Source: Candidatus Bathyarchaeota archaeon (GTDB lineage Archaea > Thermoproteota > Bathyarchaeia > TCS64). Taken from it: DNA of 64,000 bases. Shown in pieces: positions 1 through 64,000 of the stretch. The stretch is from contig JAOZHO010000028.1 in the NCBI GenBank assembly GCA_026014875.1, forward strand, positions 1 through 64,000. The letters run 5' to 3'. The notes under the pieces were generated by a model. The model searched no databases. It had not been told where the DNA came from and worked only from the letters and a program-made list of their open reading frames with translations. Positions within the stretch are counted from its first letter, which is position 1; the number at the start of each line of letters is the position of its first letter. A program made the translations under genes and the position numbers.

Positions 1-140
1 ATTCAGTAGCTGTTCAGGTGCTATTCAGTACCAAACCACACCCAAAACAAACCACAGAACACCGCCAAACCACCAAACAACCCCAAACCACACTCAACAA
101 AATACACACAAAAAAACCGCTATAAACGGTAACAATTATA
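1..140 (-). repeat. GT-rich dispersed repeat, copy A, with three 11-bp iterons
   Basis: Read on the minus strand this is a G/T-rich element lying just 3' of tRNA-Val. Bases 26-82 match bases 3133-3189 (copy B, plus strand) at 56 of 57 positions. Its outer end, bases 1-32, is three tandem 11-bp units of consensus GYWACTGAAYN (the last is cut by the window edge). Near the tRNA, both A and B carry a shared ATAGCGGTTTT and TTATAATTGT. A and B are inverted relative to each other. Copy C lies at 41545-41701. Function unknown. Confidence 0.75.
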
Positions 141-149
141 ACAAAATGG

Positions 150-221
150 TGGGCCGGGCAGGGATCGAACCTGCGACCACCGCCACGTCAAGGCGGTGTC
201 ATACCACTAGACCACCGGCCC
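150..221 (-). tRNA. tRNA-Val (anticodon GAC)
   Basis: On the minus strand a full cloverleaf folds: 7-bp acceptor stem GGGCCGG/CCGGCCC, anticodon stem CCGCC/GGCGG around loop TTGACGT (anticodon GAC), and a T arm with GGTTCGATCC. Discriminator A is followed by an encoded CCA at 147-149. No intron. The GT-rich repeat copy A begins directly 3' of it. Confidence 0.95.
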
Positions 222-322
222 CCCCGACAACACAAATACCACCACACCACACAAATAAACATGTCCCCCCAACAAGGCTGCAAAGATTTTTAAGAACACC
301 CCACCGTCTCCATATATCGCCT

Positions 323-396
323 GCCGCCGTAGCTCAGCCTGGGAGAGCGCCCGGCTGAAGACCGGGGTGCCGAGTGTTCAAATCACTCCGGCGGCA
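323..396 (+). tRNA. tRNA-Phe (anticodon GAA)
   Basis: Cloverleaf with acceptor stem GCCGCCG/CGGCGGC, anticodon stem CCCGG/CCGGG around loop CTGAAGA (anticodon GAA), and T loop TTCAAAT. The CCA end is encoded at 397-399. A TATA-like CATATAT at about 310 lies only about 10 bases before the gene. Confidence 0.95.
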
Positions 397-414
397 CCAA
401 CCAACCCCAACCCC

Positions 415-714
415 CTAATTCCCCACCAACAACCTCCCAGGCAAAAGAAGATCCCGAGCATCACTAAAATACCTGAAAGCAACCTCACCCCTACGAGTCA
501 ACCGATAACACCTAGAAGTACGCTTATCCCGCCCCCTAACACCGGTCATATCAATCTCATCCACAAGCCCCTCAGAGAGAAGATGCCCCAGAATACTCTG
601 CAACGGCCCCCAAGACAGATTAGCCCGAGACATGATACTAGTCGGCTTCTCAACCCCACTCCTAATCGTCCCCAGCACATCGAGATAAATCTCCAGCTTA
701 ATCCTGCGACTCAT
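415..714 (-). CDS. ArnR1-like winged-helix regulator
   Basis: About 99 residues. It is a single winged helix-turn-helix domain of the archaeal ArnR1-like family, with the family opening SRRIKLEIYLDVL, then KPTSIM and NLSWGPLQSIL, and a wing ending in YRLTRRGEVAF. Such proteins bind DNA as local transcription regulators. The open frame extends upstream, but the start at 714 is preferred because GGGGAA precedes ATG there and conservation begins there. A paralogue sits at 39658-39966 beside a pilin gene. It lies tail-on to tRNA-Phe and divergent from the response regulator at 867. The target is unknown. Confidence 0.75.
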   Translation of the reverse strand: MSRRIKLEIYLDVLGTIRSGVEKPTSIMSRANLSWGPLQSILGHLLSEGLVDEIDMTGVRGRDKRTSRCYRLTRRGEVAFRYFSDARDLLLPGRLLVGN

Positions 715-850
715 CAATTCCCCAAGCATCCAAACCCAATATAAACAATATTCAACCAACTGAAACGAAACATGTATCGAACCCCGACACAAACAATAAA
801 AGGCAAAACAACCGCACAATGAACGAACTCCACCACAATAACAGGAACTA

Positions 851-859
851 AAAGGAGGT
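851..859 (+). promoter_or_regulatory. Strong Shine-Dalgarno site before an ACG start
   Basis: AAAGGAGGT is a near-perfect complement to the archaeal 16S 3' end. It is followed after seven bases by ACG at 867, the only codon in a sensible place to begin the response regulator. An in-frame TAA at 849 rules out anything upstream. Confidence 0.7.
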
Positions 860-866
860 AAACCAC

Positions 867-1268
867 ACGAAAGATCTCATACTAGTAGTAGACGACGACA
901 CCACATTCCTGAAACTGATAACACGAATCCTAAAAGAAGAAGGATACCAAGTAGACGCCGTCGAGACCGGACGAGAAGCCCAAGAGAAAACCCAGGAAAA
1001 CTACTACTCCCTGATCCTCGTGGACCGAAAGCTCCCAGACGCCGACGGAGTCGAACTCCTCAACAAGATCGAGGACACAGACCCCAAGATGCGCAAAATA
1101 ATATTCACGGGATTCCCCTCAATCGACAACATCCAAGAAGCCATATCCCTCGGAGCCCACGCCTACCTCACCAAACCTATAGACCCTCAAGAGATCATCG
1201 AGACAGTTAAAAAACAACTCGAAGAACGCAACAGAGAATTCAAAGACAAATACATGACCCTCAAATAA
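867..1268 (+). CDS. Response regulator, stand-alone receiver domain
   Basis: 133 residues, one CheY-like receiver. The acidic cluster VVDDD is at residues 6-10, the phosphoacceptor Asp is in VDRKLPDADG (about 52-61), the conserved Thr is in FTGFPS, and the Lys is in TKPID. It should take phosphate from a histidine kinase and act by protein contact, since there is no output domain. No ATG, GTG or TTG exists in frame between the stop at 849 and GTG at 1020; that GTG falls inside the receiver core. ACG at 867 behind a strong SD is the likely start. A sequencing error (T to C) is the alternative. Confidence 0.85.
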   Translation, partial: TKDLILVVDDDTTFLKLITRILKEEGYQVDAVETGREAQEKTQENYYSLILVDRKLPDADGVELLNKIEDTDPKMRKIIFTGFPSIDNIQEAISLGAHAYLTKPIDPQEIIETVKKQLEERNREFKDKYMTLK

Positions 1269-1291
1269 AAAATGAGAAACCCCAAAAAACC

Positions 1292-1621
1292 CTAAGCCAG
1301 ATTCCCGTCGATGTAACCCAAGATCCGATCAACATGTCTCTTGTACGACTCCACGAACTCCCTCGTCCTACGTTCCCCGAGACTAGTCAGAGAATACACC
1401 TTCCGCCTGCTCTCCGCCTCCACATCGATCAACCCCTCAGACTCAAGCCTATACAGAAGAGGATACAAAGTACCCGGACTAAGCAAAACACCGAACGCAT
1501 TGTGGAGGTCTGCAATGATCTTGTATCCGTGAATAGGATTATCTTTAAGCATAGAGAGAATAATGACGTCAAGATTCTTCTTAACGAGGCTTTGAATTAA
1601 TTCTTCCTCAAAATTACCCAA
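1292..1621 (-). CDS. PadR-family transcriptional regulator
   Basis: 109 residues, TTG start. The PadR winged helix is clear: DVIILSMLKDNPIHGYKI, then LSPGTLYPLLYRLESEGLI and RRKVYSLT, with a short C-terminal helix for dimerisation. PadR proteins repress genes by binding palindromes. Here two perfect palindromes lie just upstream (1641-1652 and 1705-1718), consistent with autoregulation (inference). The leader is very short because the TATA-like stretch is about 20-30 bases before the start. The effector and other targets are unknown. Confidence 0.85.
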   Translation of the reverse strand: MGNFEEELIQSLVKKNLDVIILSMLKDNPIHGYKIIADLHNAFGVLLSPGTLYPLLYRLESEGLIDVEAESRRKVYSLTSLGERRTREFVESYKRHVDRILGYIDGNLA

Positions 1622-1636
1622 AGAATATCCCGATCC

Positions 1637-1718
1637 ACATATAATTAATTATTAGTATCCTAAAACTTGTTATTAAAAATAGAGTATAAGTATAATTTAT
1701 TTCATTAGATTAATCTAA
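1637..1718 (-). promoter_or_regulatory. PadR promoter region with two palindromes
   Basis: ATAATTAATTAT (1641-1652) is a perfect 12-bp palindrome overlapping the TATA-like sequence for the PadR gene. TTAGATTAATCTAA (1705-1718) is a perfect 14-bp palindrome further upstream. Both are candidate operators, but AT-rich DNA gives such palindromes by chance. Confidence 0.4.
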
Positions 1719-1870
1719 AAGTTGTGGAAAGGAGATTGAATCTTTTCCTAGTTTCTCATGTATCATTATTGAGCTCGTTTCTTTATGCTTCGGGTGGGGA
1801 CCGGTTGTTTGGGTGTTTGGTGGGTTGCCCGTAAAGGCTTTTATCTGGATGGTTTGTTAGATGGGGTGGC

Positions 1871-1943
1871 GGGCTGGTAGTTCAGCGGTATGAATGCCTG
1901 GCTTGCATCCAGGAGGTCGGGGGTTCGAATCCCCCCCAGTCCA
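1871..1943 (+). tRNA. tRNA-Ala (anticodon TGC)
   Basis: Cloverleaf with acceptor stem GGGCTGG/CCAGTCC containing the G3-U70 pair that identifies alanine tRNAs. The anticodon stem CCTGG/CCAGG encloses loop CTTGCAT (anticodon TGC). T loop TTCGAAT. CCA is not encoded. Its 3' end nearly touches the end of the convergent receiver gene at 1953. Confidence 0.95.
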
Positions 1944-1952
1944 CTTGGGGGT

Positions 1953-2621
1953 TTATTCTTGGCGTACTATGTTGTAGAGTTCGCTGTATCTGGCTTTTGC
2001 TTCTCGTAGTTCTCGTTCTAGTCTTTTGAATCCTGTGAGTGTTCCTAGTTTGTGGAGGAGGTCGTCGGGGTCGACGGGTTTGAGTATGAATGCGTCTGCT
2101 CCTTGGTTGAGGGTTTCTACGGCGTCTTCGAGGGTTGCTGCTCCGGATAGCATCAGTGTGCCGATGATGGGGTCTACTGCTTTGATGTTTTTGAGGAGTT
2201 CGATGCCGTCTATGTCGGGGAGTTTGATGTCGAGGATCACCGCCTCGAATGCGGTGTCTCTTGAGGCTTCTATTGCCTCGGTTCCGCTGTAGGCTGTGGT
2301 GACTATGTATCCTGCGCTTCGGAGGATTGCGGCGAGGGTTCTGTTTAGAGGTCTGTCGTCGTCGACGAGGAGGACTTTCATCCGTGTCTGTGTGTCTTCT
2401 TCGCCTGTCTTGTCGTTGCAGTTCTCGGGGCATCTCCAGTATCCTTTGGGGAGTCTCTTGCGACCTCTCATGTCGGGTTTCCAGGTGGCTCCGCAGGTTT
2501 TGCATCGGAGGGTGATCTCGGGGCCGTCGATGGCTTCTACTTGTTTTTCTTCGAGTTTTCTTTTGACGTGGTAGGGTATTGTGGTTTCCGTTTCAGTTGA
2601 CACTTTTGGGGTTCCCTTCAC
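1953..2621 (-). CDS. Zinc ribbon-receiver fusion response regulator
   Basis: 222 residues. Residues 1-80 hold a zinc-ribbon-like module: CKTCGATW, then WRCPENCN. From residue 81 (MKVLLVDDDRPLNRTL) a complete CheY-like receiver follows, with phosphoacceptor Asp in LDIKLPDIDG, the switch residues in LSGAAT, and Lys in LKPVDPDD. A coiled C-terminal tail (LERELREAKARYSEL) may dimerise. The frame is continuous, so it is read as one protein; the zinc ribbon might touch nucleic acid or a partner protein. A second start at the receiver Met would give a plain receiver. No kinase is nearby. Confidence 0.8.
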   Translation of the reverse strand: MKGTPKVSTETETTIPYHVKRKLEEKQVEAIDGPEITLRCKTCGATWKPDMRGRKRLPKGYWRCPENCNDKTGEEDTQTRMKVLLVDDDRPLNRTLAAILRSAGYIVTTAYSGTEAIEASRDTAFEAVILDIKLPDIDGIELLKNIKAVDPIIGTLMLSGAATLEDAVETLNQGADAFILKPVDPDDLLHKLGTLTGFKRLERELREAKARYSELYNIVRQE

Positions 2622-2741
2622 GTGTTTTGATTTCCAACTTGGTTTGTTCGTGTTGGGTGTTGTTGTTTGTTTGTATGATAATTAGTGTTTATTTAGTTTT
2701 TTCTTGGGTAGTTTGATGTTTCTGGGGTTGGTGTGGGGGTG

Positions 2742-2975
2742 TTAGGTTTTGCGGATGGTTATTTGGATGGTTTCGTGGTCTGTTTGGATTTCGAGTATTG
2801 TGTGGCCTAGGCGTTTGATGAGTCTTTGGATGTCTTCTTCTGCTGCGGGGTCGTCTGCTGTGATTTTGAGTGTTTGGCCTGGTTTCATGTTGTCTAGTTG
2901 TATGCGTGTGCGGAATATGGGTTCGGGGCAGTAGAGTCCTGTGAGGTCTAGTGTTTTGTCTGTGGGGGGTGTCAT
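2742..2975 (-). CDS. TusA/SirA-family sulfur-carrier protein
   Basis: 77 residues, the usual length. The signature DLTGLYCPEPI places the sulfur-carrying Cys at residue 16, and KITADDPAAEEDIQRL matches the family second half. TusA proteins pass persulfide sulfur to tRNA thiolation, molybdopterin or other sulfur pathways; the partner here is unknown because no desulfurase is adjacent. The promoter (CAATATAAC on the minus strand, about 25 bases before ATG) lies at the inner edge of repeat copy B and implies a very short leader. Confidence 0.9.
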   Translation of the reverse strand: MTPPTDKTLDLTGLYCPEPIFRTRIQLDNMKPGQTLKITADDPAAEEDIQRLIKRLGHTILEIQTDHETIQITIRKT

Positions 2976-3027
2976 GGGTGTGTTGGTGGGTGTGGTGGGT
3001 TATATTGTCTTCCGTGTGTGTGGGGGT

Positions 3028-3216
3028 TATAATTGTGGCTTGTTATAGCGGTTTTCGAGGCGGTGGGGGGTGGTGGGGTTCATCTGGTTTTTTTGTTTTT
3101 TGGTTTGTGTTTGTTTTTGGGGTTGTTTGGGGGGTTGTTTGGTGGTTTGGCGGTGTTTTGTGGTTTGTTTTGGGTGTGGTTTGGTACTGTTTAGCTACTG
3201 AATGGCTGCTGGTTTG
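3028..3216 (+). repeat. GT-rich dispersed repeat, copy B, with three 11-bp iterons
   Basis: Plus-strand counterpart of copy A: shared TTATAATTGT and ATAGCGGTTTT at the inner end, the 57-base core at 3133-3189 (56/57 identical to A), then 11-bp units at 3183-3193, 3194-3204 and a degenerate one at 3205-3215. Together with A it brackets the first 3.2 kb. The long open frame across it on the plus strand is low-complexity Trp/Val/Gly and is not a gene. From 3217 to 3380 I see nothing else identifiable. Confidence 0.75.
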
Positions 3217-3431
3217 CTTGATGAGGGGGGTTTGTTCTGTCGGTTGGCGAGTGCGAGGGTTCTCCTTTGGCGGCGCGTGTTGTTTTCTGGCGTGTTTGAG
3301 AGTGGGAGATAGACGGGGGCTTCTACATGGAGAGGGAGTGTGAGAAGCGGCTTGTCGATGAGGCTTTATCTTCCTTGGGTGTTGATTCTTGCATCAGTTA
3401 TTTATCTGGGATTTGACGATCACAGGGTTAG

Positions 3432-3863
3432 ATGTCTGAAGAGAAAACGTTCAAGGTCGACATGACCAGCGAGGAGGGGTTCGTCTTCAAGGTGGACTTC
3501 GGCTTGGAAGGGGTTGAGCCCCTCGTCATGGATGAGCCTGCGCCCCTGGGTGGGGAATCGGGTCCCAACGCTTCGAAGGTCTTAGCGGCCACGGTGGGTA
3601 ACTGCCTGTGTGCCAGTCTCCTTTTCTGCCTGCAGAAGTCGAAGGGGGACGTTTCCGGGATGAGGGCGACCGTGGGCGGTGTCATGGCGAGGAATGAGGA
3701 GGGGCGTTGGAGGATCAGGGAGATGAACGTGGAGATCAGCCCCGAAGTCTCCGAGGGGAGCCGGAAGAAGCTGGGGCGGTGCGTGGAGCTCTTCGAGAGT
3801 TTCTGCATTGTCTCTCAGAGCATCGAGCAGGGAATCCCCATCAATGTGAGTGTGCGCAGGTAA
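3432..3863 (+). CDS. OsmC/Ohr-family protein
   Basis: 143 residues, typical OsmC length. The helix ASKVLAATVGNCLCASLLFCL carries Cys58 (with Cys60 and 66), and the second conserved Cys lies in FESFCIVSQS (about residue 125). In OsmC/Ohr peroxidases these two positions form the thiol pair that reduces organic hydroperoxides. Extra Cys residues mean the exact chemistry is not assured. A TATA-like TTATTTAT at about 3396 puts the start close to the transcript 5' end. It stands alone, after the GT-rich repeat. Confidence 0.85.
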   Translation: MSEEKTFKVDMTSEEGFVFKVDFGLEGVEPLVMDEPAPLGGESGPNASKVLAATVGNCLCASLLFCLQKSKGDVSGMRATVGGVMARNEEGRWRIREMNVEISPEVSEGSRKKLGRCVELFESFCIVSQSIEQGIPINVSVRR

Positions 3864-4075
3864 CTCTCTGGACGCTGGAGGCGTCGTGTGGGGATAAATG
3901 TAATCCCCCCCGAACTTCGTTTTAGAGAAATGGGAGGGCATTTCAGATGCTCTGGCTGAGGTCACTGTCGTGGTTGATAAGCTGATACTGCAGATGGGAT
4001 TATTGCGCTGTGAATGATAGATTCCTGTAAAGAAAAATCTTTATTGCCTTTATCCTACATCATTTTGGGGATAAG

Positions 4076-4501
4076 ATGGGGGCATTTTCACAGAAAGAGT
4101 TAGAGTATCTGAGGGAACAGTTGGTGGGTAGGTTAGCCACGGTCTCAAGGAAGCAGATTCCTCAAGTGACCCCAGTAGGGTTTGGCGTGGATGATGACAG
4201 AGTGTATGTTAACATCAAACACACGTCAGTGAAAGCCAGAAACATAAGGGGTAACCCGAGGGTTTCCTTTGTAGTGGATGATTTTCCCCCATGGAATGGA
4301 ACAGCACAGGGGCTTCACGGGGTATTGATAAGCGGTAAAGCGGAGCTGATATCGAGCGGCGAGCTTCATGAAAAGGGTCGAGACCTCATCGAGGAGAAGT
4401 TTCCGGGGTATGAGGCGAATTTTGGGGTACGAGAGGATGGCTGGAGCAAGTACATCCTGGTGATCACTCCAATCAAGGTTTCAAGCTGGGGTCTAGGTTA
4501 G
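4076..4501 (+). CDS. Pyridoxamine-phosphate-oxidase-like (PPOX) flavin/F420 protein
   Basis: 141 residues with the split-barrel PPOX pattern: LATVSRKQIPQVTPVGFG (strand pair), KHTSVKARNIRGNPRVSFVV (cofactor phosphate-binding and strand), and a GLHGVLISGKAELI strand. Archaeal and actinobacterial members of this form bind F420 or FMN and reduce small molecules. A TATA-like CTTTATT at about 4050 precedes the ATG. The next gene (4553) is a luciferase-like enzyme that probably also uses F420, so the two may serve one redox step (inference). The substrate is unknown. Confidence 0.8.
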   Translation: MGAFSQKELEYLREQLVGRLATVSRKQIPQVTPVGFGVDDDRVYVNIKHTSVKARNIRGNPRVSFVVDDFPPWNGTAQGLHGVLISGKAELISSGELHEKGRDLIEEKFPGYEANFGVREDGWSKYILVITPIKVSSWGLG

Positions 4502-4507
4502 ATACTC

Positions 4508-4531
4508 ATCTTATCCCCATACTCTTTTCTC
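4508..4531 (+). terminator. Pyrimidine-rich terminator-like motif, family of four
   Basis: The motif TTATCCCCATACTCTTTTCT follows the PPOX stop codon. Close relatives occur after the LLM gene (5538-5560), in the 6290-6320 spacer and after the cupin gene (10020-10040). T/C-rich tracts after stop codons are what archaeal terminators look like, yet the shared CATACTCTTTT core is closer than needed for that alone. Confidence 0.45.
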
Positions 4532-4552
4532 CACTCCACCATAATCATATTC

Positions 4553-5524
4553 ATGAAGCCTTTCAGGTTCGGAACCTTTCCATATCCATTCGAACTCATC
4601 AACGGACCAAAATGGATAGAGACAGTCCAAATCATAGAAAAGCTCGGCTACTCAACACTGATGTACCCCGATCACTTCTCAACCAGAGCATACGACCCTA
4701 TGGTGATGCTCGCATCGGCGGCGGCGACTACAGAGAAACTGAACCTAGGAACCCTCGTATTTGATGTCGACTTTAGACATCCAGCCATATTGTCGAAAGC
4801 AGCCGCGGCAATGCACAATCTATCTGGGGGCAGATTCGAATTTGGAATCGGAGCAGGTCACTTAAAAGAAGACTATGATATGACGGGCTTACCCTTCGAT
4901 CCTCCGGGAGTGAGAATCAGTCGCCTAGAGGAGGCTCTGACAATAATCAAGAGCATGTGGACCCAAGAAAAAACCAGCTACCATGGAAAACACTATTCAT
5001 TGACGGATATGGAGAAAGCAGGGATTATTCCAGAAGGAGAACATCCGAAGGTAATAGTAGGCGGTGGGGGAAAGAGGCTGCTCACGGTTGCTGGGCGTCA
5101 CGCCGACATCGTGGGCATACACTGGAATCTTAATGACAAAACCCCGAAGGGATTAGCTAACGCACGTAGAAGCATGAATACCTATGAGAAAATTAATGAG
5201 CGGATCAGCTGGGTCAAGGACTCTGCTGAAGCGGTTGGACGTGACCCTGATGAGATAGAGTTTCAGATTATGACATCCGACATCAAGATCACCGATGATC
5301 CAGAATCCGCTATAGAGCGTTTATTGGAGAGCTATGATGGTTTATTGAGTTATGACGATTTATATGAACATCCAAGATTTTTTGTGGGGGATGCTTCTCA
5401 TGTCAGAGATAAGATTATCCGTTTGAGAAAAGAGACGGGTATCAACTACATGGTTTTATGGGCTCAATCTCCCGGAATGATTGAAGAGTTTTCAAAGTCC
5501 ATCATCAAGCCATTATTAAAATAA
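4553..5524 (+). CDS. LLM-class (luciferase-like) F420/flavin-dependent oxidoreductase
   Basis: 323 residues, a TIM-barrel luciferase-like monooxygenase family protein. Visible blocks: LGYSTLMYPDHFS near residue 30, ASAAATTEKLNLGTLVFDVDFRHPAILSK split by a short loop, LSGGRFEFGIGAGH near 95, and GGGGKRLL with LTVAGRHADIVG near 165-180. These are the usual cofactor-phosphate contacts of F420-dependent members. It follows the PPOX gene by 51 bases on the same strand, separated by a pyrimidine-rich terminator-like motif. The substrate cannot be told from sequence. Confidence 0.88.
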   Translation: MKPFRFGTFPYPFELINGPKWIETVQIIEKLGYSTLMYPDHFSTRAYDPMVMLASAAATTEKLNLGTLVFDVDFRHPAILSKAAAAMHNLSGGRFEFGIGAGHLKEDYDMTGLPFDPPGVRISRLEEALTIIKSMWTQEKTSYHGKHYSLTDMEKAGIIPEGEHPKVIVGGGGKRLLTVAGRHADIVGIHWNLNDKTPKGLANARRSMNTYEKINERISWVKDSAEAVGRDPDEIEFQIMTSDIKITDDPESAIERLLESYDGLLSYDDLYEHPRFFVGDASHVRDKIIRLRKETGINYMVLWAQSPGMIEEFSKSIIKPLLK

Positions 5525-5634
5525 AACCTATACGAACAATCCTCCCCCCTACTCTTTTCTTCTCTTCGCTCTTTATCCCAACTCTTATCCAGACTTGATC
5601 ATCATCGACAAGCAAGAAGGGGAAGAGTCCAGCC

Positions 5635-6084
5635 CTAGTATCCGTTCCATTCCTCATTTAATGATTCAAGAAATTCCTCGGGATAAACTGTGCTGAGTAA
5701 GACCGAATATCCCTCCGTCGTAGGCATATAAACGACATTAAACCTATCAGTTACAAACAGCAACGCTCTTTCGCCATTTGCCAGCTTGAACCATCCCTCA
5801 CTGTAACCCGGCAAACCAATCCCGTTCGTCCTCCTTATGGGCTTAAACTCTCTCTCAACGTTGAGATTCACTATCCTCGAATCCTCTATGATAATGGACT
5901 CCTTGGGTATGAACCTCCCATAGATCACTCCCTTAATGCGAAAACCTTTATCGTTCACCTCGAAACTCGTGTTTCTCGCAGAATAGGCAACCAATCCCGT
6001 TATCAAAATTAAGGGTATCAGGATGATTCCGACTACGTATAAAGCCCCGGTAGACGCTGGAGTTATAGGGAAAACTTTACTCAT
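5635..6084 (-). CDS. Membrane-anchored bacterial-PH-domain protein
   Basis: 149 residues from the chosen ATG, which has a strong GGGGGAG just before it (an ATG eight codons upstream has none). One hydrophobic segment near residues 12-32 (ALYVVGIILIPLILITGLVA) is followed by a beta-rich domain with FEVNDKGFRIKG and YGRFIPKESI, resembling bacterial PH (bPH) domains. It probably sits in the cytoplasmic membrane with the PH-like domain on one face. Function unknown. It converges on the LLM gene. Confidence 0.6.
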   Translation of the reverse strand: MSKVFPITPASTGALYVVGIILIPLILITGLVAYSARNTSFEVNDKGFRIKGVIYGRFIPKESIIIEDSRIVNLNVEREFKPIRRTNGIGLPGYSEGWFKLANGERALLFVTDRFNVVYMPTTEGYSVLLSTVYPEEFLESLNEEWNGY

Positions 6085-6181
6085 AACATAACTCCCCCAA
6101 GGCGTCATTATTATCGGTTGGCACTTTACTCTCTCTCCTCTTTGTTCTTGGTATTTCTAATGCTCCCCACCTCGAAGCTAG

Positions 6182-6248
6182 GGCTCCATCAGTTAGCCAG
6201 TAGAACCTTGAACTTCACCTGATCCTTTATGTCTATAACGGTTTAGAC
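6182..6248 (+). repeat. 67-bp direct repeat, solo copy
   Basis: Matches 9492-9558 at 65 of 67 positions (differences near GGCTCCAYC and GAACWTCACC). The other copy directly follows a transposase tail, so this looks like a solitary insertion-sequence end left after decay or deletion. Confidence 0.8.
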
Positions 6249-6383
6249 AGAAAGTATCGCATTCACTATAGCTCTAAGAGCAATAGCTCACATTTTATCC
6301 TCATACTCTTTTCTTCATTTCGCCCTAATCCAAGATGGTGACATGAATGGTTGAATATAGTACTTTCTCGATTATACTGACAT

Positions 6384-6695
6384 GCGCAGGCGAATTAAAT
6401 AATTGAGATAGTTTGTTCAGAGGACAGGGATTCACTGCTCTTATCATCACCCCTCTCAACGACACCAACACCCAGATCCCTCAGCCAATGCCACAAAGAA
6501 GAAGAGATGACTCGAGAACACCATCCAAACACAGCTAGGCATATGACATCCACTACCACACCTCCCCCGATCCCCACCCCATCCTCACGCGAAGAAAGCC
6601 ACACTCTGCCATAGCTCAGGCCACCATCTTTCAGTTCAAGGTAATGGAGATCGGCTCTCCCAATAAACCTCAGGAATTATTGAATTCGCCTGCGC
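6384..6695. mobile_element. MITE-like element with 21-bp terminal inverted repeats
   Basis: Left end 6384-6404 begins GCGCAGGCGAATT; right end 6675-6695 is its reverse complement with one mismatch over 21 bases. The 312-bp interior has no gene. A solo right end identical to the left end (inverted) lies at 10148-10168, and the DNA left of both loci is also similar. This is the layout of a small non-autonomous element, possibly related to the transposase remnant nearby. Confidence 0.6.
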
Positions 6696-6738
6696 GCACC
6701 CGACGGGTAACCTTTTCCCCCTTGTTTCCTTGTTTTAA

Positions 6739-7749
6739 TCAGCTCATGTAGGTGCGGTCTATGGCGAGCTCCGCTATGTCTGCAGAGTAGTGGCTAATCT
6801 TCCTGATGCTCTCCATGATCAGTATAACCTGATTAAGGGAGGAGGCGCTCTCGTCACCGAAAAATGACAGCGGAGTGCGCTTCGTGTACAATTCTCCTAT
6901 CTCTGCCTCCTTGTCTATGATCTCGTTAGTTCTCGAGACGTCCTTCGAGAGGAAAGCCTTCACAGATAGATCGTAGGACGAGAACGCGATCTCGGCGGCA
7001 AGCACCAAGATTGACAACGTGTTTTCAGGGATTCTCGCATCTTTTTCGATCAACCAGATGAGGCTGTTCGCGATGATCTTCAGGTGGTCTGCTATTCTCT
7101 CGATCCTGTGGACCAGGGTCTGGATATCAAGGCAGTCGGGAAGGTCCAATTGCAGCTGGCTGGCCAGCGAGGGCTTGATCAGGACCTGCCTTATCAGCCT
7201 CAGTATCAGATACATGAGGTGGTCGACGTCCGATTCGAGAGGGTCCATCGTCCTCAGGAGGCCCAGGTTCGGCTCCCTCAGGGAGTTCAGGATGTCCCTG
7301 CACATGGAGTATGTTATCGCGTGCATCCTCTCGATGCTCAGGAAGACTGACGTCTTGGACTCGTCCAAGAGGGTCTCGATCTCAATCCGGTTGGCCTCAG
7401 ACTCGATGATCATCATGTAGAGCCTGCTCGTCACATCCCTGATGGCGTTCTGCTGATCCACGGTGAAGAAACTCTTTGAGGTGAGCTTGATCGACGAGTA
7501 CCCGTTCAGGAAGCCCGCGATTATGCTCCTGACTATCGACGTGACGCCTTCATCTGCCTCCATCAGGAGATGCAGCTCCCGCTTCTTCTCTTGTGCGCCT
7601 AGAACGGGGCTGATCCGAAGCGCCTGGTCTCGCTGGACCTGCACCGAGACCATCTCCCCCTTCTTAAGATCGTTAGCCCTCAGCCACGATATGGGAAGAG
7701 TGATCACGAGGGAGGCCCCGAGAGACATTAGCTTGCGCTGGTCTACCAT
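6739..7749 (-). CDS. phoU: AbrB-PhoU family phosphate-signalling protein
   Basis: 336 residues, the archaeal two-part form. An AbrB/SpoVT-like DNA-binding strand set opens it (LMSLGASLVITLPISWL at 7-23, then KKGEMVSVQV), and two PhoU helical repeats follow (about 90-200 and 210-330), with ESDVDHLMYLILRLI and RIERIADHLKIIANSL visible. PhoU proteins couple phosphate transport to its sensing; the AbrB part suggests it also binds DNA. No pst transporter is adjacent. An AT-rich promoter with ATATATA lies about 25 bases upstream, so the leader is short. Confidence 0.85.
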   Translation of the reverse strand: MVDQRKLMSLGASLVITLPISWLRANDLKKGEMVSVQVQRDQALRISPVLGAQEKKRELHLLMEADEGVTSIVRSIIAGFLNGYSSIKLTSKSFFTVDQQNAIRDVTSRLYMMIIESEANRIEIETLLDESKTSVFLSIERMHAITYSMCRDILNSLREPNLGLLRTMDPLESDVDHLMYLILRLIRQVLIKPSLASQLQLDLPDCLDIQTLVHRIERIADHLKIIANSLIWLIEKDARIPENTLSILVLAAEIAFSSYDLSVKAFLSKDVSRTNEIIDKEAEIGELYTKRTPLSFFGDESASSLNQVILIMESIRKISHYSADIAELAIDRTYMS

Positions 7750-7890
7750 CTCGGAAAGAAGAAACCTTTCAACATATATATCTCTCTTGATTTTTTTATT
7801 TATTAAAATGAGTATATATGCATATAGATAATATATGGAAAATATCTATTACTTTCAGTATCGAATTATAATACCCTCAAGGGATCTGAA

Positions 7891-8115
7891 ATGGGTGAAT
7901 CGAATAAAGTTCTCATAATAGGTTGGAGCGCCCTCCTGAGATGTAGAAACTGCGGGAACGAGGAAGCATCAGCGGAGTATGGAAACTGGACGATCAAATC
8001 GACGACGATAAAGCACTGCCCGATCTGTAAAAAGACGACGAATCACACGGTCGTTGGGTTGATCGCTGACACGGCGGAATACAACGCCCAAACTCAGCAG
8101 ATGGCGCTCGGATAG
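7891..8115 (+). CDS. Small zinc-ribbon protein
   Basis: 74 residues. LRCRNCGNE (about 16-24) and HCPICKKTTNH (about 42-52) give two CxxC knuckles, so a single zinc ribbon is expected. The segment after it (VVGLIADTAEYNAQTQQ) is polar. A TATA box (AATTATAATAC at 7864-7874) sits about 20 bases before the ATG, so the transcript is probably leaderless. Function unknown; it ends 45 bases before the C-N hydrolase on the same strand and could share its transcript. Confidence 0.65.
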   Translation: MGESNKVLIIGWSALLRCRNCGNEEASAEYGNWTIKSTTIKHCPICKKTTNHTVVGLIADTAEYNAQTQQMALG

Positions 8116-8160
8116 AAGGCAGCCGAGACAACTTCATGCTTACTTATTGGAAGTGTGTAC

Positions 8161-9084
8161 ATGCAGCGTTCCATTCACGTTGGTGCAGCTCAGGTTGGGC
8201 CCATATACAAGGAGGAGCCCCGGGAGGAGGTGGTCGAACGCCTTATAGGGTTGATGGAGAAGGCAGCCAGACGGGGTGTGGAGTTGGTGTGCTACCCAGA
8301 GTGCGCCCTGACCACCTTTTTCCCGAGGTATCTGCTCGATTCCTCGGAAGTTGACGAGTACTTCGAGAGGTCGATGCCGGGCCCCTCCACCCAGCCCCTC
8401 TTCGATAGGGCCAAGGAGCTCGGAGTGGGTTTCCACCTGGGATACGCAGAGCTCAACGGAGACAGACACTACAACACATCAGTCCTGGTGGGCAAGGACG
8501 GGGAGATCATCGGGAAATACCGCAAGGCCCACATCCCCGGTTCACGCGACCCTGTGCCGGGACGGAAGTTCCAGCACCTGGAGAGGCGGTACTTCCTTGA
8601 GGGGAACACCGGCTTCAAGGTCTGGCCCGCCTTCGGCGGACGCGTGGGAATGGCCATCTGCAACGACAGGCGTTGGCCCGAGACCTGGCGCGTGCTGGGC
8701 TTGCAGGGAGTGGAGCTGGTCATCGTCGGCTGGAACACCCCTCTGACCCACTACAGGAGGGCCTACGAATACTCTAGGCTCGCGGAGTTCCACAACATGC
8801 TCTCACTGCAGGCTGGCTGCTATCAGAACGGAGCCTGGGCCGTGGGCGTCGCCCACTGCGGAGAGGAGGAGCCGGGCTATGTCCTCATGGGGCAGAGCAT
8901 GATCGTTTCGCCCTGGGGCGAGGTGGTGTCGCTGGCTACAACGATCGGGGACGAGTTGATCGACGCAGTCATCGATCTGGAGGCGGGGAGAGACATCAAA
9001 GAGGGCGTGTTCAACTTCGAACTCTACCGCCGACCGGAGCTCTACAAGGTAATCTCGGAGACCTCACGGAGCAAGGCGAGTTAG
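8161..9084 (+). CDS. Carbon-nitrogen hydrolase, N-carbamoyl-D-amino-acid hydrolase-like
   Basis: 307 residues, nitrilase superfamily. The catalytic triad is visible: Glu in YPECALTTFF (near 45), Lys in KYRKAHIPG (near 123), and Cys in AICNDRRWPE (near 167). ICNDRRWPE is the form seen in D-N-carbamoylases, which release D-amino acids, CO2 and ammonia from N-carbamoyl precursors. ATG at 8161 is preferred to GTG at 8155 by comparison with the family N-terminus. The D-aminoacylase-like gene at 33355 may touch the same D-amino-acid metabolism (inference). Confidence 0.85.
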   Translation: MQRSIHVGAAQVGPIYKEEPREEVVERLIGLMEKAARRGVELVCYPECALTTFFPRYLLDSSEVDEYFERSMPGPSTQPLFDRAKELGVGFHLGYAELNGDRHYNTSVLVGKDGEIIGKYRKAHIPGSRDPVPGRKFQHLERRYFLEGNTGFKVWPAFGGRVGMAICNDRRWPETWRVLGLQGVELVIVGWNTPLTHYRRAYEYSRLAEFHNMLSLQAGCYQNGAWAVGVAHCGEEEPGYVLMGQSMIVSPWGEVVSLATTIGDELIDAVIDLEAGRDIKEGVFNFELYRRPELYKVISETSRSKAS

Positions 9085-9139
9085 GCTCCTTCTCCCCTTT
9101 TAAGTGAGAGCCTACGGCTGAAGCGCTTCCTTTAGAATC

Positions 9140-9448
9140 TCTAGATGGTCTCAGCTGTGTACCGTCGGAGGTATCTCCAGGGTCAAAGACGCCCTCAAGG
9201 TGGGCAGAGACTTTGTGATTCGTGGAGCCCAGCAGTTGGTGGAGCTGTTCAAGGGACGGTGGAGCGTGGAAAGGCTGTTCGGCAGGGCGAAGTAGTGGCT
9301 GTTGCTCGGCTGCCTTAGGCTCCGGGGGCTTGAGCAAGCGGCCATACACGTCTGCCTCAGCTTCACAGCTATGCTGGCTGTAGCTCATGCGGCTGTACGG
9401 TGCCATGAGCCTGGGTTGATGAGGTGTATAAAACACTTCACGACTTGA
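9140..9448 (+). pseudogene. Transposase C-terminal remnant (DDE type)
   Basis: Translating bases 9146-9448 in one frame gives a transposase tail with ELFKGRWSVERLFGRAK, a TAG stop at 9293, then WLLLGCLRLRGLEQAAIH and CLSFTAMLAVAH, ending at TGA 9446. The pattern (Lys-Gly-Arg, then Val-Glu-Arg-Phe-Gly-Arg, then a hydrophobic helix) is the conserved Glu region of IS4/IS5-like DDE transposases. The N-terminal catalytic parts are missing and an internal stop interrupts it. It is followed by the 67-bp repeat that probably marks the element end. Confidence 0.75.
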
Positions 9449-9491
9449 AGCGGGTTTTGGATCGTCTCAAGAAGGGTGGTCGTGTAAAGGT

Positions 9492-9558
9492 GGCTCCACC
9501 AGTTAGCCAGTAGAACCTTGAACATCACCTGATCCTTTATGTCTATAACGGTTTAGAC
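9492..9558 (+). repeat. 67-bp direct repeat next to transposase tail
   Basis: Second copy of the repeat at 6182-6248, ending in ATAACGGTTTAGAC. It lies 43 bases after the transposase remnant, consistent with the right end of the same insertion sequence. Confidence 0.8.
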
Positions 9559-9618
9559 TGATCGACTATGAATCCATAATTTTATCCATTCTTTACACTA
9601 ATCCTATTCGGAGACTTT

Positions 9619-9978
9619 ATGTTTCAGTTCTTAAACTTCGACGAAATTGAGTGGGAAGACCCTCCAAGAGGATACTATCTCGCAGATGTGAAGCAAAAAA
9701 TACTCTGGGAAGACCCAGAATCAGGAGCAACTCTGGCACTCCTAAAATTTCCAAAAGGCGTAGCAGATAAAATCCATTCTCATCCTGAGGCAAATCAGAT
9801 CACAATTGGATTGAAGGGTGCGGTGCTGATGCCTCCCGATAATGTCCTAACAAAAGTTGAACCCAACATGGTGGTTACTGCGCCTAAAGGTGAGAAACAC
9901 GGTGCTACCGATTTTACTGAAGAATCTATCATACTGTTTTTCTGGGATGGACCCCCAAAACCAGAAATACACGAGTAG
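9619..9978 (+). CDS. Small cupin-fold protein
   Basis: 119 residues, one cupin domain. GATLALLKFPKGVADKIHSHPE gives the first cupin motif with metal-binding His residues (HSH, about 54-56) and Glu, and APKGEKHGATDF gives the second motif with its His (near 95). Cupins of this size bind a metal and act as isomerases, dioxygenases or sensors; the sequence does not say which. AT-richer than its neighbours and framed by repeats on both sides, so it may be acquired. Confidence 0.7.
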   Translation: MFQFLNFDEIEWEDPPRGYYLADVKQKILWEDPESGATLALLKFPKGVADKIHSHPEANQITIGLKGAVLMPPDNVLTKVEPNMVVTAPKGEKHGATDFTEESIILFFWDGPPKPEIHE

Positions 9979-10288
9979 GCCTCCATCCATAATTTTATCC
10001 ACAATTCACCTATAATTTTCCCCATACTCTTTTTTTCACTTCCACCTAATCGGTGACGGTGACATGAATGGTCGAATATGATACTTTATCGATTGTATTG
10101 ACACGCTCGCAAGATGATGGAGCATAGGTCTCACAAAAAACTCGATGAATTATTTAATTCGCCTGCGCGGGAGTAAATCGTTTCATTTAACAAAGGCTTG
10201 AAAATGTTAAAAAAGCCCTTTATCCAGAGTCCGCGCCTTCCCCTCCTCGACGTGGCCCCCGGGTATCGCGACGAAGAAATTGCACAGC
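9979..10288. other. Spacer with solo MITE end and Nudix fragment
   Basis: No gene. It contains a terminator-like motif (10020-10040), a stretch at 10061-10105 resembling 6325-6380, a solo MITE end at 10148-10168 (reverse complement of 6384-6404), and a 39-base Nudix-gene fragment (10236-10274). Confidence 0.6.
10236..10274 (-). pseudogene. Nudix-box fragment downstream of pgk
   Basis: The minus strand reads FVAIPGGHVEEGK, the first half of a Nudix box. It matches 12713-12752 (same strand) with only one-base gaps. The two fragments bracket gap-pgk. Confidence 0.65.
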
Positions 10289-11515
10289 CTATCTTTTTGC
10301 GGCTTTCTTGAGAGCCTCTATCGCGGGCATTGGCTTTCCTGAAAGGAACCGGATCAAAGAACCCCCACCCAAACTGACGTGGGTGAACTTGGTTTTATCA
10401 ATATTATAAATGTCCACGGCGTTGAGGGTGTGTCCCCCGCCGATTAGCGATATCGCGTGAGACTCACCGACCGTTTCAAGTATCTTCTTCGTCCCTACCC
10501 CGAATTTCTCGTCTTCATATTTCCCGACGGGCCCCTTGACTCCCACCGTGATGGATTCTTTTATGATTTTACCGTATTTTTCAATCGTCTCGCTTCCGAT
10601 GTCCAAAACATCGTGGTCAGTAGGCAGGTCCTCTACCGGAATTTCCTTCCTAATCCCGTTGAAGTCTATTGCGAGATCCACCGGCGTCTCGATTTTATCA
10701 TCGTATTTCTTTATCAATTCTTCAGCTTGGGATAGGAACTCTACCCAGTTCTTCTTTTTTATGTAATCCTCTGGCGCCCCCAAGTTGTAGCCTTTCGCCA
10801 TGAGGAAAAGATTACCGATTATGCCGCCAGTTAAAACTTTTTCCACAGTGCCCTTTTTCATTATGTGGCTTATAACGTCCAAGGGCTCTTGTGGCTTAGC
10901 TCCCCCGACGACGAAGGTATCATGCTTTGACATCCTCATGGTGGCAAAAATGCCCTCAAGGCTCCCGACCTCATCAGCCATATTCCTCCCCGCACATGAA
11001 AGAAGCAGAGGCGTGAAACCAACCACAGAAGCCTGCGACCTATGTGCGACTGAGAATGCGTCGTTCACAAAAATATCGGCAAGGGGCGAGAGGTTTTTGA
11101 CTATTTGACTTTCCGTGTGTTCCTCTGGGCTTTTCTCGGTAGTCTCGTCTTCCAGAAATCTTACGTTATCTAAAAGCAGTATCTGACCTGAACCCAAGGA
11201 CTTTATTTTCATCTTCGCCTTTTCGCCTACGACGTCATCAACAAAGTTGATTTCTTTTCCCACGTGTCGCTCCAACAGTTTTGCATGCTGATCCAAGTGT
11301 ATGAAATCCGGGTCACCTGCCCTCCCTTGGTGGGCCAATATGACAAGCTTGGCTCCCTTGTCAGATAGTTCTTTTACTGTCTTCGCATGCTCCCTCAGTC
11401 TGTCAGAGTCGCTTATTTCCCCTGTCTTTTCGTCGTAAGGCACATTGATGTCTATTCTAAGTAGCACGGTCTTGTTGTTGACATCGACGTCGTCCAAAGT
11501 CAAAAATTCGGGCAT
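10289..11515 (-). CDS. pgk: Phosphoglycerate kinase
   Basis: 408 residues, archaeal length. The N-terminal substrate-binding half shows LLRIDINVPYD near 20 and LAHQGRAGD near 60 (archaeal variant of the HxGR loop), with VNDAFSVAHRS near 152. The C-terminal nucleotide half ends in SLGGGSLIRFLSG. It interconverts 1,3-bisphosphoglycerate and 3-phosphoglycerate with ATP/ADP. It lies nine bases after gap on the same strand, so the two form one operon covering consecutive glycolysis/gluconeogenesis steps. The pair is AT-richer than flanking genes. Confidence 0.95.
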   Translation of the reverse strand: MPEFLTLDDVDVNNKTVLLRIDINVPYDEKTGEISDSDRLREHAKTVKELSDKGAKLVILAHQGRAGDPDFIHLDQHAKLLERHVGKEINFVDDVVGEKAKMKIKSLGSGQILLLDNVRFLEDETTEKSPEEHTESQIVKNLSPLADIFVNDAFSVAHRSQASVVGFTPLLLSCAGRNMADEVGSLEGIFATMRMSKHDTFVVGGAKPQEPLDVISHIMKKGTVEKVLTGGIIGNLFLMAKGYNLGAPEDYIKKKNWVEFLSQAEELIKKYDDKIETPVDLAIDFNGIRKEIPVEDLPTDHDVLDIGSETIEKYGKIIKESITVGVKGPVGKYEDEKFGVGTKKILETVGESHAISLIGGGHTLNAVDIYNIDKTKFTHVSLGGGSLIRFLSGKPMPAIEALKKAAKR

Positions 11516-11524
11516 GGGGACCAG

Positions 11525-12613
<1,089 letters not shown>

Positions 12614-12645
12614 TTAATTAGTGCTGAATTGAGGATAAAACAACC

Positions 12646-12819
12646 TCAAATCCACCTTCGAACCCTAGCGTAGATCCCTCCCAGAGTTCTCCTCCTAAAT
12701 TCCTCCACCAAACCTTCCCCCTCCTCGACGTGGCCCCCCGGGATCGCGACGACCCCCGGATCGTTCCTCTTAAGCCCGCTCCGCCTCTCCACGATGAACG
12801 AGACCCCGACGACCCTCAA
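12646..12819 (-). pseudogene. Truncated Nudix hydrolase remnant
   Basis: A 57-codon frame from a TTG start reads VVGVSFIVERRSGLKR, then VVAIPGGHVEEGEG, so it has the N-terminal strand and first half of a Nudix box (GGHVEEGE). The second half (REUxEExGU) is lost and the rest of the domain is absent. Part of it recurs at 10236-10274 on the far side of gap-pgk. Best read as a broken Nudix gene. Confidence 0.65.
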
Positions 12820-12886
12820 TCAAGCCGCTCCTCGAGTGGAGAGCCCCAATGAATATTAGTCAATTACGCGTCCCAATGAGCGCCCC

Positions 12887-13714
12887 ATGACCCCCAACGG
12901 TGTCGAAACCGTCCAGTGCGTCTACTTCTCCCCGACGGGAACCACCCGCAGGACGGTGGAGACTATCGCAGAGGGCACCGGTCTCCGGATCGCCGACCCC
13001 ATCGACGTCACTCTCCCCGCATCCCGGGAAGAATGGGACGGATCAACTCAGGGAGCCATCCTCGTGGTCGGTGTGCCCGTCTACGCAGGGACTCTCCCAT
13101 CCCACACCCTGGACCCCCTCCACAGACTCGAAGGAAACGGACGATGGGCAGTCCCCGTCGCCGTCTATGGGATGCGGTCAGCCGAGGACACCATTGAACA
13201 ACTATCCGGCCTACTACGCACCCGAGGCTTCAAGATCCTAGCCGCCGCCAACTTCGTCGCCGAGCACTCCTACTCCCACGACAAGCTACCCCTGGGACTG
13301 GGGAGACCAGACAAGAGAGACCTGGAGATCGCCAGAGAATTCGGGGGCAAGATCGCCGAAAAGTTAGAATCCCACCCCGACGAGCTGCCCCTGGAGAGCA
13401 GGCCCCTCAAGTACGGCGAGAACTATCGGCGGAAACGGGAGGACTGGCCCGAGAATCGGAGGTGGGGGAGCTCGACCCGGGTATCAGACTATGACGAGAA
13501 AAAGTGTATAAAGTGCAACATCTGCGTCGAGTCCTGCCCCTCGGGGGCGATAGACCCGGAAACATACGCCATCGATGAAGCAAACTGCATAAGATGCTTC
13601 GCCTGCACCCGGGTCTGCCCCGCCGGAGTACGACAGACCCGGTTGAGCGCCAGGGCTATGACTTTCTTCACTGACCTGTTGGATGCAAAAAAGGAACCCG
13701 AGACCTTCATCTAG
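12887..13714 (+). CDS. EFR1-family flavodoxin-ferredoxin protein
   Basis: 275 residues. The N-terminal flavodoxin-like half has the FMN phosphate loop YFSPTGTTRRTV (about 12-23) and VGVPVYAGTLP (near 62). The C-terminal half has two 4Fe-4S motifs, CIKCNICVESCP (near 205) and CIRCFACTRVCP (near 232). It should move electrons between FMN and iron-sulfur clusters in the cytoplasm for a partner not seen here. ATG choice follows the flavodoxin start. It converges on the Lrp-like gene, 11 bases away. Confidence 0.88.
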   Translation: MTPNGVETVQCVYFSPTGTTRRTVETIAEGTGLRIADPIDVTLPASREEWDGSTQGAILVVGVPVYAGTLPSHTLDPLHRLEGNGRWAVPVAVYGMRSAEDTIEQLSGLLRTRGFKILAAANFVAEHSYSHDKLPLGLGRPDKRDLEIAREFGGKIAEKLESHPDELPLESRPLKYGENYRRKREDWPENRRWGSSTRVSDYDEKKCIKCNICVESCPSGAIDPETYAIDEANCIRCFACTRVCPAGVRQTRLSARAMTFFTDLLDAKKEPETFI

Positions 13715-13725
13715 AGCCGGTTGGC

Positions 13726-14838
13726 TCAGATCAGGTTCTTCTTGGACGAATAAATGAGGGAGTAGGTAGAGTTGGGCGCCTGGTCCAAGACATTCTCGAT
13801 GACGTCGTTGACCATGAACTCCTTGCTCGCGAGCCACCCCCCCTCCTGGAGGGGAACATCCCAGAACCAGTACCTCATGCTCGAGTCGTAGTCGCTCCAG
13901 GTCACCCGGACCTCGTCGCAGTACCTCTGGAGAATCCTCCCCATGTGGGGCAGATCGATGGAAGGGAGAGCGGTCTGGAGTATGAAGCCGTCCTTGATGG
14001 GAACCAGGGTAGACTGGAAGGGCAGCCGTTTGATGGCCTCGGCGAAAGTCTCGGTGACCCCGATGGGGCAGATGCACTCGAAGAGCAGAGTGGAGAAAAG
14101 CCTCGAGGCGTTCCTGTGCACCACCACCCGGTAGCAGCTGATCACCCCGCTCCTCTCGTAGAACTGCCTCCGCCGAGTAAGGAAATAATTGGGCACCCCC
14201 GCCCTCTCCGCGATATCCTTCTTCTTGTCCCTCGCATCCATGGTGAGCTGCCGCAAAATCCTCATATCCCTCCCATCCAGCTGATCAAGGACCACCGAGT
14301 AGCTGGGCAGCGGAGGCGGATCCCTGGTGAAGCCCCTCATCCACGAGGCCCAGTCGAAATTCCAAGAGTCCGTCCCGAGGTCGTAGTGCTTAAAGTCGGT
14401 CTCCGTATGGGACCACGCGGCCACCGAGTACTCGTACCGGTACCTGTTGATGAGCCCCATCCTCCGGAGCTCGTCGCAGTACTTCAGCAGCATCGAGATG
14501 GAACCCCGGGGTATGGCCATCACGGCGTAGACCCCGTTGGTGTCCCCGAGGCACCTCACACGGTAACGGGTGTAGGGATGCGCGTCCAGGGATCGCTCCA
14601 CGATCTCTATGTTCTTGAAAGGGACCTCGAGGAACAGCAGGATGCCGTCTAACCCCAGGATCGAGTAGCCCAGCTGCGCCGAGATGGAGAGGAGAATGTT
14701 GTCCTGGCGGAGATGCCTGATGCGGTTGGAGAATGTGATGGGGGTGATCCCCGCGTCGAGGCTCAACTCCTTTACTGATCCCAGCGGTTCCCTCCCTAAC
14801 GCGGAGAGAATTGAGACGTCCTTCTTTGTTAGCCTCGT
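13726..14838 (-). CDS. Lrp-like two-repeat transcription regulator, probable ACG start
   Basis: 371 residues if begun at ACG 14838. The first HTH reads LTKKDVSILSALG, then GITPITFSNRIRHLRQDNIL; a second Lrp-type HTH starts near residue 190 (LDGRDMRILRQL, then GVPNYFLTRRRQFYERSGVI). A ligand-type domain follows each. The first TTG (14766) would remove half of helix 1, and no ATG/GTG/TTG lies between it and the stop at 14860, whereas ACG at 14838 follows GGTGGGGGT. Bathyarchaeal-style double Lrp/AsnC regulators of unknown targets look similar. Confidence 0.72.
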   Translation of the reverse strand, partial: TRLTKKDVSILSALGREPLGSVKELSLDAGITPITFSNRIRHLRQDNILLSISAQLGYSILGLDGILLFLEVPFKNIEIVERSLDAHPYTRYRVRCLGDTNGVYAVMAIPRGSISMLLKYCDELRRMGLINRYRYEYSVAAWSHTETDFKHYDLGTDSWNFDWASWMRGFTRDPPPLPSYSVVLDQLDGRDMRILRQLTMDARDKKKDIAERAGVPNYFLTRRRQFYERSGVISCYRVVVHRNASRLFSTLLFECICPIGVTETFAEAIKRLPFQSTLVPIKDGFILQTALPSIDLPHMGRILQRYCDEVRVTWSDYDSSMRYWFWDVPLQEGGWLASKEFMVNDVIENVLDQAPNSTYSLIYSSKKNLI

Positions 14839-14883
14839 GTTACCCCCACCAGATTCCGCTTAACCGATCTTCTCAGCTGTCTC

Positions 14884-15378
14884 CTAGTATCTCATCGGCC
14901 CCGCCGTTCCCCCGGGCGGGTCGAATATCCACGGCTCAGATGTAGCCGACACCCTGCCGCATACGGCGATTATCTCGGCCTTGTACCAGCCGATTTTGTT
15001 GAAGAGGTCGAAGGAGAAATCGGCCTCCGCCCAGCCAGCCCCGGATGCCTCGACGTAGACGGTCTGCTTGAGGCGGAGATAGTCCTTCTTGCTGATCTCG
15101 TCAGGTAAGACAGGCTCATCCCCCAGGTACAGAACCTCGGCGGTTAGAGAGACCCTGTAACGCCCAGCCGCATCCACGTAGATCTTGACTTTGCCGTGTA
15201 TCGTCGCGTCGTTGATCTGCCCCCTACCATCCAGATCTCCCAGTTCGACACCGGTTATCGAGACCCGGACAGATTCGACCGAGCCGCTCTTATCCTTCCC
15301 CTGTATCGGGGCCACTATCGTCGAGGCGAAGATCAGGGTGAAGAGGAGGGCGAGTCGGGTTCTACTGTTAGTTTTCAT
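14884..15378 (-). CDS. Secreted protein of unknown function
   Basis: 164 residues. A signal peptide is clear: KTNSRTR, a hydrophobic stretch LALLFTLIFASTIVAP, then a probable cleavage before QGKDK. The mature part is beta-rich and has no transmembrane segment (VRVSITGVELGDLDG, then AGRYRVSLTAEVLYL). I recognise no family. It is divergent from the secreted gene at 15540, and the shared 160-base spacer holds two perfect palindromes. Confidence 0.6.
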   Translation of the reverse strand: MKTNSRTRLALLFTLIFASTIVAPIQGKDKSGSVESVRVSITGVELGDLDGRGQINDATIHGKVKIYVDAAGRYRVSLTAEVLYLGDEPVLPDEISKKDYLRLKQTVYVEASGAGWAEADFSFDLFNKIGWYKAEIIAVCGRVSATSEPWIFDPPGGTAGPMRY

Positions 15379-15413
15379 GGCCTTTCAAACTATCCGGAGT
15401 CCATTATTTAAGA

Positions 15414-15461
15414 TTATCAATTGATAATTAAATAAAACTTCATTACATATTTAAAATATGT
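15414..15461. promoter_or_regulatory. Divergent promoter region with two palindromes
   Basis: TTATCAATTGATAA (15414-15427) is a perfect 14-bp palindrome; ACATATTTAAAATATGT (15445-15461) has perfect 8-bp arms around one base. Both lie among TATA-like sequences between two divergent genes for secreted proteins. Candidate operators or a symmetric TATA. Confidence 0.45.
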
Positions 15462-15539
15462 ATTTTTATTGCATTAGTTGTAACTATAAGTAAGTTCCGT
15501 TACCACTTAAATCCGCCATCCCCGACAAACTCATCCGCC

Positions 15540-16004
15540 ATGAAGATGAGAAAAACGGGAGCCCCCCTAGCCTCCCTCACCATGATCCTATTCCTGTCCA
15601 CCACCATCGCCTATGCAGCCTCAACCATGGGGAAAGGGCAGATGTTCCCTCCCCCAAAATTCGGCGGCACCCGCATCGATCTCATGGAGTCCAATGTCGC
15701 TTTGCCAACGGATGCCCCCACATACGTTATTCACGGGTGGGATCTAGATCGCTGGAAGTCACGCTCCAAGGAGGAGCAGAGAGACTTCCTCGAGAACTAT
15801 ACTTTCGAACTCTACATCGACGATGAGTGGATCGAGCTGAAGAGATGGAGGCACTACTATGCGGACCAGGACTTGATGAAGATCGGATTCTACATCGAGT
15901 TCAAGGCGGGCCACTTCGAGCCCAGGATTTACACCTTCAAGGGGGTCTGGCGCCCCGGCAACACTACAGTGGTTGCGGACATTGCATTCCATGCCCCCGG
16001 ATGA
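15540..16004 (+). CDS. Secreted protein of unknown function
   Basis: 154 residues with a signal peptide (MKMRKTG, hydrophobic to IAYAAS, likely cleaved after AYA). The mature part contains TYVIHGWDLDRWKSRSKEEQ, a beta-type region with FELYIDDEWIELKRW, and FKGVWRPGNTTVV. A similar extracellular single-domain look to the divergent gene at 15378, but no sequence repeat between them is evident. Family not recognised. Confidence 0.6.
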   Translation: MKMRKTGAPLASLTMILFLSTTIAYAASTMGKGQMFPPPKFGGTRIDLMESNVALPTDAPTYVIHGWDLDRWKSRSKEEQRDFLENYTFELYIDDEWIELKRWRHYYADQDLMKIGFYIEFKAGHFEPRIYTFKGVWRPGNTTVVADIAFHAPG

Positions 16005-16049
16005 CAGCTTGAAATACCAGATAGAACAAGTTACACACGAGGCGCAGCC

Positions 16050-16370
16050 ATGCCGTCGTTCAAGTTCCACTTCAAGGAGATCGACTGGATCATCTACCTG
16101 CCCAGCCACGGCAACGAGGGGAGGAAACCCAAAAAGTACGGGGTCACCTACCTGGACCGGAAGAAGCAGAAGACCCAGAAGGGAAGGATGATCGAGCTCG
16201 AGAACGCCCTCTCGAGGGCGTCCATCGCCAAGAGGTATCCCCACTCCGTGGGGTTCTACCTCGCCTCCAAGGGGAGGGGGAAGACATGGGAGCCCGACTA
16301 TCTGAGGTCCAAGAAGATCAGGAGCACGAGGGGCTTTTACGCGTTTCTGAAAGAACTCGGGCTCTCATGA
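16050..16370 (+). CDS. Small basic protein of unknown function
   Basis: 106 residues, rich in Lys/Arg (KKYGVTYLDRKKQKTQKG). It has no signal or membrane segment, and the end reads RGFYAFLKELGL. The frame is clean and has the G/C-ending codons of its neighbours, so it is probably a real gene. It follows the secreted gene by 45 bases. I do not recognise it. Confidence 0.5.
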   Translation: MPSFKFHFKEIDWIIYLPSHGNEGRKPKKYGVTYLDRKKQKTQKGRMIELENALSRASIAKRYPHSVGFYLASKGRGKTWEPDYLRSKKIRSTRGFYAFLKELGLS

Positions 16371-16524
16371 AAGGTCGAAAGAATCCGGAACGGCGTTTTC
16401 AGCTTCCTCGCAACCCATGCTACCGTCTCAACGAAGTCGCTTGGACCGTAACCCCGTTATGAATGTCGCCACCATATTACTGGTCGACAAAATATTTACT
16501 GAACACACTTCTCTAAATCGTAAG

Positions 16525-16680
16525 ATGAGTCTACTCGTGAAAGGAAGGATGCATCTTAATGAACCAGCATTATTGCCCTGCATACAGTGCGGACGCTATC
16601 TTTCACGGAAAAAGAACGTCTGTCCCAGCTGCAACACGAAACAGCGAACCGCTTTCAAGAGGCTCCTGAGTCTATTCTAG
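16525..16680 (+). CDS. Small zinc-ribbon protein
   Basis: 51 residues from ATG 16525 (the frame is open from 16417). LLPCIQCGRYLS and KNVCPSCNTKQ provide two CxxC knuckles of a zinc ribbon, followed by a basic tail. An AT-rich TATA-like AAATATTTACT at 16490-16500 lies about 25 bases before this ATG, favouring the short form. Function unknown. Confidence 0.5.
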   Translation: MSLLVKGRMHLNEPALLPCIQCGRYLSRKKNVCPSCNTKQRTAFKRLLSLF

Positions 16681-16805
16681 AGAACACTCTAGATTCCATG
16701 TAGTCGTTCACGGGGAAGCCAGATTGAAAAATGCCCACACCGTACCAAAATCCATGCCGGTCCCAAAATTTTCTGACGCAAAGAATAGTTGAAATCGTTA
16801 TCGAA

Positions 16806-16931
16806 TCAAGAGTTGTACTGCCTCTCCCTGAGGGACTTGACGAGGAGGGCTATAAGCGCCAGTAATCCAACAAAGATGTTGGGGAGAAGCAGCACCCTCA
16901 TGACGTAGCTGACGCTCTCGATGAAACCCAT
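16806..16931 (-). CDS. Small single-pass membrane protein
   Basis: 41 codons: MGFIESVSYVMRV, then a hydrophobic stretch LLLPNIFVGLLALIALLV and a basic end KSLRERQYNS. The hydrophobic span plus basic stop-transfer end is a believable single-pass membrane protein. Too short to be certain; no strong SD is visible. Confidence 0.45.
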   Translation of the reverse strand: MGFIESVSYVMRVLLLPNIFVGLLALIALLVKSLRERQYNS

Positions 16932-17197
16932 GACCAGCAAACCGAAATGGGAAGGAGGGACTAAAACCATTTCCGAGGATTTAGACGGAGAAAAAAGGGA
17001 TTCAGGTCGAAAATAGCCTCAGAAAGGAATCCGACTTTGAAAAAAGGGTTCAACACAGGAACGAATCGAGGATCAGAGTTGAATCCGTCCACGCAATTCG
17101 ATCCACAACAAAGTGTGAAAATCGACGAAATACCCCGGGATTTACATGAATCAAATTATAAACGCGACGCAGAGACCTCGATGACTCTCCGCCTCGA

Positions 17198-17350
17198 TCA
17201 CCCCTCTGCGCCTAGCTTCCGCCCGTAGAAGCGGCTCGCCTTGCTCCTGTTGCCGCAGTCCTTCATATCGCACCAACGCCTGCCCAATCGACAGTATGAG
17301 AACCAAACACTGCCCCTGAAAGCCCTCGTTGGGCCTGGTTGTCTCAAGAT
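17198..17350 (-). pseudogene. CGNR zinc-finger remnant
   Basis: The minus strand reads GRRWCDMKDCGNRSKASRFY, the characteristic C-terminal CGNR zinc finger, followed by a stop at 17198. The usual N-terminal domain is absent and no start is evident, so this is a leftover. The rest of 16932-17620 shows no gene; a 9-bp inverted repeat (TTGTCTCAA 17339-17347, TTGAGACAA 17415-17423) sits beside the remnant. Confidence 0.5.
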
Positions 17351-17623
17351 TTTGGGACACAATACCCGATCTCAACTCTGATAATACCAGCCAACCTTGT
17401 ATTGACCCAGATTGTTGAGACAATAATATGTGGCTGGGTAATATGGGAGTATTATGGGGCCTAATACACAGACAGATGGGGTTTCCCCACACGTGTAATA
17501 TCGGAGCTGAGACGACGATAGGATTGACCAAAAGAGGGATCGACGCAACGGCGAAGCCCAGAGAAAGGGGGCTGAGAAGCCCTATACGCGAATTGGACCC
17601 CTCCGAGCTGGGCTATGTGGTGC

Positions 17624-18856
17624 TCATCCAGGCTCTTCTTTTCCTGATTTCCCTGGGCCTGATGTTGCGTCCGTAATACCCTGATCGCTCTCCTTGTTTT
17701 CCTTTATGAAGAAGACGGAGAGGAGCGAGTCAAGGACTAGGACCCCTGCGACCGAGAGCATCGAGTAGCCGGGTCCCGAGGAGTCGTATATCCACCCCAG
17801 GGAGGGGGCCGCGAGCATGCCTCCCACGTTCTCCGCCTCGGAGTAGAGCCCCATCACCATCCCCGTCCGCCTGGGGGGTATGATGTCCATCAGGTACACC
17901 ATCATGCTCACATCAGAGGCCGCGAAGAAGACCCCCTGCAGAGCCCCGATGGCGAGGAGGGCCGGAACGCCTGAGACCCCTAGAATCGCCCCATAGCTCA
18001 ATCCGCTCATCAGGAGGCTCGAGGCGATGAGCCCCCTGCTCCCCATCCTGTCGTTGAGGTCACCGATAAATGCCTGGGAGAGCGCGGACGAGAGCTGCAC
18101 CATCCCAAAGTAAAAACCGATCTGCCCCTCCGACATCTCATATCTCGGATTCTCGTTAAGGAAAATGGGGAGCGTGTGCTGCCTGAAGACCATATTGAAG
18201 GTGAAGAGAGCCCTTATCAGGAAGATACCGAGGAGGCTGCCTTTGAAAAGGGACTCACCCTCGGCGGCCTCTTTCGACTCCACGGATTTCATCCCCCCAC
18301 GATCATCGTACCTCATCAAAACCACCGCAGCCAATCCTATGAGCCCGACACCGGCGGAGATGTAGAAAGGCAACGTTTGTCCGAAAGCCTCGGAGACGTA
18401 CCCGCCTACAATAGGGCTGACGATACCCCCCAGCGAAATGGCTGAGACGAATCGTCCATAGGCCTTTCCCCTATCCGATTTGGGGAGCAATTCGACGGTG
18501 AGCGCCTTCACGGAGACCGCGTAGGCGGACATCACAGAGGACATCCCGAAGGCCAATAAGGCGAAATGCCAGAAACCCTGGGCGAGGGGATATGCGAAGT
18601 AGATGAATGTTGATCCGATGAAAGCGAATATCACCATGTATTTTTTACGGATACGATCCGCCACCACGCCGGCCAAGGGCTCGAATATGAGCCACCCCAG
18701 CATACCAGCCGTCCCCAGCAGCCCGATCTGGGAGAGTGTGAGCCCCTGCCCCCTGATGAAGAGGGCGAGGATCGGTGAGACGATCCCTCCCCGGAAACGC
18801 TGGGCCAGCTGCACCACCATGAGCAGCCTGAGGGATCTCTGCTTTACGCCGTCCAC
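17624..18856 (-). CDS. Major facilitator superfamily transporter
   Basis: 410 residues with about 12 hydrophobic segments. The MFS loop between helices 2 and 3 is visible: PLAGVVADRIRKKYM, and its second-half echo is IGDLNDRMGSRGL. It is a cytoplasmic-membrane drug or sugar exporter-like protein, substrate unknown. A cytoplasmic loop near residue 195 is charged (DDRGGMKSVESKEAAEGE). It starts 68 bases from the end of the fen1 operon on the same strand. A second MFS gene is at 52901. Confidence 0.85.
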   Translation of the reverse strand: MDGVKQRSLRLLMVVQLAQRFRGGIVSPILALFIRGQGLTLSQIGLLGTAGMLGWLIFEPLAGVVADRIRKKYMVIFAFIGSTFIYFAYPLAQGFWHFALLAFGMSSVMSAYAVSVKALTVELLPKSDRGKAYGRFVSAISLGGIVSPIVGGYVSEAFGQTLPFYISAGVGLIGLAAVVLMRYDDRGGMKSVESKEAAEGESLFKGSLLGIFLIRALFTFNMVFRQHTLPIFLNENPRYEMSEGQIGFYFGMVQLSSALSQAFIGDLNDRMGSRGLIASSLLMSGLSYGAILGVSGVPALLAIGALQGVFFAASDVSMMVYLMDIIPPRRTGMVMGLYSEAENVGGMLAAPSLGWIYDSSGPGYSMLSVAGVLVLDSLLSVFFIKENKESDQGITDATSGPGKSGKEEPG

Positions 18857-18924
18857 GGAATATCCATCATACCGAGGCCGAGGACATTAAATATCTTTCA
18901 CAGGACGAATGATAACTGCATCAC

Positions 18925-19968
18925 TCAATCGCCGGGCCTGAACCACTGGTCCAGGGTCGTTCTCTCAGTTCCCCTTGAGAAACCCTTCTCCATCCTCTCC
19001 ACGGCCTTGAGCACCCGGAACCGGTCGAAGTCCCTCTCCCCGCATAGGAAGCCCACGAGCCCTGCCTTATCCGGGGGGCTCCATTCGAGGCTGTAATCCT
19101 TCACGGTCGCGGGCTCCACGAAGAGCTTCCGGATCTCCTCCAACGGGTGCGGGAACTCCGGGTTCTTGATGAAGGGGATCGCCTCCTCGATGCTCCCGTG
19201 CTTCTTGATGAGCTTAAGGGCGGTCTTGGGCCCGATGCCCTTGATCCCCTTGGGGTTGTAATCGGTCCCCACCAGGATGCCGACGTCCACGAGCTGCTCC
19301 CGGGTGAGCTCCAGCTCCCTGAGGAACTTCCCCAACTCGATGATCTCAGGCTCCACCTTGACGTAGACGTTCTTCCGGGGAAGCTTCCTACGCCCCGTGA
19401 TGCTCAGGTTCCGCACCAGAACCGGCGCACCAAACAAGAGGGAATCAAAGTCCTGGCTCCCCGAGGCCCAGACGTCCCCCTTCGCCGCCATGTAAGCGGA
19501 CTGGGACTCCCCCTCCTCGGGGGCCTGAACCCAGGGCACCCCCATCAGTGTGAGAAGCCTCTTCGCATCCCCGATGATATCGACGTTGACCGTCGCGGTG
19601 GCCTGGGCGTACCTCTTGGCGTCCTCCACCCGCCCCTCCTTGATGGCTGACTCGTACTTGACCCGGGCCTCCCTGCGGACCCGGCTCCTCTCCCGGACGA
19701 CTCCGGCCTTGAACCTGTGGGGCCTCCCGTCGAATACGTAGGCCAGTTTGATGCCGGCCTCGATGAGTTTAGAGTTCCTGTAGATGAGCCCGCTGAGATG
19801 GCTTGTGACCCTCCCCTCCCTGTCCCGGAGGGGATCCCCCTGCCTGCTCCGGATGCTCGAAAGAAACTGGTAGAGGATGTTGTGGCCGTCTATGGCGATC
19901 CGGCGCCCGGCGAGGTCGCCGATGGAGACCCGGCGCGCCTCGACGAGCCCCCCGAGCTTGACCCCCAA
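18925..19968 (-). CDS. fen: Flap endonuclease 1
   Basis: 347 residues, TTG start. The N domain has IAIDGHNILYQFLS and AYVFDGRPHRFK; the I domain has VPWVQAPEEGESQSAYMA, then SGSQDFDSLLFG; the helix-hairpin-helix reads GTDYNPKGIKGIGPKTAL. The end, TTLDQWF, is a PCNA-binding peptide. It removes 5' flaps in replication and repair. It begins only three bases after the small winged-helix gene, which itself abuts cdc48, so all three are one operon. Confidence 0.95.
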   Translation of the reverse strand: MGVKLGGLVEARRVSIGDLAGRRIAIDGHNILYQFLSSIRSRQGDPLRDREGRVTSHLSGLIYRNSKLIEAGIKLAYVFDGRPHRFKAGVVRERSRVRREARVKYESAIKEGRVEDAKRYAQATATVNVDIIGDAKRLLTLMGVPWVQAPEEGESQSAYMAAKGDVWASGSQDFDSLLFGAPVLVRNLSITGRRKLPRKNVYVKVEPEIIELGKFLRELELTREQLVDVGILVGTDYNPKGIKGIGPKTALKLIKKHGSIEEAIPFIKNPEFPHPLEEIRKLFVEPATVKDYSLEWSPPDKAGLVGFLCGERDFDRFRVLKAVERMEKGFSRGTERTTLDQWFRPGD

Positions 19969-19971
19969 GGC

Positions 19972-20193
19972 TCAGCGCCTTGCCAGCTCGACTCTGCGCT
20001 TGTCCCCGGACATCCGATAGACCCTGACGAGTCCCTGGAGCTCCATGGTCATCAGTGTGTCGTTGAAATACTTGGAGCCCGGGTCTCCGTGAATCTTCTT
20101 CACCCTCTTGTAGAGGGAGTCCGCCGTGAGGGCCCCGCTCTTGCCCAAGGCCTCGAAGATGGTCGTGGGGATCAGTCTGTCGTTCACATGCAT
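19972..20193 (-). CDS. Small winged-helix protein between cdc48 and fen1
   Basis: 73 residues: RLIPTTIFEALGKSGALTADSLY, then NDTLMTMELQGLVRVYRM, a winged helix fold by pattern. It starts at ATG 20193 (GTG 20196 also possible), immediately after the cdc48 stop, and ends three bases before fen1. The tight packing points to co-translation and perhaps a role with DNA replication or protein turnover; the family is not named. Confidence 0.65.
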   Translation of the reverse strand: MHVNDRLIPTTIFEALGKSGALTADSLYKRVKKIHGDPGSKYFNDTLMTMELQGLVRVYRMSGDKRRVELARR

Positions 20194-20196
20194 CAC

Positions 20197-22368
20197 CTAG
20201 ACGATGGTCATGGGCGGCTTCTCCCGCTCCTTGAACCTCCTGTCCGTCTGCTGGTACCAATTCTCCATCTCGGGCGTTATGGAGGGAACGGTGGCCGCCA
20301 TGGCGTCCTCGAAGTCCGCGAAGGTCACCACCTCGGAATCCGGGTCCCTGCGGAGGCTGTTCATCCCCGCCTCCCGTGTCACCGACTCGATGTCGGCGCC
20401 GGAGTAGCCGTCCATCTTCCTCACCAGGTCCTCGAGGTTCACCCCCTCTTCCAGAGGCATCTTCTCAGTCATGACCTGAAGTATCTTGAGCATCGCCGCG
20501 TCGTCGGGGGCAGGGACGTAGACCCTCCGGTCGAACCTCCCCGGCCTCAGCACGGCGGGGTCGATGATATCCGGCCTGTTCGTCGCCGCGATGACCAGGA
20601 CGTTCTGCAGCGTCAGCAGCCCGTCGATCTCGGTGAGGAGCTGGCTGATCACCCGCTCGGTGACCCTTGAGTCGCCTCCCGATCCCCTTGAGGGGACCAG
20701 GGAGTCGAACTCGTCGAAGAATATGATGCTGGGGGCCGCCATCCTCGCCTTCCTGAATATCTCCCGTATAGCCTTCTCCGACTCCCCCACCCACTTGCTG
20801 AAAACCTCGGGGCCCCGGATGGAGATGAAGTTGGCCTGGGTCTCCGTCGCCACCGCCCTCGCGAGCAGTGTCTTGCCGCAGCCCGGGGGGCCGTGGAGGA
20901 GTATCCCCTTGGGCGGGGTTATGCCTAGGCGTTTGAACATCTCCGGGTTCTTGAGGGGCCACTCCACCGCCTCGATGAGGTTCTGCTTCACATCCTCGAG
21001 GCCTCCCACCTCGTCCCAGCGGACGTTGGGGGTCTCGATGTAGACCTCCCTCATCGCGGTGGGGGTGACCTCCCTGAAGGCCTCCAGGATGTCGTCGTTG
21101 TTGACCTCCATGATGTCGAGAACCTCGTGGGGTATCCTCTTCTCCTCCAGGTCTATCTGGGGGAGATACCTGCGGAGCGCCTTCATCGCGGACTCTCGGC
21201 TCAACGCCTCCAGGTCCGCGCCGGTGTAACCGTGGGTGATCTCTGAGATCTGCTTGAGGTCGATGTCGTCGGTGAGGGGCATTCCCCTGGTGTGGATTTG
21301 GATGATCTCGTATCGTCCATCCCTGTCGGGTATCCCGATCTCGATCTCCCTGTCGAACCTCCCCGGCCTCCTGAGGGCGGAGTCGATGGAGTCGGGCCTG
21401 TTGGTGGCCCCGATGACGATGACGTGGCCCCGGCCCTTGAGCCCATCCATGGAGGCGAGGAGCTGGGCGACTACCCGCCGCTCAACCTCTCCGGTGACCT
21501 CGCTCCGCTTCGGGGCGATGGCGTCGATCTCGTCGATGAACAGGATGCTCGGGGAGTTCTTCTCGGCGTCCTCGAACATCTTCCTCATTCTCGCCTCGGA
21601 CTCGCCGTAGAACTTGCTCATGATCTCCGGGCCGTTGATCGCGTAAAAGTTGGCCTCCGACTCGCTGGCCACCGCCCTCACGAGGAGGGTCTTACCGCAG
21701 CCCGGGGGGCCGTGGAGGAGGACCCCCTTGGGGGGATCGATGCCGAGGCGCTGGAATATCTCGGGGTGGCGTAGGGGGAGCTCCACCATCTCCCGGATCC
21801 TCCTGATCTCCTCTGCGAGTCCCCCGATGTCCTCGTATGTGGTGCTGCTCGGCATCTCCAGCTCGGGCACGGGCTCGCTGAGTATGGTGATCTCAGTGGT
21901 CGGCGAGATCTTCACTATGCCGCTGGGCCTCGTGTTCACCACGAGGAAGGGCACCGAGTGGCCCAGCATCATGATGAGAAGGGTGTCTCCCCGAGCGGCG
22001 GGCCTGTCGATGAGGCGATCCTTCACGAATCTGATGAAGTCGCTGTCGACGCTGATCCTGATGTCCACGGGGGCCAGCTTGACAGACAGGGCGTACTCGG
22101 CGTCCGCCTTCTCCACCGAGACGAACTCGTTGATGGCGACGCCGCTGTTCTTCCTGATGAAACCGTCGATCCTGAGGAGGCCGAGACCCTGGTCCTCCGG
22201 GTAGGCGGGCCAGGCCTTAGCGGCGGTCTCTTTCTTGCCGATGATTTTGATTACGTCCCCTACGGTGACGCCTAGGTTCTTCATCGTCTCGGAGTCGATC
22301 CTCGCGATGCTCCTCCCGACATCTCTCTGCTGTTTCGCTTCTGCTACTTTCAGTTGAATGGCGCTCAA
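20197..22368 (-). CDS. cdc48: CDC48/VCP-type AAA ATPase
   Basis: 723 residues. The N domain (double-psi barrel, residues 5-170) is followed by two AAA modules, with Walker A GPPGCGKT at 220-227 and 493-500, Walker B FIDEID near 277 and FFDEFD near 550, and SRH regions RRPGRFDR and RPGRFDR. It unfolds proteins and feeds the proteasome, whose beta subunit is at 23701. The C-terminus ([10 protein letters not shown]) is short, without the eukaryotic tail. The following small winged-helix gene and fen1 complete the operon. Confidence 0.97.
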
Positions 22369-22459
22369 GGTGGAACCACCTGAAATATAATCTTAAAACA
22401 TTGGGATTTTGGGTTTAATAAACGTTAGTTTGCGGGGGACCCCCCATGGGGGGTTAATA

Positions 22460-23509
22460 TCAGATTAAACCGCAGTTTTCAGCTAGTTTTCTGGCGGATG
22501 TCCGGGTCAGATTCACTTTGTTCAGTATGGTGTATCGTTCAGGCCTGATGGACCCAGCATTGACGAGGGCCTCGACCAGTGTCCCCCCGTCGATCCCCAG
22601 CTCCTCCGCAGTGGTCGGCGCCCCGATAGTCGCCAAGCGGTCCCGAATCTTTTCCCAGTCGAGGCCATGGAGCTTCGCCATCATGATCGTCCCCACGCCG
22701 CACTGCTCCCCGTGGAGGGCCGCCCCGGGCGCGATCATGTCCAGGGCGTGGCTTATGAGATGGGCTGAGCCGCTGCACGGCCTGCTGCTCCCTGCGATGC
22801 TCATGGAGACGCCACAGCTCACCAGGGCCTCCAACAGCATCCTGTAACCCTCCTCGGTCCGGTCCCGGATCTTCTCAGCGTTCCTCATGATGAGGCTCGA
22901 ACCCATGAGAGCAAGGCTTCCAGCGTACTCCCCGTAGTAATCGCTATTCTCCTCATGAGCCAGCCTCCAGTCCCGAACAGAGACGGCCTTGGAGATGACA
23001 TCGCCGCAGCCGCTGGCCGTGAATCTGTAGGGAGACTCTGAGATGATCTGGGAGTCCGCCAGCACGGCGATCGGGGGGTTGGCCCTCATGGAGTAGGGTC
23101 TACCAAGACCCTTCACGGAGGCCAGATTGCTCGCGATGCCGTCGTGGGACGCCGTTGTGGGGACGCTTATGAAGAACGCCCCGATCTTCCCCGCGCTGAG
23201 CTTGGCGACATCGATGGTCCTCCCTCCCCCTACGCCGATGACCGTGTCCGCTTCGATGGATTCCGCTTTCTCGCTGATTCGCTTCACGGTCTCAAGATCC
23301 GCTTCGGTGCAAAGCTCCAGCTCGGGCTCAAAACCCAAGTCTTTCATGTACTCCTCGGCCTGAGAGCCGGCGATCCCGAGGGTCTTGTGCCCCGTGACAA
23401 TGAGCGGCCGCTTCAGCCCCAACTCTAGGAAGACCTCGCCCAGGGACCCGAGGACGCCCCACCCCACGAGAACCACGCGGGGGAGGTCGATGCGGTGGAC
23501 GCTGTTCAA
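22460..23509 (-). CDS. egsA: Glycerol-1-phosphate dehydrogenase
   Basis: 349 residues. It reduces dihydroxyacetone phosphate to sn-glycerol-1-phosphate, the defining backbone of archaeal lipids, using NAD(P)H. NAD-binding loop VIGVGGGRTIDVAKL (near 92-106), SVPTTASHDGIAS (near 115) and the metal site around ISHALDMIAPGAALHGEQ (near 250) match the family. Likely a zinc enzyme. It stands alone, divergent from psmB. Confidence 0.93.
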   Translation of the reverse strand: MNSVHRIDLPRVVLVGWGVLGSLGEVFLELGLKRPLIVTGHKTLGIAGSQAEEYMKDLGFEPELELCTEADLETVKRISEKAESIEADTVIGVGGGRTIDVAKLSAGKIGAFFISVPTTASHDGIASNLASVKGLGRPYSMRANPPIAVLADSQIISESPYRFTASGCGDVISKAVSVRDWRLAHEENSDYYGEYAGSLALMGSSLIMRNAEKIRDRTEEGYRMLLEALVSCGVSMSIAGSSRPCSGSAHLISHALDMIAPGAALHGEQCGVGTIMMAKLHGLDWEKIRDRLATIGAPTTAEELGIDGGTLVEALVNAGSIRPERYTILNKVNLTRTSARKLAENCGLI

Positions 23510-23615
23510 AGCGGCATCAGCTTCCTAAAACATGTCTTGCCCACAGCAATAAGGGTTTATTTACGCCAGAGAATTCCCTGAAAAAAGGGATGAAGGGTGA
23601 AATATCTGACAAAGA

Positions 23616-23632
23616 AACGTTTTTAAAGATCA
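23616..23632 (+). promoter_or_regulatory. BRE/TATA promoter of psmB
   Basis: GAAACGTTTTTAAAGAT combines a BRE-like GAAACG with the TATA TTTTTAAA. The ATG at 23701 gives a leader of about 40-45 bases, longer than most here. Confidence 0.55.
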
Positions 23633-23700
23633 CCTTTGAAAATAACTTGGTTCTCCTTCTCAGGATTACTCTCATTTACTATCGAACTGAGGTATAGAAA

Positions 23701-24330
23701 ATGAAAAACACTATAGGTGAATATAAGGGAACGACAACGGTGGCTGCCGTCTGCACAGACGGGGTCATCCTCGGAACAGACACCAGAGCGACCATGGGCA
23801 ACTACGTCGCGAGCAAGAACGCGAAGAAGGTCTACAAGATCACCGACAACCTCGCGATGACCATCGCCGGGGGAGTCGCTGTGGCCCAGCGGATAGTGGA
23901 GACACTGAAGATCAACGCGAGGCTATTCCAATTCGAGAGGGGCAGGCCGATGCCCGTCGCCTCAGCGGCGAGGCTGGTCTCTAACATCCTCTTCTCGAAT
24001 CGCTCAGTGGGGAGGCCTTTGCCCCTTCAGGCTCTGATTGGGGGATACGACAACACGGGCCCCCATGTCTTCAATCTGGATCCCTTCGGGAGCCTCATAG
24101 AGGAGAAGGTCGTCTCCACCGGCTCGGGTTCTCCCTTCGCTTACGGCGTCCTCGAGGACAGGTATAAGGAGGGGAGAACCGTGGATGAGATGCTCCCCGT
24201 GGTCGTGAGCGCCGTCGACTCCGCCATGAAGAGGGATACAGCCAGCGGCGACAGTTTCGACATCGCCATCGTGGACCAAGACGGGTTCAGAGAACTCACC
24301 GAAGAGGAGAAGATAGCGCTCCTCAACTAA
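23701..24330 (+). CDS. psmB: 20S proteasome beta subunit
   Basis: 209 residues. The propeptide is 10 residues (NTIGEYKG), cleaved before Thr11, which becomes the catalytic N-terminal nucleophile in TTTVAAVCTDG. Asp in GTDTRAT and Lys in NAKKVYKI complete the active site, and GSGSPFAYGVLE matches the family. The 20S core degrades proteins fed by PAN or CDC48. It is 14 bases upstream of the aCPSF1 gene and likely co-transcribed with it. Confidence 0.95.
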   Translation: MKNTIGEYKGTTTVAAVCTDGVILGTDTRATMGNYVASKNAKKVYKITDNLAMTIAGGVAVAQRIVETLKINARLFQFERGRPMPVASAARLVSNILFSNRSVGRPLPLQALIGGYDNTGPHVFNLDPFGSLIEEKVVSTGSGSPFAYGVLEDRYKEGRTVDEMLPVVVSAVDSAMKRDTASGDSFDIAIVDQDGFRELTEEEKIALLN

Positions 24331-24344
24331 CGAGATAGATCCTT

Positions 24345-26258
24345 ATGGATACCAGCCAGAACCTTTCGTACGAAGAGATCAGGAACACGATACTCAACAA
24401 CATTCCCCGCGAGATAGGGATAACCAGGATAGAGTTCGAAGGCCCCCGCCTAGCGCTCTACGCCCAGAAGCCCGAGATCCTCGTCGAGCAGAGCCACATC
24501 GTCGCGGACATCGCAGGGAAGATCAAAAAGCGCATCGTCATCCGGTCCGACCCCTCCGTGAGGATGAGGGAGCTCGATGCGGAGAAGATCGTGGAAGAGA
24601 TCCTCGAGGGCGCTGGCTTGGTTCAAAGTTATTTCGACCCCACCCTGGGGGAGGTCATTCTGGAGGTTGAGAAGCCCGGGATCGCGATCGGTAAGGGAGG
24701 AGCGAATCTCCTCGAGATCGTCAAGAAGACCCGGTGGAACCCCAACGTGGTGCGGAGTCCCCCTATTCCCAGCCTCACCATCAAGCAGATCCGGGGATAC
24801 CTCTACTCCAAGAGCAAGGAGAGGGAGAAATTCCTCCGGGAAGCCGGGGAGTCCATATTTAGGCCCCTTTACAATAGGACCAGCGACGTCAGGGTTAGTT
24901 TCCTAGGGGGCACCCGGCAAGTGGGGAGATCGGCGATCCTCGTGAGGAGCAGGGAGAGCGCCGTCCTCCTGGATTGTGGGATCAATCCGGGCACCAGCAG
25001 GGCAGTCGATGCCTATCCCCGTTTCGACACGGGGGAGTTCGACGTGAGCAGGCTAGACGCCGTTGTGATCACCCACGCTCACCTGGATCACTGCGGGTTC
25101 CTCCCCTATCTCTACAAGTATGGCTATGATGGCCCCGTCTACTGCTCGGCCCCCACGGCAAGCCTCATGACACTACTCCAGGGGGACTATCTGGACGTGA
25201 TGTCCAAGGAGGGACGGTTCCCGCCCTACGGTGCTGAGGACATCCGCGAGGTCATAATCCACACCATCCCCCTCAACTGGGGGGAGGTCACCGACATAGC
25301 ACCCGACATCCGCCTCACACTGCATAATGCGGGGCACATCTTGGGTTCCTCCATGGCCCACCTCCATATCGGGAAGGGGCTCCACAACATCGTCTACACA
25401 GGCGACTTCAAGTACGGATACACCACCCTGCTGGCACCGGCCGTCTCCAATTTCCCGAGGGTCGAGACCCTAATCATGGAGAGCACATATGGGGCCCCGG
25501 ACAATATCACGGCCCCCCGTTCCGAGACCGACGCCGAGTTCGTCGAATTCACTAACCACATCCTGAAGAAGGGGAAGATGATCATCCCCGTCCCCGCGGT
25601 GGGGAGGGCCCAGGAGATCCTTATGGTCATCAACAAGTACATGGAGGACGGCAGCCTCACCGAGGTCCCCGTCTACATCGAGGGGATGATCTCCGAGGCC
25701 ACAGGGATCCACACGGCCTACCCCGACTACCTCTCCTCCGAGCTAAAGGATCAGATCCTGAGGGAGGGGGTCAACCCCTTCCAGTCGGACTACTTCACCG
25801 TAGTGAAGCAGCATGATCTAAGGGACGAGATCGTCGAGGGGGGTCCATGCATCATCATGGCAACAGCGGGAATGATGGAGGGAGGGCCCGTGATGGAGTA
25901 CTTTAAGCGGCTCGCCCCTGACCCGGAGAACGGGCTTCTCTTCGTGAGCTACCAGGTCGCCGGGACCAAAGGGAACAGGATCCAGGGAGGGATGCGGAGC
26001 ATCCAGATCTATAACCGGGATGGCAAGATGTCCATCACCAACATCGGGCTCACCACCCACACCATCTCGGGCTTCTCGGGGCACAGCGACCGGAAGCAGC
26101 TCGTGAACTACGTGAGGCAGATGAGACCCACGCCTCGGAGAGTCTTCATGGTCCACGGCGAGGAGTCCAAATGCCAGAACATGGCGAGGACCATCTCGAG
26201 GTTCAGGGGCGTCAGGGCTCACTCGCCCGATCTGCTGGAGACCTTCCGTCTAGCCTAG
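24345..26258 (+). CDS. aCPSF1, KH-domain beta-CASP ribonuclease
   Basis: 637 residues. N-terminal KH-like and KH domains (1-180, with KPGIAIGKGGANLLEIV near 110) bind RNA. The metallo-beta-lactamase core follows: THAHLDHCGFLPYL near 247 (motif 2), GHILGSS near 330, YTGDFKYG near 353, and beta-CASP motifs including MVHGEE near 608. It is the archaeal homologue of CPSF73 and serves as the 3'-end terminating and decay ribonuclease. Close downstream of psmB. Confidence 0.96.
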   Translation: MDTSQNLSYEEIRNTILNNIPREIGITRIEFEGPRLALYAQKPEILVEQSHIVADIAGKIKKRIVIRSDPSVRMRELDAEKIVEEILEGAGLVQSYFDPTLGEVILEVEKPGIAIGKGGANLLEIVKKTRWNPNVVRSPPIPSLTIKQIRGYLYSKSKEREKFLREAGESIFRPLYNRTSDVRVSFLGGTRQVGRSAILVRSRESAVLLDCGINPGTSRAVDAYPRFDTGEFDVSRLDAVVITHAHLDHCGFLPYLYKYGYDGPVYCSAPTASLMTLLQGDYLDVMSKEGRFPPYGAEDIREVIIHTIPLNWGEVTDIAPDIRLTLHNAGHILGSSMAHLHIGKGLHNIVYTGDFKYGYTTLLAPAVSNFPRVETLIMESTYGAPDNITAPRSETDAEFVEFTNHILKKGKMIIPVPAVGRAQEILMVINKYMEDGSLTEVPVYIEGMISEATGIHTAYPDYLSSELKDQILREGVNPFQSDYFTVVKQHDLRDEIVEGGPCIIMATAGMMEGGPVMEYFKRLAPDPENGLLFVSYQVAGTKGNRIQGGMRSIQIYNRDGKMSITNIGLTTHTISGFSGHSDRKQLVNYVRQMRPTPRRVFMVHGEESKCQNMARTISRFRGVRAHSPDLLETFRLA

Positions 26259-26268
26259 AAAAGATAGT

Positions 26269-26574
26269 TTACGCCCGCCAGATCTTCACGGTCTTCGGCG
26301 TGAGGATGACTCTCTCTTCGCCGAGGCGCGCGATGTCTCCGCTGATGAGGGCGGCGTACTCGTTGAGCTCGTTTATGGCTCTCTTCACGTCCTCGATGTT
26401 GTGCTTCGCCAGAGGGGAAACGTTGGTGATGACGATGTTCCCGGCCCTCACCTCAGACTTAATAATGTCGACGTCCTCATACGATTTCAGCGGTATAGCC
26501 TTGACATATTTCTCCGTAGGGGGCTTCGCGGCTTCTTCGCTTCTGCCGATGATCTTGTCGATGACGCCTCTCAT
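26269..26574 (-). CDS. sepF: SepF cell-division protein
   Basis: About 101 residues from ATG 26574 (GGATGA seven bases upstream; an ATG at 26595 is also open). An amphipathic N-terminal helix (MRGVIDKIIGR) suits membrane binding, and the SepF core shows AIPLKSYEDVDIIKSEV and GNIVITNVSPL. Archaeal SepF anchors FtsZ to the membrane at the division site. No ftsZ lies nearby. It converges on aCPSF1 and is divergent from the PUA gene. Confidence 0.85.
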   Translation of the reverse strand: MRGVIDKIIGRSEEAAKPPTEKYVKAIPLKSYEDVDIIKSEVRAGNIVITNVSPLAKHNIEDVKRAINELNEYAALISGDIARLGEERVILTPKTVKIWRA

Positions 26575-26665
26575 AATTGATTCATCCAGTCGCATCCGCC
26601 AGAAGGGTATTCTGGGGTTACTACAGTTTTAGTCTTCACATCTGCTTATTAGGCTTTTCAATGAG

Positions 26666-27163
26666 ATGATGATCGTGGGCGAAGAAAAAGGATCGAAGTT
26701 GCTGAAGCGGAAAGTGCTAGGAAGGAAGGATGTGAGGAGTCTAAAGAAGGAAGCGGGGAGCCTCCTCGGGTCCGTGGACACCAACGCGGTGAGCCAAGCC
26801 ACGTTGGAGGACGGCTCCACGGTCTACATTTACTTCAAAGAGGCGATCCTGGCAAGGAAAAAAGGCATCCTCTTCCCCACCCTCATCAACTCTGCGATTG
26901 ATGACCTCCCCTCAGCCCTCGTTGACATGGGAGCAATACCCTACGTATGCAATGGGGCGCATGTCATGGCCCCGGGGATCATGGGTATCGAGGGCGGCTT
27001 CGAGAAGGAAGGGCTCCTCGTGATTAGGGACGTCAAGCATAGGAAGGCCCTGGGAATAGGCGCAGCTCTCTATTCTTCTGAAGAGATGAAGGGGCTCAAG
27101 AAAGGTAAGGCTATACTGAACCTTCATTACGTCGGGGACAAGATCTGGGCTTCGATTAGCTAA
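26666..27163 (+). CDS. PUA-domain RNA-binding protein (MCT-1/Tma20-like)
   Basis: 165 residues. N-terminal pre-PUA domain (KVLGRKDVRSLKKEA), then a PUA domain (PYVCNGAHVMAPGIMGIEGGF, then LVIRDVKHRKALGIGAALYSSEEM). The order and length match archaeal homologues of MCT-1, which bind the small ribosomal subunit or tRNA. GIG-A-Y in the PUA core is intact. The partner of the eukaryotic homologue, DENR, is not seen here. Confidence 0.85.
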   Translation: MMIVGEEKGSKLLKRKVLGRKDVRSLKKEAGSLLGSVDTNAVSQATLEDGSTVYIYFKEAILARKKGILFPTLINSAIDDLPSALVDMGAIPYVCNGAHVMAPGIMGIEGGFEKEGLLVIRDVKHRKALGIGAALYSSEEMKGLKKGKAILNLHYVGDKIWASIS

Positions 27164-27184
27164 GTGAACAAGGGTCTCGGTTAA

Positions 27185-27361
27185 TCAAGGAATATAATAG
27201 ATCGCGAGGAACGCCGCGAATAACACGAAAATCAGGGCAAAAGCGATCATCGAGACGTAGAATATCTTCCAGTAGAACCCGTATTTCACGACCCCCTTCC
27301 TGTAATTTTCAATGTATTCATCGAGAATGTTCCAGAATTTATCAGATATCTTCTCATTCAT
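27185..27361 (-). CDS. Small single-pass membrane protein
   Basis: 58 codons: an acidic/aromatic N-part (MNEKISDKFWNILDEYIENY), a short basic patch RKGVVKYGFYWK, then a hydrophobic helix SMIAFALIFVLFAAFLAIYY to the end. It looks like a tail-anchored or single-pass protein. A second ATG lies four bases into the frame but out of phase. Function unknown. Confidence 0.55.
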   Translation of the reverse strand: MNEKISDKFWNILDEYIENYRKGVVKYGFYWKIFYVSMIAFALIFVLFAAFLAIYYIP

Positions 27362-27464
27362 CGCTTAGATAACCTGATTCGCTTGAGTTCTCTGTCATAA
27401 CCCATCTTAACATTTACTCTAAAGAAGTGAATTGAAATCTTATGTAAACCGATCGTGAGGCCTG

Positions 27465-28112
27465 CTAGGAGGAAGATAAATGACTTCCCAGAAGAGTCTC
27501 GAGGACACCCATGACCTCCTCCACAACCGCGTCCATTGGCCTAGCAGCATCAATCTCATAGAGTGAAACCTCAGGCTCTAGTATCGAGAAAAAAGCCTTG
27601 TAGAACTTTTCGCAGTTGCCAAGGACGTCGACGCTCCCGGTCCTGAGCTCCTCCTTTAGCTCCTCCCGGGAGTCCTGCCGCCTCATCGACTCCTCCACGG
27701 GTATCCTGAAGAAGATGTAAGCGTCGGGCTTCACGAGGGTCCCCACAGCCTTGTTCACGATATAGCTGGGAAAATGCATGAAGAGGCTGGGGTTGCTGCT
27801 CGCCACGAAGTTGGCGAAGCCGAAGGCGAGACTGCTCGCATAGTTCCTGTCCATTATGACATGTTTACCCTCGTTCCTCAGCCTCTCGGCCTCGACACCC
27901 CGAGTATAATACTGGGTGAGGAACCACGTCTCTGTCCCGATGGAGGCCCTGTCCGCGACCTCGAAACCCCTCGAGGCCGCCATCTCGCTAACCTCTGGCA
28001 TAAGGACGGTGTTCTCCAGCCTTTTAACCGCCTCCCGGGCGATGGTGGATTTCCCGCATCCTGGGAGCCCCTCGAAAACGACAATCAATCCGGCCAATGA
28101 TGGGTCCTCCAA
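27465..28112 (-). CDS. P-loop nucleoside/nucleotide kinase
   Basis: 215 residues. Walker A GLPGCGKST at 16-24, a DRN motif in VIMDRNYASSLAFG near 87, and a lid-like basic stretch (RRQDSREELKEELR). The length and order resemble the thymidylate kinase and deoxynucleoside kinase group. It probably phosphorylates a (deoxy)nucleoside or nucleotide; the exact substrate cannot be assigned. The ORF is isolated. Confidence 0.75.
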   Translation of the reverse strand: MEDPSLAGLIVVFEGLPGCGKSTIAREAVKRLENTVLMPEVSEMAASRGFEVADRASIGTETWFLTQYYTRGVEAERLRNEGKHVIMDRNYASSLAFGFANFVASSNPSLFMHFPSYIVNKAVGTLVKPDAYIFFRIPVEESMRRQDSREELKEELRTGSVDVLGNCEKFYKAFFSILEPEVSLYEIDAARPMDAVVEEVMGVLETLLGSHLSSS

Positions 28113-28240
28113 CGAGATATGACTGATTTCTTATAGAACTGCTGCCTAGGACACAGGAATGCTCGGGATTCCCCCTATCCTGGCTCCCTCATAAAACTTA
28201 TCTAATGACAGACGATTCATGTGAGGAATCGGTGAACACG

Positions 28241-29380
28241 ATGGGTATGCTGGACGACATCAAGATCCTCGATTTCAGCCACGTCTACTTCGGCCCATAC
28301 TCCACCCTCGTCCTCGCGGACATGGGGGCAGACGTCATCAAGATAGAGCCCCCCTGGGGAGAGGTCGCGAGGCTCTACCCGCCCCTCTTCGGGGGGATGA
28401 GCAGCGTCTTCCTCTACTTCAACAGGAACAAGAGGGGGATGACACTCAACCTCAAGGAGCCCAAGGCGAAGGAGATCGCCCTGGAACTCGCCGAGAAATG
28501 CGACGTCGTCGTGGAGAACTTCAGGAGGGGGACCATGGACAAACTCGGGCTAGGCTACGAGGACATCAAGAAGGTGAAGCCTGACATCATCTACGCCTCA
28601 CTCAGCGGATTCGGCCTCGACGGCCCCTACAGCGACAGGACGAGCTTCGCCCCCATCGCCTCGGCCATGGCCGGGTGGTTCCGCCTCAACGGGGACCTCG
28701 AAGACCCTGAAGGACCCCCCGTAAGGTCGGCGGAGTGGCACGGAGACCTCGACCCCGCCCTATTCGGGACCATAGCGATCCTAGGAGCCATCCGCCACCA
28801 CGACAGGACCGGGGAAGGCCAGATTGTAGACGTCTCCCAGCTGGACAGCATGATCGCCCAGACCGGGGTCTCCATCACCCGCTACACCATGAGCGGCGAG
28901 TTCCCCTGGCAGGCTCGAAAAAAGTACATGGGCCTCAGCACCTTCGGGATGTTCAAAGCCGTTGACGGTTACGTCTACATCGCCGCCGACCCCTACATGG
29001 TCCCCCGGCTCGTCAAGGGCATGGGAGTCGAGAAGCTTGAGAATACCGAGGAGCTCAAGGAGTGGTGCTCCACCCGGAATGTGATGGACATCGTCGACGC
29101 CCTCGCAGTCCAGTCCGTCCCCGTCGCCCCCGTCTACAGGATCGACCAGATGCTCGAAGACCCCCACGTCAAGGCGAGAGGGATCATAACCGAGGTGGAG
29201 CATCCCACCGCGGGGAAGGTGAGGAGCCCGGGCTTCCCGGTGAAGCTGAGCAAGAGCCCCGCCTCCATCCGGATGCCGGCGCCCCAGCTCGGGGAGCACA
29301 ACGAGGAGGTCCTCACAGAGCTCCTAGGCTACACGAAGGAGCAAGTAGCCGAATTCAAGAAGGCCGGGGTCCTGGGCTGA
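28241..29380 (+). CDS. CaiB/BaiF-family CoA transferase
   Basis: 379 residues from ATG 28241, which has GGTGA six bases upstream; a longer frame from 28205 overlaps the TATA-like ATAAAACTTATC at 28191. Family blocks: LDFSHVYFGPYSTLVLADMGADVIKIE, KRGMTLNLK near 75, and the catalytic Asp region in SQLDSMIAQTG near 205. Class III CoA transferases move CoA between carboxylic acids. The substrate is not indicated by neighbours. Confidence 0.85.
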   Translation: MGMLDDIKILDFSHVYFGPYSTLVLADMGADVIKIEPPWGEVARLYPPLFGGMSSVFLYFNRNKRGMTLNLKEPKAKEIALELAEKCDVVVENFRRGTMDKLGLGYEDIKKVKPDIIYASLSGFGLDGPYSDRTSFAPIASAMAGWFRLNGDLEDPEGPPVRSAEWHGDLDPALFGTIAILGAIRHHDRTGEGQIVDVSQLDSMIAQTGVSITRYTMSGEFPWQARKKYMGLSTFGMFKAVDGYVYIAADPYMVPRLVKGMGVEKLENTEELKEWCSTRNVMDIVDALAVQSVPVAPVYRIDQMLEDPHVKARGIITEVEHPTAGKVRSPGFPVKLSKSPASIRMPAPQLGEHNEEVLTELLGYTKEQVAEFKKAGVLG

Positions 29381-29428
29381 GCCCCTAAACCATTATTATA
29401 CCCTCAGCCTCAGTTTATCCGGGTCTCC

Positions 29429-30112
29429 ATGGCTGACTTTTCAGAGCGGCGAGAGCAGATGGTTCAGAGATTCCTCAGGGCGGGGTACATCAAATCGGAC
29501 TCGATGGCTGAGGCGGTGAGGCGGGTCCCCCGAGAAGAGTTCATGGATCCCGCCTACGTCGATTACGCCTACGTGGACCAGCCTTTCCCCATCCCCGGGG
29601 ACGGAAAACAGACCATCTCCGCCCCCTACATGTACCCCATATTCTACGAACCCCTCAGCCTCGTCGAGGGAAATCGGGTACTCGAGATTGGGGCCGGCTC
29701 GGGATACGGGGCCGCCCTAGCCCGGGAGCTCGTGGGCTCGACCGGTTTGGTCGTCTCAATAGAGATAAACGAGACCACCTTCGGCTTCGCAAGGAAGAAT
29801 CTGGACAGGAAGGGATACGATAACGTGCGGTTGGTTCATGGAGACGGCTCATTGGGATATCCCGATGAGGCTCCATATGACGCAATCTGCGTCACTGCAG
29901 CTTGCCCGGCGATCCCCCGACCCCTCATCGAGCAGCTGGGGGCCCCGGGCAAACTCATGGCCCCGGTGGGGAGATCCCACAGCATCTACGGGCAAGATCT
30001 GGTACTCTTGGAGAAAGACGCCGATGGAGAGATCGTGGAGAAGATTCTGATGAAGGTCTCATACGTTCCCTTGACAGGGGAATACGGCCACGGAGGAAGA
30101 CCCAGAGGTTGA
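29429..30112 (+). CDS. pcm: Protein-L-isoaspartate O-methyltransferase
   Basis: 227 residues. SAM-binding motif I LEIGAGSGYGAALA (about 84-97), acidic VSIEINETT near 112, and the PCMT-specific VPREEFMDPAYVDYAYVDQP near 30. It repairs isoaspartyl damage in proteins. TATTATAC at 29393-29400 lies about 28 bases before the ATG, so the mRNA is probably leaderless. Confidence 0.92.
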   Translation: MADFSERREQMVQRFLRAGYIKSDSMAEAVRRVPREEFMDPAYVDYAYVDQPFPIPGDGKQTISAPYMYPIFYEPLSLVEGNRVLEIGAGSGYGAALARELVGSTGLVVSIEINETTFGFARKNLDRKGYDNVRLVHGDGSLGYPDEAPYDAICVTAACPAIPRPLIEQLGAPGKLMAPVGRSHSIYGQDLVLLEKDADGEIVEKILMKVSYVPLTGEYGHGGRPRG

Positions 30113-30155
30113 AACCAGTTAAAAGTACATGTGTACTCTCCTACGGTGAGACGTG

Positions 30156-30992
30156 ATGAAGGCTGGCGTGATCTCGAGGCCCGACGACCGCGGAGCCCTG
30201 GACCTTGCGCGGGACATTGCTAAATATCTCGAGGAGAGGGGGGTCGACGTGCAGTTGGAGACCGAGACCGCGCTCGGGATGGATAACCCGGGGGGGAACA
30301 TGGACCTCGGGGAGATGTCCCCCGACTTTATGGTCACCGTGGGAGGGGACGGCACAATCCTGAGGACGGCGATGCAGATGCAGGAGCCTGGCACCCCCAT
30401 CCTCGGGGTGAACAAGGGCAGCCGGGGCTTCCTCACCGAGGTCGCCCCAAAGAACGTGAATGATGCGTTAGACCGGGTGCTCAAGAACGATTATTGGATT
30501 GAGAGATGCATCAAGCTCTCTTCGAGGCAACTAGAAACAGGAAAGGTCTTCCCTGACAGCCTCAACGAGGTGCTCCTGGCGTCATCTATGCCTTCGAAGG
30601 CGATTGACGTCCGCATCAAGGTCAACGGGGAGCCTCTGATTGATATCCAGTCCGATGGAGTCATGGTCTCCACGCCGGTGGGGTCCACCGCCTACAACCT
30701 CTCGGCGGGGGGATCCATCCTCCACCCGGAACTAAAAAATGTCATCCTCACGGCTATAAGCCCCTACAGTTACTTCAGGAGCATCGTCATCCCGGACAGG
30801 AGCATCGTCACAATGGAGCTTCTAAAGCCCAAAGCCGATGGGATGGTCATAATCGACGGGAGAGACTATACCGACACGAAACTCCCCACGACCATAGAGG
30901 TGCGGTTCAGCGAGCACAAGGCCAAGTTCATCAGGTTCAGGTCCTTCTACGAGAGGCTTGAGCGGCGCTTCGTCTTCAGGCAGGTCAAGTGA
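30156..30992 (+). CDS. nadK: NAD kinase
   Basis: 278 residues from ATG 30156 behind GGTGA. The kinase motif VTVGGDGTILR (near 65), NKGSRGFLTE near 90, and SAGGSILHPE near 180 (second nucleotide contact) are intact. It makes NADP from NAD using ATP or polyphosphate. It ends in the region where nob1 begins, and the genes are read in the same direction, so nadK-nob1-pyrC is one transcription unit. Confidence 0.93.
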   Translation: MKAGVISRPDDRGALDLARDIAKYLEERGVDVQLETETALGMDNPGGNMDLGEMSPDFMVTVGGDGTILRTAMQMQEPGTPILGVNKGSRGFLTEVAPKNVNDALDRVLKNDYWIERCIKLSSRQLETGKVFPDSLNEVLLASSMPSKAIDVRIKVNGEPLIDIQSDGVMVSTPVGSTAYNLSAGGSILHPELKNVILTAISPYSYFRSIVIPDRSIVTMELLKPKADGMVIIDGRDYTDTKLPTTIEVRFSEHKAKFIRFRSFYERLERRFVFRQVK

Positions 30993-31008
30993 AGAGCTAC
31001 ATAACTCG

Positions 31009-31575
31009 ATGGGATACCCTCAGAGGTTTGAGAGATTGTCCAATAGAGGCGGCGAAGCAAAAGTTTTGGTCCTCGACACATCGGCGTTCATCGCCGGATA
31101 CGGGGCTCCTGGAAGCGGTGAGGCGCTATACACGGTGCCCGCTGTGAAGGGGGAGGTCAGGGAGGGCGGGCTCCAGAGGTTCCGCCTCGAGAACGCGGAG
31201 AGGACGGGAGTATTACGGGTCCTTGAACCCGGGGAAAAGTATAGAAAAGAGGTTCAACGGGTCCTCGCCGAGATGGGGGAGACCGGAGTCCTATCGGAGG
31301 CCGACACCCAGATCCTCTCGCTGGGGCTCCAGCTGAAAAACGAGGGGAAGAATACGGTCATCGTCTCCGATGACTACGCCGTCCAGAACATCGCTGACAG
31401 GCTGGGGCTCGGCATCAAGAGCCTCGTGACCCAGGGTATCAAGAGGAGGTACAGGTGGATCACCTACTGCCCGGGATGCAGACGGGGCTTCCAAGACCCC
31501 CCGGCAGATAGGGTCTGCCCAGTCTGCGGGACTAGGCTGAAGCGTAGACCTTCCACCGAGAGGAAGATCGAATAA
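31009..31575 (+). CDS. nob1: NOB1 ribosome-maturation endonuclease
   Basis: 188 residues. A PIN domain holds the acidic residues in VLDTSAFIAG, DTQILSLGL and SDDYAVQNIA, and a C-terminal zinc ribbon reads CPGCRRGF, then CPVCGTRL. NOB1 cleaves the 3' end of 16S rRNA precursor during 30S assembly. ATG 31009 is chosen; the frame is open further upstream inside nadK, but conservation starts after it. Confidence 0.9.
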   Translation: MGYPQRFERLSNRGGEAKVLVLDTSAFIAGYGAPGSGEALYTVPAVKGEVREGGLQRFRLENAERTGVLRVLEPGEKYRKEVQRVLAEMGETGVLSEADTQILSLGLQLKNEGKNTVIVSDDYAVQNIADRLGLGIKSLVTQGIKRRYRWITYCPGCRRGFQDPPADRVCPVCGTRLKRRPSTERKIE

Positions 31576-31642
31576 ACCCATCCGGGAGCCTCAGAAAAAC
31601 ATATGTACGGATCAAGACAGGATGGATCGGTGAACTGTTCTG

Positions 31643-32992
31643 ACGGTCGATCTCATCATCATAGACGGTAAAGTCTACACGCCAGGCGGATTCTTCGAAG
31701 GGAACATCATCGTCGACGGTGGCAAGATCCAGTCCCTGACCCATGGAGCCTTGCAGCCCGATGCGTCTCGGGTCGTGGACGCCAAGGGCAGGCTCGTCCT
31801 CCCGGGGATGATCGACATGCACGTCCACTTCAGGGACCCCGGATTCACGGACAGGGAGGACTTTGAGTCGGGCACCCGCTCGGCAGCCGCGGGGGGCGTG
31901 ACAACGGTCGCCGATATGCCCAACACGGTGCCCTCGGTGGTCTCGGCGGAGGCGATCCGTGGAAAGGTCGGCATCGTAGACGGGAAGGCTCTCGTAGACT
32001 ACGCGTTCATAGGGGGAGCCGGGGAGCTAGACGCCGAGACGCTCCTGGCCATGGCTGATGAGGGCATCGTGGGGTACAAGACCTTCATGATAGCCCGGTT
32101 CAAAGAGCTAGCCGCCTCCGACGGCCAGATGCTCGACAACTTCAAGACCATCGCCGAGACCGGGCTCCCATGCCTCATCCACGCCGAGAACGAGGACATC
32201 GTGGCTCGGGGGATGGAGAAGGCGAAAGCCCTGGGACGTCTAGACCCGATTGCTCACGCGGAGTTCAGGCCCGCCGTCGCTGAGGACGAGGCCGCCACCC
32301 GGACCATCCTGCTGGCAAGGGAATCAGGGGTCCACCTCCATATCTGCCACATGTCCACGAAAGGGTCCGCCGAGGCTCTCGGCTGGGCTAAGAAGAACGG
32401 GCAGAACGTGACGGGGGAAACCTCAGCCAACTACCTCCTCCTAAACGCGGAGATCATGAAGGAGATCGGCCCCTACGCCAAGATCGACCCACCGCTCCGG
32501 GGTCCCGAGGACCAGGAGGCCCTATGGAGGGCCCTCAACTCGGGAGTGATTGACGCCATAGCCAGCGACCACGCACCCTACCCCAAAGAGGAGAAAGACA
32601 AGGGCTGGGAGAACATCTTCGACGCCCCCTCCGGAGGGACGGGGATCCAGACCCATCTCCCCCTCATGCTCGACTCCGTGGACAAAGGGAAGACCACCTT
32701 GAAAAGGCTCATCGAGACCTTCTCAGCCAATCCGGCCAGGATACTGGGGTTGTACCCACGCAAAGGAGCCATAATCCCTGGGGCCGATGCGGACATTGTC
32801 ATCGTGGACCCAGATGCGGCGTTCCAGATCAAGGGTGAGGACCTCTACTCGAAGCAGAAGGTGACGGCGTTCGAGGGATACAGAGGGAAGGGCGTACCCG
32901 TTACAACCATCGTGCGGGGAGAGATCATCATGGAGGAGGGTACGGTCATCGGCAAGCCGGGTTACGGTGAATACCAGCGACGAAAGTCCTAG
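31643..32992 (+). CDS. pyrC: Dihydroorotase
   Basis: About 449 residues, class I amidohydrolase. The zinc site begins IDMHVHFRDPG (near 58), the carboxylated Lys is in GYKTFMIARF, the third His pair in LHICHMS, and Asp in ASDHAPYPK. It closes carbamoyl-aspartate to dihydroorotate in pyrimidine synthesis. The N-terminal strands VDLIIIDGKVYTPGG precede the first TTG (31751), but no ATG/GTG/TTG occurs after the stop at 31631; the true start must be ACG 31643 or CTG 31640. Confidence 0.88.
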   Translation, partial: TVDLIIIDGKVYTPGGFFEGNIIVDGGKIQSLTHGALQPDASRVVDAKGRLVLPGMIDMHVHFRDPGFTDREDFESGTRSAAAGGVTTVADMPNTVPSVVSAEAIRGKVGIVDGKALVDYAFIGGAGELDAETLLAMADEGIVGYKTFMIARFKELAASDGQMLDNFKTIAETGLPCLIHAENEDIVARGMEKAKALGRLDPIAHAEFRPAVAEDEAATRTILLARESGVHLHICHMSTKGSAEALGWAKKNGQNVTGETSANYLLLNAEIMKEIGPYAKIDPPLRGPEDQEALWRALNSGVIDAIASDHAPYPKEEKDKGWENIFDAPSGGTGIQTHLPLMLDSVDKGKTTLKRLIETFSANPARILGLYPRKGAIIPGADADIVIVDPDAAFQIKGEDLYSKQKVTAFEGYRGKGVPVTTIVRGEIIMEEGTVIGKPGYGEYQRRKS

Positions 32993-33076
32993 CCATCTTC
33001 CCATTTCCGAGACAGGGAAATCAATGCGCGCATGAAGTCAGAGCATAACTCTTTAATCTACTCATCTCTAGGACGA

Positions 33077-33331
33077 ATGTGCGATAATATGAGCAAATTG
33101 ATTGAAGCACTTCAAAAAAGATTGGCGGGTTCGCTGCAGTCAATGAAACTTTTTCTTTTTGGGATAGCATGCATCATTATCGCAAGTATAATTGAATACT
33201 ACGAGAATACATCAACCTCAATCGTTCTGGCCACGGTTGGGATTTTGTTCATGATACGAGGCTACTCAGATTATTCGGCTCAGATAAAAAAAGAAGCAAA
33301 TGAGGTAAAAACAAAGGATTCCCCCGAGTGA
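33077..33331 (+). CDS. Two-helix membrane protein
   Basis: 84 residues from ATG 33077 (a later ATG is at 33089). A coiled leader KLIEALQKRLAG is followed by two hydrophobic segments (MKLFLFGIACIIIASII and SIVLATVGILFMIRG) and a charged tail. More AT-rich than neighbours. Its stop overlaps the upstream part of the D-aminoacylase frame. Function unknown. Confidence 0.55.
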   Translation: MCDNMSKLIEALQKRLAGSLQSMKLFLFGIACIIIASIIEYYENTSTSIVLATVGILFMIRGYSDYSAQIKKEANEVKTKDSPE

Positions 33332-33354
33332 AGAATCTAGGGAAGGATACTGGG

Positions 33355-34926
33355 ATGGGACATCATTCGTTCGACCTCGTCATAAGAAACGCCAAAATAA
33401 TAGACGGTTCCGGCAATCCCTGGTACAAGGCGGACATAGGGGTTGCCGATGAAAGGATCGCTATTATAGGGCGAATCGAGGATGGTCGTCATGTAATTGA
33501 CGCCGAGGGGCTCGCGGCTGCTCCGGGCTTCATCGACACCCATAGCCACTCGGACCTGATGCTCATCGCCGAACCCGAGGCGAAGCAGAAAACCATGCAG
33601 GGCATCACCACCGAAGTCGTGGGCCAGGACGGGCTCGGGGAAGCACCAATCAGCGACGAGACCCTCGGCGACTGGAGGAGATATCTCGCGGGCCTCAACG
33701 GCGACCCCGATATCGAGTGGAACTGGAGGAGCTTCGGGGAGTACCTCGACGCCCTTGATAAGGCTGAGACCTCGACCAACGTCGCCTCCCTCGTAGGGCA
33801 TGGCAACCTCCGCCTCCTGGCCATGGGGATGGAGAACAGAGCCCCCACCCAGACTGAGCTCTCCACGATGAAAAGGCTCCTGTCGGAGTCGATGGAGGCG
33901 GGAGGGTTCGGCCTCAGCACAGGCCTCATCTACCCCCCGTGCGTCTACGCCGACTCGGGCGAATTAACCGAGCTCTGCTCTGTGGCGGCGAGACATGGCG
34001 GAATCTTCGTCGTGCACATGAGGAACGAGGGGGACGGTCTCTTCGATTCCATTGACGATGTCGCCAAGATCGGGCGAGACGCTGGAATCCCCGTCCACGT
34101 CAGCCACTTCAAGGTGAGTGGCTCCAAGAACTGGGGTAAAGCGGAGGAGGCCATCGCGACGATTAAGGCACACCGCAGAGATGGAGTCGAATTCACAGTA
34201 GACCAGTACCCCTACATAGCCGGGAGCACCTTCCTCAGCAGCCTCCTGCCCATCTCGGCCCACGAAGGGGGCACCGAATGGATGCTGGCGAGGCTCCGAG
34301 ACCCATCAGAGAGAGCGCAGATAAGGGAGCTAATCGCCGAGAGCCGGGGCCTCGACTGGGGCTGGCACAATATTCTGGTCACATCGGTGAATACCGAAAA
34401 AAACAAGCCCCATGAAGGCCTCGATCTCAGGGAGATCGCGAAGAGGAGAGGCGAGGACCCGGTGGAGACCCTCTTCAACATAATCCTGGAGGAGGAGAAC
34501 GCGGTCACCATGGTGAGCTTCAACATGTCCGAGGAGGACGTCCGCACCATAATGGAGAGCCCATTCCAGATGGTCTGCACCGACGGCATCGTCCTCGGGA
34601 AACCCCATCCCAGGGCTTACGGGAGCTTCCCCCGAATCCTCGGGAGATACGTCAAAGAGGGAGTCATCCGCCTCGAGGATGCAATAAGGAAGATGACATC
34701 TCTACCCGCCCAGACCTTCGGCATACGTGACAGGGGACTACTGAAACCGGGGATGCACGCTGACATCACGATCTTCGACCCCGACAAAGTCATCGACAAG
34801 GCCACATACCAGGACCCGATCCAGTTCCCCGAGGGGATCGAGTACGTCATAGTGAACGGAACGGTCACCGTCGAAAATGGCGTCCACACGGAAAAAAGAG
34901 CGGGAAAAGTGCTTAAACACAGCTAA
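33355..34926 (+). CDS. N-acyl-D-amino-acid deacylase (D-aminoacylase family)
   Basis: 523 residues, amidohydrolase superfamily. Metal site DTHSHSD near 61, EVVGQDGLGEAP near 85 and VDQYPYIAGSTFLS near 280 match D-aminoacylases and related dihydropyrimidinase-like enzymes. ATG 33355 is chosen because GGAAGGA precedes it. It removes acyl groups from N-acyl-D-amino acids, and with the carbamoylase-like enzyme at 8161 suggests D-amino-acid salvage (inference). Confidence 0.85.
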   Translation: MGHHSFDLVIRNAKIIDGSGNPWYKADIGVADERIAIIGRIEDGRHVIDAEGLAAAPGFIDTHSHSDLMLIAEPEAKQKTMQGITTEVVGQDGLGEAPISDETLGDWRRYLAGLNGDPDIEWNWRSFGEYLDALDKAETSTNVASLVGHGNLRLLAMGMENRAPTQTELSTMKRLLSESMEAGGFGLSTGLIYPPCVYADSGELTELCSVAARHGGIFVVHMRNEGDGLFDSIDDVAKIGRDAGIPVHVSHFKVSGSKNWGKAEEAIATIKAHRRDGVEFTVDQYPYIAGSTFLSSLLPISAHEGGTEWMLARLRDPSERAQIRELIAESRGLDWGWHNILVTSVNTEKNKPHEGLDLREIAKRRGEDPVETLFNIILEEENAVTMVSFNMSEEDVRTIMESPFQMVCTDGIVLGKPHPRAYGSFPRILGRYVKEGVIRLEDAIRKMTSLPAQTFGIRDRGLLKPGMHADITIFDPDKVIDKATYQDPIQFPEGIEYVIVNGTVTVENGVHTEKRAGKVLKHS

Positions 34927-35023
34927 ACATCGTCCCTGAAAAAGACATTACACGCGCTTCACCATCGGTGTTGAAATAAGATTATAAGCGTCATCCCAGA
35001 TTACTTCGGAGAGCGTAAATTTT

Positions 35024-35755
35024 ATGCAGTACGCCATCGATGTAAGAAACCTCACAAAGACCTTTGGCGACATCGTAGCCATCGACGGCGCCAGCTTCAC
35101 AGTTAAAGAGAGGGAGATATTTGGTCTCATCGGACCCAACGGAGCAGGGAAGACCACCGCCCTCAGGATCCTCAGCACCCTCCTCAAACCCTCCTCGGGA
35201 ACAGCTACAATCTTCGGGAATGACGTCGTGAAAAAACCCGAGGCGATCAGGGAAAGCATAAGCTATCTCCCTGAGGAGGCCGGAGCTTACCAGAACCTCT
35301 CGGGATACGAGTACCTCAGCTTCATGGCAGGGTTCTACGCAGAGGACAAGGAATCCCAGGACGAGATGCTTAAAGAGGCTGAGCTCATCTCAGGCCTCGG
35401 CGAACGCCTCGACGACCGGATCAAGGGCTACAGCAAAGGTATGAAGCGCAGGCTCCTCCTGGCCCGGGCCGTGATGATGAAACCGAAGCTGCTGATCCTC
35501 GATGAGCCTACCTCGGGTCTTGATGTCGTCCACGCCTTCCACGTGCGTCAGGTGATCAAGGAATACGCGGATAAGAAGGGGGTCACAGTCCTTCTCTCCA
35601 GTCACAACATGCTCGAGGTCGAGTACCTCTGCCACAGGGTCTCCCTCATCAACGAGGGGAAGATAATCGCAGAAGGGAGCCCCGACGAGCTCACACAGAA
35701 GTTTTCAGCGGAGAACCTGGAGCAGGTCTTCATGGAGGTGGCGAAGCTTGGGTAA
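35024..35755 (+). CDS. ABC transporter ATP-binding protein
   Basis: 243 residues. Walker A GPNGAGKTT near 38, signature YSKGMKRRLLLARAV near 137, Walker B LLILDEPTSG near 158, and switch His in LSSHNMLEVEYLC. An exporter-type ATPase. It overlaps the permease gene by eight bases and shares a promoter TATA (GATTATAAG at 34979-34987). Substrate unknown. Confidence 0.92.
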   Translation: MQYAIDVRNLTKTFGDIVAIDGASFTVKEREIFGLIGPNGAGKTTALRILSTLLKPSSGTATIFGNDVVKKPEAIRESISYLPEEAGAYQNLSGYEYLSFMAGFYAEDKESQDEMLKEAELISGLGERLDDRIKGYSKGMKRRLLLARAVMMKPKLLILDEPTSGLDVVHAFHVRQVIKEYADKKGVTVLLSSHNMLEVEYLCHRVSLINEGKIIAEGSPDELTQKFSAENLEQVFMEVAKLG

Positions 35756-37073
35756 CCTATGGAGCCTCGTCCTGAAGGAGATCAAGGAGCTCGTCAGGGA
35801 TCCCAAGATCCTCATCGGCGTCATATTGATGCCCATCATCATATTCCCCGTGATGGGCTCCGCCATAAACATCTCCACCTCATCAGTCCAGAGAGCCATG
35901 ATCACCGCGTCCTTCGCAATCTATAACGAGGACGAAGGAGCCCCCACGGATGCCCTCCTCGAACATCTCTACAGGAACAACACCGTGATCACCATCGAGG
36001 CGAACGGAATCCAAGACGCCCTTTCCAAATATCAGGAGACGAACGCGTCCACTCTCCTCTGGATAATGGAAGGCTACTCGGAGAACGTCTCCCAGGGGTT
36101 GAAGGGGGAGCTGAAGGTCTACGCGAATCTGAAGAGCCTCTCCATCGCTGAGGCCGGTTCGACGGATGCGATCGGGGGCCTCCTCAACTATTACGCCTAT
36201 TTCCTCTCGATCGCAAACATCAACAGCCTCCTTGAGCAGGCGGGGGCAATAGGGGAGGCAAGCGTGGTCAGGAGCCCCCTCAGCGTCGACTACCAGTCCA
36301 TAATAAAAGGCAATGTCATCGACGTGGCTCCCTCCCAGATCGTCTCGGTCATCATGTCCCAGAGCGTGATGCTCCCCATCATGGTGATGGTGATGCTCAT
36401 GTTCGCGATCCAGATGGCCGCCACGAGCATCGCCATCGAGAAAGAGCAGAAGACCCTGGAGACACTCATGACCCTCCCCGTAAGCCGCCTCACCATCCTG
36501 AGCGGAAAGCTCGCAGGCAGCATCGTCGTCGCCGTCGCAGGGGCCATAGCATACATGATCGGCTTCGGCTACTACATGACCTCCGCATTCAGCTTCGCCC
36601 CCGAGCTCACCACGATGTCCACCCAGGACCTCTCCATCGGCCTCGAGCCCCTCGGCACGCTGCTCCTCGGGGTAAACATCTTCGTGACCCTCGTCTCTGG
36701 CCTCGCCCTCGCGATCAGCCTCGCGACCTTCACCGACAACGTGAGGAGCGCTCAGAGCCTCACCGGCTTCCTCACGATCCCTATCATGCTCCCCGCGATC
36801 ATCCTCATGTTCAGCGACCTCTCGATGCTCCCCAAGACAGTCCAGATGGTCCTCCTCGTGATCCCCTACACCCACAGCATCATCGCCTCCAAGGCAGCCT
36901 TCCTGGGTAACTACGTCCTCGTCCTCAGAAGCATAGGGTACATCACGCTGTTCACCCTCGTGGTGCTCTACATCGCCGCCAAGATCTTCTCCACCGAGCG
37001 GATCATCACCGCACGGTTCACCACATTCGACATGAAGAAACTCCTGGGCAGAAGATCTAACCGGGAGCGGTGA
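35748..37073 (+). CDS. ABC-2 type permease
   Basis: 441 residues. One N-terminal helix (ILIGVILMPIIIFPVMG), a large extracytoplasmic region (residues 40-190), and five C-terminal helices, the standard ABC-2 layout of NatB and drug exporters. IEKEQKTLETLMTLPVSR near 225 is the cytoplasmic coupling segment of the family. With the ATPase it forms one exporter, probably for sodium, drugs or peptides. Confidence 0.85.
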   Translation: MGNLWSLVLKEIKELVRDPKILIGVILMPIIIFPVMGSAINISTSSVQRAMITASFAIYNEDEGAPTDALLEHLYRNNTVITIEANGIQDALSKYQETNASTLLWIMEGYSENVSQGLKGELKVYANLKSLSIAEAGSTDAIGGLLNYYAYFLSIANINSLLEQAGAIGEASVVRSPLSVDYQSIIKGNVIDVAPSQIVSVIMSQSVMLPIMVMVMLMFAIQMAATSIAIEKEQKTLETLMTLPVSRLTILSGKLAGSIVVAVAGAIAYMIGFGYYMTSAFSFAPELTTMSTQDLSIGLEPLGTLLLGVNIFVTLVSGLALAISLATFTDNVRSAQSLTGFLTIPIMLPAIILMFSDLSMLPKTVQMVLLVIPYTHSIIASKAAFLGNYVLVLRSIGYITLFTLVVLYIAAKIFSTERIITARFTTFDMKKLLGRRSNRER

Positions 37074-37185
37074 CCCTTCTCGAATCATAGGATTAACATA
37101 TGTGGAGGGGGCGGGGGGCCACCATAATCGTTAAATCGTGTCACGAAAGATTTCACGGATACCCTCCGGAGGATGAAGGATAAAC

Positions 37186-37863
37186 GTGAACACGCTGAAG
37201 GGAATCATCTTCGACCTCGACGGCACCCTGATTCACACCACAATAAACTTCACCGTGATGAAGGAGCGAATGATCAGCTTCCTCGAAGAGAATGGAATCC
37301 CCGAGGGATGCCTCACCCCGAAGCAGACGACCGTCGTGATCATCGCAACCTGCGAGGACATCCTGCGCGAAGAAGGGAGAGCACAAGTGGAGATCGAGGA
37401 GGTGCATCGGAAACTCGAGGAGATCATGAACAGGGGGGAGCTCGAGGCCATCAAGGACATCTCCGAGGTGGATGGAGTACTGGATGCTCTCCAAGAACTC
37501 AGAGAAGCGGGCTACAAACTCGCGGTCCTCACAAGGAGCCACCACGCCTACGCGGTCGAGGCCCTCAGAAAAATCGGTGCCTTCGACCTATTCGATGTCA
37601 TCCTCGGACGGGGCGAGACACCCAAACCCAAACCTTACCGTGAAGCGCTGGAGCACACGGCAACGCTACTGGGTCTTGATCCAGTTGAGACCATATTCGT
37701 GGGCGACAACCACATAGACGCCACTAGTGCCGTGAACGCTGTGGTTCCATTTATCGGTGTCAAGACCGGGCGTCGGGGAGACCTTTCATGGGACGGGCGT
37801 TTCCCTGAGGTTCTCTTGGAAAGTGTGACCGACCTGCCCGCTTACCTAGGTGGTCTAATGTAG
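37186..37863 (+). CDS. HAD-superfamily phosphatase
   Basis: 225 residues. Motif I FDLDGTLIHT (near 8), motif II LTRSHHA (near 121), and motif IV VGDNHIDA (near 180); cap helices lie between I and II. Phosphoglycolate phosphatase-like by size, but the substrate is uncertain. GTG start behind GGAGGATGAAGG. Confidence 0.85.
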   Translation: MNTLKGIIFDLDGTLIHTTINFTVMKERMISFLEENGIPEGCLTPKQTTVVIIATCEDILREEGRAQVEIEEVHRKLEEIMNRGELEAIKDISEVDGVLDALQELREAGYKLAVLTRSHHAYAVEALRKIGAFDLFDVILGRGETPKPKPYREALEHTATLLGLDPVETIFVGDNHIDATSAVNAVVPFIGVKTGRRGDLSWDGRFPEVLLESVTDLPAYLGGLM

Positions 37864-37974
37864 CTATTCTCGGAAGCATGTTTCATAGAGGGATAGGTTT
37901 TTATCGATACCCCGGGGATTATATTCAAAATCAGGTTCATTTGTAGTATTCACTGGAAAGTAGGATGTGTTGGG

Positions 37975-38247
37975 ATGTCAGATAAAAAAGAGGTGTATAT
38001 GCAGAAGCTGAACCAGGCTATAACCGTGTTGAACCGTGTCGCGGAGGATAACACGACACCGAGGAATATCCGGAGAACGGCGAAGCAGGCGAACGACCTG
38101 CTCCTCGACGAGAGCCTGAGCCCCGCCGCGAGGGCGGCCAACGCAATCGATCTCCTGGATCAGATCTCTCAGGATCCGAATATGCCCATGTATACCCGGA
38201 CTCGGATCTGGAACGCGATCAGTGTCCTTGAGGGCATCCGGGACTAG
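37975..38247 (+). CDS. UPF0147 family protein
   Basis: 90 residues, all helical: QKLNQAITVLNRVAEDNTTPRNIRR, then LLDQISQDPNMPMYTRTRIW. This is the archaeal UPF0147 family, of unknown function. The start ATG follows a TATA (TTTTTATC at about 37899) by some 75 bases. Confidence 0.9.
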   Translation: MSDKKEVYMQKLNQAITVLNRVAEDNTTPRNIRRTAKQANDLLLDESLSPAARAANAIDLLDQISQDPNMPMYTRTRIWNAISVLEGIRD

Positions 38248-38437
38248 GGTTCCTGGGGCTCTACCCTTTTTTCTTTATAGGGAATTATACGCCTCGAACG
38301 GTTGATTAGCCGATAATTAGGGGCGGTTATGGTTTTTCGTGGTTGGTTTATTTATTTCTGATGATTAGGGGCGGTCTTATCGGGCCGTGAGTTGCCGGGG
38401 AGACGTGTTTTTATATAGGAGGGTCCCGAGTCTATGT

Positions 38438-38767
38438 TTGGCATTGTCCAATCGAACCGTTTCCATCCCCTGGCTCCTGCAGTATTACTGGGATGAGGTT
38501 CTGACCCTCGTGGTATGTGTGAGCCTCGACCTGGTTGAGTATCTATTCCCACCCCTCTTGATGCCTGTGGCGGGGGACGCCATTGATCTGGTGGGGATCA
38601 CTTTCTCAGTGTTCTTCTTCAAGTGGATCGGAGCCATCACTTTCCTGGAGCTCATCCCGGGGCTTGACGCCCTCCCCATCTTCACGTTTGCCTGGTTGAT
38701 ATGGTACCTCGTGAAGAGGAAGAGGGAGGGACGGAAGCGGGAGGCGGAGCTCGACGGCTGGAGATAG
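38438..38767 (+). CDS. Membrane protein of unknown function
   Basis: 110 residues. Three or four hydrophobic segments (DEVLTLVVCVSLDLVEYLF, DAIDLVGITFSVFFF, WIGAITFLELIP, FTFAWLIWYLV) and a strongly basic end (KRKREGRKREAE). The TATA TTTTTATATAG at 38408-38418 is 20-25 bases before TTG 38438, so a leaderless TTG start is likely; a TTG six bases later is possible. Confidence 0.6.
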   Translation: MALSNRTVSIPWLLQYYWDEVLTLVVCVSLDLVEYLFPPLLMPVAGDAIDLVGITFSVFFFKWIGAITFLELIPGLDALPIFTFAWLIWYLVKRKREGRKREAELDGWR

Positions 38768-38825
38768 TGTAGCCGATTAAATCGATGCAGTTTATTTGAT
38801 ATTGTGACTCCTCCCATCTAGGGAT

Positions 38826-39608
38826 ATGCGTATAGTCGGGGAAGAGGATGAGGAAACATTGAGGCTCGTGGATACCCACGCCCACCTCAGCGATCTGGAT
38901 GACCGGGAGGGAGTCATCAGGAGGGCGAGGGAGGCCGGGATCGAGGCCATAGTCGCCGTGGGGAGTAACCTGGAGACATCGAGGGCGACCCTCGGGTGGG
39001 CCGACGATTACGGGGGGTATGTGCACCCGGCCATTGGCATTCATCCGACGGAGTGGATGGGGGACGACGTCGATGAGACACTGAGATTTATCGACGAGCA
39101 TGTCGACCGCTGCGTGGCCGTGGGGGAGATCGGTCTCGATTACTGGAACCGGGAGGCGAGGAAGAGTGAGGATGTGAGGGAGCGTCAGCGGGAGATCTAC
39201 GTCCGGCAGCTGGGGATTGCGGTGGAGCACGGGAAGCCGGCCTCGGTGCACGGGAGGGGGGCATGGGAGGACGCATTGGGGCTGGCGAGGGAGCATGGGC
39301 CCGACAGGATCATCTTTCACTGGTTCAGCGGGCCCCTGGATGTCCTGAGGGGGGTCCTGGATTCGGGTTACCTGATCTCGGCTACTCCCGCAGCGGAGTT
39401 CAGCAGGGATCACAGGGCGGCTCTCGCTGAGGCGCCTCTTGGGAGTATCGTGATCGAGACGGATTCTCCCGTCAGCTATCATGGTAAGCGGGCTGAGCCC
39501 GCGGATATATTGCTCACTCTGAGATCTTTGGCGGATCTTAAGGGGTTATCCGAGGAGGATGTGGCCGAGGTCACTACTCTGAATGCGGAGAGGTTTTTCG
39601 GACTTTGA
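38826..39608 (+). CDS. tatD: TatD-family metal-dependent hydrolase
   Basis: 260 residues. Metal ligands in VDTHAHLSDLD near 14, AVGEIGLDYW near 98 (Glu), SVHGRG near 140, FHWFSG near 160, and ETDSPV near 216 match TatD. These are metal-dependent 3'-5' exonucleases acting on DNA/RNA or with tRNA quality control. The gene is free-standing, converging on the wHTH gene. Confidence 0.85.
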   Translation: MRIVGEEDEETLRLVDTHAHLSDLDDREGVIRRAREAGIEAIVAVGSNLETSRATLGWADDYGGYVHPAIGIHPTEWMGDDVDETLRFIDEHVDRCVAVGEIGLDYWNREARKSEDVRERQREIYVRQLGIAVEHGKPASVHGRGAWEDALGLAREHGPDRIIFHWFSGPLDVLRGVLDSGYLISATPAAEFSRDHRAALAEAPLGSIVIETDSPVSYHGKRAEPADILLTLRSLADLKGLSEEDVAEVTTLNAERFFGL

Positions 39609-39657
39609 GCGGGATTTAGAGTTAATATATGTGAAAAAAGGGAAAAAGGGGAGTTTT

Positions 39658-39966
39658 TTAGATGTTTAGGAGTGAGCTGGCGCCTTGGAAATAGTCCAGG
39701 ACGTTCATTCCTTTGTCGGTTAGGTGGTATCGTTTCTTGGCGCGTCTGGCGCCTTGCTCCTCTGTGATGTAGATTAGTTCCTGTCTGACGAGGTCGGCGA
39801 ATACTTTCTGGGTGGAGTTCCAGGACATGTTGGCTGCGTACATTATCCGTGTAGGCTTATCCATGCCCCCTTGGATCGCTTTGAGCACTGTGAGCATTAT
39901 GTCTAGCTTGGAGCGCCTTTCGCTGATGGAGACGTCGATGGGATTGGGGAATATCTCGGATGTCAT
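39658..39966 (-). CDS. ArnR1-like winged-helix regulator
   Basis: 102 residues. Family core: ERRSKLDIMLTVLKAI, GMDKPTRIMYAANMSWNSTQKVF and KKRYHLTDKGMNVLDYF. It starts ten bases after the pilin stop on the same strand, so the two are one operon. Named relatives in Sulfolobales activate archaellum genes, which fits a pilin partner (inference). Paralogue at 415-714. Confidence 0.78.
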   Translation of the reverse strand: MTSEIFPNPIDVSISERRSKLDIMLTVLKAIQGGMDKPTRIMYAANMSWNSTQKVFADLVRQELIYITEEQGARRAKKRYHLTDKGMNVLDYFQGASSLLNI

Positions 39967-39975
39967 GCGTCTCGC

Positions 39976-40581
39976 CTACTGGTCCGTGGCCGACTCGACG
40001 TTGCACTCGTTGATGTACTGGGCGTTGTTGGTGGTGACACTTATGCTGACGGTGGTCCCTATGTCATCCTGCTGTATGTTGTCAGGGCCTTTCACATAGA
40101 CCAAGAGCTCCCCGCCCGAGATGAGGGGGATATCGGCGTCGGCCTGGGTGTAGTTCCTGCCGTCGATGATGACGCTGGAGCCCGTCAGGGAGGCGTAGCT
40201 CGTTATGTTCAGGCTGCCCTCGATGACCGTGCCCGAGGGCACCCTGTAGTAGTAGATGTCTGGCCATTCGGAGTCTACTCCTCTCACCGAGAATTTGTCG
40301 ATGAGGAGGTCCCTCCCCCCCAGGTTCTGGAGCTTGAATGCCCCGACGGCGCCTGAGCTGTTGACCCAGACATGGTCGTCTGTGAGCCTCACCTCCTCCA
40401 TCTCGGTCCTGGTCATCGTGACGTTGGTGGCATAGTAGGCCACCACGGTGGTGAGCAGGACCGCCACCACGAGGAGTATGAGCGTGGAGACCACCTCGCC
40501 TAGGCCTCTGCTATTTTTCTTTATGACTTTCTTCAATTCTACATTCCTCGACCTTTTTGATTGAACGATGTTTGTCTCCAT
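39976..40581 (-). CDS. Archaellin/type IV pilin-like secreted protein
   Basis: 201 residues. Class III signal peptide: basic leader to KKNSRGLGEVVSTLILL, so prepilin peptidase should cut near RG/LGE, and the hydrophobic helix TLILLVVAVLLTTVVAYY builds the filament core. The outer domain is beta-rich with Asn-Ser/Thr sites (NSSG, NVT, NIT, NYT). It is an adhesive pilin or archaellin; no flaI/flaJ motor genes are near. It is co-transcribed with the ArnR1-like regulator. Confidence 0.75.
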   Translation of the reverse strand: METNIVQSKRSRNVELKKVIKKNSRGLGEVVSTLILLVVAVLLTTVVAYYATNVTMTRTEMEEVRLTDDHVWVNSSGAVGAFKLQNLGGRDLLIDKFSVRGVDSEWPDIYYYRVPSGTVIEGSLNITSYASLTGSSVIIDGRNYTQADADIPLISGGELLVYVKGPDNIQQDDIGTTVSISVTTNNAQYINECNVESATDQ

Positions 40582-40827
40582 ATGTTTAATAGGGATTTTG
40601 AATCCTTATGTGGTGTCTGTTTTATTCGTGTAGAATATTCAGTCAAATGATTATTTCATTATCCGTGTATCATATCTGGGTTCGAGATTAGTTTGTGGTT
40701 TGAATCTCTGGGAGACGTGGCGGGGATATGGATCAGTGTTCTATGGTCTTGTCATTGGTTGGTTATGGGTGAGAGGGTCGTTTCGGGGTTGTCCGTGCGT
40801 TGTTGGGGTCTGCTGCGGGGGGTTTTG

Positions 40828-41289
40828 TCATCTTATGTAGAAATCGATCTCTGTCGGGTCCATGCTGGCGTGGTCGATTAGTGTTTTCATGTCTTCGATG
40901 AGGCGGGGTTGGAGTCTGGCGACGTCGGTGATGCTGATGATGCCGACTAGTTTCATGCGTTCCTCTTCTCTGCACATGACGGGGAGTTTCTTGATTCGTT
41001 CCCTGAACATGATCTTGACGGCCTCCTCGAGGGGGGTCTCGGGCTTGACGATGATGATGGGCTCGGACATGATCTCGCCGATGGTGACTTTTGCGGGGTC
41101 TTGGCCGCTGGAGACGACTCTGATGATGATGTCTCGTTCGGTTAGTATGCCGACGATGTCGTCTTCGGAGGAGACGATGAGGCTGCTGATTCCAAATTTG
41201 CTCATGAGGCGGGCTGCGTTGGTGGCGTTCTGGGTGGCGTCGATGGTGAGTACTTGTCTTACCATGACGTCCTGTACGCTTAGGGACAT
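40828..41289 (-). CDS. CBS-domain pair protein
   Basis: 153 residues from ATG 41289 with GGAG six bases upstream. Two CBS repeats: VRQVLTIDATQNATNAARLM, GILTERDIIIRVVS, then PIIIVKPETPLEEAVKIM and LVGIISITDVARL. CBS pairs bind adenosyl ligands such as AMP or SAM and switch partner proteins; the partner is unknown. It diverges from tRNA-Ser. Confidence 0.85.
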   Translation of the reverse strand: MSLSVQDVMVRQVLTIDATQNATNAARLMSKFGISSLIVSSEDDIVGILTERDIIIRVVSSGQDPAKVTIGEIMSEPIIIVKPETPLEEAVKIMFRERIKKLPVMCREEERMKLVGIISITDVARLQPRLIEDMKTLIDHASMDPTEIDFYIR

Positions 41290-41433
41290 CTGTGACTCCG
41301 GGGGGTGTTGGGGGTTTGGTCTAAAAGTGATTGTGGATTGGGGAGATGGTTCGGTGTCATTGGTTGGGGCTTCAGGGTGGGGGGGTTTCGGGGGGCGATA
41401 AAGATTTACTTGGGTGGGGTGCATTTCGTGTGG

Positions 41434-41517
41434 GCCGGGGTAGCCAAGCGGTTTACGGCGCCAGTCTTGAAAACTGGTGCTCTTCGGAGCGCATGGGTTC
41501 GAATCCCATTCCCGGCG
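41434..41517 (+). tRNA. tRNA-Ser (anticodon TGA)
   Basis: Class II tRNA. Acceptor GCCGGGG/TCCCGGC, anticodon stem CCAGT/ACTGG around CTTGAAA (anticodon TGA), long variable arm folding TGCTC/GAGCG-like, T loop TTCGAAT, discriminator G as expected for archaeal serine tRNA. CCA not encoded. Repeat copy C begins about 30 bases after it. Confidence 0.95.
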
Positions 41518-41544
41518 CTTTTCTCTTGGTTTGTGAACGTGTGG

Positions 41545-41701
41545 CTTAGGATAAGGGTTTTCGGGGGGGGTTTTCGTGGTTTAATTGGGGTGGGGGTGTT
41601 TTTTGGGGTTGTTTTGCGGGTTTTCTGGTTGTTTGGCGGTGTTTTCTGGTTTCTTTCGGGGTTGTTTTGCAACTGAATGGTAACTGAACAGCTACTGAAT
41701 T
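41545..41701 (+). repeat. GT-rich dispersed repeat, copy C, with three 11-bp iterons
   Basis: More diverged than A and B but the same order: GGGGTTGTTT, GTTTGGCGGTGTTTTCTGG, then iterons at 41669-41679, 41680-41690 and 41691-41701 (GCAACTGAATG, GTAACTGAACA, GCTACTGAATT). It follows tRNA-Ser as copy A follows tRNA-Val. Confidence 0.7.
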
Positions 41702-41731
41702 GTTTGCGCGAGCTTGCTGTCTCCAGGGGGG

Positions 41732-42517
41732 TCATATCGTGAGGGCTCGGATTACTTCCGATGTGAAGGCTTCTCTGTCTCTCCACGAGGTGGTGATGGG
41801 GGTGGCGTTGACGATCAGGGTTTGTCCTCCTCTCCGGGTGGATTCTTGGGGGTTCTCCCAGCTGTTGATGGTGGTTAAGTGGAGGGTGGGGACTGTCTCT
41901 TTGAGGAGCTCTTCGGTCCTTACGGCGGAGCCGATGCTCCACTCGCATATGGGGTCGTAGAAGATCAGTGCTCTGCCCCGGTCCTCCGGTAGGGGGTCGT
42001 AGATTGGGGGCTTCCTCGGGGTGTATCCGCTGTGGAGCTCCAGGTACATCTCGCCTTCTCCCTGCCGGAAGCCTTTCGAGGCGTAGAAGTTCGCGAGGGA
42101 GGTGCCTTCCCCTGTCTCGAAGGCCTGGGTGACGGCGAATCGGGTGGGTTTGCCGCCGAGGCTTGGGGGTCCGTCCCTGCACTCTTTGAGGACGGTTTCG
42201 AGGAGCTTTGAGCTTATGCCCTTTTTCTGGTTTTCTTGGAAGGGGTTGTATGTGCAGCGGATCGCCATGACCATGTCCCTGGGTTCGGCTACCGTGGGGT
42301 CGGCCGCCTCGGGGTAGTAGAGTATCTGGGCCACGGGTCTCCCGTCGAGGTAGGCGATCTTGGTGCAGGGTCCGTGTTCCTCGAGCATCCGGGTAAGCCA
42401 CCTGCGTTTGAGTTCTATCCCTCTCTTCTGCAGGGGGTCTTCGAGTCGGTCGTGGGAGCATACCCTGAAGACGTCGTCTATATTCGATGCATCGATATCC
42501 TTGACAGTTATTTCCAT
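41732..42517 (-). CDS. GNAT-family N-acetyltransferase
   Basis: 261 residues from ATG 42517. The acetyl-CoA site is the central QKKGISSKLLETVL loop (form Q-x-x-G-x-S/G), preceded by PVAQILYYPEA and followed by SLANFYASKGFRQGEG. A further 80-residue C-terminal part is unassigned. The upstream TATA is ACAAATTTATC, with a GCGCGCG tract right after it. Target unknown. Confidence 0.75.
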   Translation of the reverse strand: MEITVKDIDASNIDDVFRVCSHDRLEDPLQKRGIELKRRWLTRMLEEHGPCTKIAYLDGRPVAQILYYPEAADPTVAEPRDMVMAIRCTYNPFQENQKKGISSKLLETVLKECRDGPPSLGGKPTRFAVTQAFETGEGTSLANFYASKGFRQGEGEMYLELHSGYTPRKPPIYDPLPEDRGRALIFYDPICEWSIGSAVRTEELLKETVPTLHLTTINSWENPQESTRRGGQTLIVNATPITTSWRDREAFTSEVIRALTI

Positions 42518-42653
42518 AGCTCTCGACACCAATGGGTGTTTCATAGTCATTATTGTTATGCCTGAAGTTCGCGCGCGGGATAAATTTGTTTCACTTGTAT
42601 GAATGTTGAAAACACGAAAAATTACTAGATAGGGTGAATAAACAAACCATGCG

Positions 42654-43193
42654 CTAGATGACGTAGCGATATGATACATGGGTTCCCGCAGTTTCGCTAT
42701 AACCTGACTTTCTTAAAATGTCCCCAGGCTTGGCTCCAAGGATGATAGATACAGGATCTGAGCCCTTGATCCAAGGAAACTGGTACGCTTCAGCGTGATA
42801 GAACTTGATAATTCGTTCTCGTTCCTCCTCAGATAAAATCTCAGTGGGAGAGACCAGTTTATGCTTGAAGATGTCGAATGTGGGTAGAGTGTGCGGTACT
42901 AGTTCAACCCCCAATTTAGGTGCGTTGAACCTAGCCGACCAGGTATATTTCACATTTGTTATGATTACGCCTTTGTCAGCCCCTGTTTCTTCAACGAGAT
43001 CTCTGAGTTCCCGTACATAGGCAATCCCAATGCCTCTCTGGCCGACAATGCCGAGAAATATTTGGTTCGAATCGCCTCGAGAAAGGAAGTAGGTCGTCTT
43101 ATCCTCTTCCTTCTCTTTTTTCTTCACCTTCAGTTTTCTGTACTTTATTAAAAGCGACGCTCGTTTCTCCACATTCGACATCGGTTCTCTCAT
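42654..43193 (-). CDS. Rpo5/Rpb5-like protein with endonuclease-fold N-terminal domain
   Basis: 179 residues. Residues 106-179 are the Rpo5 (RpoH) assembly domain of archaeal RNA polymerase: KHKLVSPTEILSEEE, SDPVSIILGAKPGDILR, SETAGTHVSYRYVI. Residues 1-105 resemble the eukaryotic Rpb5 jaw domain and Mrr-like nucleases (GQRGIGIAYVRELRDLVEE, ADKGVIITN, WSARFNAPKLGVEL) but lack the catalytic E/QxK. Ordinary archaeal Rpo5 is only about 80 residues and lies upstream of rpoB; this copy stands alone. It may be the real subunit or a second, specialised one. Confidence 0.75.
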   Translation of the reverse strand: MREPMSNVEKRASLLIKYRKLKVKKKEKEEDKTTYFLSRGDSNQIFLGIVGQRGIGIAYVRELRDLVEETGADKGVIITNVKYTWSARFNAPKLGVELVPHTLPTFDIFKHKLVSPTEILSEEERERIIKFYHAEAYQFPWIKGSDPVSIILGAKPGDILRKSGYSETAGTHVSYRYVI

Positions 43194-43234
43194 TTAGTAT
43201 CATCTCTTCGTGTGCTGGTGATGGGCTTCAGCAT

Positions 43235-43495
43235 TTATGGCTCAAGGATGCCTCGTGCCCTTTCAGAGATCATATACTGAATATTTTTTCCCCACCCTTT
43301 TCGGATGAGCACACCATATCTCAGGAGTCTATGACGTTCTGAGAGGTTGAAAATTTTCGATGCAGAAGTGCCCTTTATGATCCTTCTCAGTTCTTTTTCG
43401 TGGTAGTTGACTTGATTCGTATAGCTTTGATTCTCGAAGTCGCTGGAGCTTCCTGGATTCAACCCGTCAACGACCTTGTGTAAGATATAACACAT
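43235..43495 (-). CDS. Probable winged-helix protein, function unknown
   Basis: About 86 residues from ATG 43495 (frame opens at 43588). The C-terminal part HEKELRRIIKGTS, LSERHRLLRYGVLIRKGWGK and ISERARGIL looks like the wing of an archaeal wHTH, but similarity is weak. AT-rich, island member, same direction as the Rpo5-like gene. Confidence 0.4.
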   Translation of the reverse strand: MCYILHKVVDGLNPGSSSDFENQSYTNQVNYHEKELRRIIKGTSASKIFNLSERHRLLRYGVLIRKGWGKNIQYMISERARGILEP

Positions 43496-43883
43496 ATTGA
43501 TATAATAGGCGCGTTCTAGAGTAAAATCTGAGGGCGTTTCGCATGCACGCGTCCTCAAGATCTCTCGAGCTGAACACATCGGGGACAAGACATGATGTGA
43601 GAAGGCTTTTCTTTGAACACCATGATCGTCTCCTTTCCTCTTCTAGGATAATCGGGACATTTATTCTGCCAGTGATAGTATTCCTCTTCGTCGGGTTTTC
43701 TCTTCTGCACCCTTTTCAGGTATTCTGCCATGATGATTGTGATCGTTTAGCGAGTATATATATTCAAAGAAAGCGTGTGAGGATGATTTTGTTTATCACT
43801 GTCTATTGATATTATTGAACCAGATTAAACTCGGGGTTATGTATATCGAGGAGGCGCGCACGCCCATATGGCTCGTTGGACAA

Positions 43884-44159
43884 TTATTTATCCCTCTTTC
43901 TCACTATCTTCACATTGGTACTCAGAGCCTGACCTGGGAGGCCCTTCATGAATTTTACTCTGAGAGTCCCTGTTTTCCCATGGGGCTTCAATATGGTCCC
44001 AAATAATCTAGGCTCATCCTGAGGCCAGCCAACTTTCCACCCTATGAGATTGGCTACTTTAGATTCTATGTCTAAGACCTTGATTAGACACTTCTGGGTC
44101 CTCTGGGACTTTGGGCCTCTTCGATAGCTCTGTACTACACAGATATACTCCTCGTCCAT
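43884..44159 (-). CDS. rpl35ae: Ribosomal protein eL33 (L35Ae)
   Basis: 91 residues. The fingerprint is YRRGPKSQRTQKCLIKV, LIGWKVGW, PHGKTGTLRVKF and KGLPGQALSTNV, a full-length eL33 of the 50S subunit, found in some archaea. Promoter on the minus strand: CGCGCGAAAAATTTC about 40 bases before the ATG, a good BRE/TATA. A housekeeping gene inside the island, so the island is at least partly chromosomal. Confidence 0.92.
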   Translation of the reverse strand: MDEEYICVVQSYRRGPKSQRTQKCLIKVLDIESKVANLIGWKVGWPQDEPRLFGTILKPHGKTGTLRVKFMKGLPGQALSTNVKIVRKRDK

Positions 44160-44545
44160 GTGCTCACCCTAACTTTTCTCATTACTTCAGCATGAAATTT
44201 TTCGCGCGTACTCTAGTGAGCCCGTTCTTGTTTTGCTCTATTAATAATATAGGCATTAGTGCATACCTTAGAGCAGAAATATCTGCTGTGGCCTTTCGTT
44301 CCTGTCCCCATGTCGGTACCGCATTCGAGACAGTCCGGCCTACTTTGATAGTTGGTCAAAAATTAATCACATAAACCAATGCCCGGGGGCGTATTTAAGG
44401 GAGTGTCTGTGGCTTTATTCTTATAATGTCCGCGCATGTGGTTGAGGAGTTATATGAATGAAACTAATTCAACGTCCATTGTTATTGAAATATCGCACGT
44501 GGTTTCACTTCAGTGGTGCTCGCGCACGTGAGATGAAAAGAACAG
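44160..44545. other. Spacer without recognisable gene
   Basis: AT-rich, with TATA-like boxes (GTATTTAAGG at 44391, CTTATAATG at 44422) and GC tracts (CCGCGCATG, CTCGCGCACGTG). It holds the eL33 promoter on the left and probably that of the gene at 44546 on the right. No convincing reading frame. Confidence 0.4.
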
Positions 44546-45076
44546 GTGGATTTGTTGTTTAAAATAAATGTAGACGGAAATGATATATCGATAAAGTTGA
44601 TTCAACACCACTTTATCGAGGCTACATATGAGGAATTAATTTTATTCCACGATACTAACTTAGAAACGGAGTTATACCAATTACCCGATGAGTTAACAAA
44701 AGTGGGAGCATTGGAGAACTTATACAGACTAGCACGAGGCACTAACCAAGTTGAGCAGATACCCGTTAACCCTGAATGGTTCACCAATACGGGACAAAAA
44801 ATAAGCGGTTCTCATTATGTAACACAAATTATAGTATGTCAAAAAAGAGAGATTTACTACGATTCCGATTCGTTTGAATATGTCCCATTTGATGTGCAAC
44901 TGATAAGAAGCACTCAAGAACAGTTGTATGAAAAAGAAGTAGCATATAAAAACGCACGCACGCAGCCGTGGTTAAAGAAACACGGGTATAGACTCAAGAC
45001 AATGAGGAGCAGCGCGCGCGAGATGCTATATAACTTCACTTCCTATCTCCGCAGCAAATTCGCGCGCCCAGAATAA
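44546..45076 (+). CDS. AT-rich protein of unknown function
   Basis: 176 residues from GTG 44546 (TTG 44552 and 44555 are alternatives). It is mixed alpha/beta, hydrophilic throughout (ISGSHYVTQIIVCQKREIYYD, then PFDVQLIRSTQEQLYEKEVAY) and ends in a basic, Ser-rich helix. It has markedly lower GC than chromosomal genes here, yet its last 80 bases carry GCGCGCGC and CGCGCGCC. No family recognised; typical of an island or virus-derived gene. Confidence 0.55.
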   Translation: MDLLFKINVDGNDISIKLIQHHFIEATYEELILFHDTNLETELYQLPDELTKVGALENLYRLARGTNQVEQIPVNPEWFTNTGQKISGSHYVTQIIVCQKREIYYDSDSFEYVPFDVQLIRSTQEQLYEKEVAYKNARTQPWLKKHGYRLKTMRSSAREMLYNFTSYLRSKFARPE

Positions 45077-45078
45077 CT

Positions 45079-45105
45079 CTTTTAATCATGCCCTTCGCAG
45101 GGCAT
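45079..45105 (+). promoter_or_regulatory. TATA plus hairpin before zinc-ribbon gene
   Basis: CTTTTAATC (45079-45087) could be the TATA. It is followed at once by ATGCCC-TTCGCA-GGGCAT (45088-45105), a perfect 6-bp stem with a 6-base loop, just ahead of the SD-like GGGGAT and the TTG at 45119. It could act as an operator or a leader hairpin. Confidence 0.4.
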
Positions 45106-45118
45106 CGGGGATGTTCGC

Positions 45119-45298
45119 TTGCCGCAGATGGTGACCTGTGCTGAGTGCAACCCCATGCTGTACGAGGATAATATCTTAAAGTCGCCTCAGGACATCATCA
45201 AGAAATTCGACGGTCGGTGTCCTGAGTGCAACAGGAAGTTGAGCTTCGAGGCTAAAGCCGTCAGTATAGGCCCCTATGATGAGAAAAGCGAGAAGTGA
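45119..45298 (+). CDS. 59-residue zinc-ribbon protein
   Basis: TTG start with GGGGAT seven bases upstream. MPQMVTCAECNPMLY gives the first CxxC, GRCPECNRKLSFE the second, spaced 29 residues apart, followed by a short tail KAVSIGPYDEKSEK. A classic single zinc ribbon of unknown partner. Higher GC than the genes around it. Confidence 0.65.
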   Translation: MPQMVTCAECNPMLYEDNILKSPQDIIKKFDGRCPECNRKLSFEAKAVSIGPYDEKSEK

Positions 45299-45308
45299 AC
45301 TCACGCAT

Positions 45309-45599
45309 CTACATTATTGAATTAGGATCAATTGTATACGTTGGATCGTGATAACGAGATATTTTATGAAACTCACCGTTTTTCTCCAACTCTATAAAAA
45401 CCGCATAAACTAATTCAAGGCGATTGATTTCATCCTCCTTTATCCTGATTGACCTCAAAATATCCTCTTCATTATCTTCGTTCAACGCCCTCTCCTTTAA
45501 AAACAGCAACGTCTCAAGCGACCCCTTCTTCAACTTTAATAGAACTAGGCACCCCTCAATGACTCCACGCCACCCATTGCCTGACTCCTCGTCCATCAC
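45309..45599 (-). CDS. Helical protein of unknown function
   Basis: 96 residues, acidic and helical (LKKGSLETLLFLKERALNE, DILRSIRIKEDEINRLELV). AT-rich island gene, tail-to-tail with the zinc-ribbon gene, ten bases apart. Start at 45599 or the next codon. No family recognised. Confidence 0.5.
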   Translation of the reverse strand: MMDEESGNGWRGVIEGCLVLLKLKKGSLETLLFLKERALNEDNEEDILRSIRIKEDEINRLELVYAVFIELEKNGEFHKISRYHDPTYTIDPNSIM

Positions 45600-46195
45600 A
45601 GATGCGAATTAAATTTCACACAGAAATAAAGCTTCCCCCATCAAACTAGACATACAACACAGGTAATCGTCCAAACAAGCGCGCAATGAGTTGCAGGAAG
45701 CACGTCAATTTGCATGCGTCGTATGCGCGCGCAAAAAAAACTTTTTCTGAATAATCACGGAGATAAAACGATATGAAACGCGAGTGAAACGGTTTTTGAT
45801 TCGATTGAGAAAATCAATATCCCCTAAAAAGGCTTATTTCGTTAAATAATCCGTTACCTTGTGGTAAATTGTGGATCGATTTTCAACTTTTTTATTCCCG
45901 CGCGTGTATTTCGCGAGTCGTAGCAGACTATATGTCTGAATTACAGGAATCCTTTCAGTCCCACATTGGCGCAGCCAGAATTAGTCTGGAACGCCTATTA
46001 CCGGCAATGAGAATCAGAACGGGAAATATTTGGTCGCATTAATTGTCGTTTTCTTCATTGTGTTTGCGTCACAGCTCCCGAGAATCGGGGAGACAAGATC
46101 CGAATCTTGAGATTCGCCTAGACGGCTAGCCTCAATAAATGGGTCAGACCCCCCGATTGCGCGATGGGGACACCGCCTGCGCGCGATGAAGAAAT
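45600..46195. other. AT-rich spacer with GC tracts
   Basis: Mostly gene-free. It contains TATGCGCGCGCAAAAAAAA (45720-45738), CCCGCGCGTG (45897-45906), the small frame at 45932 and, from 46027 on, a hydrophobic 26-codon frame (LIVVFFIVFASQL) without a credible start. AATCTTGAGATT-type hairpin at about 46103-46114. Confidence 0.4.
45932..46042 (+). CDS. Possible 36-residue ORF
   Basis: MSELQESFQSHIGAARISL and then LLPAMRIRTGN; amphipathic. It sits behind a TATA-like TTTTTTATT and a GCGCG tract, as do other island genes, which is the only support. May be chance. Confidence 0.22.
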   Translation: MSELQESFQSHIGAARISLERLLPAMRIRTGNIWSH

Positions 46196-46375
46196 CTAAT
46201 CTGCAGGAAGCATGCGTGCTCCGCATTTTGGACATTTTGAATCCAAGCAGGGCACGCCCTTCACATGGGGGACTCTAGCCCCACATTTTTGACAGACACA
46301 TTCCCTTGGGCCTCCCGAAAATTGCCTTTTTCCTCCCCGGCCCCTGCCTCTCCCTCGACCACTCAATTTTCTCAC
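46196..46375 (-). CDS. 59-residue RG-rich zinc-ribbon protein
   Basis: GTG start. The N-terminus MRKLSGRGRGRGRGGKRQ is an Arg-Gly repeat, typical of RNA contact; then CVCQKCGARVPHVKGVPC and SKCPKCGARMLP give a zinc ribbon (CxC/CxxC plus CxxC). The second half resembles the tail of small ferredoxin-associated proteins found beside NifB or dinitrogenase-cofactor genes. Function unknown. Confidence 0.62.
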   Translation of the reverse strand: MRKLSGRGRGRGRGGKRQFSGGPRECVCQKCGARVPHVKGVPCLDSKCPKCGARMLPAD

Positions 46376-46404
46376 TTTAGAAAAGTTACGAGGGCTTTTT
46401 AAAC

Positions 46405-46440
46405 AATACGTGCGTGCGCAACTTTAATCTAGATAAGATT
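46405..46440 (+). promoter_or_regulatory. TATA/GC-tract promoter before the AOR remnant
   Basis: CTTTTTAAACAATA (46394-46407) is followed by CGTGCGTGCGC, then AACTTTAATC. TATA then alternating GC then AT: the same layout as upstream of the GNAT gene and the 45932 frame. Confidence 0.35.
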
Positions 46441-46457
46441 CAAGATCAGACGGTTAT

Positions 46458-46691
46458 ATGTCAAGTTCAGTGAAGGGTTACGCCGGCGAGTACCTGCGCG
46501 TCGACATGAGCAACGGCTCGCTGACCGACGTCGCCTTCGACGAGGAGACCCTCAGGACATTCTTAGGGGGCACGGGGATCGGCGCCAAGGTCCTCTACGA
46601 GGAGGTGCCTCCCGAGACCGGCGTGCCCCTCCCGGAGACAGTGGAGAGCCTCGGCCTGGGTCACCTGGTCGATGATCTGAAGGATATCTGA
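46458..46691 (+). pseudogene. Aldehyde ferredoxin oxidoreductase with deleted middle
   Basis: 77 codons, in frame. Residues 1-53 are the N-terminus of tungsten aldehyde ferredoxin oxidoreductase (KGYAGEYLRVDMSNG, FLGGTGIGAKVLYEEVPP). Residues 53-77 (PETGVPLPETVESLGLGHLV) are the usual C-terminus. The roughly 550 residues between, with pterin and cluster ligands, are gone. A CCCGAGACC stretch at the joint could be the microhomology that fused both ends. It cannot be an active AOR. Confidence 0.75.
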
Positions 46692-46826
46692 CGGGGCAGA
46701 GCCCCCCCTTTCTTGATTAGAGGCTGGATAAGGAAGAAGCAGGGGTTGCCGTGTTCGGGCTTGGCGTAGATTCATATAGTGATCCATCCGTTCTCTTCCC
46801 CGTAAATCCCGGAGGGAGAATCGCAG

Positions 46827-47426
46827 GTGGACGTTTGGGGGTGGATGGCGGACATCGTTACACAGCACGGCTACCTCGGGGCATTCTTCATCTCCATCTT
46901 CGGTAACTTCACCATCTTCTTCCCGGTCCCCTTCACCATCACCATCTACGCCTTCGGGGCCACCCTCAACCCCCTCCTGCTGGGCATCGTCTGCGGCCTC
47001 GGCTCCACCATAGGTGAGGCCTCCGCCTACCTAGTCGGCATGGGGGGACGCAAGGTCATCGAGGGACGCTTCGAGGAGCGCCTCGAGAGCGCCAAGCGCC
47101 TCATCCAGCGGTACGGGGCAGCCATCATCTTCCTCTTCGCCCTCCTGCCCCTCCCAGACGACGTCATCCTAATACCCCTCGGGGTCCTCAGATACGACCT
47201 CAAAAAAACCCTCGTGGCCGCCTTCCTAGGGAAGGTCGCGATGTGCACCATAGTCGCCTACGCAGGCCGGTTCAGCTACACATTCGTGAAGGACATCTTC
47301 GAGTCCGGGGGTATCGTCGGAGGCATTGCCTCGGTAGCCCTATTGGTGATCATCCTCTTCGCGATGATGAAGATCGACTGGACAAGGTTCATCGATGACA
47401 GCGACCTCAAATCGATCAAGGGTTAG
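46827..47426 (+). CDS. DedA/VTT-family membrane protein
   Basis: 199 residues, GTG start. The family motif FFPVPFTITIYAFGATLNP and the G-rich GLGSTIGEASAYLVGMGGRKV near 60-80 mark a SNARE-associated/VTT (DedA) protein. It has 4-5 transmembrane helices. DedA proteins flip lipids or support membrane proton balance. It overlaps the 3' end of the convergent methylase by four bases. Confidence 0.82.
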   Translation: MDVWGWMADIVTQHGYLGAFFISIFGNFTIFFPVPFTITIYAFGATLNPLLLGIVCGLGSTIGEASAYLVGMGGRKVIEGRFEERLESAKRLIQRYGAAIIFLFALLPLPDDVILIPLGVLRYDLKKTLVAAFLGKVAMCTIVAYAGRFSYTFVKDIFESGGIVGGIASVALLVIILFAMMKIDWTRFIDDSDLKSIKG

Positions 47427-48235
47427 ACGTTGTTGGTTATCAGCAGGTCGTAGCCGCTGTCCCTGCTGGAGACCTTGCTGCTGATGCTCCGCCTCGTTTT
47501 CAGGGACTCGATCTGGAACCCGAGATCACTGTAGAGCTCCATCACCTTCTCCGTGTAGGAGTTGCTCAGCACGAAGATCACCCCCCGCCGGTCCAGCTCC
47601 AAGCAGAGGTCTCTCAGCCTCTCCTGATCTCCTACCTTGAAGCCGTTCATCGAGTAGTCCGTGAAATTAGCGGTTTCGCTCGCCGGGTGATAGGGCGGGT
47701 CCATGTAGCAGAGGCTTCCCTCCTCGGCCGCGTCCAGGACGTAGTCGTAGCTCCCGCAGCGGATCTCGATTTCTCCTAGGAGCTTGCTCGCCCTCATGAT
47801 GCTCCGGGGCTTCACGATGGTGGGGTCCACGTGCCTCCCGAAGGGGACGTTGAACTCGCCTTTGGAATTGACCCTGTAGAGCCCGTTGTAGGCGGTCTTG
47901 TTGAGGTAGAGGAGTATGGCCGCGTACTCGACCTTCGATAGTCCCGGGGAGTTGTACCTGGTCCTGAGCTCGTAGTACTCCGCCTCCTCGTACCGGTACT
48001 TCGAGGCCTCCTCGATGAGCGCCTCCGGGTCGTCCCTCACCACCCTGTAGAAGTTCATGAGCTTGGGGTTGATGTCGTTGATGCTCCCGGAGCCGGGCTC
48101 GACGTGGAAGAATACAGCGCCACCACCGATGAAGGGCTCATGATACCCCCTCTCCCGGATATCCCCAGGAAAGAGGGCTACTATCCTCTTCACCTGGCTC
48201 CTCTTGCCGCCTGCCCACTTCAGGAGGGGTCTCAA
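47423..48235 (-). CDS. dam: D12-class DNA adenine methylase
   Basis: 270 residues. SAM site LKWAGGKRSQ near 5 and FIGGGAVFFHV near 36, catalytic DPPYHP near 177. It methylates adenine in DNA. No restriction endonuclease is adjacent, so this is a solitary methylase, either regulatory or left from a restriction system. Confidence 0.9.
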   Translation of the reverse strand: MRPLLKWAGGKRSQVKRIVALFPGDIRERGYHEPFIGGGAVFFHVEPGSGSINDINPKLMNFYRVVRDDPEALIEEASKYRYEEAEYYELRTRYNSPGLSKVEYAAILLYLNKTAYNGLYRVNSKGEFNVPFGRHVDPTIVKPRSIMRASKLLGEIEIRCGSYDYVLDAAEEGSLCYMDPPYHPASETANFTDYSMNGFKVGDQERLRDLCLELDRRGVIFVLSNSYTEKVMELYSDLGFQIESLKTRRSISSKVSSRDSGYDLLITNNV

Positions 48236-48268
48236 CTCAGGTATAGAGAGAGGGATTCTATAAAAAGT

Positions 48269-49354
48269 CTAGAGGGCCGTGAAGCCCTCCACCGTCTCCG
48301 CGTCCAGCCTCTTGATCAGCTCGATGGTGAGCCTGATCGCGTTCTCGGTGTCCTTGAGGCTCAGGAACCCCACGTGGCTGTGGATGTGCCTCGTGGGGAC
48401 GCTGAGCACCACGCTGGGGCATCCCCCCCGGTTCAGGTGAATCCTCCCCGCATCCGTCCCACCCGAGAGCTGGCTCAACTGGAGGGGAATCTGGGCCTGC
48501 TTCGCGGTCTGGATCACAAACTCCTTGAAGGGCTGGTTGGGGATCATGGACCTGTCCCAGGTCAGCAGCCCGGGGCCCTCCCCCATCTTGGTGATGGCCT
48601 CGTGGGGCTTGATCCCCGGGACGTCCCCGGCGATGTCCACCTCCAACGCGATCCCCGCATCCGGATCCACCAGATGGGTCGTGGTCTGAGCCCCCCTGAG
48701 CCCCACCTCCTCCTGGACGGTGCAGGCACCGTAGACGGTGTTGGGGTGCTCGATGCCCTGCTCCTTGATCCGCCTGATGGCCTCCATCAGGATGAAGGCC
48801 CCGATCCTGTCGTCGAATGCCTTCCCCATCGCGACCCTGCCGTCCCTCACGATCTTGAAAGGGCTCCAGGGCACCGCGGGGTCCCCGATCTTGATCCCCG
48901 CCTCCTCCACCTCCTCCTTGCTCCTGGCCCCGATGTCTATGAACATCTGGTGCCTCTCCACCACCTTCTTCCTCTCCTCCGCAGGGAGGACGTGAGGCGG
49001 CTTCGAAGCGATCACCCCGTCCACGTCCCCCTTGCTGCCCCGGATCACCACCCTCTGCCCCAGGAGCACCTGGCTCCACCAGCCCCCCAGCGCGTTGAAT
49101 GTGAGGAACCCCTCCTTGGAGAGGGAGGAGACGATGAAACCCACCTCGTCCGTGTGCCCCGCGATGAGCAGCCTCGGCCTCTCGGACTCCCCCTTCGCCA
49201 AGAAGGTGACCGTCCCCAGCCTGTCCACCATGACCTCGTCGGCGTAGGGCTCCATGTAAGCCTTGCAGATAGCGTTGACCTCCCGCTCGAACCCCGAGGG
49301 CCCGAAGGCCTCCATGAGCTCCTTCATGAGCCCCAGTGACTTGTCGTCCAGCAT
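48269..49354 (-). CDS. M42-family metallo-aminopeptidase
   Basis: 361 residues. Zinc ligands in AGHTDEVGF near 70, DDRIGA near 182, catalytic EE in VQEEVGLRGA near 214, DIAGD near 237, and His in HIHSHVGF near 322. TET-type aminopeptidases of this family form 12-mers that trim peptides from the proteasome. ATG start chosen by family length. Confidence 0.92.
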   Translation of the reverse strand: MLDDKSLGLMKELMEAFGPSGFEREVNAICKAYMEPYADEVMVDRLGTVTFLAKGESERPRLLIAGHTDEVGFIVSSLSKEGFLTFNALGGWWSQVLLGQRVVIRGSKGDVDGVIASKPPHVLPAEERKKVVERHQMFIDIGARSKEEVEEAGIKIGDPAVPWSPFKIVRDGRVAMGKAFDDRIGAFILMEAIRRIKEQGIEHPNTVYGACTVQEEVGLRGAQTTTHLVDPDAGIALEVDIAGDVPGIKPHEAITKMGEGPGLLTWDRSMIPNQPFKEFVIQTAKQAQIPLQLSQLSGGTDAGRIHLNRGGCPSVVLSVPTRHIHSHVGFLSLKDTENAIRLTIELIKRLDAETVEGFTAL

Positions 49355-49411
49355 AATCGATCACCGATAGCTTGGCCCAGCACGAATTAATGATTATCGA
49401 TTCCCCTGGGG

Positions 49412-50182
49412 CTACTCGAGGATCTTCCGGGCCGAGGTGATGTACCCCGAGTGTCCCAGCATCCGAGTCTGGGGGCGGGTCTTGTTCTCGGCCACGGTGA
49501 TGTTCCTCAGCATGAGCTCGATGGTCCCCACCTCCACGAAAGGCAGCTCGTCGAGGGCGTACGTCGTCTTCATCACCTGCTCGATTGTGGGGCTGAAGGA
49601 GACCAAGACCCCTCCTCCGGCCAGCGCCTCGTAGGCGTGGGGCACCACGAGCCAGGGGACCGCCAAGTCCAAGACCACGGCATCCACATCAACCGCATCG
49701 ATACCCTGGGTCACGTCCCCCTCCCGAAGCTCCACATAATCCTCGAGCCCGGCTCTCTCTATGTTGCCGGCCGCGACTCTCTGGAACTTGGGGTTGATCT
49801 CATAGGAGTAGACCATGCCGTCGGGCCTCACGGCGTCCGCGAGGGACATTGTGAGGGCCCCGCTCCCGGTCCCCGCCTCCACCACCCGGCTCCCCGAGCC
49901 CACCCCCAGCTGGATCAGGATGTACCCGATGTCCTTGGGGTAGAGCACCTGGGTCCGTCGATCCGTCTTGAGGATACGGTCCCGAATCAGGGGCCGCAGG
50001 GCGGTGAACCGGACCCCGAGGCTGCTCATCAGGGGTGAGCCGTAGGGCCGGCCTATGAGCTCCCCGAGCTCGACGAAGCCCTTGTGGGTGTGGAACTGCT
50101 CCCCCTCCTCGACACGGACCAAATAGGTCCTCTTCCCGTCGAGATAGAGCAGAACGTCGTCGCCCTCACCTATAACAGTCAT
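49412..50182 (-). CDS. trmI: tRNA (adenine-N1) methyltransferase TrmI
   Basis: 256 residues. An N-terminal beta domain (DDVLLYLDGKRTYLVRVEEG) precedes the SAM core with VVEAGTGSGALTMSLA near 98 and a late VVLDLAVPW motif near 175. It makes m1A at position 57/58 in the T loop of tRNA. GGTGA and GGG lie upstream of the ATG; no close partner gene. Confidence 0.9.
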   Translation of the reverse strand: MTVIGEGDDVLLYLDGKRTYLVRVEEGEQFHTHKGFVELGELIGRPYGSPLMSSLGVRFTALRPLIRDRILKTDRRTQVLYPKDIGYILIQLGVGSGSRVVEAGTGSGALTMSLADAVRPDGMVYSYEINPKFQRVAAGNIERAGLEDYVELREGDVTQGIDAVDVDAVVLDLAVPWLVVPHAYEALAGGGVLVSFSPTIEQVMKTTYALDELPFVEVGTIELMLRNITVAENKTRPQTRMLGHSGYITSARKILE

Positions 50183-50417
50183 CCCATGCCTAGGGGGGGC
50201 TCTTGGAATAAAGTCTTCCCCTGGTAGTTGTTCACAAAAAAAAAGAGGAGAGCGTCACCCGATATTGGGGTACTTGGCGGTTATACCAATTGTGAGCGCG
50301 TCTCCAAAGGAGAAACTATAATTTAGTGTATTTAAGGCATATGTCGGTAATCGATATAATAGATCAACTTTCGTGCGTTTATAATGCTAGAACTACAATT
50401 GCTTTGCCGCATCAATT

Positions 50418-50591
50418 TCAAGCCTGAAGGCAAATGACGGGATCAAACGAAGAAAAGGAGAAACGGGAAGATTCTTTCTTCTGCCTCTTGAGCTCCCCGA
50501 CCTTCCTCTCGAACTCGGCGATCCTCTCGTTGATCTCGACGGTGAACGCGGCGAAGTCATGCCCCTCGGCCTCACGACCTCCGAGCCCCAT
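50418..50591 (-). CDS. Small coiled-coil protein
   Basis: 57 codons: MGLGGREAEGHDFAAFTVEI, then NERIAEFERKVGELKRQKK, a short coiled coil, then a Ser/Phe-rich tail. It has G/C-rich codons like true genes here in the first part, then drifts to AT, so the tail may be unreliable. Function unknown. Confidence 0.4.
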   Translation of the reverse strand: MGLGGREAEGHDFAAFTVEINERIAEFERKVGELKRQKKESSRFSFSSFDPVICLQA

Positions 50592-50679
50592 TACGAAGCT
50601 TGAATATCAGATACGCCTAGAATAGAATCTACTCCATCCGGGGGTTGGCTCGGGGATGTAATAAGGCGTTCAGACTGGC

Positions 50680-51024
50680 CTAGATCTCCTTGAAGCTCAG
50701 GGTCCCGTTGGCGATGGTGAGCTCGTAGAGCTGGTTGGGGTAAGGCTTGAGGTTGAAGCTCTCGAGCTCCTCCCCCGTGAGTATGAGGGTGAGCTTCCTG
50801 ACCTGGTACTCCTTGGCGTCCCCGCCCGGGAAGGCCTTCTGGACCCCCTTGCTGATCTGGACCACCATCTGGCTGATCTCAGCGGGGAGCTCCGTAGGAG
50901 TCATTGTCACCAACGGGGGGCGAGGCCTCACCTCGACGAATTCGATCTGAAAGCCGTCCCTCCCCTCGATGTCCTTCGTCGCCTTGACGGATTGAACCTT
51001 GATCTTGATCCTTGAACTCAGCAT
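50680..51024 (-). CDS. Archaeal protein of unknown function
   Basis: 114 residues from ATG 51024 (longer frame to 51060). Beta-rich first half (RIKIKVQSVKA, GFQIEFVEVRPRPP), then MVVQISKGVQKAFPGG and KLTLILTGEELESF. It is cytoplasmic by composition. It might relate to arcadin-type proteins, but I cannot support that. It diverges from nothing; same strand as prs. Confidence 0.55.
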   Translation of the reverse strand: MLSSRIKIKVQSVKATKDIEGRDGFQIEFVEVRPRPPLVTMTPTELPAEISQMVVQISKGVQKAFPGGDAKEYQVRKLTLILTGEELESFNLKPYPNQLYELTIANGTLSFKEI

Positions 51025-51126
51025 TGGGGCACCACTGATCACGGTAAGCCGCTCAATCAAATACGTTGTGGTACGATAACCAATCTGACGGATTCATATT
51101 CAGAACCGGGGGCCCCCCGAAGGGAA

Positions 51127-52014
51127 CTACGCTTTTTTGAGGTGATCCCCTATCAGTCTCGAGACGGAGACTAGGCTCGTCGGCGTTTGAACCGTGTCAG
51201 TGGCGACCAACATGTCGGCCCCGGCGTCGAGGATTTTCTCCCGTGCGCCCCCCATGAAGAGGCCGTGGGTGCAGGCAGCCGCGACTTGGCTGGCCCCCTG
51301 TTTCTTCAGTCCCTTCACTGCCCTGGCGGTTGTCCCTCCGCTGCTGACGATGTCGTCGAAGACCACGACACGCCTAGCCCAGACTGCGATATCCTTCACC
51401 ACCATCTCGATCTCGCCGGTGTGCAGGTCCCTCTCCTTCGTGAAGAAGCTGACCTCGCCGCCGAGGACCGCCCCAGCGGACTCCGCTAGGCCGATGGCCC
51501 CCTCGTCAGGGGATAGACTGAAAGCCCCATCGAACCCATTCATTTTCAGATACTCGGCCAGGTCCGGCATCGCCGAGAGATTCGTCATCTGGACGCCGGC
51601 CTCCTCGCAGAACCCCTCTAGGGCCTCCGCCTCGTGGACATCGACGACGATCAGCCGGTCCACCCCCGCCGCCCCCAGGAGCTTGGATACTGTCTTCAAG
51701 CTCAGCGCCTCCCCCTCCAGGAACCTCTTGTCCTGGCGGGCATAGGCGAGGTACGGGACGACACAGACAACCTCCTTGGCCCCGGCTTCCCTGGCGGCAT
51801 CAGCCATGAGGAAAAGCTGGAGCAACGACTTGTCCGGATCGGGGAACGTGGTCTGGACGATGACCGCGGTCTCTTCCTTCAGCGGCGCCGTGATCCTGAT
51901 GTAGCTCTCCCCGTCGGGGAAGAGGCGGTGCACTGCTGGATGGGACTCGACCCCCATCCTCTCAGCGATCCTTGCGCCCAGCTCTGGTGACGCGGGCCCC
52001 GGGATGACCTTCAT
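51127..52014 (-). CDS. prs: Ribose-phosphate pyrophosphokinase
   Basis: 295 residues from ATG 52014. FPDGESYIRI near 32, VVPYLAYARQDK near 85, VVDVHEAEALEG (PRPP signature) near 122, and VVFDDIVSSGGTTARA near 212 (the PRPP loop). It makes PRPP from ribose 5-phosphate and ATP for nucleotide and His/Trp synthesis; short archaeal form. The frame extends upstream inside the M50 gene but conservation begins here. Confidence 0.93.
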   Translation of the reverse strand: MKVIPGPASPELGARIAERMGVESHPAVHRLFPDGESYIRITAPLKEETAVIVQTTFPDPDKSLLQLFLMADAAREAGAKEVVCVVPYLAYARQDKRFLEGEALSLKTVSKLLGAAGVDRLIVVDVHEAEALEGFCEEAGVQMTNLSAMPDLAEYLKMNGFDGAFSLSPDEGAIGLAESAGAVLGGEVSFFTKERDLHTGEIEMVVKDIAVWARRVVVFDDIVSSGGTTARAVKGLKKQGASQVAAACTHGLFMGGAREKILDAGADMLVATDTVQTPTSLVSVSRLIGDHLKKA

Positions 52015-52058
52015 CTCGACCGTACAAATCTCTGCAGGTGTATAATATAGCTCTCCCC

Positions 52059-52841
52059 CTAGGAGACGTAAAAGAAGAGGAGCCCTGCGGTGGCTGCCGT
52101 GGCCAGCCAGGCCCTCCAGTCCCACCTGAGGATCTTGGCTCCATCGAAGACTCCGAAGGGCAAGAGATTGAAGAGGGCGAGGCTCGAGTTGATGAGGATC
52201 CCGATGTACGCCAAGACGGATACGAAGGTGTTCGTCGTGAAAAACTCGAGGGCGAGAAACACGATTGCCTGGGCGATGTTTGTAACGGGTCCAGCCACGG
52301 AGATCTTCCCGTAATCATCGCCGTACATCAACCCCGCGATCATCACCGCTCCCGGGGCCACGATTTTAAAGTTGGAAAAGAAGGAGAACAGGGTTATCAT
52401 GAGCCCTATGTTGTTCAGGCGGTACTCCGCCCAGTACCCGAGCCTCTGAGCCATGAACTTGTGGGCGAGCTCGTGGAGGAGGAACGCGGCGGCGAAGATG
52501 AGGACCGCTCCAAGGGCCAGCGTTGGGCTTTGAAGTAGAAACTTCCAGGACATAAGAGGAAGCGCGGCGATGATGATGAGGCTGATACCCAGGTGCCGCA
52601 CCTCCTTCTCGCTGAAGCGGAAGAGGTTCCTGACACTGGAGCGGTTTCTCGAGCTATGGAACACGTAATCTCTGGCGGGCCCCGACGATCCGCTTCTCCA
52701 GGTGGATACGGGCCTCTGCTGGTATAGGCCCGTGCACTCGTGGAACTCGGGGAGCCTGTGCTCTGAGCAGAAGTACCCACCGCAATAATTGCACCTGAAG
52801 GGGAGATCGTCGTCCTTGCCGCACCTGTCACACTGTACCAT
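52059..52841 (-). CDS. M50 (site-2) protease with AN1-type zinc finger
   Basis: 260 residues. An N-terminal zinc finger (VQCDRCGK, FRCNYCGGYFCSEHRLPEFHEC) of AN1 type is followed by hydrophobic helices from residue 80. The protease motif is LLHELAHKFMAQ near 122 and the third ligand lies in NLLPFGVFDGAKIL near 230. It is an intramembrane metalloprotease cleaving membrane-bound regulators, with the zinc finger probably cytoplasmic. This AN1-M50 order is known in archaea. Confidence 0.85.
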   Translation of the reverse strand: MVQCDRCGKDDDLPFRCNYCGGYFCSEHRLPEFHECTGLYQQRPVSTWRSGSSGPARDYVFHSSRNRSSVRNLFRFSEKEVRHLGISLIIIAALPLMSWKFLLQSPTLALGAVLIFAAAFLLHELAHKFMAQRLGYWAEYRLNNIGLMITLFSFFSNFKIVAPGAVMIAGLMYGDDYGKISVAGPVTNIAQAIVFLALEFFTTNTFVSVLAYIGILINSSLALFNLLPFGVFDGAKILRWDWRAWLATAATAGLLFFYVS

Positions 52842-52900
52842 GAATCATCTTTTTCCGTTCTGGGATTAGTGGAGGATACCCGTATTTGAGGGTTTCAGAT

Positions 52901-54064
52901 TCAGGATCCATGAGACATTTCCTTCAATCCCAGGGACAGGGGAAGTATGAGCAGGACCAGCCCGGCGAGAGTCATATAGAGGGTCGATGGGTTGTACGCC
53001 TCCGCGATGGCGCCCCCAACTATGGGCCCCAGACTCATCCCCACACCGTAGACGAACTCGTGGAGCCCCATGGACGCGCCCAGGGCCTCGCTCGGCGACT
53101 CGTGGGCGATGTAGTCGAGGATGACGGGGGTGATTATTCCTCCCGCGAATCCGTACAGTGCCAGGGGCAGAGCGAACTCCCATATGCTGTTCGACTTGGA
53201 GACCAAGAAGAGGGCTCCGCTCATGAGTATCGAGGAGACCCAGAGGGATCTCCGGGTGCCCCACCTCACCCAGCGCTCGCTGGAGAGGAAGCCAAGCCCC
53301 CTCACGGAGTTGGTCATCGTTAGAAGCAAGCCTATGGCCGAGGCCGATATGCCGAGGACTCCCATGTGGCCCGGGAGGATCGCCATGTAGATTCCGAGGA
53401 CGATGGCGTAGGGGATGATGGTGATGTACGCGAGAGCGATGGGCCTGAGGGAGGTGAACCCCTTCCAGATGCCCCCGGTCACAGCCCTGAAGGCCACCCG
53501 GCCACTGAGCCTCGTCGCAATCAGCAAGACGCTGGGAATGATGAGCGTCGCGACCAAGACGAACAGAGCGGGGAAGCCGTATCTATCCGAGACGATCCCG
53601 CCGAGGATGGGGCCCGCGACGAAGCCGGAGATCCACGAGATGTTGTAGCGCACCACCGATTTTGTGAGCTCTTCGGGGGGAGATATGTCGGCGGTCAGCG
53701 TGCAGGCCGTGACCCAGAAGGCGGCGGAGGCGATGCCAAGGAGGCCCCTCAAAGCGAACAGCTCGGGGACTCTGCTCGTGAGGCTGAAGAGGACGAGAAC
53801 TAGGGCCCCGAACGCCGTGAACACGAGGAAAAAACGGACCTTCTCGAATCGATCGAGCATCAATCCCGTGAGGAGCGTCATGGCCGTGTAGACGACGGAG
53901 CCGATGGACCCTAGGAGACCCAGCTCGATGTAGGTGGCGCCGAGGCCCTCCGCGTATACGGGGAGTAGGAAAGTGATGGTGCCGTAGGCAGTCGATATGA
54001 GGAAGATGGTCAGATATAGGGATCTGAGCAGCCCCCTCCTTTCCTCCACGGAGAGCTCGCTCAC
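52901..54064 (-). CDS. Major facilitator superfamily transporter
   Basis: About 387 residues from GTG 54064 (GGTG precedes it by six bases; TTG 54076 is possible). It has twelve hydrophobic helices, with LTGLMLDRFEKVRFF as the helix 2-3 loop and ILGGIVSDRYGFPAL as its symmetry mate. Substrate unknown. Two other copies of the architecture do not cluster here, only the one at 17624. Confidence 0.82.
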   Translation of the reverse strand: MSELSVEERRGLLRSLYLTIFLISTAYGTITFLLPVYAEGLGATYIELGLLGSIGSVVYTAMTLLTGLMLDRFEKVRFFLVFTAFGALVLVLFSLTSRVPELFALRGLLGIASAAFWVTACTLTADISPPEELTKSVVRYNISWISGFVAGPILGGIVSDRYGFPALFVLVATLIIPSVLLIATRLSGRVAFRAVTGGIWKGFTSLRPIALAYITIIPYAIVLGIYMAILPGHMGVLGISASAIGLLLTMTNSVRGLGFLSSERWVRWGTRRSLWVSSILMSGALFLVSKSNSIWEFALPLALYGFAGGIITPVILDYIAHESPSEALGASMGLHEFVYGVGMSLGPIVGGAIAEAYNPSTLYMTLAGLVLLILPLSLGLKEMSHGS

Positions 54065-54102
54065 AGAGTACACCAAGGATCCCAAAAGGAGTGTTTTAGC
54101 CG

Positions 54103-54717
54103 TTAGAGGGGCTTCACGATGATCTCGTGGAGCTTCATGTCCCTGATGCGGTTCGAGGTCGAGGGGGTAATCACCATCGCGGTGTCGCTCCCGTCGTGGC
54201 TCCCGGCCACCGAGACCACCTTCTTGTCGAGGGGGATGATACCCGCATCGGCAGCCATCATCACGATCTCGGGGCACACCTTGACACCCTGGCTGAATAG
54301 CCTCAGGGTGTGGGCGACCACCGTGGTGACCGGGGGGACGATGTGCGGGAGCCTTCCGTCCAAGGGGGTCGTCTTCGCTGGGCGCTGCCTCGACATGCCG
54401 ATCTCGACTCCGCCCGTCAGGACATCGGTGCCGGTGTAGACTATCATTCCAGCCTCCTCGAGTTTCTCCCTGGTCTCCTGGGGCAGCAGCTGGACTCCGG
54501 GGGCCCTGTACCCTGTCTGGTGGGTGACGACGATGATCTTCAGGCCGCTCCCTTCGAAGACCTTGAGGGCCTCCAGGGCGCTGTAACCCGTGGTGGATGA
54601 GACGAGGACCGTGTCTATGCCCCTCTCCTTGGCCGCCTCGAGGGCGATCCTGAGGGTCTCCTCGGTGTGCTCCTTCCCGGGCTTCTCGAAATAGACAGTG
54701 GTTCTCTTGACGCTCAT
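54103..54717 (-). CDS. Stand-alone pyruvate-kinase C-terminal-domain protein
   Basis: 204 residues from ATG 54717. It matches the pyruvate kinase alpha/beta C-terminal domain alone: EETLRIALEAAKERGID, VLVSSTTGYSALEAL, VVTHQTGYRAPG and a final VAGSHDGSDTAMVITPS. There is no catalytic TIM barrel, so it is not a pyruvate kinase. Archaea keep many such stand-alone copies; function unknown. It is followed by an MFS gene and preceded by AmrS on the same strand. Confidence 0.82.
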   Translation of the reverse strand: MSVKRTTVYFEKPGKEHTEETLRIALEAAKERGIDTVLVSSTTGYSALEALKVFEGSGLKIIVVTHQTGYRAPGVQLLPQETREKLEEAGMIVYTGTDVLTGGVEIGMSRQRPAKTTPLDGRLPHIVPPVTTVVAHTLRLFSQGVKVCPEIVMMAADAGIIPLDKKVVSVAGSHDGSDTAMVITPSTSNRIRDMKLHEIIVKPL

Positions 54718-54790
54718 GCGTTTTCGCTCCGAACGCTCAGGATGTGATTGCGATGAAACAAAAGGATTCCGATGCCTCAGGGACCCTGTT

Positions 54791-55813
54791 CTAGGCTTCA
54801 AACTTCCCCACGATGGGGATATCGGCCCCACATTCGATGCATCGGCTCTCATCGTCGAGGCGCCAACCAGTGATGGTGTAGCCCCGGCGCTCGATGACCT
54901 TCTTCCCGCATTGATGGCAGTAGGTGTCGCCGTACTCGTCGAGGGGGACGTTCCCGACGTAGATGTACCTGACCCCCTCCTTCAATGCGATCTCCCTGGC
55001 CCTACGGAGGGTCTCGACGGGGGTCGAGGGGAGATGGCTGAACTCGTGGTGGGGGAAGAACCTGCTGAGGTGGAGAGGGGTGTCGGGGCCCAGATTGTCG
55101 ACGACGAACCGTGCCATGGCTCGGGTCTCGTCCTCGTCGTCATTGGTCTCGGGGATGATGAGGAATGTCACCTCGACGTGGACCCCATTCCGCTTCATCT
55201 CGACCGTGGCGTTCAAGACGTCCTGAAGGTCCCCGCCGCAGTGCTCCCTGTAAAAGGGGGCGTTGAAGGCCTTCCAGTCGACGTTCGCGGCGTCGATGAC
55301 ATCAACGACCTTTGCGAGGGCCTCCCGGGAGATGTAGCCGTTGGTGACAAGGACGTTCTTGATGCCCTTCGCCCGGGCGAGGCGTGCGACGTCCTCGACG
55401 TAGTCCAGGTTGATGAGGGGCTCGTTGTAGGTGTAAGCGATGCTAGTGCACTCCCGCCTCAGGGCCATCGAAACCACCTCTCGGGGTGAGACGTAACGCG
55501 TTGTGACCTCTCCGGGCTTCGATGTTGAGAGGTGCCAGTTCTGGCACCAGGGGCAGGTGAAGCTGCATCCCACGCTGCTAATGGATAAGGATCGGCTGCC
55601 GGGGTAGAAATGGGCCAGGGGCTTCTTCTCGATGGGGTCGACGGCCATTGCGGAGAGCTGGCCGTAGGTGAGGCTCAAGAGCCTCCCGTCCCGGTTCTCC
55701 TTGACACCGCAGAACCCGCGCTTTCCCGCTTGGACGACGCATTTCCGGGGGCAGATGGTGCATCTGACGGCGTCGTCGCTGAAGGTCTCGTAGAATCTCG
55801 ACTCCTTCTCCAT
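54791..55813 (-). CDS. amrS: AmmeMemoRadiSam system radical SAM enzyme AmrS
   Basis: 340 residues from ATG 55813. N-terminal CTICPRKCVVQAGKRGFCGV holds extra Cys residues, the radical SAM motif is CSFTCPWCQNW near 82, and a C-terminal zinc ribbon reads CHQCGKKV, then CIECGADIP. AmrS relatives are linked to Memo and AMMECR1 proteins in archaea, but neither is in this window. Its chemistry is unknown. Confidence 0.85.
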   Translation of the reverse strand: MEKESRFYETFSDDAVRCTICPRKCVVQAGKRGFCGVKENRDGRLLSLTYGQLSAMAVDPIEKKPLAHFYPGSRSLSISSVGCSFTCPWCQNWHLSTSKPGEVTTRYVSPREVVSMALRRECTSIAYTYNEPLINLDYVEDVARLARAKGIKNVLVTNGYISREALAKVVDVIDAANVDWKAFNAPFYREHCGGDLQDVLNATVEMKRNGVHVEVTFLIIPETNDDEDETRAMARFVVDNLGPDTPLHLSRFFPHHEFSHLPSTPVETLRRAREIALKEGVRYIYVGNVPLDEYGDTYCHQCGKKVIERRGYTITGWRLDDESRCIECGADIPIVGKFEA

Positions 55814-55948
55814 GGGCACCAAGACGAACAGTGTAAACCCTCGATAAATCGTTTCCTCCCGGGACAGGGGGGACTTTGGATACCCTGATTTATTACCACG
55901 ATAAACGATAAAGGTTGATATGCGAGACTGGTTACGGGAGATTTTTTG

Positions 55949-56164
55949 TTGACGGAGAATGGTGGCGAGGAGGACAGGATCGACTACGAGGTCATCAGAA
56001 ACCAGAGGTTCATGATAGAGACTGCGAGGGATTTCATCAAGGGCGTGGAGCCGTGGAAGACGGTGCACGAGGAGATCGAGGATGAGACGTGCATCACCAT
56101 CGAGGAGTTCAACAAATGGAGGAGTCACCTCCTGAAGATTCTAGGAGTGGCGAAGGATGAGTAG
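55949..56164 (+). CDS. Small acidic helical protein, paired with 56157
   Basis: 71 residues, TTG start (GGGAG eight bases upstream). EDRIDYEVIRNQRFMIETARD and ITIEEFNKWRSHLLKIL look helical. It is divergent from amrS and overlaps the next small gene by eight bases (ATG 56157 within its end), so both are translated together. Unknown function. Confidence 0.6.
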   Translation: MTENGGEEDRIDYEVIRNQRFMIETARDFIKGVEPWKTVHEEIEDETCITIEEFNKWRSHLLKILGVAKDE

Positions 56165-56306
56165 GCGCGACGTCCTGGAGAAGATAGAGAACCTGAAGCG
56201 GAGGACGAAGGAGGTCCAGATGTACGAGTTGATGACCACCAACCAGTATCGCAAACAGGTCGCTATGATAATCGAGATCCTCGAGGACCTAGCCAAGATC
56301 GATTGA
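56157..56306 (+). CDS. 49-residue coiled-coil protein
   Basis: MSRRDVLEKIENLKRRTKEV, then MYELMTTNQYRKQVAMI and a final EILEDLAKID. Its ATG overlaps the end of the previous gene by eight bases. The heptad-like pattern suggests a coil that may bind its neighbour. A tiny two-gene operon. Confidence 0.6.
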   Translation: MSRRDVLEKIENLKRRTKEVQMYELMTTNQYRKQVAMIIEILEDLAKID

Positions 56307-56711
56307 TAAAACTCGTATATTACCTAAAAAAATCGGATAGTTAGATTATTACAGTCAAGGTTAAGTAATAAAGGTGAAGAAAAGAACCCTACCCCTCAAA
56401 CCGGATAGATCCACGTCCGTTGTTAAATATCCTTGAACAAAGCTTGGCATGGGGAGAGGTAAACCGCCTGGGAACCTCGGTCCAGATATTTGTGGGTTGA
56501 ATGGTAGCGGCATTGGAACGCGGCCCACGGGGGATATTACTTGGTTTGAAGGGGGAATGCGATCGTGCCCTCCCCACCCTTTTTTCTAGTAAATATGAGA
56601 GGGCATCACACGATGAAAATTGCGCTGGTGTGCCTATTCGCGAGTCAGCGACCGCGGAGAAGATGAACGCCTCAGCAAGCCTTGTATTCCATCCCATCAA
56701 TAATCAGCAGG
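56307..56711. other. Spacer without recognisable gene
   Basis: About 400 bases with only weak frames: one minus-strand frame of 103 codons and an overlapping plus-strand frame, neither with a domain. A few promoter-like TAAATA stretches (56332, 56434, 56593). I see no RNA gene. Confidence 0.4.
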
Positions 56712-57800
56712 ATGTGGAGACTCAACCGCCCCGACGCCGCATCGGCACTCGACAACGCGGGCGTCCGGAGAAGCCTGCCCCGGTACGTCGATGTGGTGAA
56801 GAACGAGAAGCGCGCAAAGTTCCTCCTCGACGCGGCGATGGAAGCCAATTTCTCGCCAGAGGACGCTACCGAGAGACTCTGGGAGCTCCATGGAGACCTG
56901 CTGGAAACATATAGCCGCATAGAGAGGGAGGCCAACGGGGGACAACATCCCGGGCGGTTGGAGGGCAGTAGATCGTTCTTGGATCTCAAGATAGAGCTTG
57001 GGAAGCGCATCATGGAGGGCTGCCATTTCTGTGAAAAGAGGTGTGATGCGGACCGCCTCTCCGGGGAGAAGGGCGAGTGCAGAGCTGGAACCATGTTCAG
57101 CGTCTCCAGCTGCTTCCCCCACATGGGGGAGGAGCCAGAGCTCGTCCCGTCGGGGACCGTCTTCACCCTGGGCTGCACCATCCGGTGCCTCCACTGCCAG
57201 AACTGGGAGATAAGCCAGTGGCGAGAGCGGGGGACCCCGGTGGACCCTAAGGGCATGGCGGTGCTGGTGGAGAGGCTGAGAGGCCAGGGGTGCAGGAACC
57301 TCAACATGGTGGGAGGGGACCCCACGCCCAACTGCTGGCTCTGGCTCCGGACCATGGCCCACGTAGACTCCAACATCGCCACGGTCTGGAACAGCAACAG
57401 CTACTACAGCAGGGAGACTGCGGAGCTCCTCGCGGGGTTCATCGACCTCTACCTCCTCGACTTCAAGTACGGCAACGACAAATGCGCAACCGAGATATCC
57501 GGCGCCCCGGGGTACTGGGATGCGTGCACCCGGAACCACTTGACGGCCAAACGATACGGGGAGCTGATCATCCGTGTGCTGGTGCTCCCGGGGCACAACG
57601 AGTGCTGCACCAGGCCCATCCTCGAGTGGATAGCGGGAAACCTGGGCCCCTGGACCAGAGTCAACCTGATGTTTCAGTATCGACCGGAGTGGAGGGCAAA
57701 GGAGAGGAGGGAGCTTAGAAGGCGGCTCAACGGCGAGGAGATAGAAGAGGCCCGGAGGATCGCCCGCGAGGCGGGCCTGAGGAACCTCGTGCGAGGATAA
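56712..57800 (+). CDS. Radical SAM protein, PflX-like (AmrS relative)
   Basis: 362 residues from ATG 56712. A Cys cluster HFCEKRCDADRLSGEKGEC (near 103-121) precedes the radical SAM motif CTIRCLHCQNW (near 156). The C-terminal part carries LLDFKYGNDKCA and VLVLPGHNECC. It is closest to PflX-type iron-sulfur proteins and to AmrS at 54791. Substrate unknown. Confidence 0.82.
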   Translation: MWRLNRPDAASALDNAGVRRSLPRYVDVVKNEKRAKFLLDAAMEANFSPEDATERLWELHGDLLETYSRIEREANGGQHPGRLEGSRSFLDLKIELGKRIMEGCHFCEKRCDADRLSGEKGECRAGTMFSVSSCFPHMGEEPELVPSGTVFTLGCTIRCLHCQNWEISQWRERGTPVDPKGMAVLVERLRGQGCRNLNMVGGDPTPNCWLWLRTMAHVDSNIATVWNSNSYYSRETAELLAGFIDLYLLDFKYGNDKCATEISGAPGYWDACTRNHLTAKRYGELIIRVLVLPGHNECCTRPILEWIAGNLGPWTRVNLMFQYRPEWRAKERRELRRRLNGEEIEEARRIAREAGLRNLVRG

Positions 57801-57863
57801 TATTATCTGCGTCCAGAAGACGGAGACTTCACTGAGAAAAAATCAGGGGGAAGGCCCTATCGC

Positions 57864-59219
57864 CTATCCCCGGGCTATCACGTTGACGCCCTCAAAGATT
57901 ATCTCGGGCCCGATGAGGCCCTGGAGGGCGATGGGATCCTTCGCCACCTCGACGCATTTACCGAGGAGGTCGAAGGCGTTCCCCGAGACCATGAGGCCGT
58001 GGACCGCCCCCACCATCTCCCCGTCCTCGATGAGGACCGCGGGGTTCCCGACGACGCTAAAGTCTCCGGACTCGGGGTTGGAGCTGTGGGCCCCCTGCAC
58101 GTTCCTTATCAGGTAGCCGTGGTCTATCTCGGAGACGATGTCCCGGATGCCCCTCTTCCCGGGCTCCACCACCGTGTTGGTGCGCCCTATCTCCACGAGG
58201 CCCTGGCGCATGCTCCTCCGGGCGTTCCCGGTGCTCTCCTCCCCGGTCTTGTTCCCCCAGTAGGTGTCCCAGAGGAACGACTCGAGGACCCCCTCCTCGA
58301 TGATGGGCGTCCTCCGTCGTGGGACCCCCTCGTCGTCCGCGAAGGAGGTGTTGATCCCCGTGGGGATGGTCCCGTCGTCTACGATGGTGACGTTATCCGG
58401 GGCTATGGTCTCCCCGATCCTCCCCTCGAGCTTAGACTTCCCCCTGGCGACGTTGTCCCCCCTCACCGCCTGGAAGAGGGTGTAGCTGAGGATCTGGCCG
58501 TAGGCCCACGGGTGCATCACCACGGTGTGCTCCCCGGACTTGCCCTCGACGGTGTTCTTGCACACCCTGAGGAGGCCGGCTATGTCGTCCACCGCCGCCT
58601 CGAGGTCCAGATCCATGTGCCTCTTGATATCGAATGCCATGACCATCGGGGTCACCCCCTGCTCGATCTGGGCTATGGCGCCGAGGTAGGCGTAGGCGAC
58701 GTTCCCCCTCTCCGAGTGGGATATCCCGCTGCTGCTGGCGAAGGCCGTATGATAGAGGCTGACCCCCGACCCGCCGTAGGCCGCTATCAGCCCCTCCTCG
58801 GCCTCCGTCGCCCGCTTCATGAACTCCCCGGCTATCTCCACGGCCTTCGCGGGCTCACATTTCGCGATGTCATCGTTCCAAAGACCCTCGATGGAGGGAT
58901 ACTCCCTGGGCTCCGGGAGAGCCACCCAGTCGGGGTCCTCGGTGGTGACCTTGGCGCTTGCCAACGCCATGGCGATGGCCTCGTCAGCCGCCTCTGTTGT
59001 GGGGATGTTGGTGAAGGCCGAGCCCATCCTCTTGCCGATGTAGAGCCTGATGGCGATGCCGTCTGAGAGCCTGTTCTCGACTCCGCTGATCTCACCGCTC
59101 TCGATGACCACGTCGACATCCGAGGAGGACCTGGAGAGCACCTCGACATCCGAGGCCCCCAGCCGCCGCCCCTTCTCCACGATGTATCCGCTCAGCTCCA
59201 GTAAATTGTTCTCGTCCAT
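57864..59219 (-). CDS. pmbA: PmbA/TldE-family protein
   Basis: 451 residues. GVENRLSDGIAIRLYIGKRMG near 46-66, GSGVSLYHTAFASSSGIS, and a C-terminal SVVGNPAVLIEDGEMVGAVHG. PmbA (TldE) lacks metal ligands and pairs with TldD, whose gene starts 12 bases upstream, to form a TldD/E protease that opens peptide cofactors or toxins. Both share one transcript. Confidence 0.93.
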   Translation of the reverse strand: MDENNLLELSGYIVEKGRRLGASDVEVLSRSSSDVDVVIESGEISGVENRLSDGIAIRLYIGKRMGSAFTNIPTTEAADEAIAMALASAKVTTEDPDWVALPEPREYPSIEGLWNDDIAKCEPAKAVEIAGEFMKRATEAEEGLIAAYGGSGVSLYHTAFASSSGISHSERGNVAYAYLGAIAQIEQGVTPMVMAFDIKRHMDLDLEAAVDDIAGLLRVCKNTVEGKSGEHTVVMHPWAYGQILSYTLFQAVRGDNVARGKSKLEGRIGETIAPDNVTIVDDGTIPTGINTSFADDEGVPRRRTPIIEEGVLESFLWDTYWGNKTGEESTGNARRSMRQGLVEIGRTNTVVEPGKRGIRDIVSEIDHGYLIRNVQGAHSSNPESGDFSVVGNPAVLIEDGEMVGAVHGLMVSGNAFDLLGKCVEVAKDPIALQGLIGPEIIFEGVNVIARG

Positions 59220-59231
59220 ATCACTCGCCTC

Positions 59232-60620
59232 CTAACCTTGCCCTCCGAAGGTAATCCCGCCCGCCAGGAACCTCATGTTGGGGCCCCCGTCCGAGATGAA
59301 AGCCTCCTGCCCTTTCCCGCAGCGACCGGCTCCGAAGGCGAACTCGTCCCTGGAGATGCCCTCGATCTTGAAGAGGGAGTCGGTGGCTATCCCGGAGATG
59401 GAGAGGTCCGTCACAGGCTTACCGACCTCCCCGTCGACGATTTCATAGGCCTCCTGGATCCCCACCTGGAAGCTGGCGTTCATCTGGGCCTGGCCGCCCC
59501 GCATGTCGAGGCAGTAGTATCCGAAGTCGATGCCCTCGAAGAGCTCATCGTGGCTCCAGTCTCCGGTCTCGAAGAATGTGCTCCTCATCCTGATGATGGG
59601 GGGGTGGAGGTAGCTCTCAGCCCTGGCGTTCCCCGAGGCGGGGAGCCCGAGCTTGGCGGCGTACTCCCTGTTCGTGAGGAGCCCCGTGAGGACAGAGTCC
59701 TTGATTAGCTTCACCCTGCTCGCGGGGACCCCCTCGTCGTCGTAGCGGGTGGTGCCCACGTTCCCCGGGATGGTGCCGTCATCGATCATGGAGACCCCCT
59801 CAGATGCGACGACCTCCCCCAGCTTCCCGTTGAAGGCGCTGTTAACCGTGAGGTCCGCTTCGGCCAGGTGCCCCAGGGCCTCGTGGGCCAGGGTCCCGAC
59901 TACCCTGGGCCCTATCACGCAGGGGAAGGTGCCGGCCTTCGGGGTCACGCCTCCCAGCTGGAGATTCACCCGTCTCGCCACCTCCTCCCCCATGAACTCG
60001 GGGGTCGCGAAATCTTCCATGTACTCCCATCCCCGGGTCGTGGAGGCCTCCTCGTGCCTCGCGGCGCTGAGCCGGTCCCCCTCCTTGCCCGTGACCCAGG
60101 GGTAGCTCCAGACAAGCATGACATCAGATTGGATCCTCGTCCCGTCAGACGTGACGAGATACTTCTTCCCCGAGGCGGATCTGACCTTGACGGTGACCGC
60201 TGTGATCCTTGGGTCGTAGCCCTTGATCACCTTGGTCATGGACTCCATGTAGCCGATCTTCTCCTCGATGGGGACGTGGCGGGGGTCCCTCGCCACCTTG
60301 ATCTTCTCGACATCACGCACGGCCTTCAGGTTCGAGAGTACGATGGGCTCCCGGCGCGTAGGCGCCGCCGCCTTCGCCATCTTGAACGCGTCCTCGACGG
60401 CACCATCAAGGGACCCCAGATCCCCCGTGGATACGAATCCCCACGCCCCGTCGGCGAGCACCCTCACCGCGACGCCCTGCTCTATCCTCTGGGTGAGGGC
60501 GTTGACCCGGAGGTCGTCCATCTGGATGTACTCGATGAAACCCGACTCCCCCCTCAGCTCCACGTAGGCGGCTCCCAGCTCCTGGCCCCTCTCCACGGCC
60601 TTCTCCAAAATGTCAAACAA
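59232..60620 (-). CDS. tldD: TldD metalloprotease
   Basis: 462 residues. Zinc site HEALGHLAEAD near 230-240, N-terminal QRIEQGVAVRVLADGAWGF and the late GMLSG-like ISGIATDSLF region. It is the active partner of the TldD/PmbA pair, a heterodimeric protease that cuts unfolded peptides. No RiPP precursor is visible next to it, so it is probably the chromosomal type. Confidence 0.94.
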   Translation of the reverse strand: MFDILEKAVERGQELGAAYVELRGESGFIEYIQMDDLRVNALTQRIEQGVAVRVLADGAWGFVSTGDLGSLDGAVEDAFKMAKAAAPTRREPIVLSNLKAVRDVEKIKVARDPRHVPIEEKIGYMESMTKVIKGYDPRITAVTVKVRSASGKKYLVTSDGTRIQSDVMLVWSYPWVTGKEGDRLSAARHEEASTTRGWEYMEDFATPEFMGEEVARRVNLQLGGVTPKAGTFPCVIGPRVVGTLAHEALGHLAEADLTVNSAFNGKLGEVVASEGVSMIDDGTIPGNVGTTRYDDEGVPASRVKLIKDSVLTGLLTNREYAAKLGLPASGNARAESYLHPPIIRMRSTFFETGDWSHDELFEGIDFGYYCLDMRGGQAQMNASFQVGIQEAYEIVDGEVGKPVTDLSISGIATDSLFKIEGISRDEFAFGAGRCGKGQEAFISDGGPNMRFLAGGITFGGQG

Positions 60621-60743
60621 CGATAGTCACCCGATACACGTTGGATACTCTCATCCCCCTTTAATTAAATTGAGCCTGAAAGATGAGAAGGGAGATTGCG
60701 CAAGCAAATATATTCCATGAGCGCCAGGTATCATTGATTGATC

Positions 60744-61745
60744 TTGGGTAAACCCAACGTTTACGTGACGAGGCAGCTCTTCCCTGAGGCCATGGAGATC
60801 CTGGAGGCGGTCGCGAGCGTCGAGGTCTTCGAGGGGGTCGACAACGCGATCCCGAGAGATCTGCTGCTCGAGAAGGTGAAGGACGTCGAAGGCCTCCTCC
60901 CTCTGCTCACCGAGAGAATCGACGCTGAGCTGATGGATGTGGGCGAGAAACTCAAAGTCATCAGCAACTACGCCGTTGGATTCAACAACATCGACACCGA
61001 GGCAGCCACGGAGAGGGGGATCTACGTCACCAACACGCCGGGCATCCTCACGGAGACGACCGCAGACGCCGCTTTCGCCCTCCTAATGGCAGCTGCGCGC
61101 AGGATCCCCGAGGCCGACCGCCACATCAGGGCCAAGGGATGGATCCACGCTTGGGGGCCCAAGATGTATATGGGCTCGGACGTCCACGGGAAGACCTTGG
61201 GCATTCTGGGCATGGGGCGGATAGGGTCCGCGATGGCCAGGAGGGCGAAGGGCTTCGATATGGATGTCGTCTATCATGACGTCTATCGTAGGGAGGACCT
61301 AGAGGAGAAGCTGGGGATAATCTATAAGCCCAGGGATGAGGTGATGCGTTCAGCGGATTTCCTGTCCCTCCACGTCCCCCTCACCCCGGAGACCCACCAC
61401 ATGATGGGCGCCGAGGAGCTGGCCTCGATGAAGGAGACGGCCTTCCTCATCAACACGTCCAGGGGGCCAGTGATCGACGAGAAAGCCCTCGCGGACGCCC
61501 TCAGAAACGGTGTGATTGCCGGGGCGGGTCTCGATGTCTTCGAGACGGAGCCTGTGAGCCACGATAGCCCTCTCTTGGGACTCGACAACATCGTCCTCAC
61601 GCCCCACCTCGCGAGCGGGAGCACCGAGACGAGGACCAAGATGGCTACCACCGCGGCCACGAACATCGTGAACGTCCTCCAGGGCAGGGTTCCTCCGAAC
61701 ATCGTAAACCCCGAAGTCGTGAAAGTCCGGCCTCTGGTGGAATAG
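60744..61745 (+). CDS. D-2-hydroxyacid dehydrogenase (glyoxylate reductase-like)
   Basis: 333 residues from TTG 60744. Rossmann motif GILGMGRIGSAMARR near 150, catalytic Arg in NTSRGPVIDE near 234, Glu in FETEPV near 262, and His in LTPHLASGS near 282. It reduces glyoxylate or hydroxypyruvate with NAD(P)H. Free-standing. The promoter is AT-rich, with a GGT before the TTG. Confidence 0.92.
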   Translation: MGKPNVYVTRQLFPEAMEILEAVASVEVFEGVDNAIPRDLLLEKVKDVEGLLPLLTERIDAELMDVGEKLKVISNYAVGFNNIDTEAATERGIYVTNTPGILTETTADAAFALLMAAARRIPEADRHIRAKGWIHAWGPKMYMGSDVHGKTLGILGMGRIGSAMARRAKGFDMDVVYHDVYRREDLEEKLGIIYKPRDEVMRSADFLSLHVPLTPETHHMMGAEELASMKETAFLINTSRGPVIDEKALADALRNGVIAGAGLDVFETEPVSHDSPLLGLDNIVLTPHLASGSTETRTKMATTAATNIVNVLQGRVPPNIVNPEVVKVRPLVE

Positions 61746-61836
61746 CGCATTCCCTCCCCGCTCTTTACTCCCTTTATTTTGGCCAGTCTAATTTTTTATA
61801 GTTAATCCGACATCTGTGGAGGGTAAGGCTTCCGCA

Positions 61837-62607
61837 ATGAAAGAGATCCTCACCCCCGTCCTCCTCAGCCTGATAGCGGGGGCAGCCTCGGGCCTGGGGG
61901 GGCTCGTCGTCTACTTCTTCGGGGAGGTGAAGGACTGGCTCATGGGGTTCCTGATGGGCTTCGCCGGAGGCGTCATGCTGATAGTCTCCTTCCTCGAGCT
62001 GTTCACCGAGGCGCTGGGGCTCTTGAGCCACATCCAGGCGACCCTCGCATTCATCGTTGGGGCCCTCCTCATGATGGCAGTCGACCTCACATTGCCCCAC
62101 ATGGAGGCGGGGAGGTGGGAGAGGGGAGTCGCTAGGCCCGAGTTCCTCAAGTCTGGCCTCATAATCGCCTTCGGCATCTCCCTCCACAACTTCCCCGAGG
62201 GCCTCGTTGTGAGCGCAAGCTACAGCCGCCTCCCCTCTCTGGGTCTGATGATGGCCATCATGATCTGCCTCCACAACATCCCGGAGGGGATCGCCACGGC
62301 TACCCCCCTCGTCCTGGCAGGGGTCAGCAAACGCAAGGCGGCGTTCATCGCGCTTCTCTCCGGGATGACGGAGCCCCTGGGGGCGCTAGTGGGCTCCATC
62401 ATCATAGTGAGGTTGGGGGCCAGCGACTATATCATCGGGATGGGCCTGGCCCTAGCCGCGGGGATAATGACATACATTACCGTTGACGAGCTCATACCCA
62501 TGGCTCATGAATACGGCTCAAAGTCCCCGAAGCACATCGTCTCAACCGGAATACTGGGTGGCATGTTCTTCGGCCACTTGGTGTCCGTTCTATTTTCCAT
62601 AGGATGA
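61837..62607 (+). CDS. ZIP-family metal transporter
   Basis: 256 residues from ATG 61837 (GTG 61816 also open). Eight helices. The metal path uses ISLHNFPEG near 117 and CLHNIPEG near 146, each with His and Glu; the HN(F/I)PEG pair is the ZIP signature. It carries zinc, iron or manganese into the cytoplasm. Confidence 0.9.
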   Translation: MKEILTPVLLSLIAGAASGLGGLVVYFFGEVKDWLMGFLMGFAGGVMLIVSFLELFTEALGLLSHIQATLAFIVGALLMMAVDLTLPHMEAGRWERGVARPEFLKSGLIIAFGISLHNFPEGLVVSASYSRLPSLGLMMAIMICLHNIPEGIATATPLVLAGVSKRKAAFIALLSGMTEPLGALVGSIIIVRLGASDYIIGMGLALAAGIMTYITVDELIPMAHEYGSKSPKHIVSTGILGGMFFGHLVSVLFSIG

Positions 62608-62663
62608 GAAGAGCATCGCGCAATAGAAGCCGAAGCCGCTGGAAAGAATTTAAAGTGTTTTAG

Positions 62664-62858
62664 CTACTCGGGGTCCTCTTCCTTTTTTCGGAGATACCAG
62701 GACTCTCCGTCGTCATCCTTCTCGATGTAGAAATTCGGGTTGTAGAAGAGCATCTCCTTGACGAACTCCCTCATGGTCGCCATGGAGCCGTCGGACCTTA
62801 TGATGATCTCGTCGAGGTCGATGGTCACTCTCTTCGATTTTTCGTCGGACTCGGCCAT
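62664..62858 (-). CDS. Small conserved protein of unknown function
   Basis: 64 residues from ATG 62858 (GTGA five bases upstream), or 73 from 62885. KRVTIDLDEIIIRSDGSMATMREFVKEML has a strand-turn-helix look; the tail is very acidic (KDDDGESWYLRKKEEDPE). It is tail-to-tail with the ZIP gene. No family recognised. Confidence 0.6.
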   Translation of the reverse strand: MAESDEKSKRVTIDLDEIIIRSDGSMATMREFVKEMLFYNPNFYIEKDDDGESWYLRKKEEDPE

Positions 62859-62994
62859 AAGTTTCACAGTAAACGATTGGACCATCCATTATATCTCTGT
62901 TGCCACTAGGGCGTCTGCATCTCGGTTTCGCCAATCGCCCCCTGGCGCACGTAGAAACTTTTAATCATAAAGTGGATTCAGATAGTGAATCGCT

Positions 62995-63480
62995 ATGAAG
63001 TACCACATGCTCCGCCACGACAAGGAGATCACGGACGAGGAGACACTGAAGAAGATCCTCAAGACCACCCAGTACGTCACCATGGCCATGGTCAAGGATA
63101 ACGAGCCTTACCTCGTCTCCCTCAGCCACGGCTACGACGAAGAGAACCACTGCATCTACTTTCACAGCGCTAAGAAGGGAAAAAAACTCGACTTCCTACG
63201 TGCCACTCCGATGGTCTGGGGCCAGGCATTGCTGGATCACGGCTACGTCGAAATAGAGTGCAGCCACCACTATGCTTCAGTGATGTTCTCGGGGAAGGCG
63301 TCCTTCATCGAGGACAAGGAGGAGAGGTGGAAGGCGATATCATCGATGAATAGGCAGCTCGACCCCAACGCCAAGGACATGATCTCGAAGAGGAAGCCGG
63401 AGAGCCTCGACAGCGTGGTCATCGGAAAGATCGTCATTGACTACTGGTCGGGGAAGAAATCCCCAGAGGTCACCGTATAG
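62995..63480 (+). CDS. PPOX/nitroimidazole-resistance-like flavin protein
   Basis: 161 residues. KKILKTTQYVTMAMVKDNEPYLVSLSHGY marks the split-barrel N-part, YFHSAKKGKKLDFLR near 60 the phosphate site, and YASVMFSGKASFIED the second strand pair. NimA-like proteins bind FMN and reduce small molecules or bind haem. Its short leader has a BRE/TATA CTTTTAATC at 62958. Confidence 0.85.
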   Translation: MKYHMLRHDKEITDEETLKKILKTTQYVTMAMVKDNEPYLVSLSHGYDEENHCIYFHSAKKGKKLDFLRATPMVWGQALLDHGYVEIECSHHYASVMFSGKASFIEDKEERWKAISSMNRQLDPNAKDMISKRKPESLDSVVIGKIVIDYWSGKKSPEVTV

Positions 63481-63503
63481 GGTCAAGCCAGGAAATCCCG
63501 GCT

Positions 63504-64000
63504 TTATTCCCTTGGGATGAGACGTTTCGGATGCCTGAGGTGCCAATCTGTCTTGGATTGGTACGCCCTCGCCACGGCGATTATTGTGTTCTCCTCGTAG
63601 GGCCTCCCCATGAACTGGATCCCCGTGGGCAGCCCCCCGGCGTGAACCCGTTGGGGACGGAGATCGAGGGCAGACCCGCCCCGTTCCCCACGGCACCCAT
63701 GGTGTCCCGGGCGGTCCCCGGCACGATCTTCCTGAACTCCTGATCTATGGGGGACGCCGGTGAACGCCTCGACGGAGCCACCACGGCATCGAAAGGCGCC
63801 ATCGCCTCGTCGACGACCCTGCAGATGACTCCCCTCAGCCTCAGGGCCTTCAAATAGTCCTTGGCCAACACCGCAGTCCTCGCATACGGACCATAATGGC
63901 ACTCGGGGGCAGTCAACTCCCCCGCAGTACCCTTCTCGGTGAACTCATCGAAGGCGCTCGCCGCCTCCGCGTTAAGGATCGTCCGAGTGACCGCCTCGTA
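63504..64000 (-). pseudogene. Amidase C-terminal fragment with frameshift
   Basis: It runs off the window at 64000. The minus strand reads MAPFDAVVAPSRRSPASPID, then VGNGAGLPSISVPNGF, then TPGG in one frame, and LPTGIQFMGRPYEENTIIA in another, so one base is missing in the G6 run near 63639. Amidase-signature hydrolases (GatA-like) end this way: GLP-x-G-x-Q-x-x-G. Either a true frameshift or a homopolymer error. The catalytic Ser-Lys part lies beyond the window. Confidence 0.75.

Follow-up and report, generated by a model that had tools for sequence, protein, structure and literature searches.

The jaw domain of the eukaryotic RNA polymerase (RNAP) subunit Rpb5 (RPABC1) is treated as eukaryote-specific and as missing from archaeal Rpo5 (PMC2675907, PMC3906176, PMC6690254), and archaeal RpoH is stated to have no N-terminal extension (PMC3906176). 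In yeast, the T117-P118-S119 residues of Rpb5 lie ahead of the fork, in the minor groove of the DNA (PMC6690254). An artificial chimera denoted Rp5H was prepared by placing the yeast Rpb5 N-domain on Pyrococcus RpoH, and it was unstable in Pyrococcus (PMC3906176). In Sulfolobales, the subunit Rpo13 occupies a site that the Rpb5 jaw of eukaryotes fills in part (PMC2675907). In the open-licence papers searched, we found no description of an archaeal Rpo5 with a jaw, though earlier notice elsewhere is possible, and a survey of the small subunits of archaea from 2026 does not appear to mention one. Pfam and NCBIfam clearly label only the C-domain of the protein described here, which may explain why the N-domain has gone unremarked. 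Here, we describe a natural two-domain Rpo5 encoded in a 64,000-nucleotide stretch of contig JAOZHO010000028.1 (hereafter, the window) from a Candidatus Bathyarchaeota archaeon.

Two-domain architecture of the window protein

The Rpo5 frame reads from 43193 to 42654 as 179 codons and was judged to be a real gene, and the plus strand of the same interval contains stops throughout and is not an open frame. The features of this gene and its upstream neighbor are summarized in Table 1. A further minus-strand frame of 315 aa (41735–42679), which gave no Pfam match, shares 26 bases with the end of rpo5; its real start is probably located inside the frame.

Table 1. Positions of the two-domain rpo5 gene, its parts, and a neighboring gene in the window.
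Feature	Position	Strand	Remarks
Two-domain Rpo5 gene, 179 aa	42654..43193	minus	ATG at 43193; stop codon immediately 5' of ATG
N-terminal domain, residues 6–100	42894..43178	minus	Inactive Mrr-type REase fold, Rpb5-jaw-like; Pfam Mrr_cat / NA-iREase1, AlphaFold2, Foldseek
T84-W85-S86	42936..42944	minus	Aligns with yeast Rpb5 DNA-contact loop T117-P118-S119
Linker, residues 101–105	42879..42893	minus	Short; connects N- and C-domain
C-terminal Rpo5 assembly domain, residues 106–178	42660..42878	minus	PF01191 match
Ribosomal protein L35Ae gene, upstream of rpo5	43884..44159	minus	PF01247, E 1e-10

The initial annotation had assigned an archaeal Rpo5 domain to the C-terminal part of this protein. 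This was confirmed by a match of residues 106–178 to Pfam RNA_pol_Rpb5_C (PF01191) with an E-value of 7.3e-19, and the alignment located the Rpo5 core motifs in the same region. Against the NCBIfam subunit H equivalog, the protein scored 70.9 bits, which is below the cut-off of 83. The genus of the window has diverged and lost the VPKH motif, so that this miss weakens the equivalog label and not the domain assignment.

For the N-domain, the window protein gave weak Pfam matches to NA-iREase1 and Mrr_cat with E-values in the 1e-4 range, its Mrr_cat score being 20.7–21.2 bits against a curated cut-off of 21. The best relatives reached 1e-10 to 1e-11 with NA-iREase1 / Mrr_cat, and both families were matched by all 24 N-domains examined (E ≤ 1; best for Mrr_cat, 5.7e-10). 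None of these 24 matched Pfam RNA_pol_Rpb5_N, a model that detected Arabidopsis Rpb5 at 5e-29 as a control; the residues 4–89 that it covered lie about half outside the part shared with Bathyarchaeia. A phmmer search of the PDB aligned residues 27–179 of the window protein colinearly with residues 48–205 of Arabidopsis Rpb5 (E 2.8e-11). When a profile of the N-domain only (24 relatives, excluding the C-domain) was searched against the PDB, seven matches were obtained, all of which were eukaryotic Rpb5 in register, with a best E-value of only 0.006.

The structure of the full-length protein was predicted with AlphaFold2 from an alignment of 22 sequences (window and relatives), which gave a pLDDT of 92 and a pTM of 0.82; the five models scored 92, 80, 70, 70, and 68, only the best one being high, and the many Rpb5 structures in the training set could shape the predicted domain arrangement. 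A Foldseek search of the PDB with this model returned Rpb5 chains in the top 34 positions, two of them from the viral ASFV homolog and the rest eukaryotic, with a TMq of up to 0.83 over approximately 198 columns, corresponding to both domains. Single-domain archaeal Rpo5 structures ranked after them and were superimposed on the C-domain only (approximately 0.9–1.4 Å for the best). The N-domain was also predicted alone (pLDDT 92.6), and it matched Mrr-type endonucleases (MspJI, AF1548, and AspBHI) and Rpb5 about equally. This indicates that its fold is the restriction endonuclease (REase) fold, which is likewise found in yeast Rpb5-N (PMC551604). The Rpb5-like two-domain layout that had been proposed for the window protein was hence recovered by the colinear phmmer match, the predicted structure, and the Foldseek ranking.

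The N-domain had further been described as a nuclease fold devoid of catalysis, which agrees with the Pfam matches above and with an alignment in which the Mrr catalytic D and the E/Q-x-K pair are kept in none of the 24 N-domains. The position of yeast T117 is occupied by T in 22 of the 24 and that of S119 by S in 21, so that most members read T-[Y/W/Q]-S at the T-P-S position of yeast. The Ser119-equivalent is absent from all 13 Mrr sequences and all 6 sequences of a sister family. The yeast DNA-contact prolines P86 and P118 are not conserved among the 24 N-domains. The last N-domain strand (IE...) and the HELVP motif are 15 residues apart, in the window protein and in eukaryotic Rpb5 alike.

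Two variations of this module were observed. A second Bathyarchaeia family of approximately 175–206 aa (L107, L108, L109, L111, L112, L113, L114, and L115) has this REase-like module too and continues into a Cys-rich part, LC.AKCG...ESDC...SDNASFHFERGW, and it has kept the catalytic D and not the E-x-K. A two-domain Rpo5 of another genome (L123, G183:C43, 1065–1760, minus strand) contains a zinc-ribbon-like insert, CEHCGHMFPLKGGIRECPKC, in the N-domain before the last strand.

Distribution and gene order

Among 397 genomes of the phylum Thermoproteota, strong N-domain matches in frames of two-domain length were found only in Bathyarchaeia. There, the search of relatives showed the two-domain form to be usual in many families, and most of the genomes with this form contain no other Rpo5. 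The idea of a single odd gene or an artefact was ruled out, as the form extends across the clade and purifying selection acts on it. No viral homologs turned up in one scan of viral contigs. Five Bathyarchaeia genomes of 94–98% completeness (G009, G099, G307, G323, and G381) gave no PF01191 match at all, for which either a gap in the assembly or divergence of Rpo5 would account. In another genome, a second two-domain Rpo5 (L125, G034:C11:326391-326910) is interrupted by stops and a frameshift, and an intact copy is present in the same genome.

The single-domain rpo5 genes of Bathyarchaeia were located directly upstream of rpoB in all 19 cases examined, none having the N-domain, and the same location was found for 21 of 24 single-domain genes in other classes of Thermoproteota. 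Three single-domain genes outside Bathyarchaeia (L028, L036, and L041) have neighbors other than rpoB. This indicates that rpoH has been separated from rpoB in other lineages with no jaw being gained, and a gene-order rule that is perfect across archaea was hence discarded. No two-domain gene examined adjoins rpoB, and in ten two-domain genomes the region preceding rpoB contains no rpo5; the relocated fused gene probably took over from the operon copy of rpo5.

The genome of the window contains three two-domain rpo5 genes, on contigs C39 (the window copy), C45, and C50. No single-domain Rpo5 was found in it, and a normal rpoH beside rpoB is absent. Its only RpoB gene is located on contig C21, away from the window, in accordance with the location outside the rpoB operon that had been noticed at first. 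This location had been read as a hint of a second, specialised subunit. The window copy is indeed one of three paralogs, but the two-domain form is usual and all three copies have both domains, so that the extra-operon location marks the whole form and not a specialised extra subunit.

In the order to which this genome belongs, the two-domain gene comes after rpo12 and is usually flanked by an upstream gene that we take to be radical-SAM-like and a downstream gene that we presume to encode a prefoldin, both names being our own assignments; a Pfam search of the latter gave no match. The rpo12-rpo5 pair is conserved (L014, L016-L018, L020-L023, and L056-L074), mostly with the presumed prefoldin gene facing the pair. 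In eukaryotes, the prefoldin-like Bud27/URI is a working partner of Rpb5 (PMC6690254), and the resemblance to the gene setting of rpo12-rpo5 is possibly a coincidence. The C45 copy adjoins rpo12 in a canonical-looking setting and looks like a housekeeping gene. The genome also has two L35Ae genes, each of which is located near an rpo5 paralog, namely the window copy and the C50 copy.

Proposed role and origin of the N-terminal domain

The explanation that we regard as the best overall, and as probable, is that a dead Mrr-type REase domain was fused N-terminally to an ordinary Rpo5 assembly domain, where it would serve as a lower jaw for the downstream DNA, with a single origin in Bathyarchaeia convergent with Rpb5 and with duplication in the genus of the window. 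The C-domain would bind Rpo1C in the manner common to all archaeal RNAPs, considering its 44–49% identity and rmsd of approximately 1 Å to solved Rpo5. The N-domain would form the lower jaw where downstream DNA enters the cleft, close to the site taken by Rpo13 in Sulfolobales (PMC2675907), and its T-[Y/W]-S loop would contact duplex DNA that has yet to reach the fork, similar to the jaw of eukaryotic Rpb5. A single fusion event in one sublineage of Bathyarchaeia, outside the rpoB operon, is most likely, this single origin being moderately supported, and from the gene order the fused gene would have replaced the old rpoB-linked rpoH. The later duplication in the genus may have provided RNAP variants, one of them with the window copy.

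The two-domain Rpo5 probably works like Rpb5. It is improbable that the N-domain is a protein-binding or defence-related module (an inactive REase sensor) tethered via Rpo5 rather than a DNA jaw, although Pfam NA-iREase1 is named after a conflict-system domain, the second Bathyarchaeia family joins the same module to a Cys-rich part, and the yeast Rpb5 N-domain binds proteins as well (PMC6690254). Such a module is at odds with the status of the fused gene as the sole Rpo5 in most genomes that carry it, with its linkage to core genes such as rpo12 in the order of the window, and with a structural match to Rpb5 that extends to the domain arrangement.

The initial annotation regarded the window protein as a possible "ancestor-like" form linking the nuclease fold to the Rpb5 jaw, which the present comparisons did not support. 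One change inside Bathyarchaeia is enough to explain the two-domain state on an RpoB tree of 28 genomes (17 genomes with and 9 without), although the uniting branch is weak (62/94). In profile comparisons, the N-domain was aligned with archaeal Mrr over 87 columns (probability 98, score 73) and with eukaryotic Rpb5-N over 49 columns (probability 39, score 27.6), while Rpb5-N and Mrr gave a probability of 43 and a score of 28.6. The low scores are weak evidence, since the eukaryotic profile is shallow, consisting of 4 sequences, of which the Arabidopsis one was confirmed at full identity against the PDB. The tree of the N-domain grouped eukaryotes with Mrr (96/94), and the alternative clade of Bathyarchaeia and eukaryotes was not rejected, with a p-AU of 0.42. 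From these sequence comparisons, we favor a Bathyarchaeia fusion that occurred independently of Rpb5 and is convergent with it, as the N-domain resembles archaeal Mrr more closely than it does Rpb5-N.

We consider it unlikely, yet worth weighing, that one fused gene was ancestral to both the two-domain Rpo5 of Bathyarchaeia and Rpb5, being present in their common ancestor (or passed on by an ancient transfer), lost in other archaea, and turned into the Rpb5 jaw; the "eukaryote-specific" jaw would then have been invented in archaea before eukaryotes arose, and Bathyarchaeia would have preserved it. The identical domain order and linker length, the common T-x-S-A loop whose Ser is absent from Mrr and the sister family, the restriction of the PDB matches of the N-domain profile to Rpb5, and the p-AU of the joint N-domain clade are all consistent with such a gene. 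The C-domain trees (76 columns) did not place the eukaryotes, and positions among two-domain sequences fitted as well as others. Shared ancestry, however, requires many losses and a return to the rpoB operon, for which a single gain in Bathyarchaeia is simpler; the nearness to Mrr and the grouping of the eukaryotic N-domain with Mrr also speak against it, as does the rejection of C-domain trees in which eukaryotes were placed beside L002 or L057, which are close relatives of the window. Recent transfer from a eukaryote to the lineage of the window is disfavored by the same rejection and by the grouping of the C-domain with Bathyarchaeia.

The window copy is a conserved paralog. The three paralogs of the genome are 53–55% identical (54–55% between the window copy and the other two), and the window copy is approximately 75% identical to L054, its ortholog in another species. 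A dN/dS of 0.27 was evaluated for this pair (0.32 for the N-domain and 0.19 for the C-domain), both of which are under purifying selection. Contamination is unlikely to explain the three copies, since the contigs are 123–446 kb long, RpoB is single, and two related species carry two copies each. The genome (G000) also contains twelve TFIIB repeats, i.e., approximately six TFB genes (C10, C26, C27, and C50), which makes polymerase variants conceivable.

Compatible with the fused-jaw explanation, the window copy may be a specialised subunit of a condition-specific polymerase form, distinct from the housekeeping copy next to rpo12. We hold this as a tentative possibility, somewhat short of an even chance. 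The divergence of the three paralogs, the paired copies in each of the two related species, the purifying selection on the window copy and its ortholog, and the number of TFB genes agree with such a role, but the genome has only one RpoB gene, every copy retains the same domains and core motifs, and the neighbors in the window hint at no condition.

Comparison with known systems

The Mrr-type endonucleases (Mrr_cat; MspJI and AF1548) share the fold of the Bathyarchaeia N-domain and a profile similarity across nearly the whole domain, but the catalytic D and E-x-K are missing in all 24 N-domains. Compared with archaeal single-domain Rpo5 (RpoH), to which the C-domain is similar in sequence and structure as described above, the window form has an extra N-terminal domain and is located outside the rpoB operon. 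The hand-built Rp5H has the same architecture, whereas the Bathyarchaeia form is natural and clade-wide. Rpo13 is a separate small helix-turn-helix subunit that shares no homology, and its place at the position of the Rpb5 jaw makes it a possible functional analogue.

Eukaryotic Rpb5 is similar in the order of N-jaw and C-assembly domains, the dead REase fold, the linker length, the T-x-S loop at the DNA-contact position, and the predicted overall structure. It differs in length (205–215 aa versus 179 aa for the window protein, whose N-terminal part is shorter), and the Bathyarchaeia N-domain has no Rpb5_N match and is nearer in sequence to archaeal Mrr. The two-domain Rpo5 was not classed as a eukaryotic Rpb5, since its N-domain may not share descent with Rpb5-N, and convergence with Rpb5 is more likely than a role as its ancestor. 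A natural archaeal subunit with the Rpb5 layout means either that the origin of a eukaryotic polymerase part moves back into archaea or that a dead restriction enzyme was taken up by polymerases on two occasions at one and the same site, and it offers an archaeal model for the function of the jaw without the eukaryotic factors.
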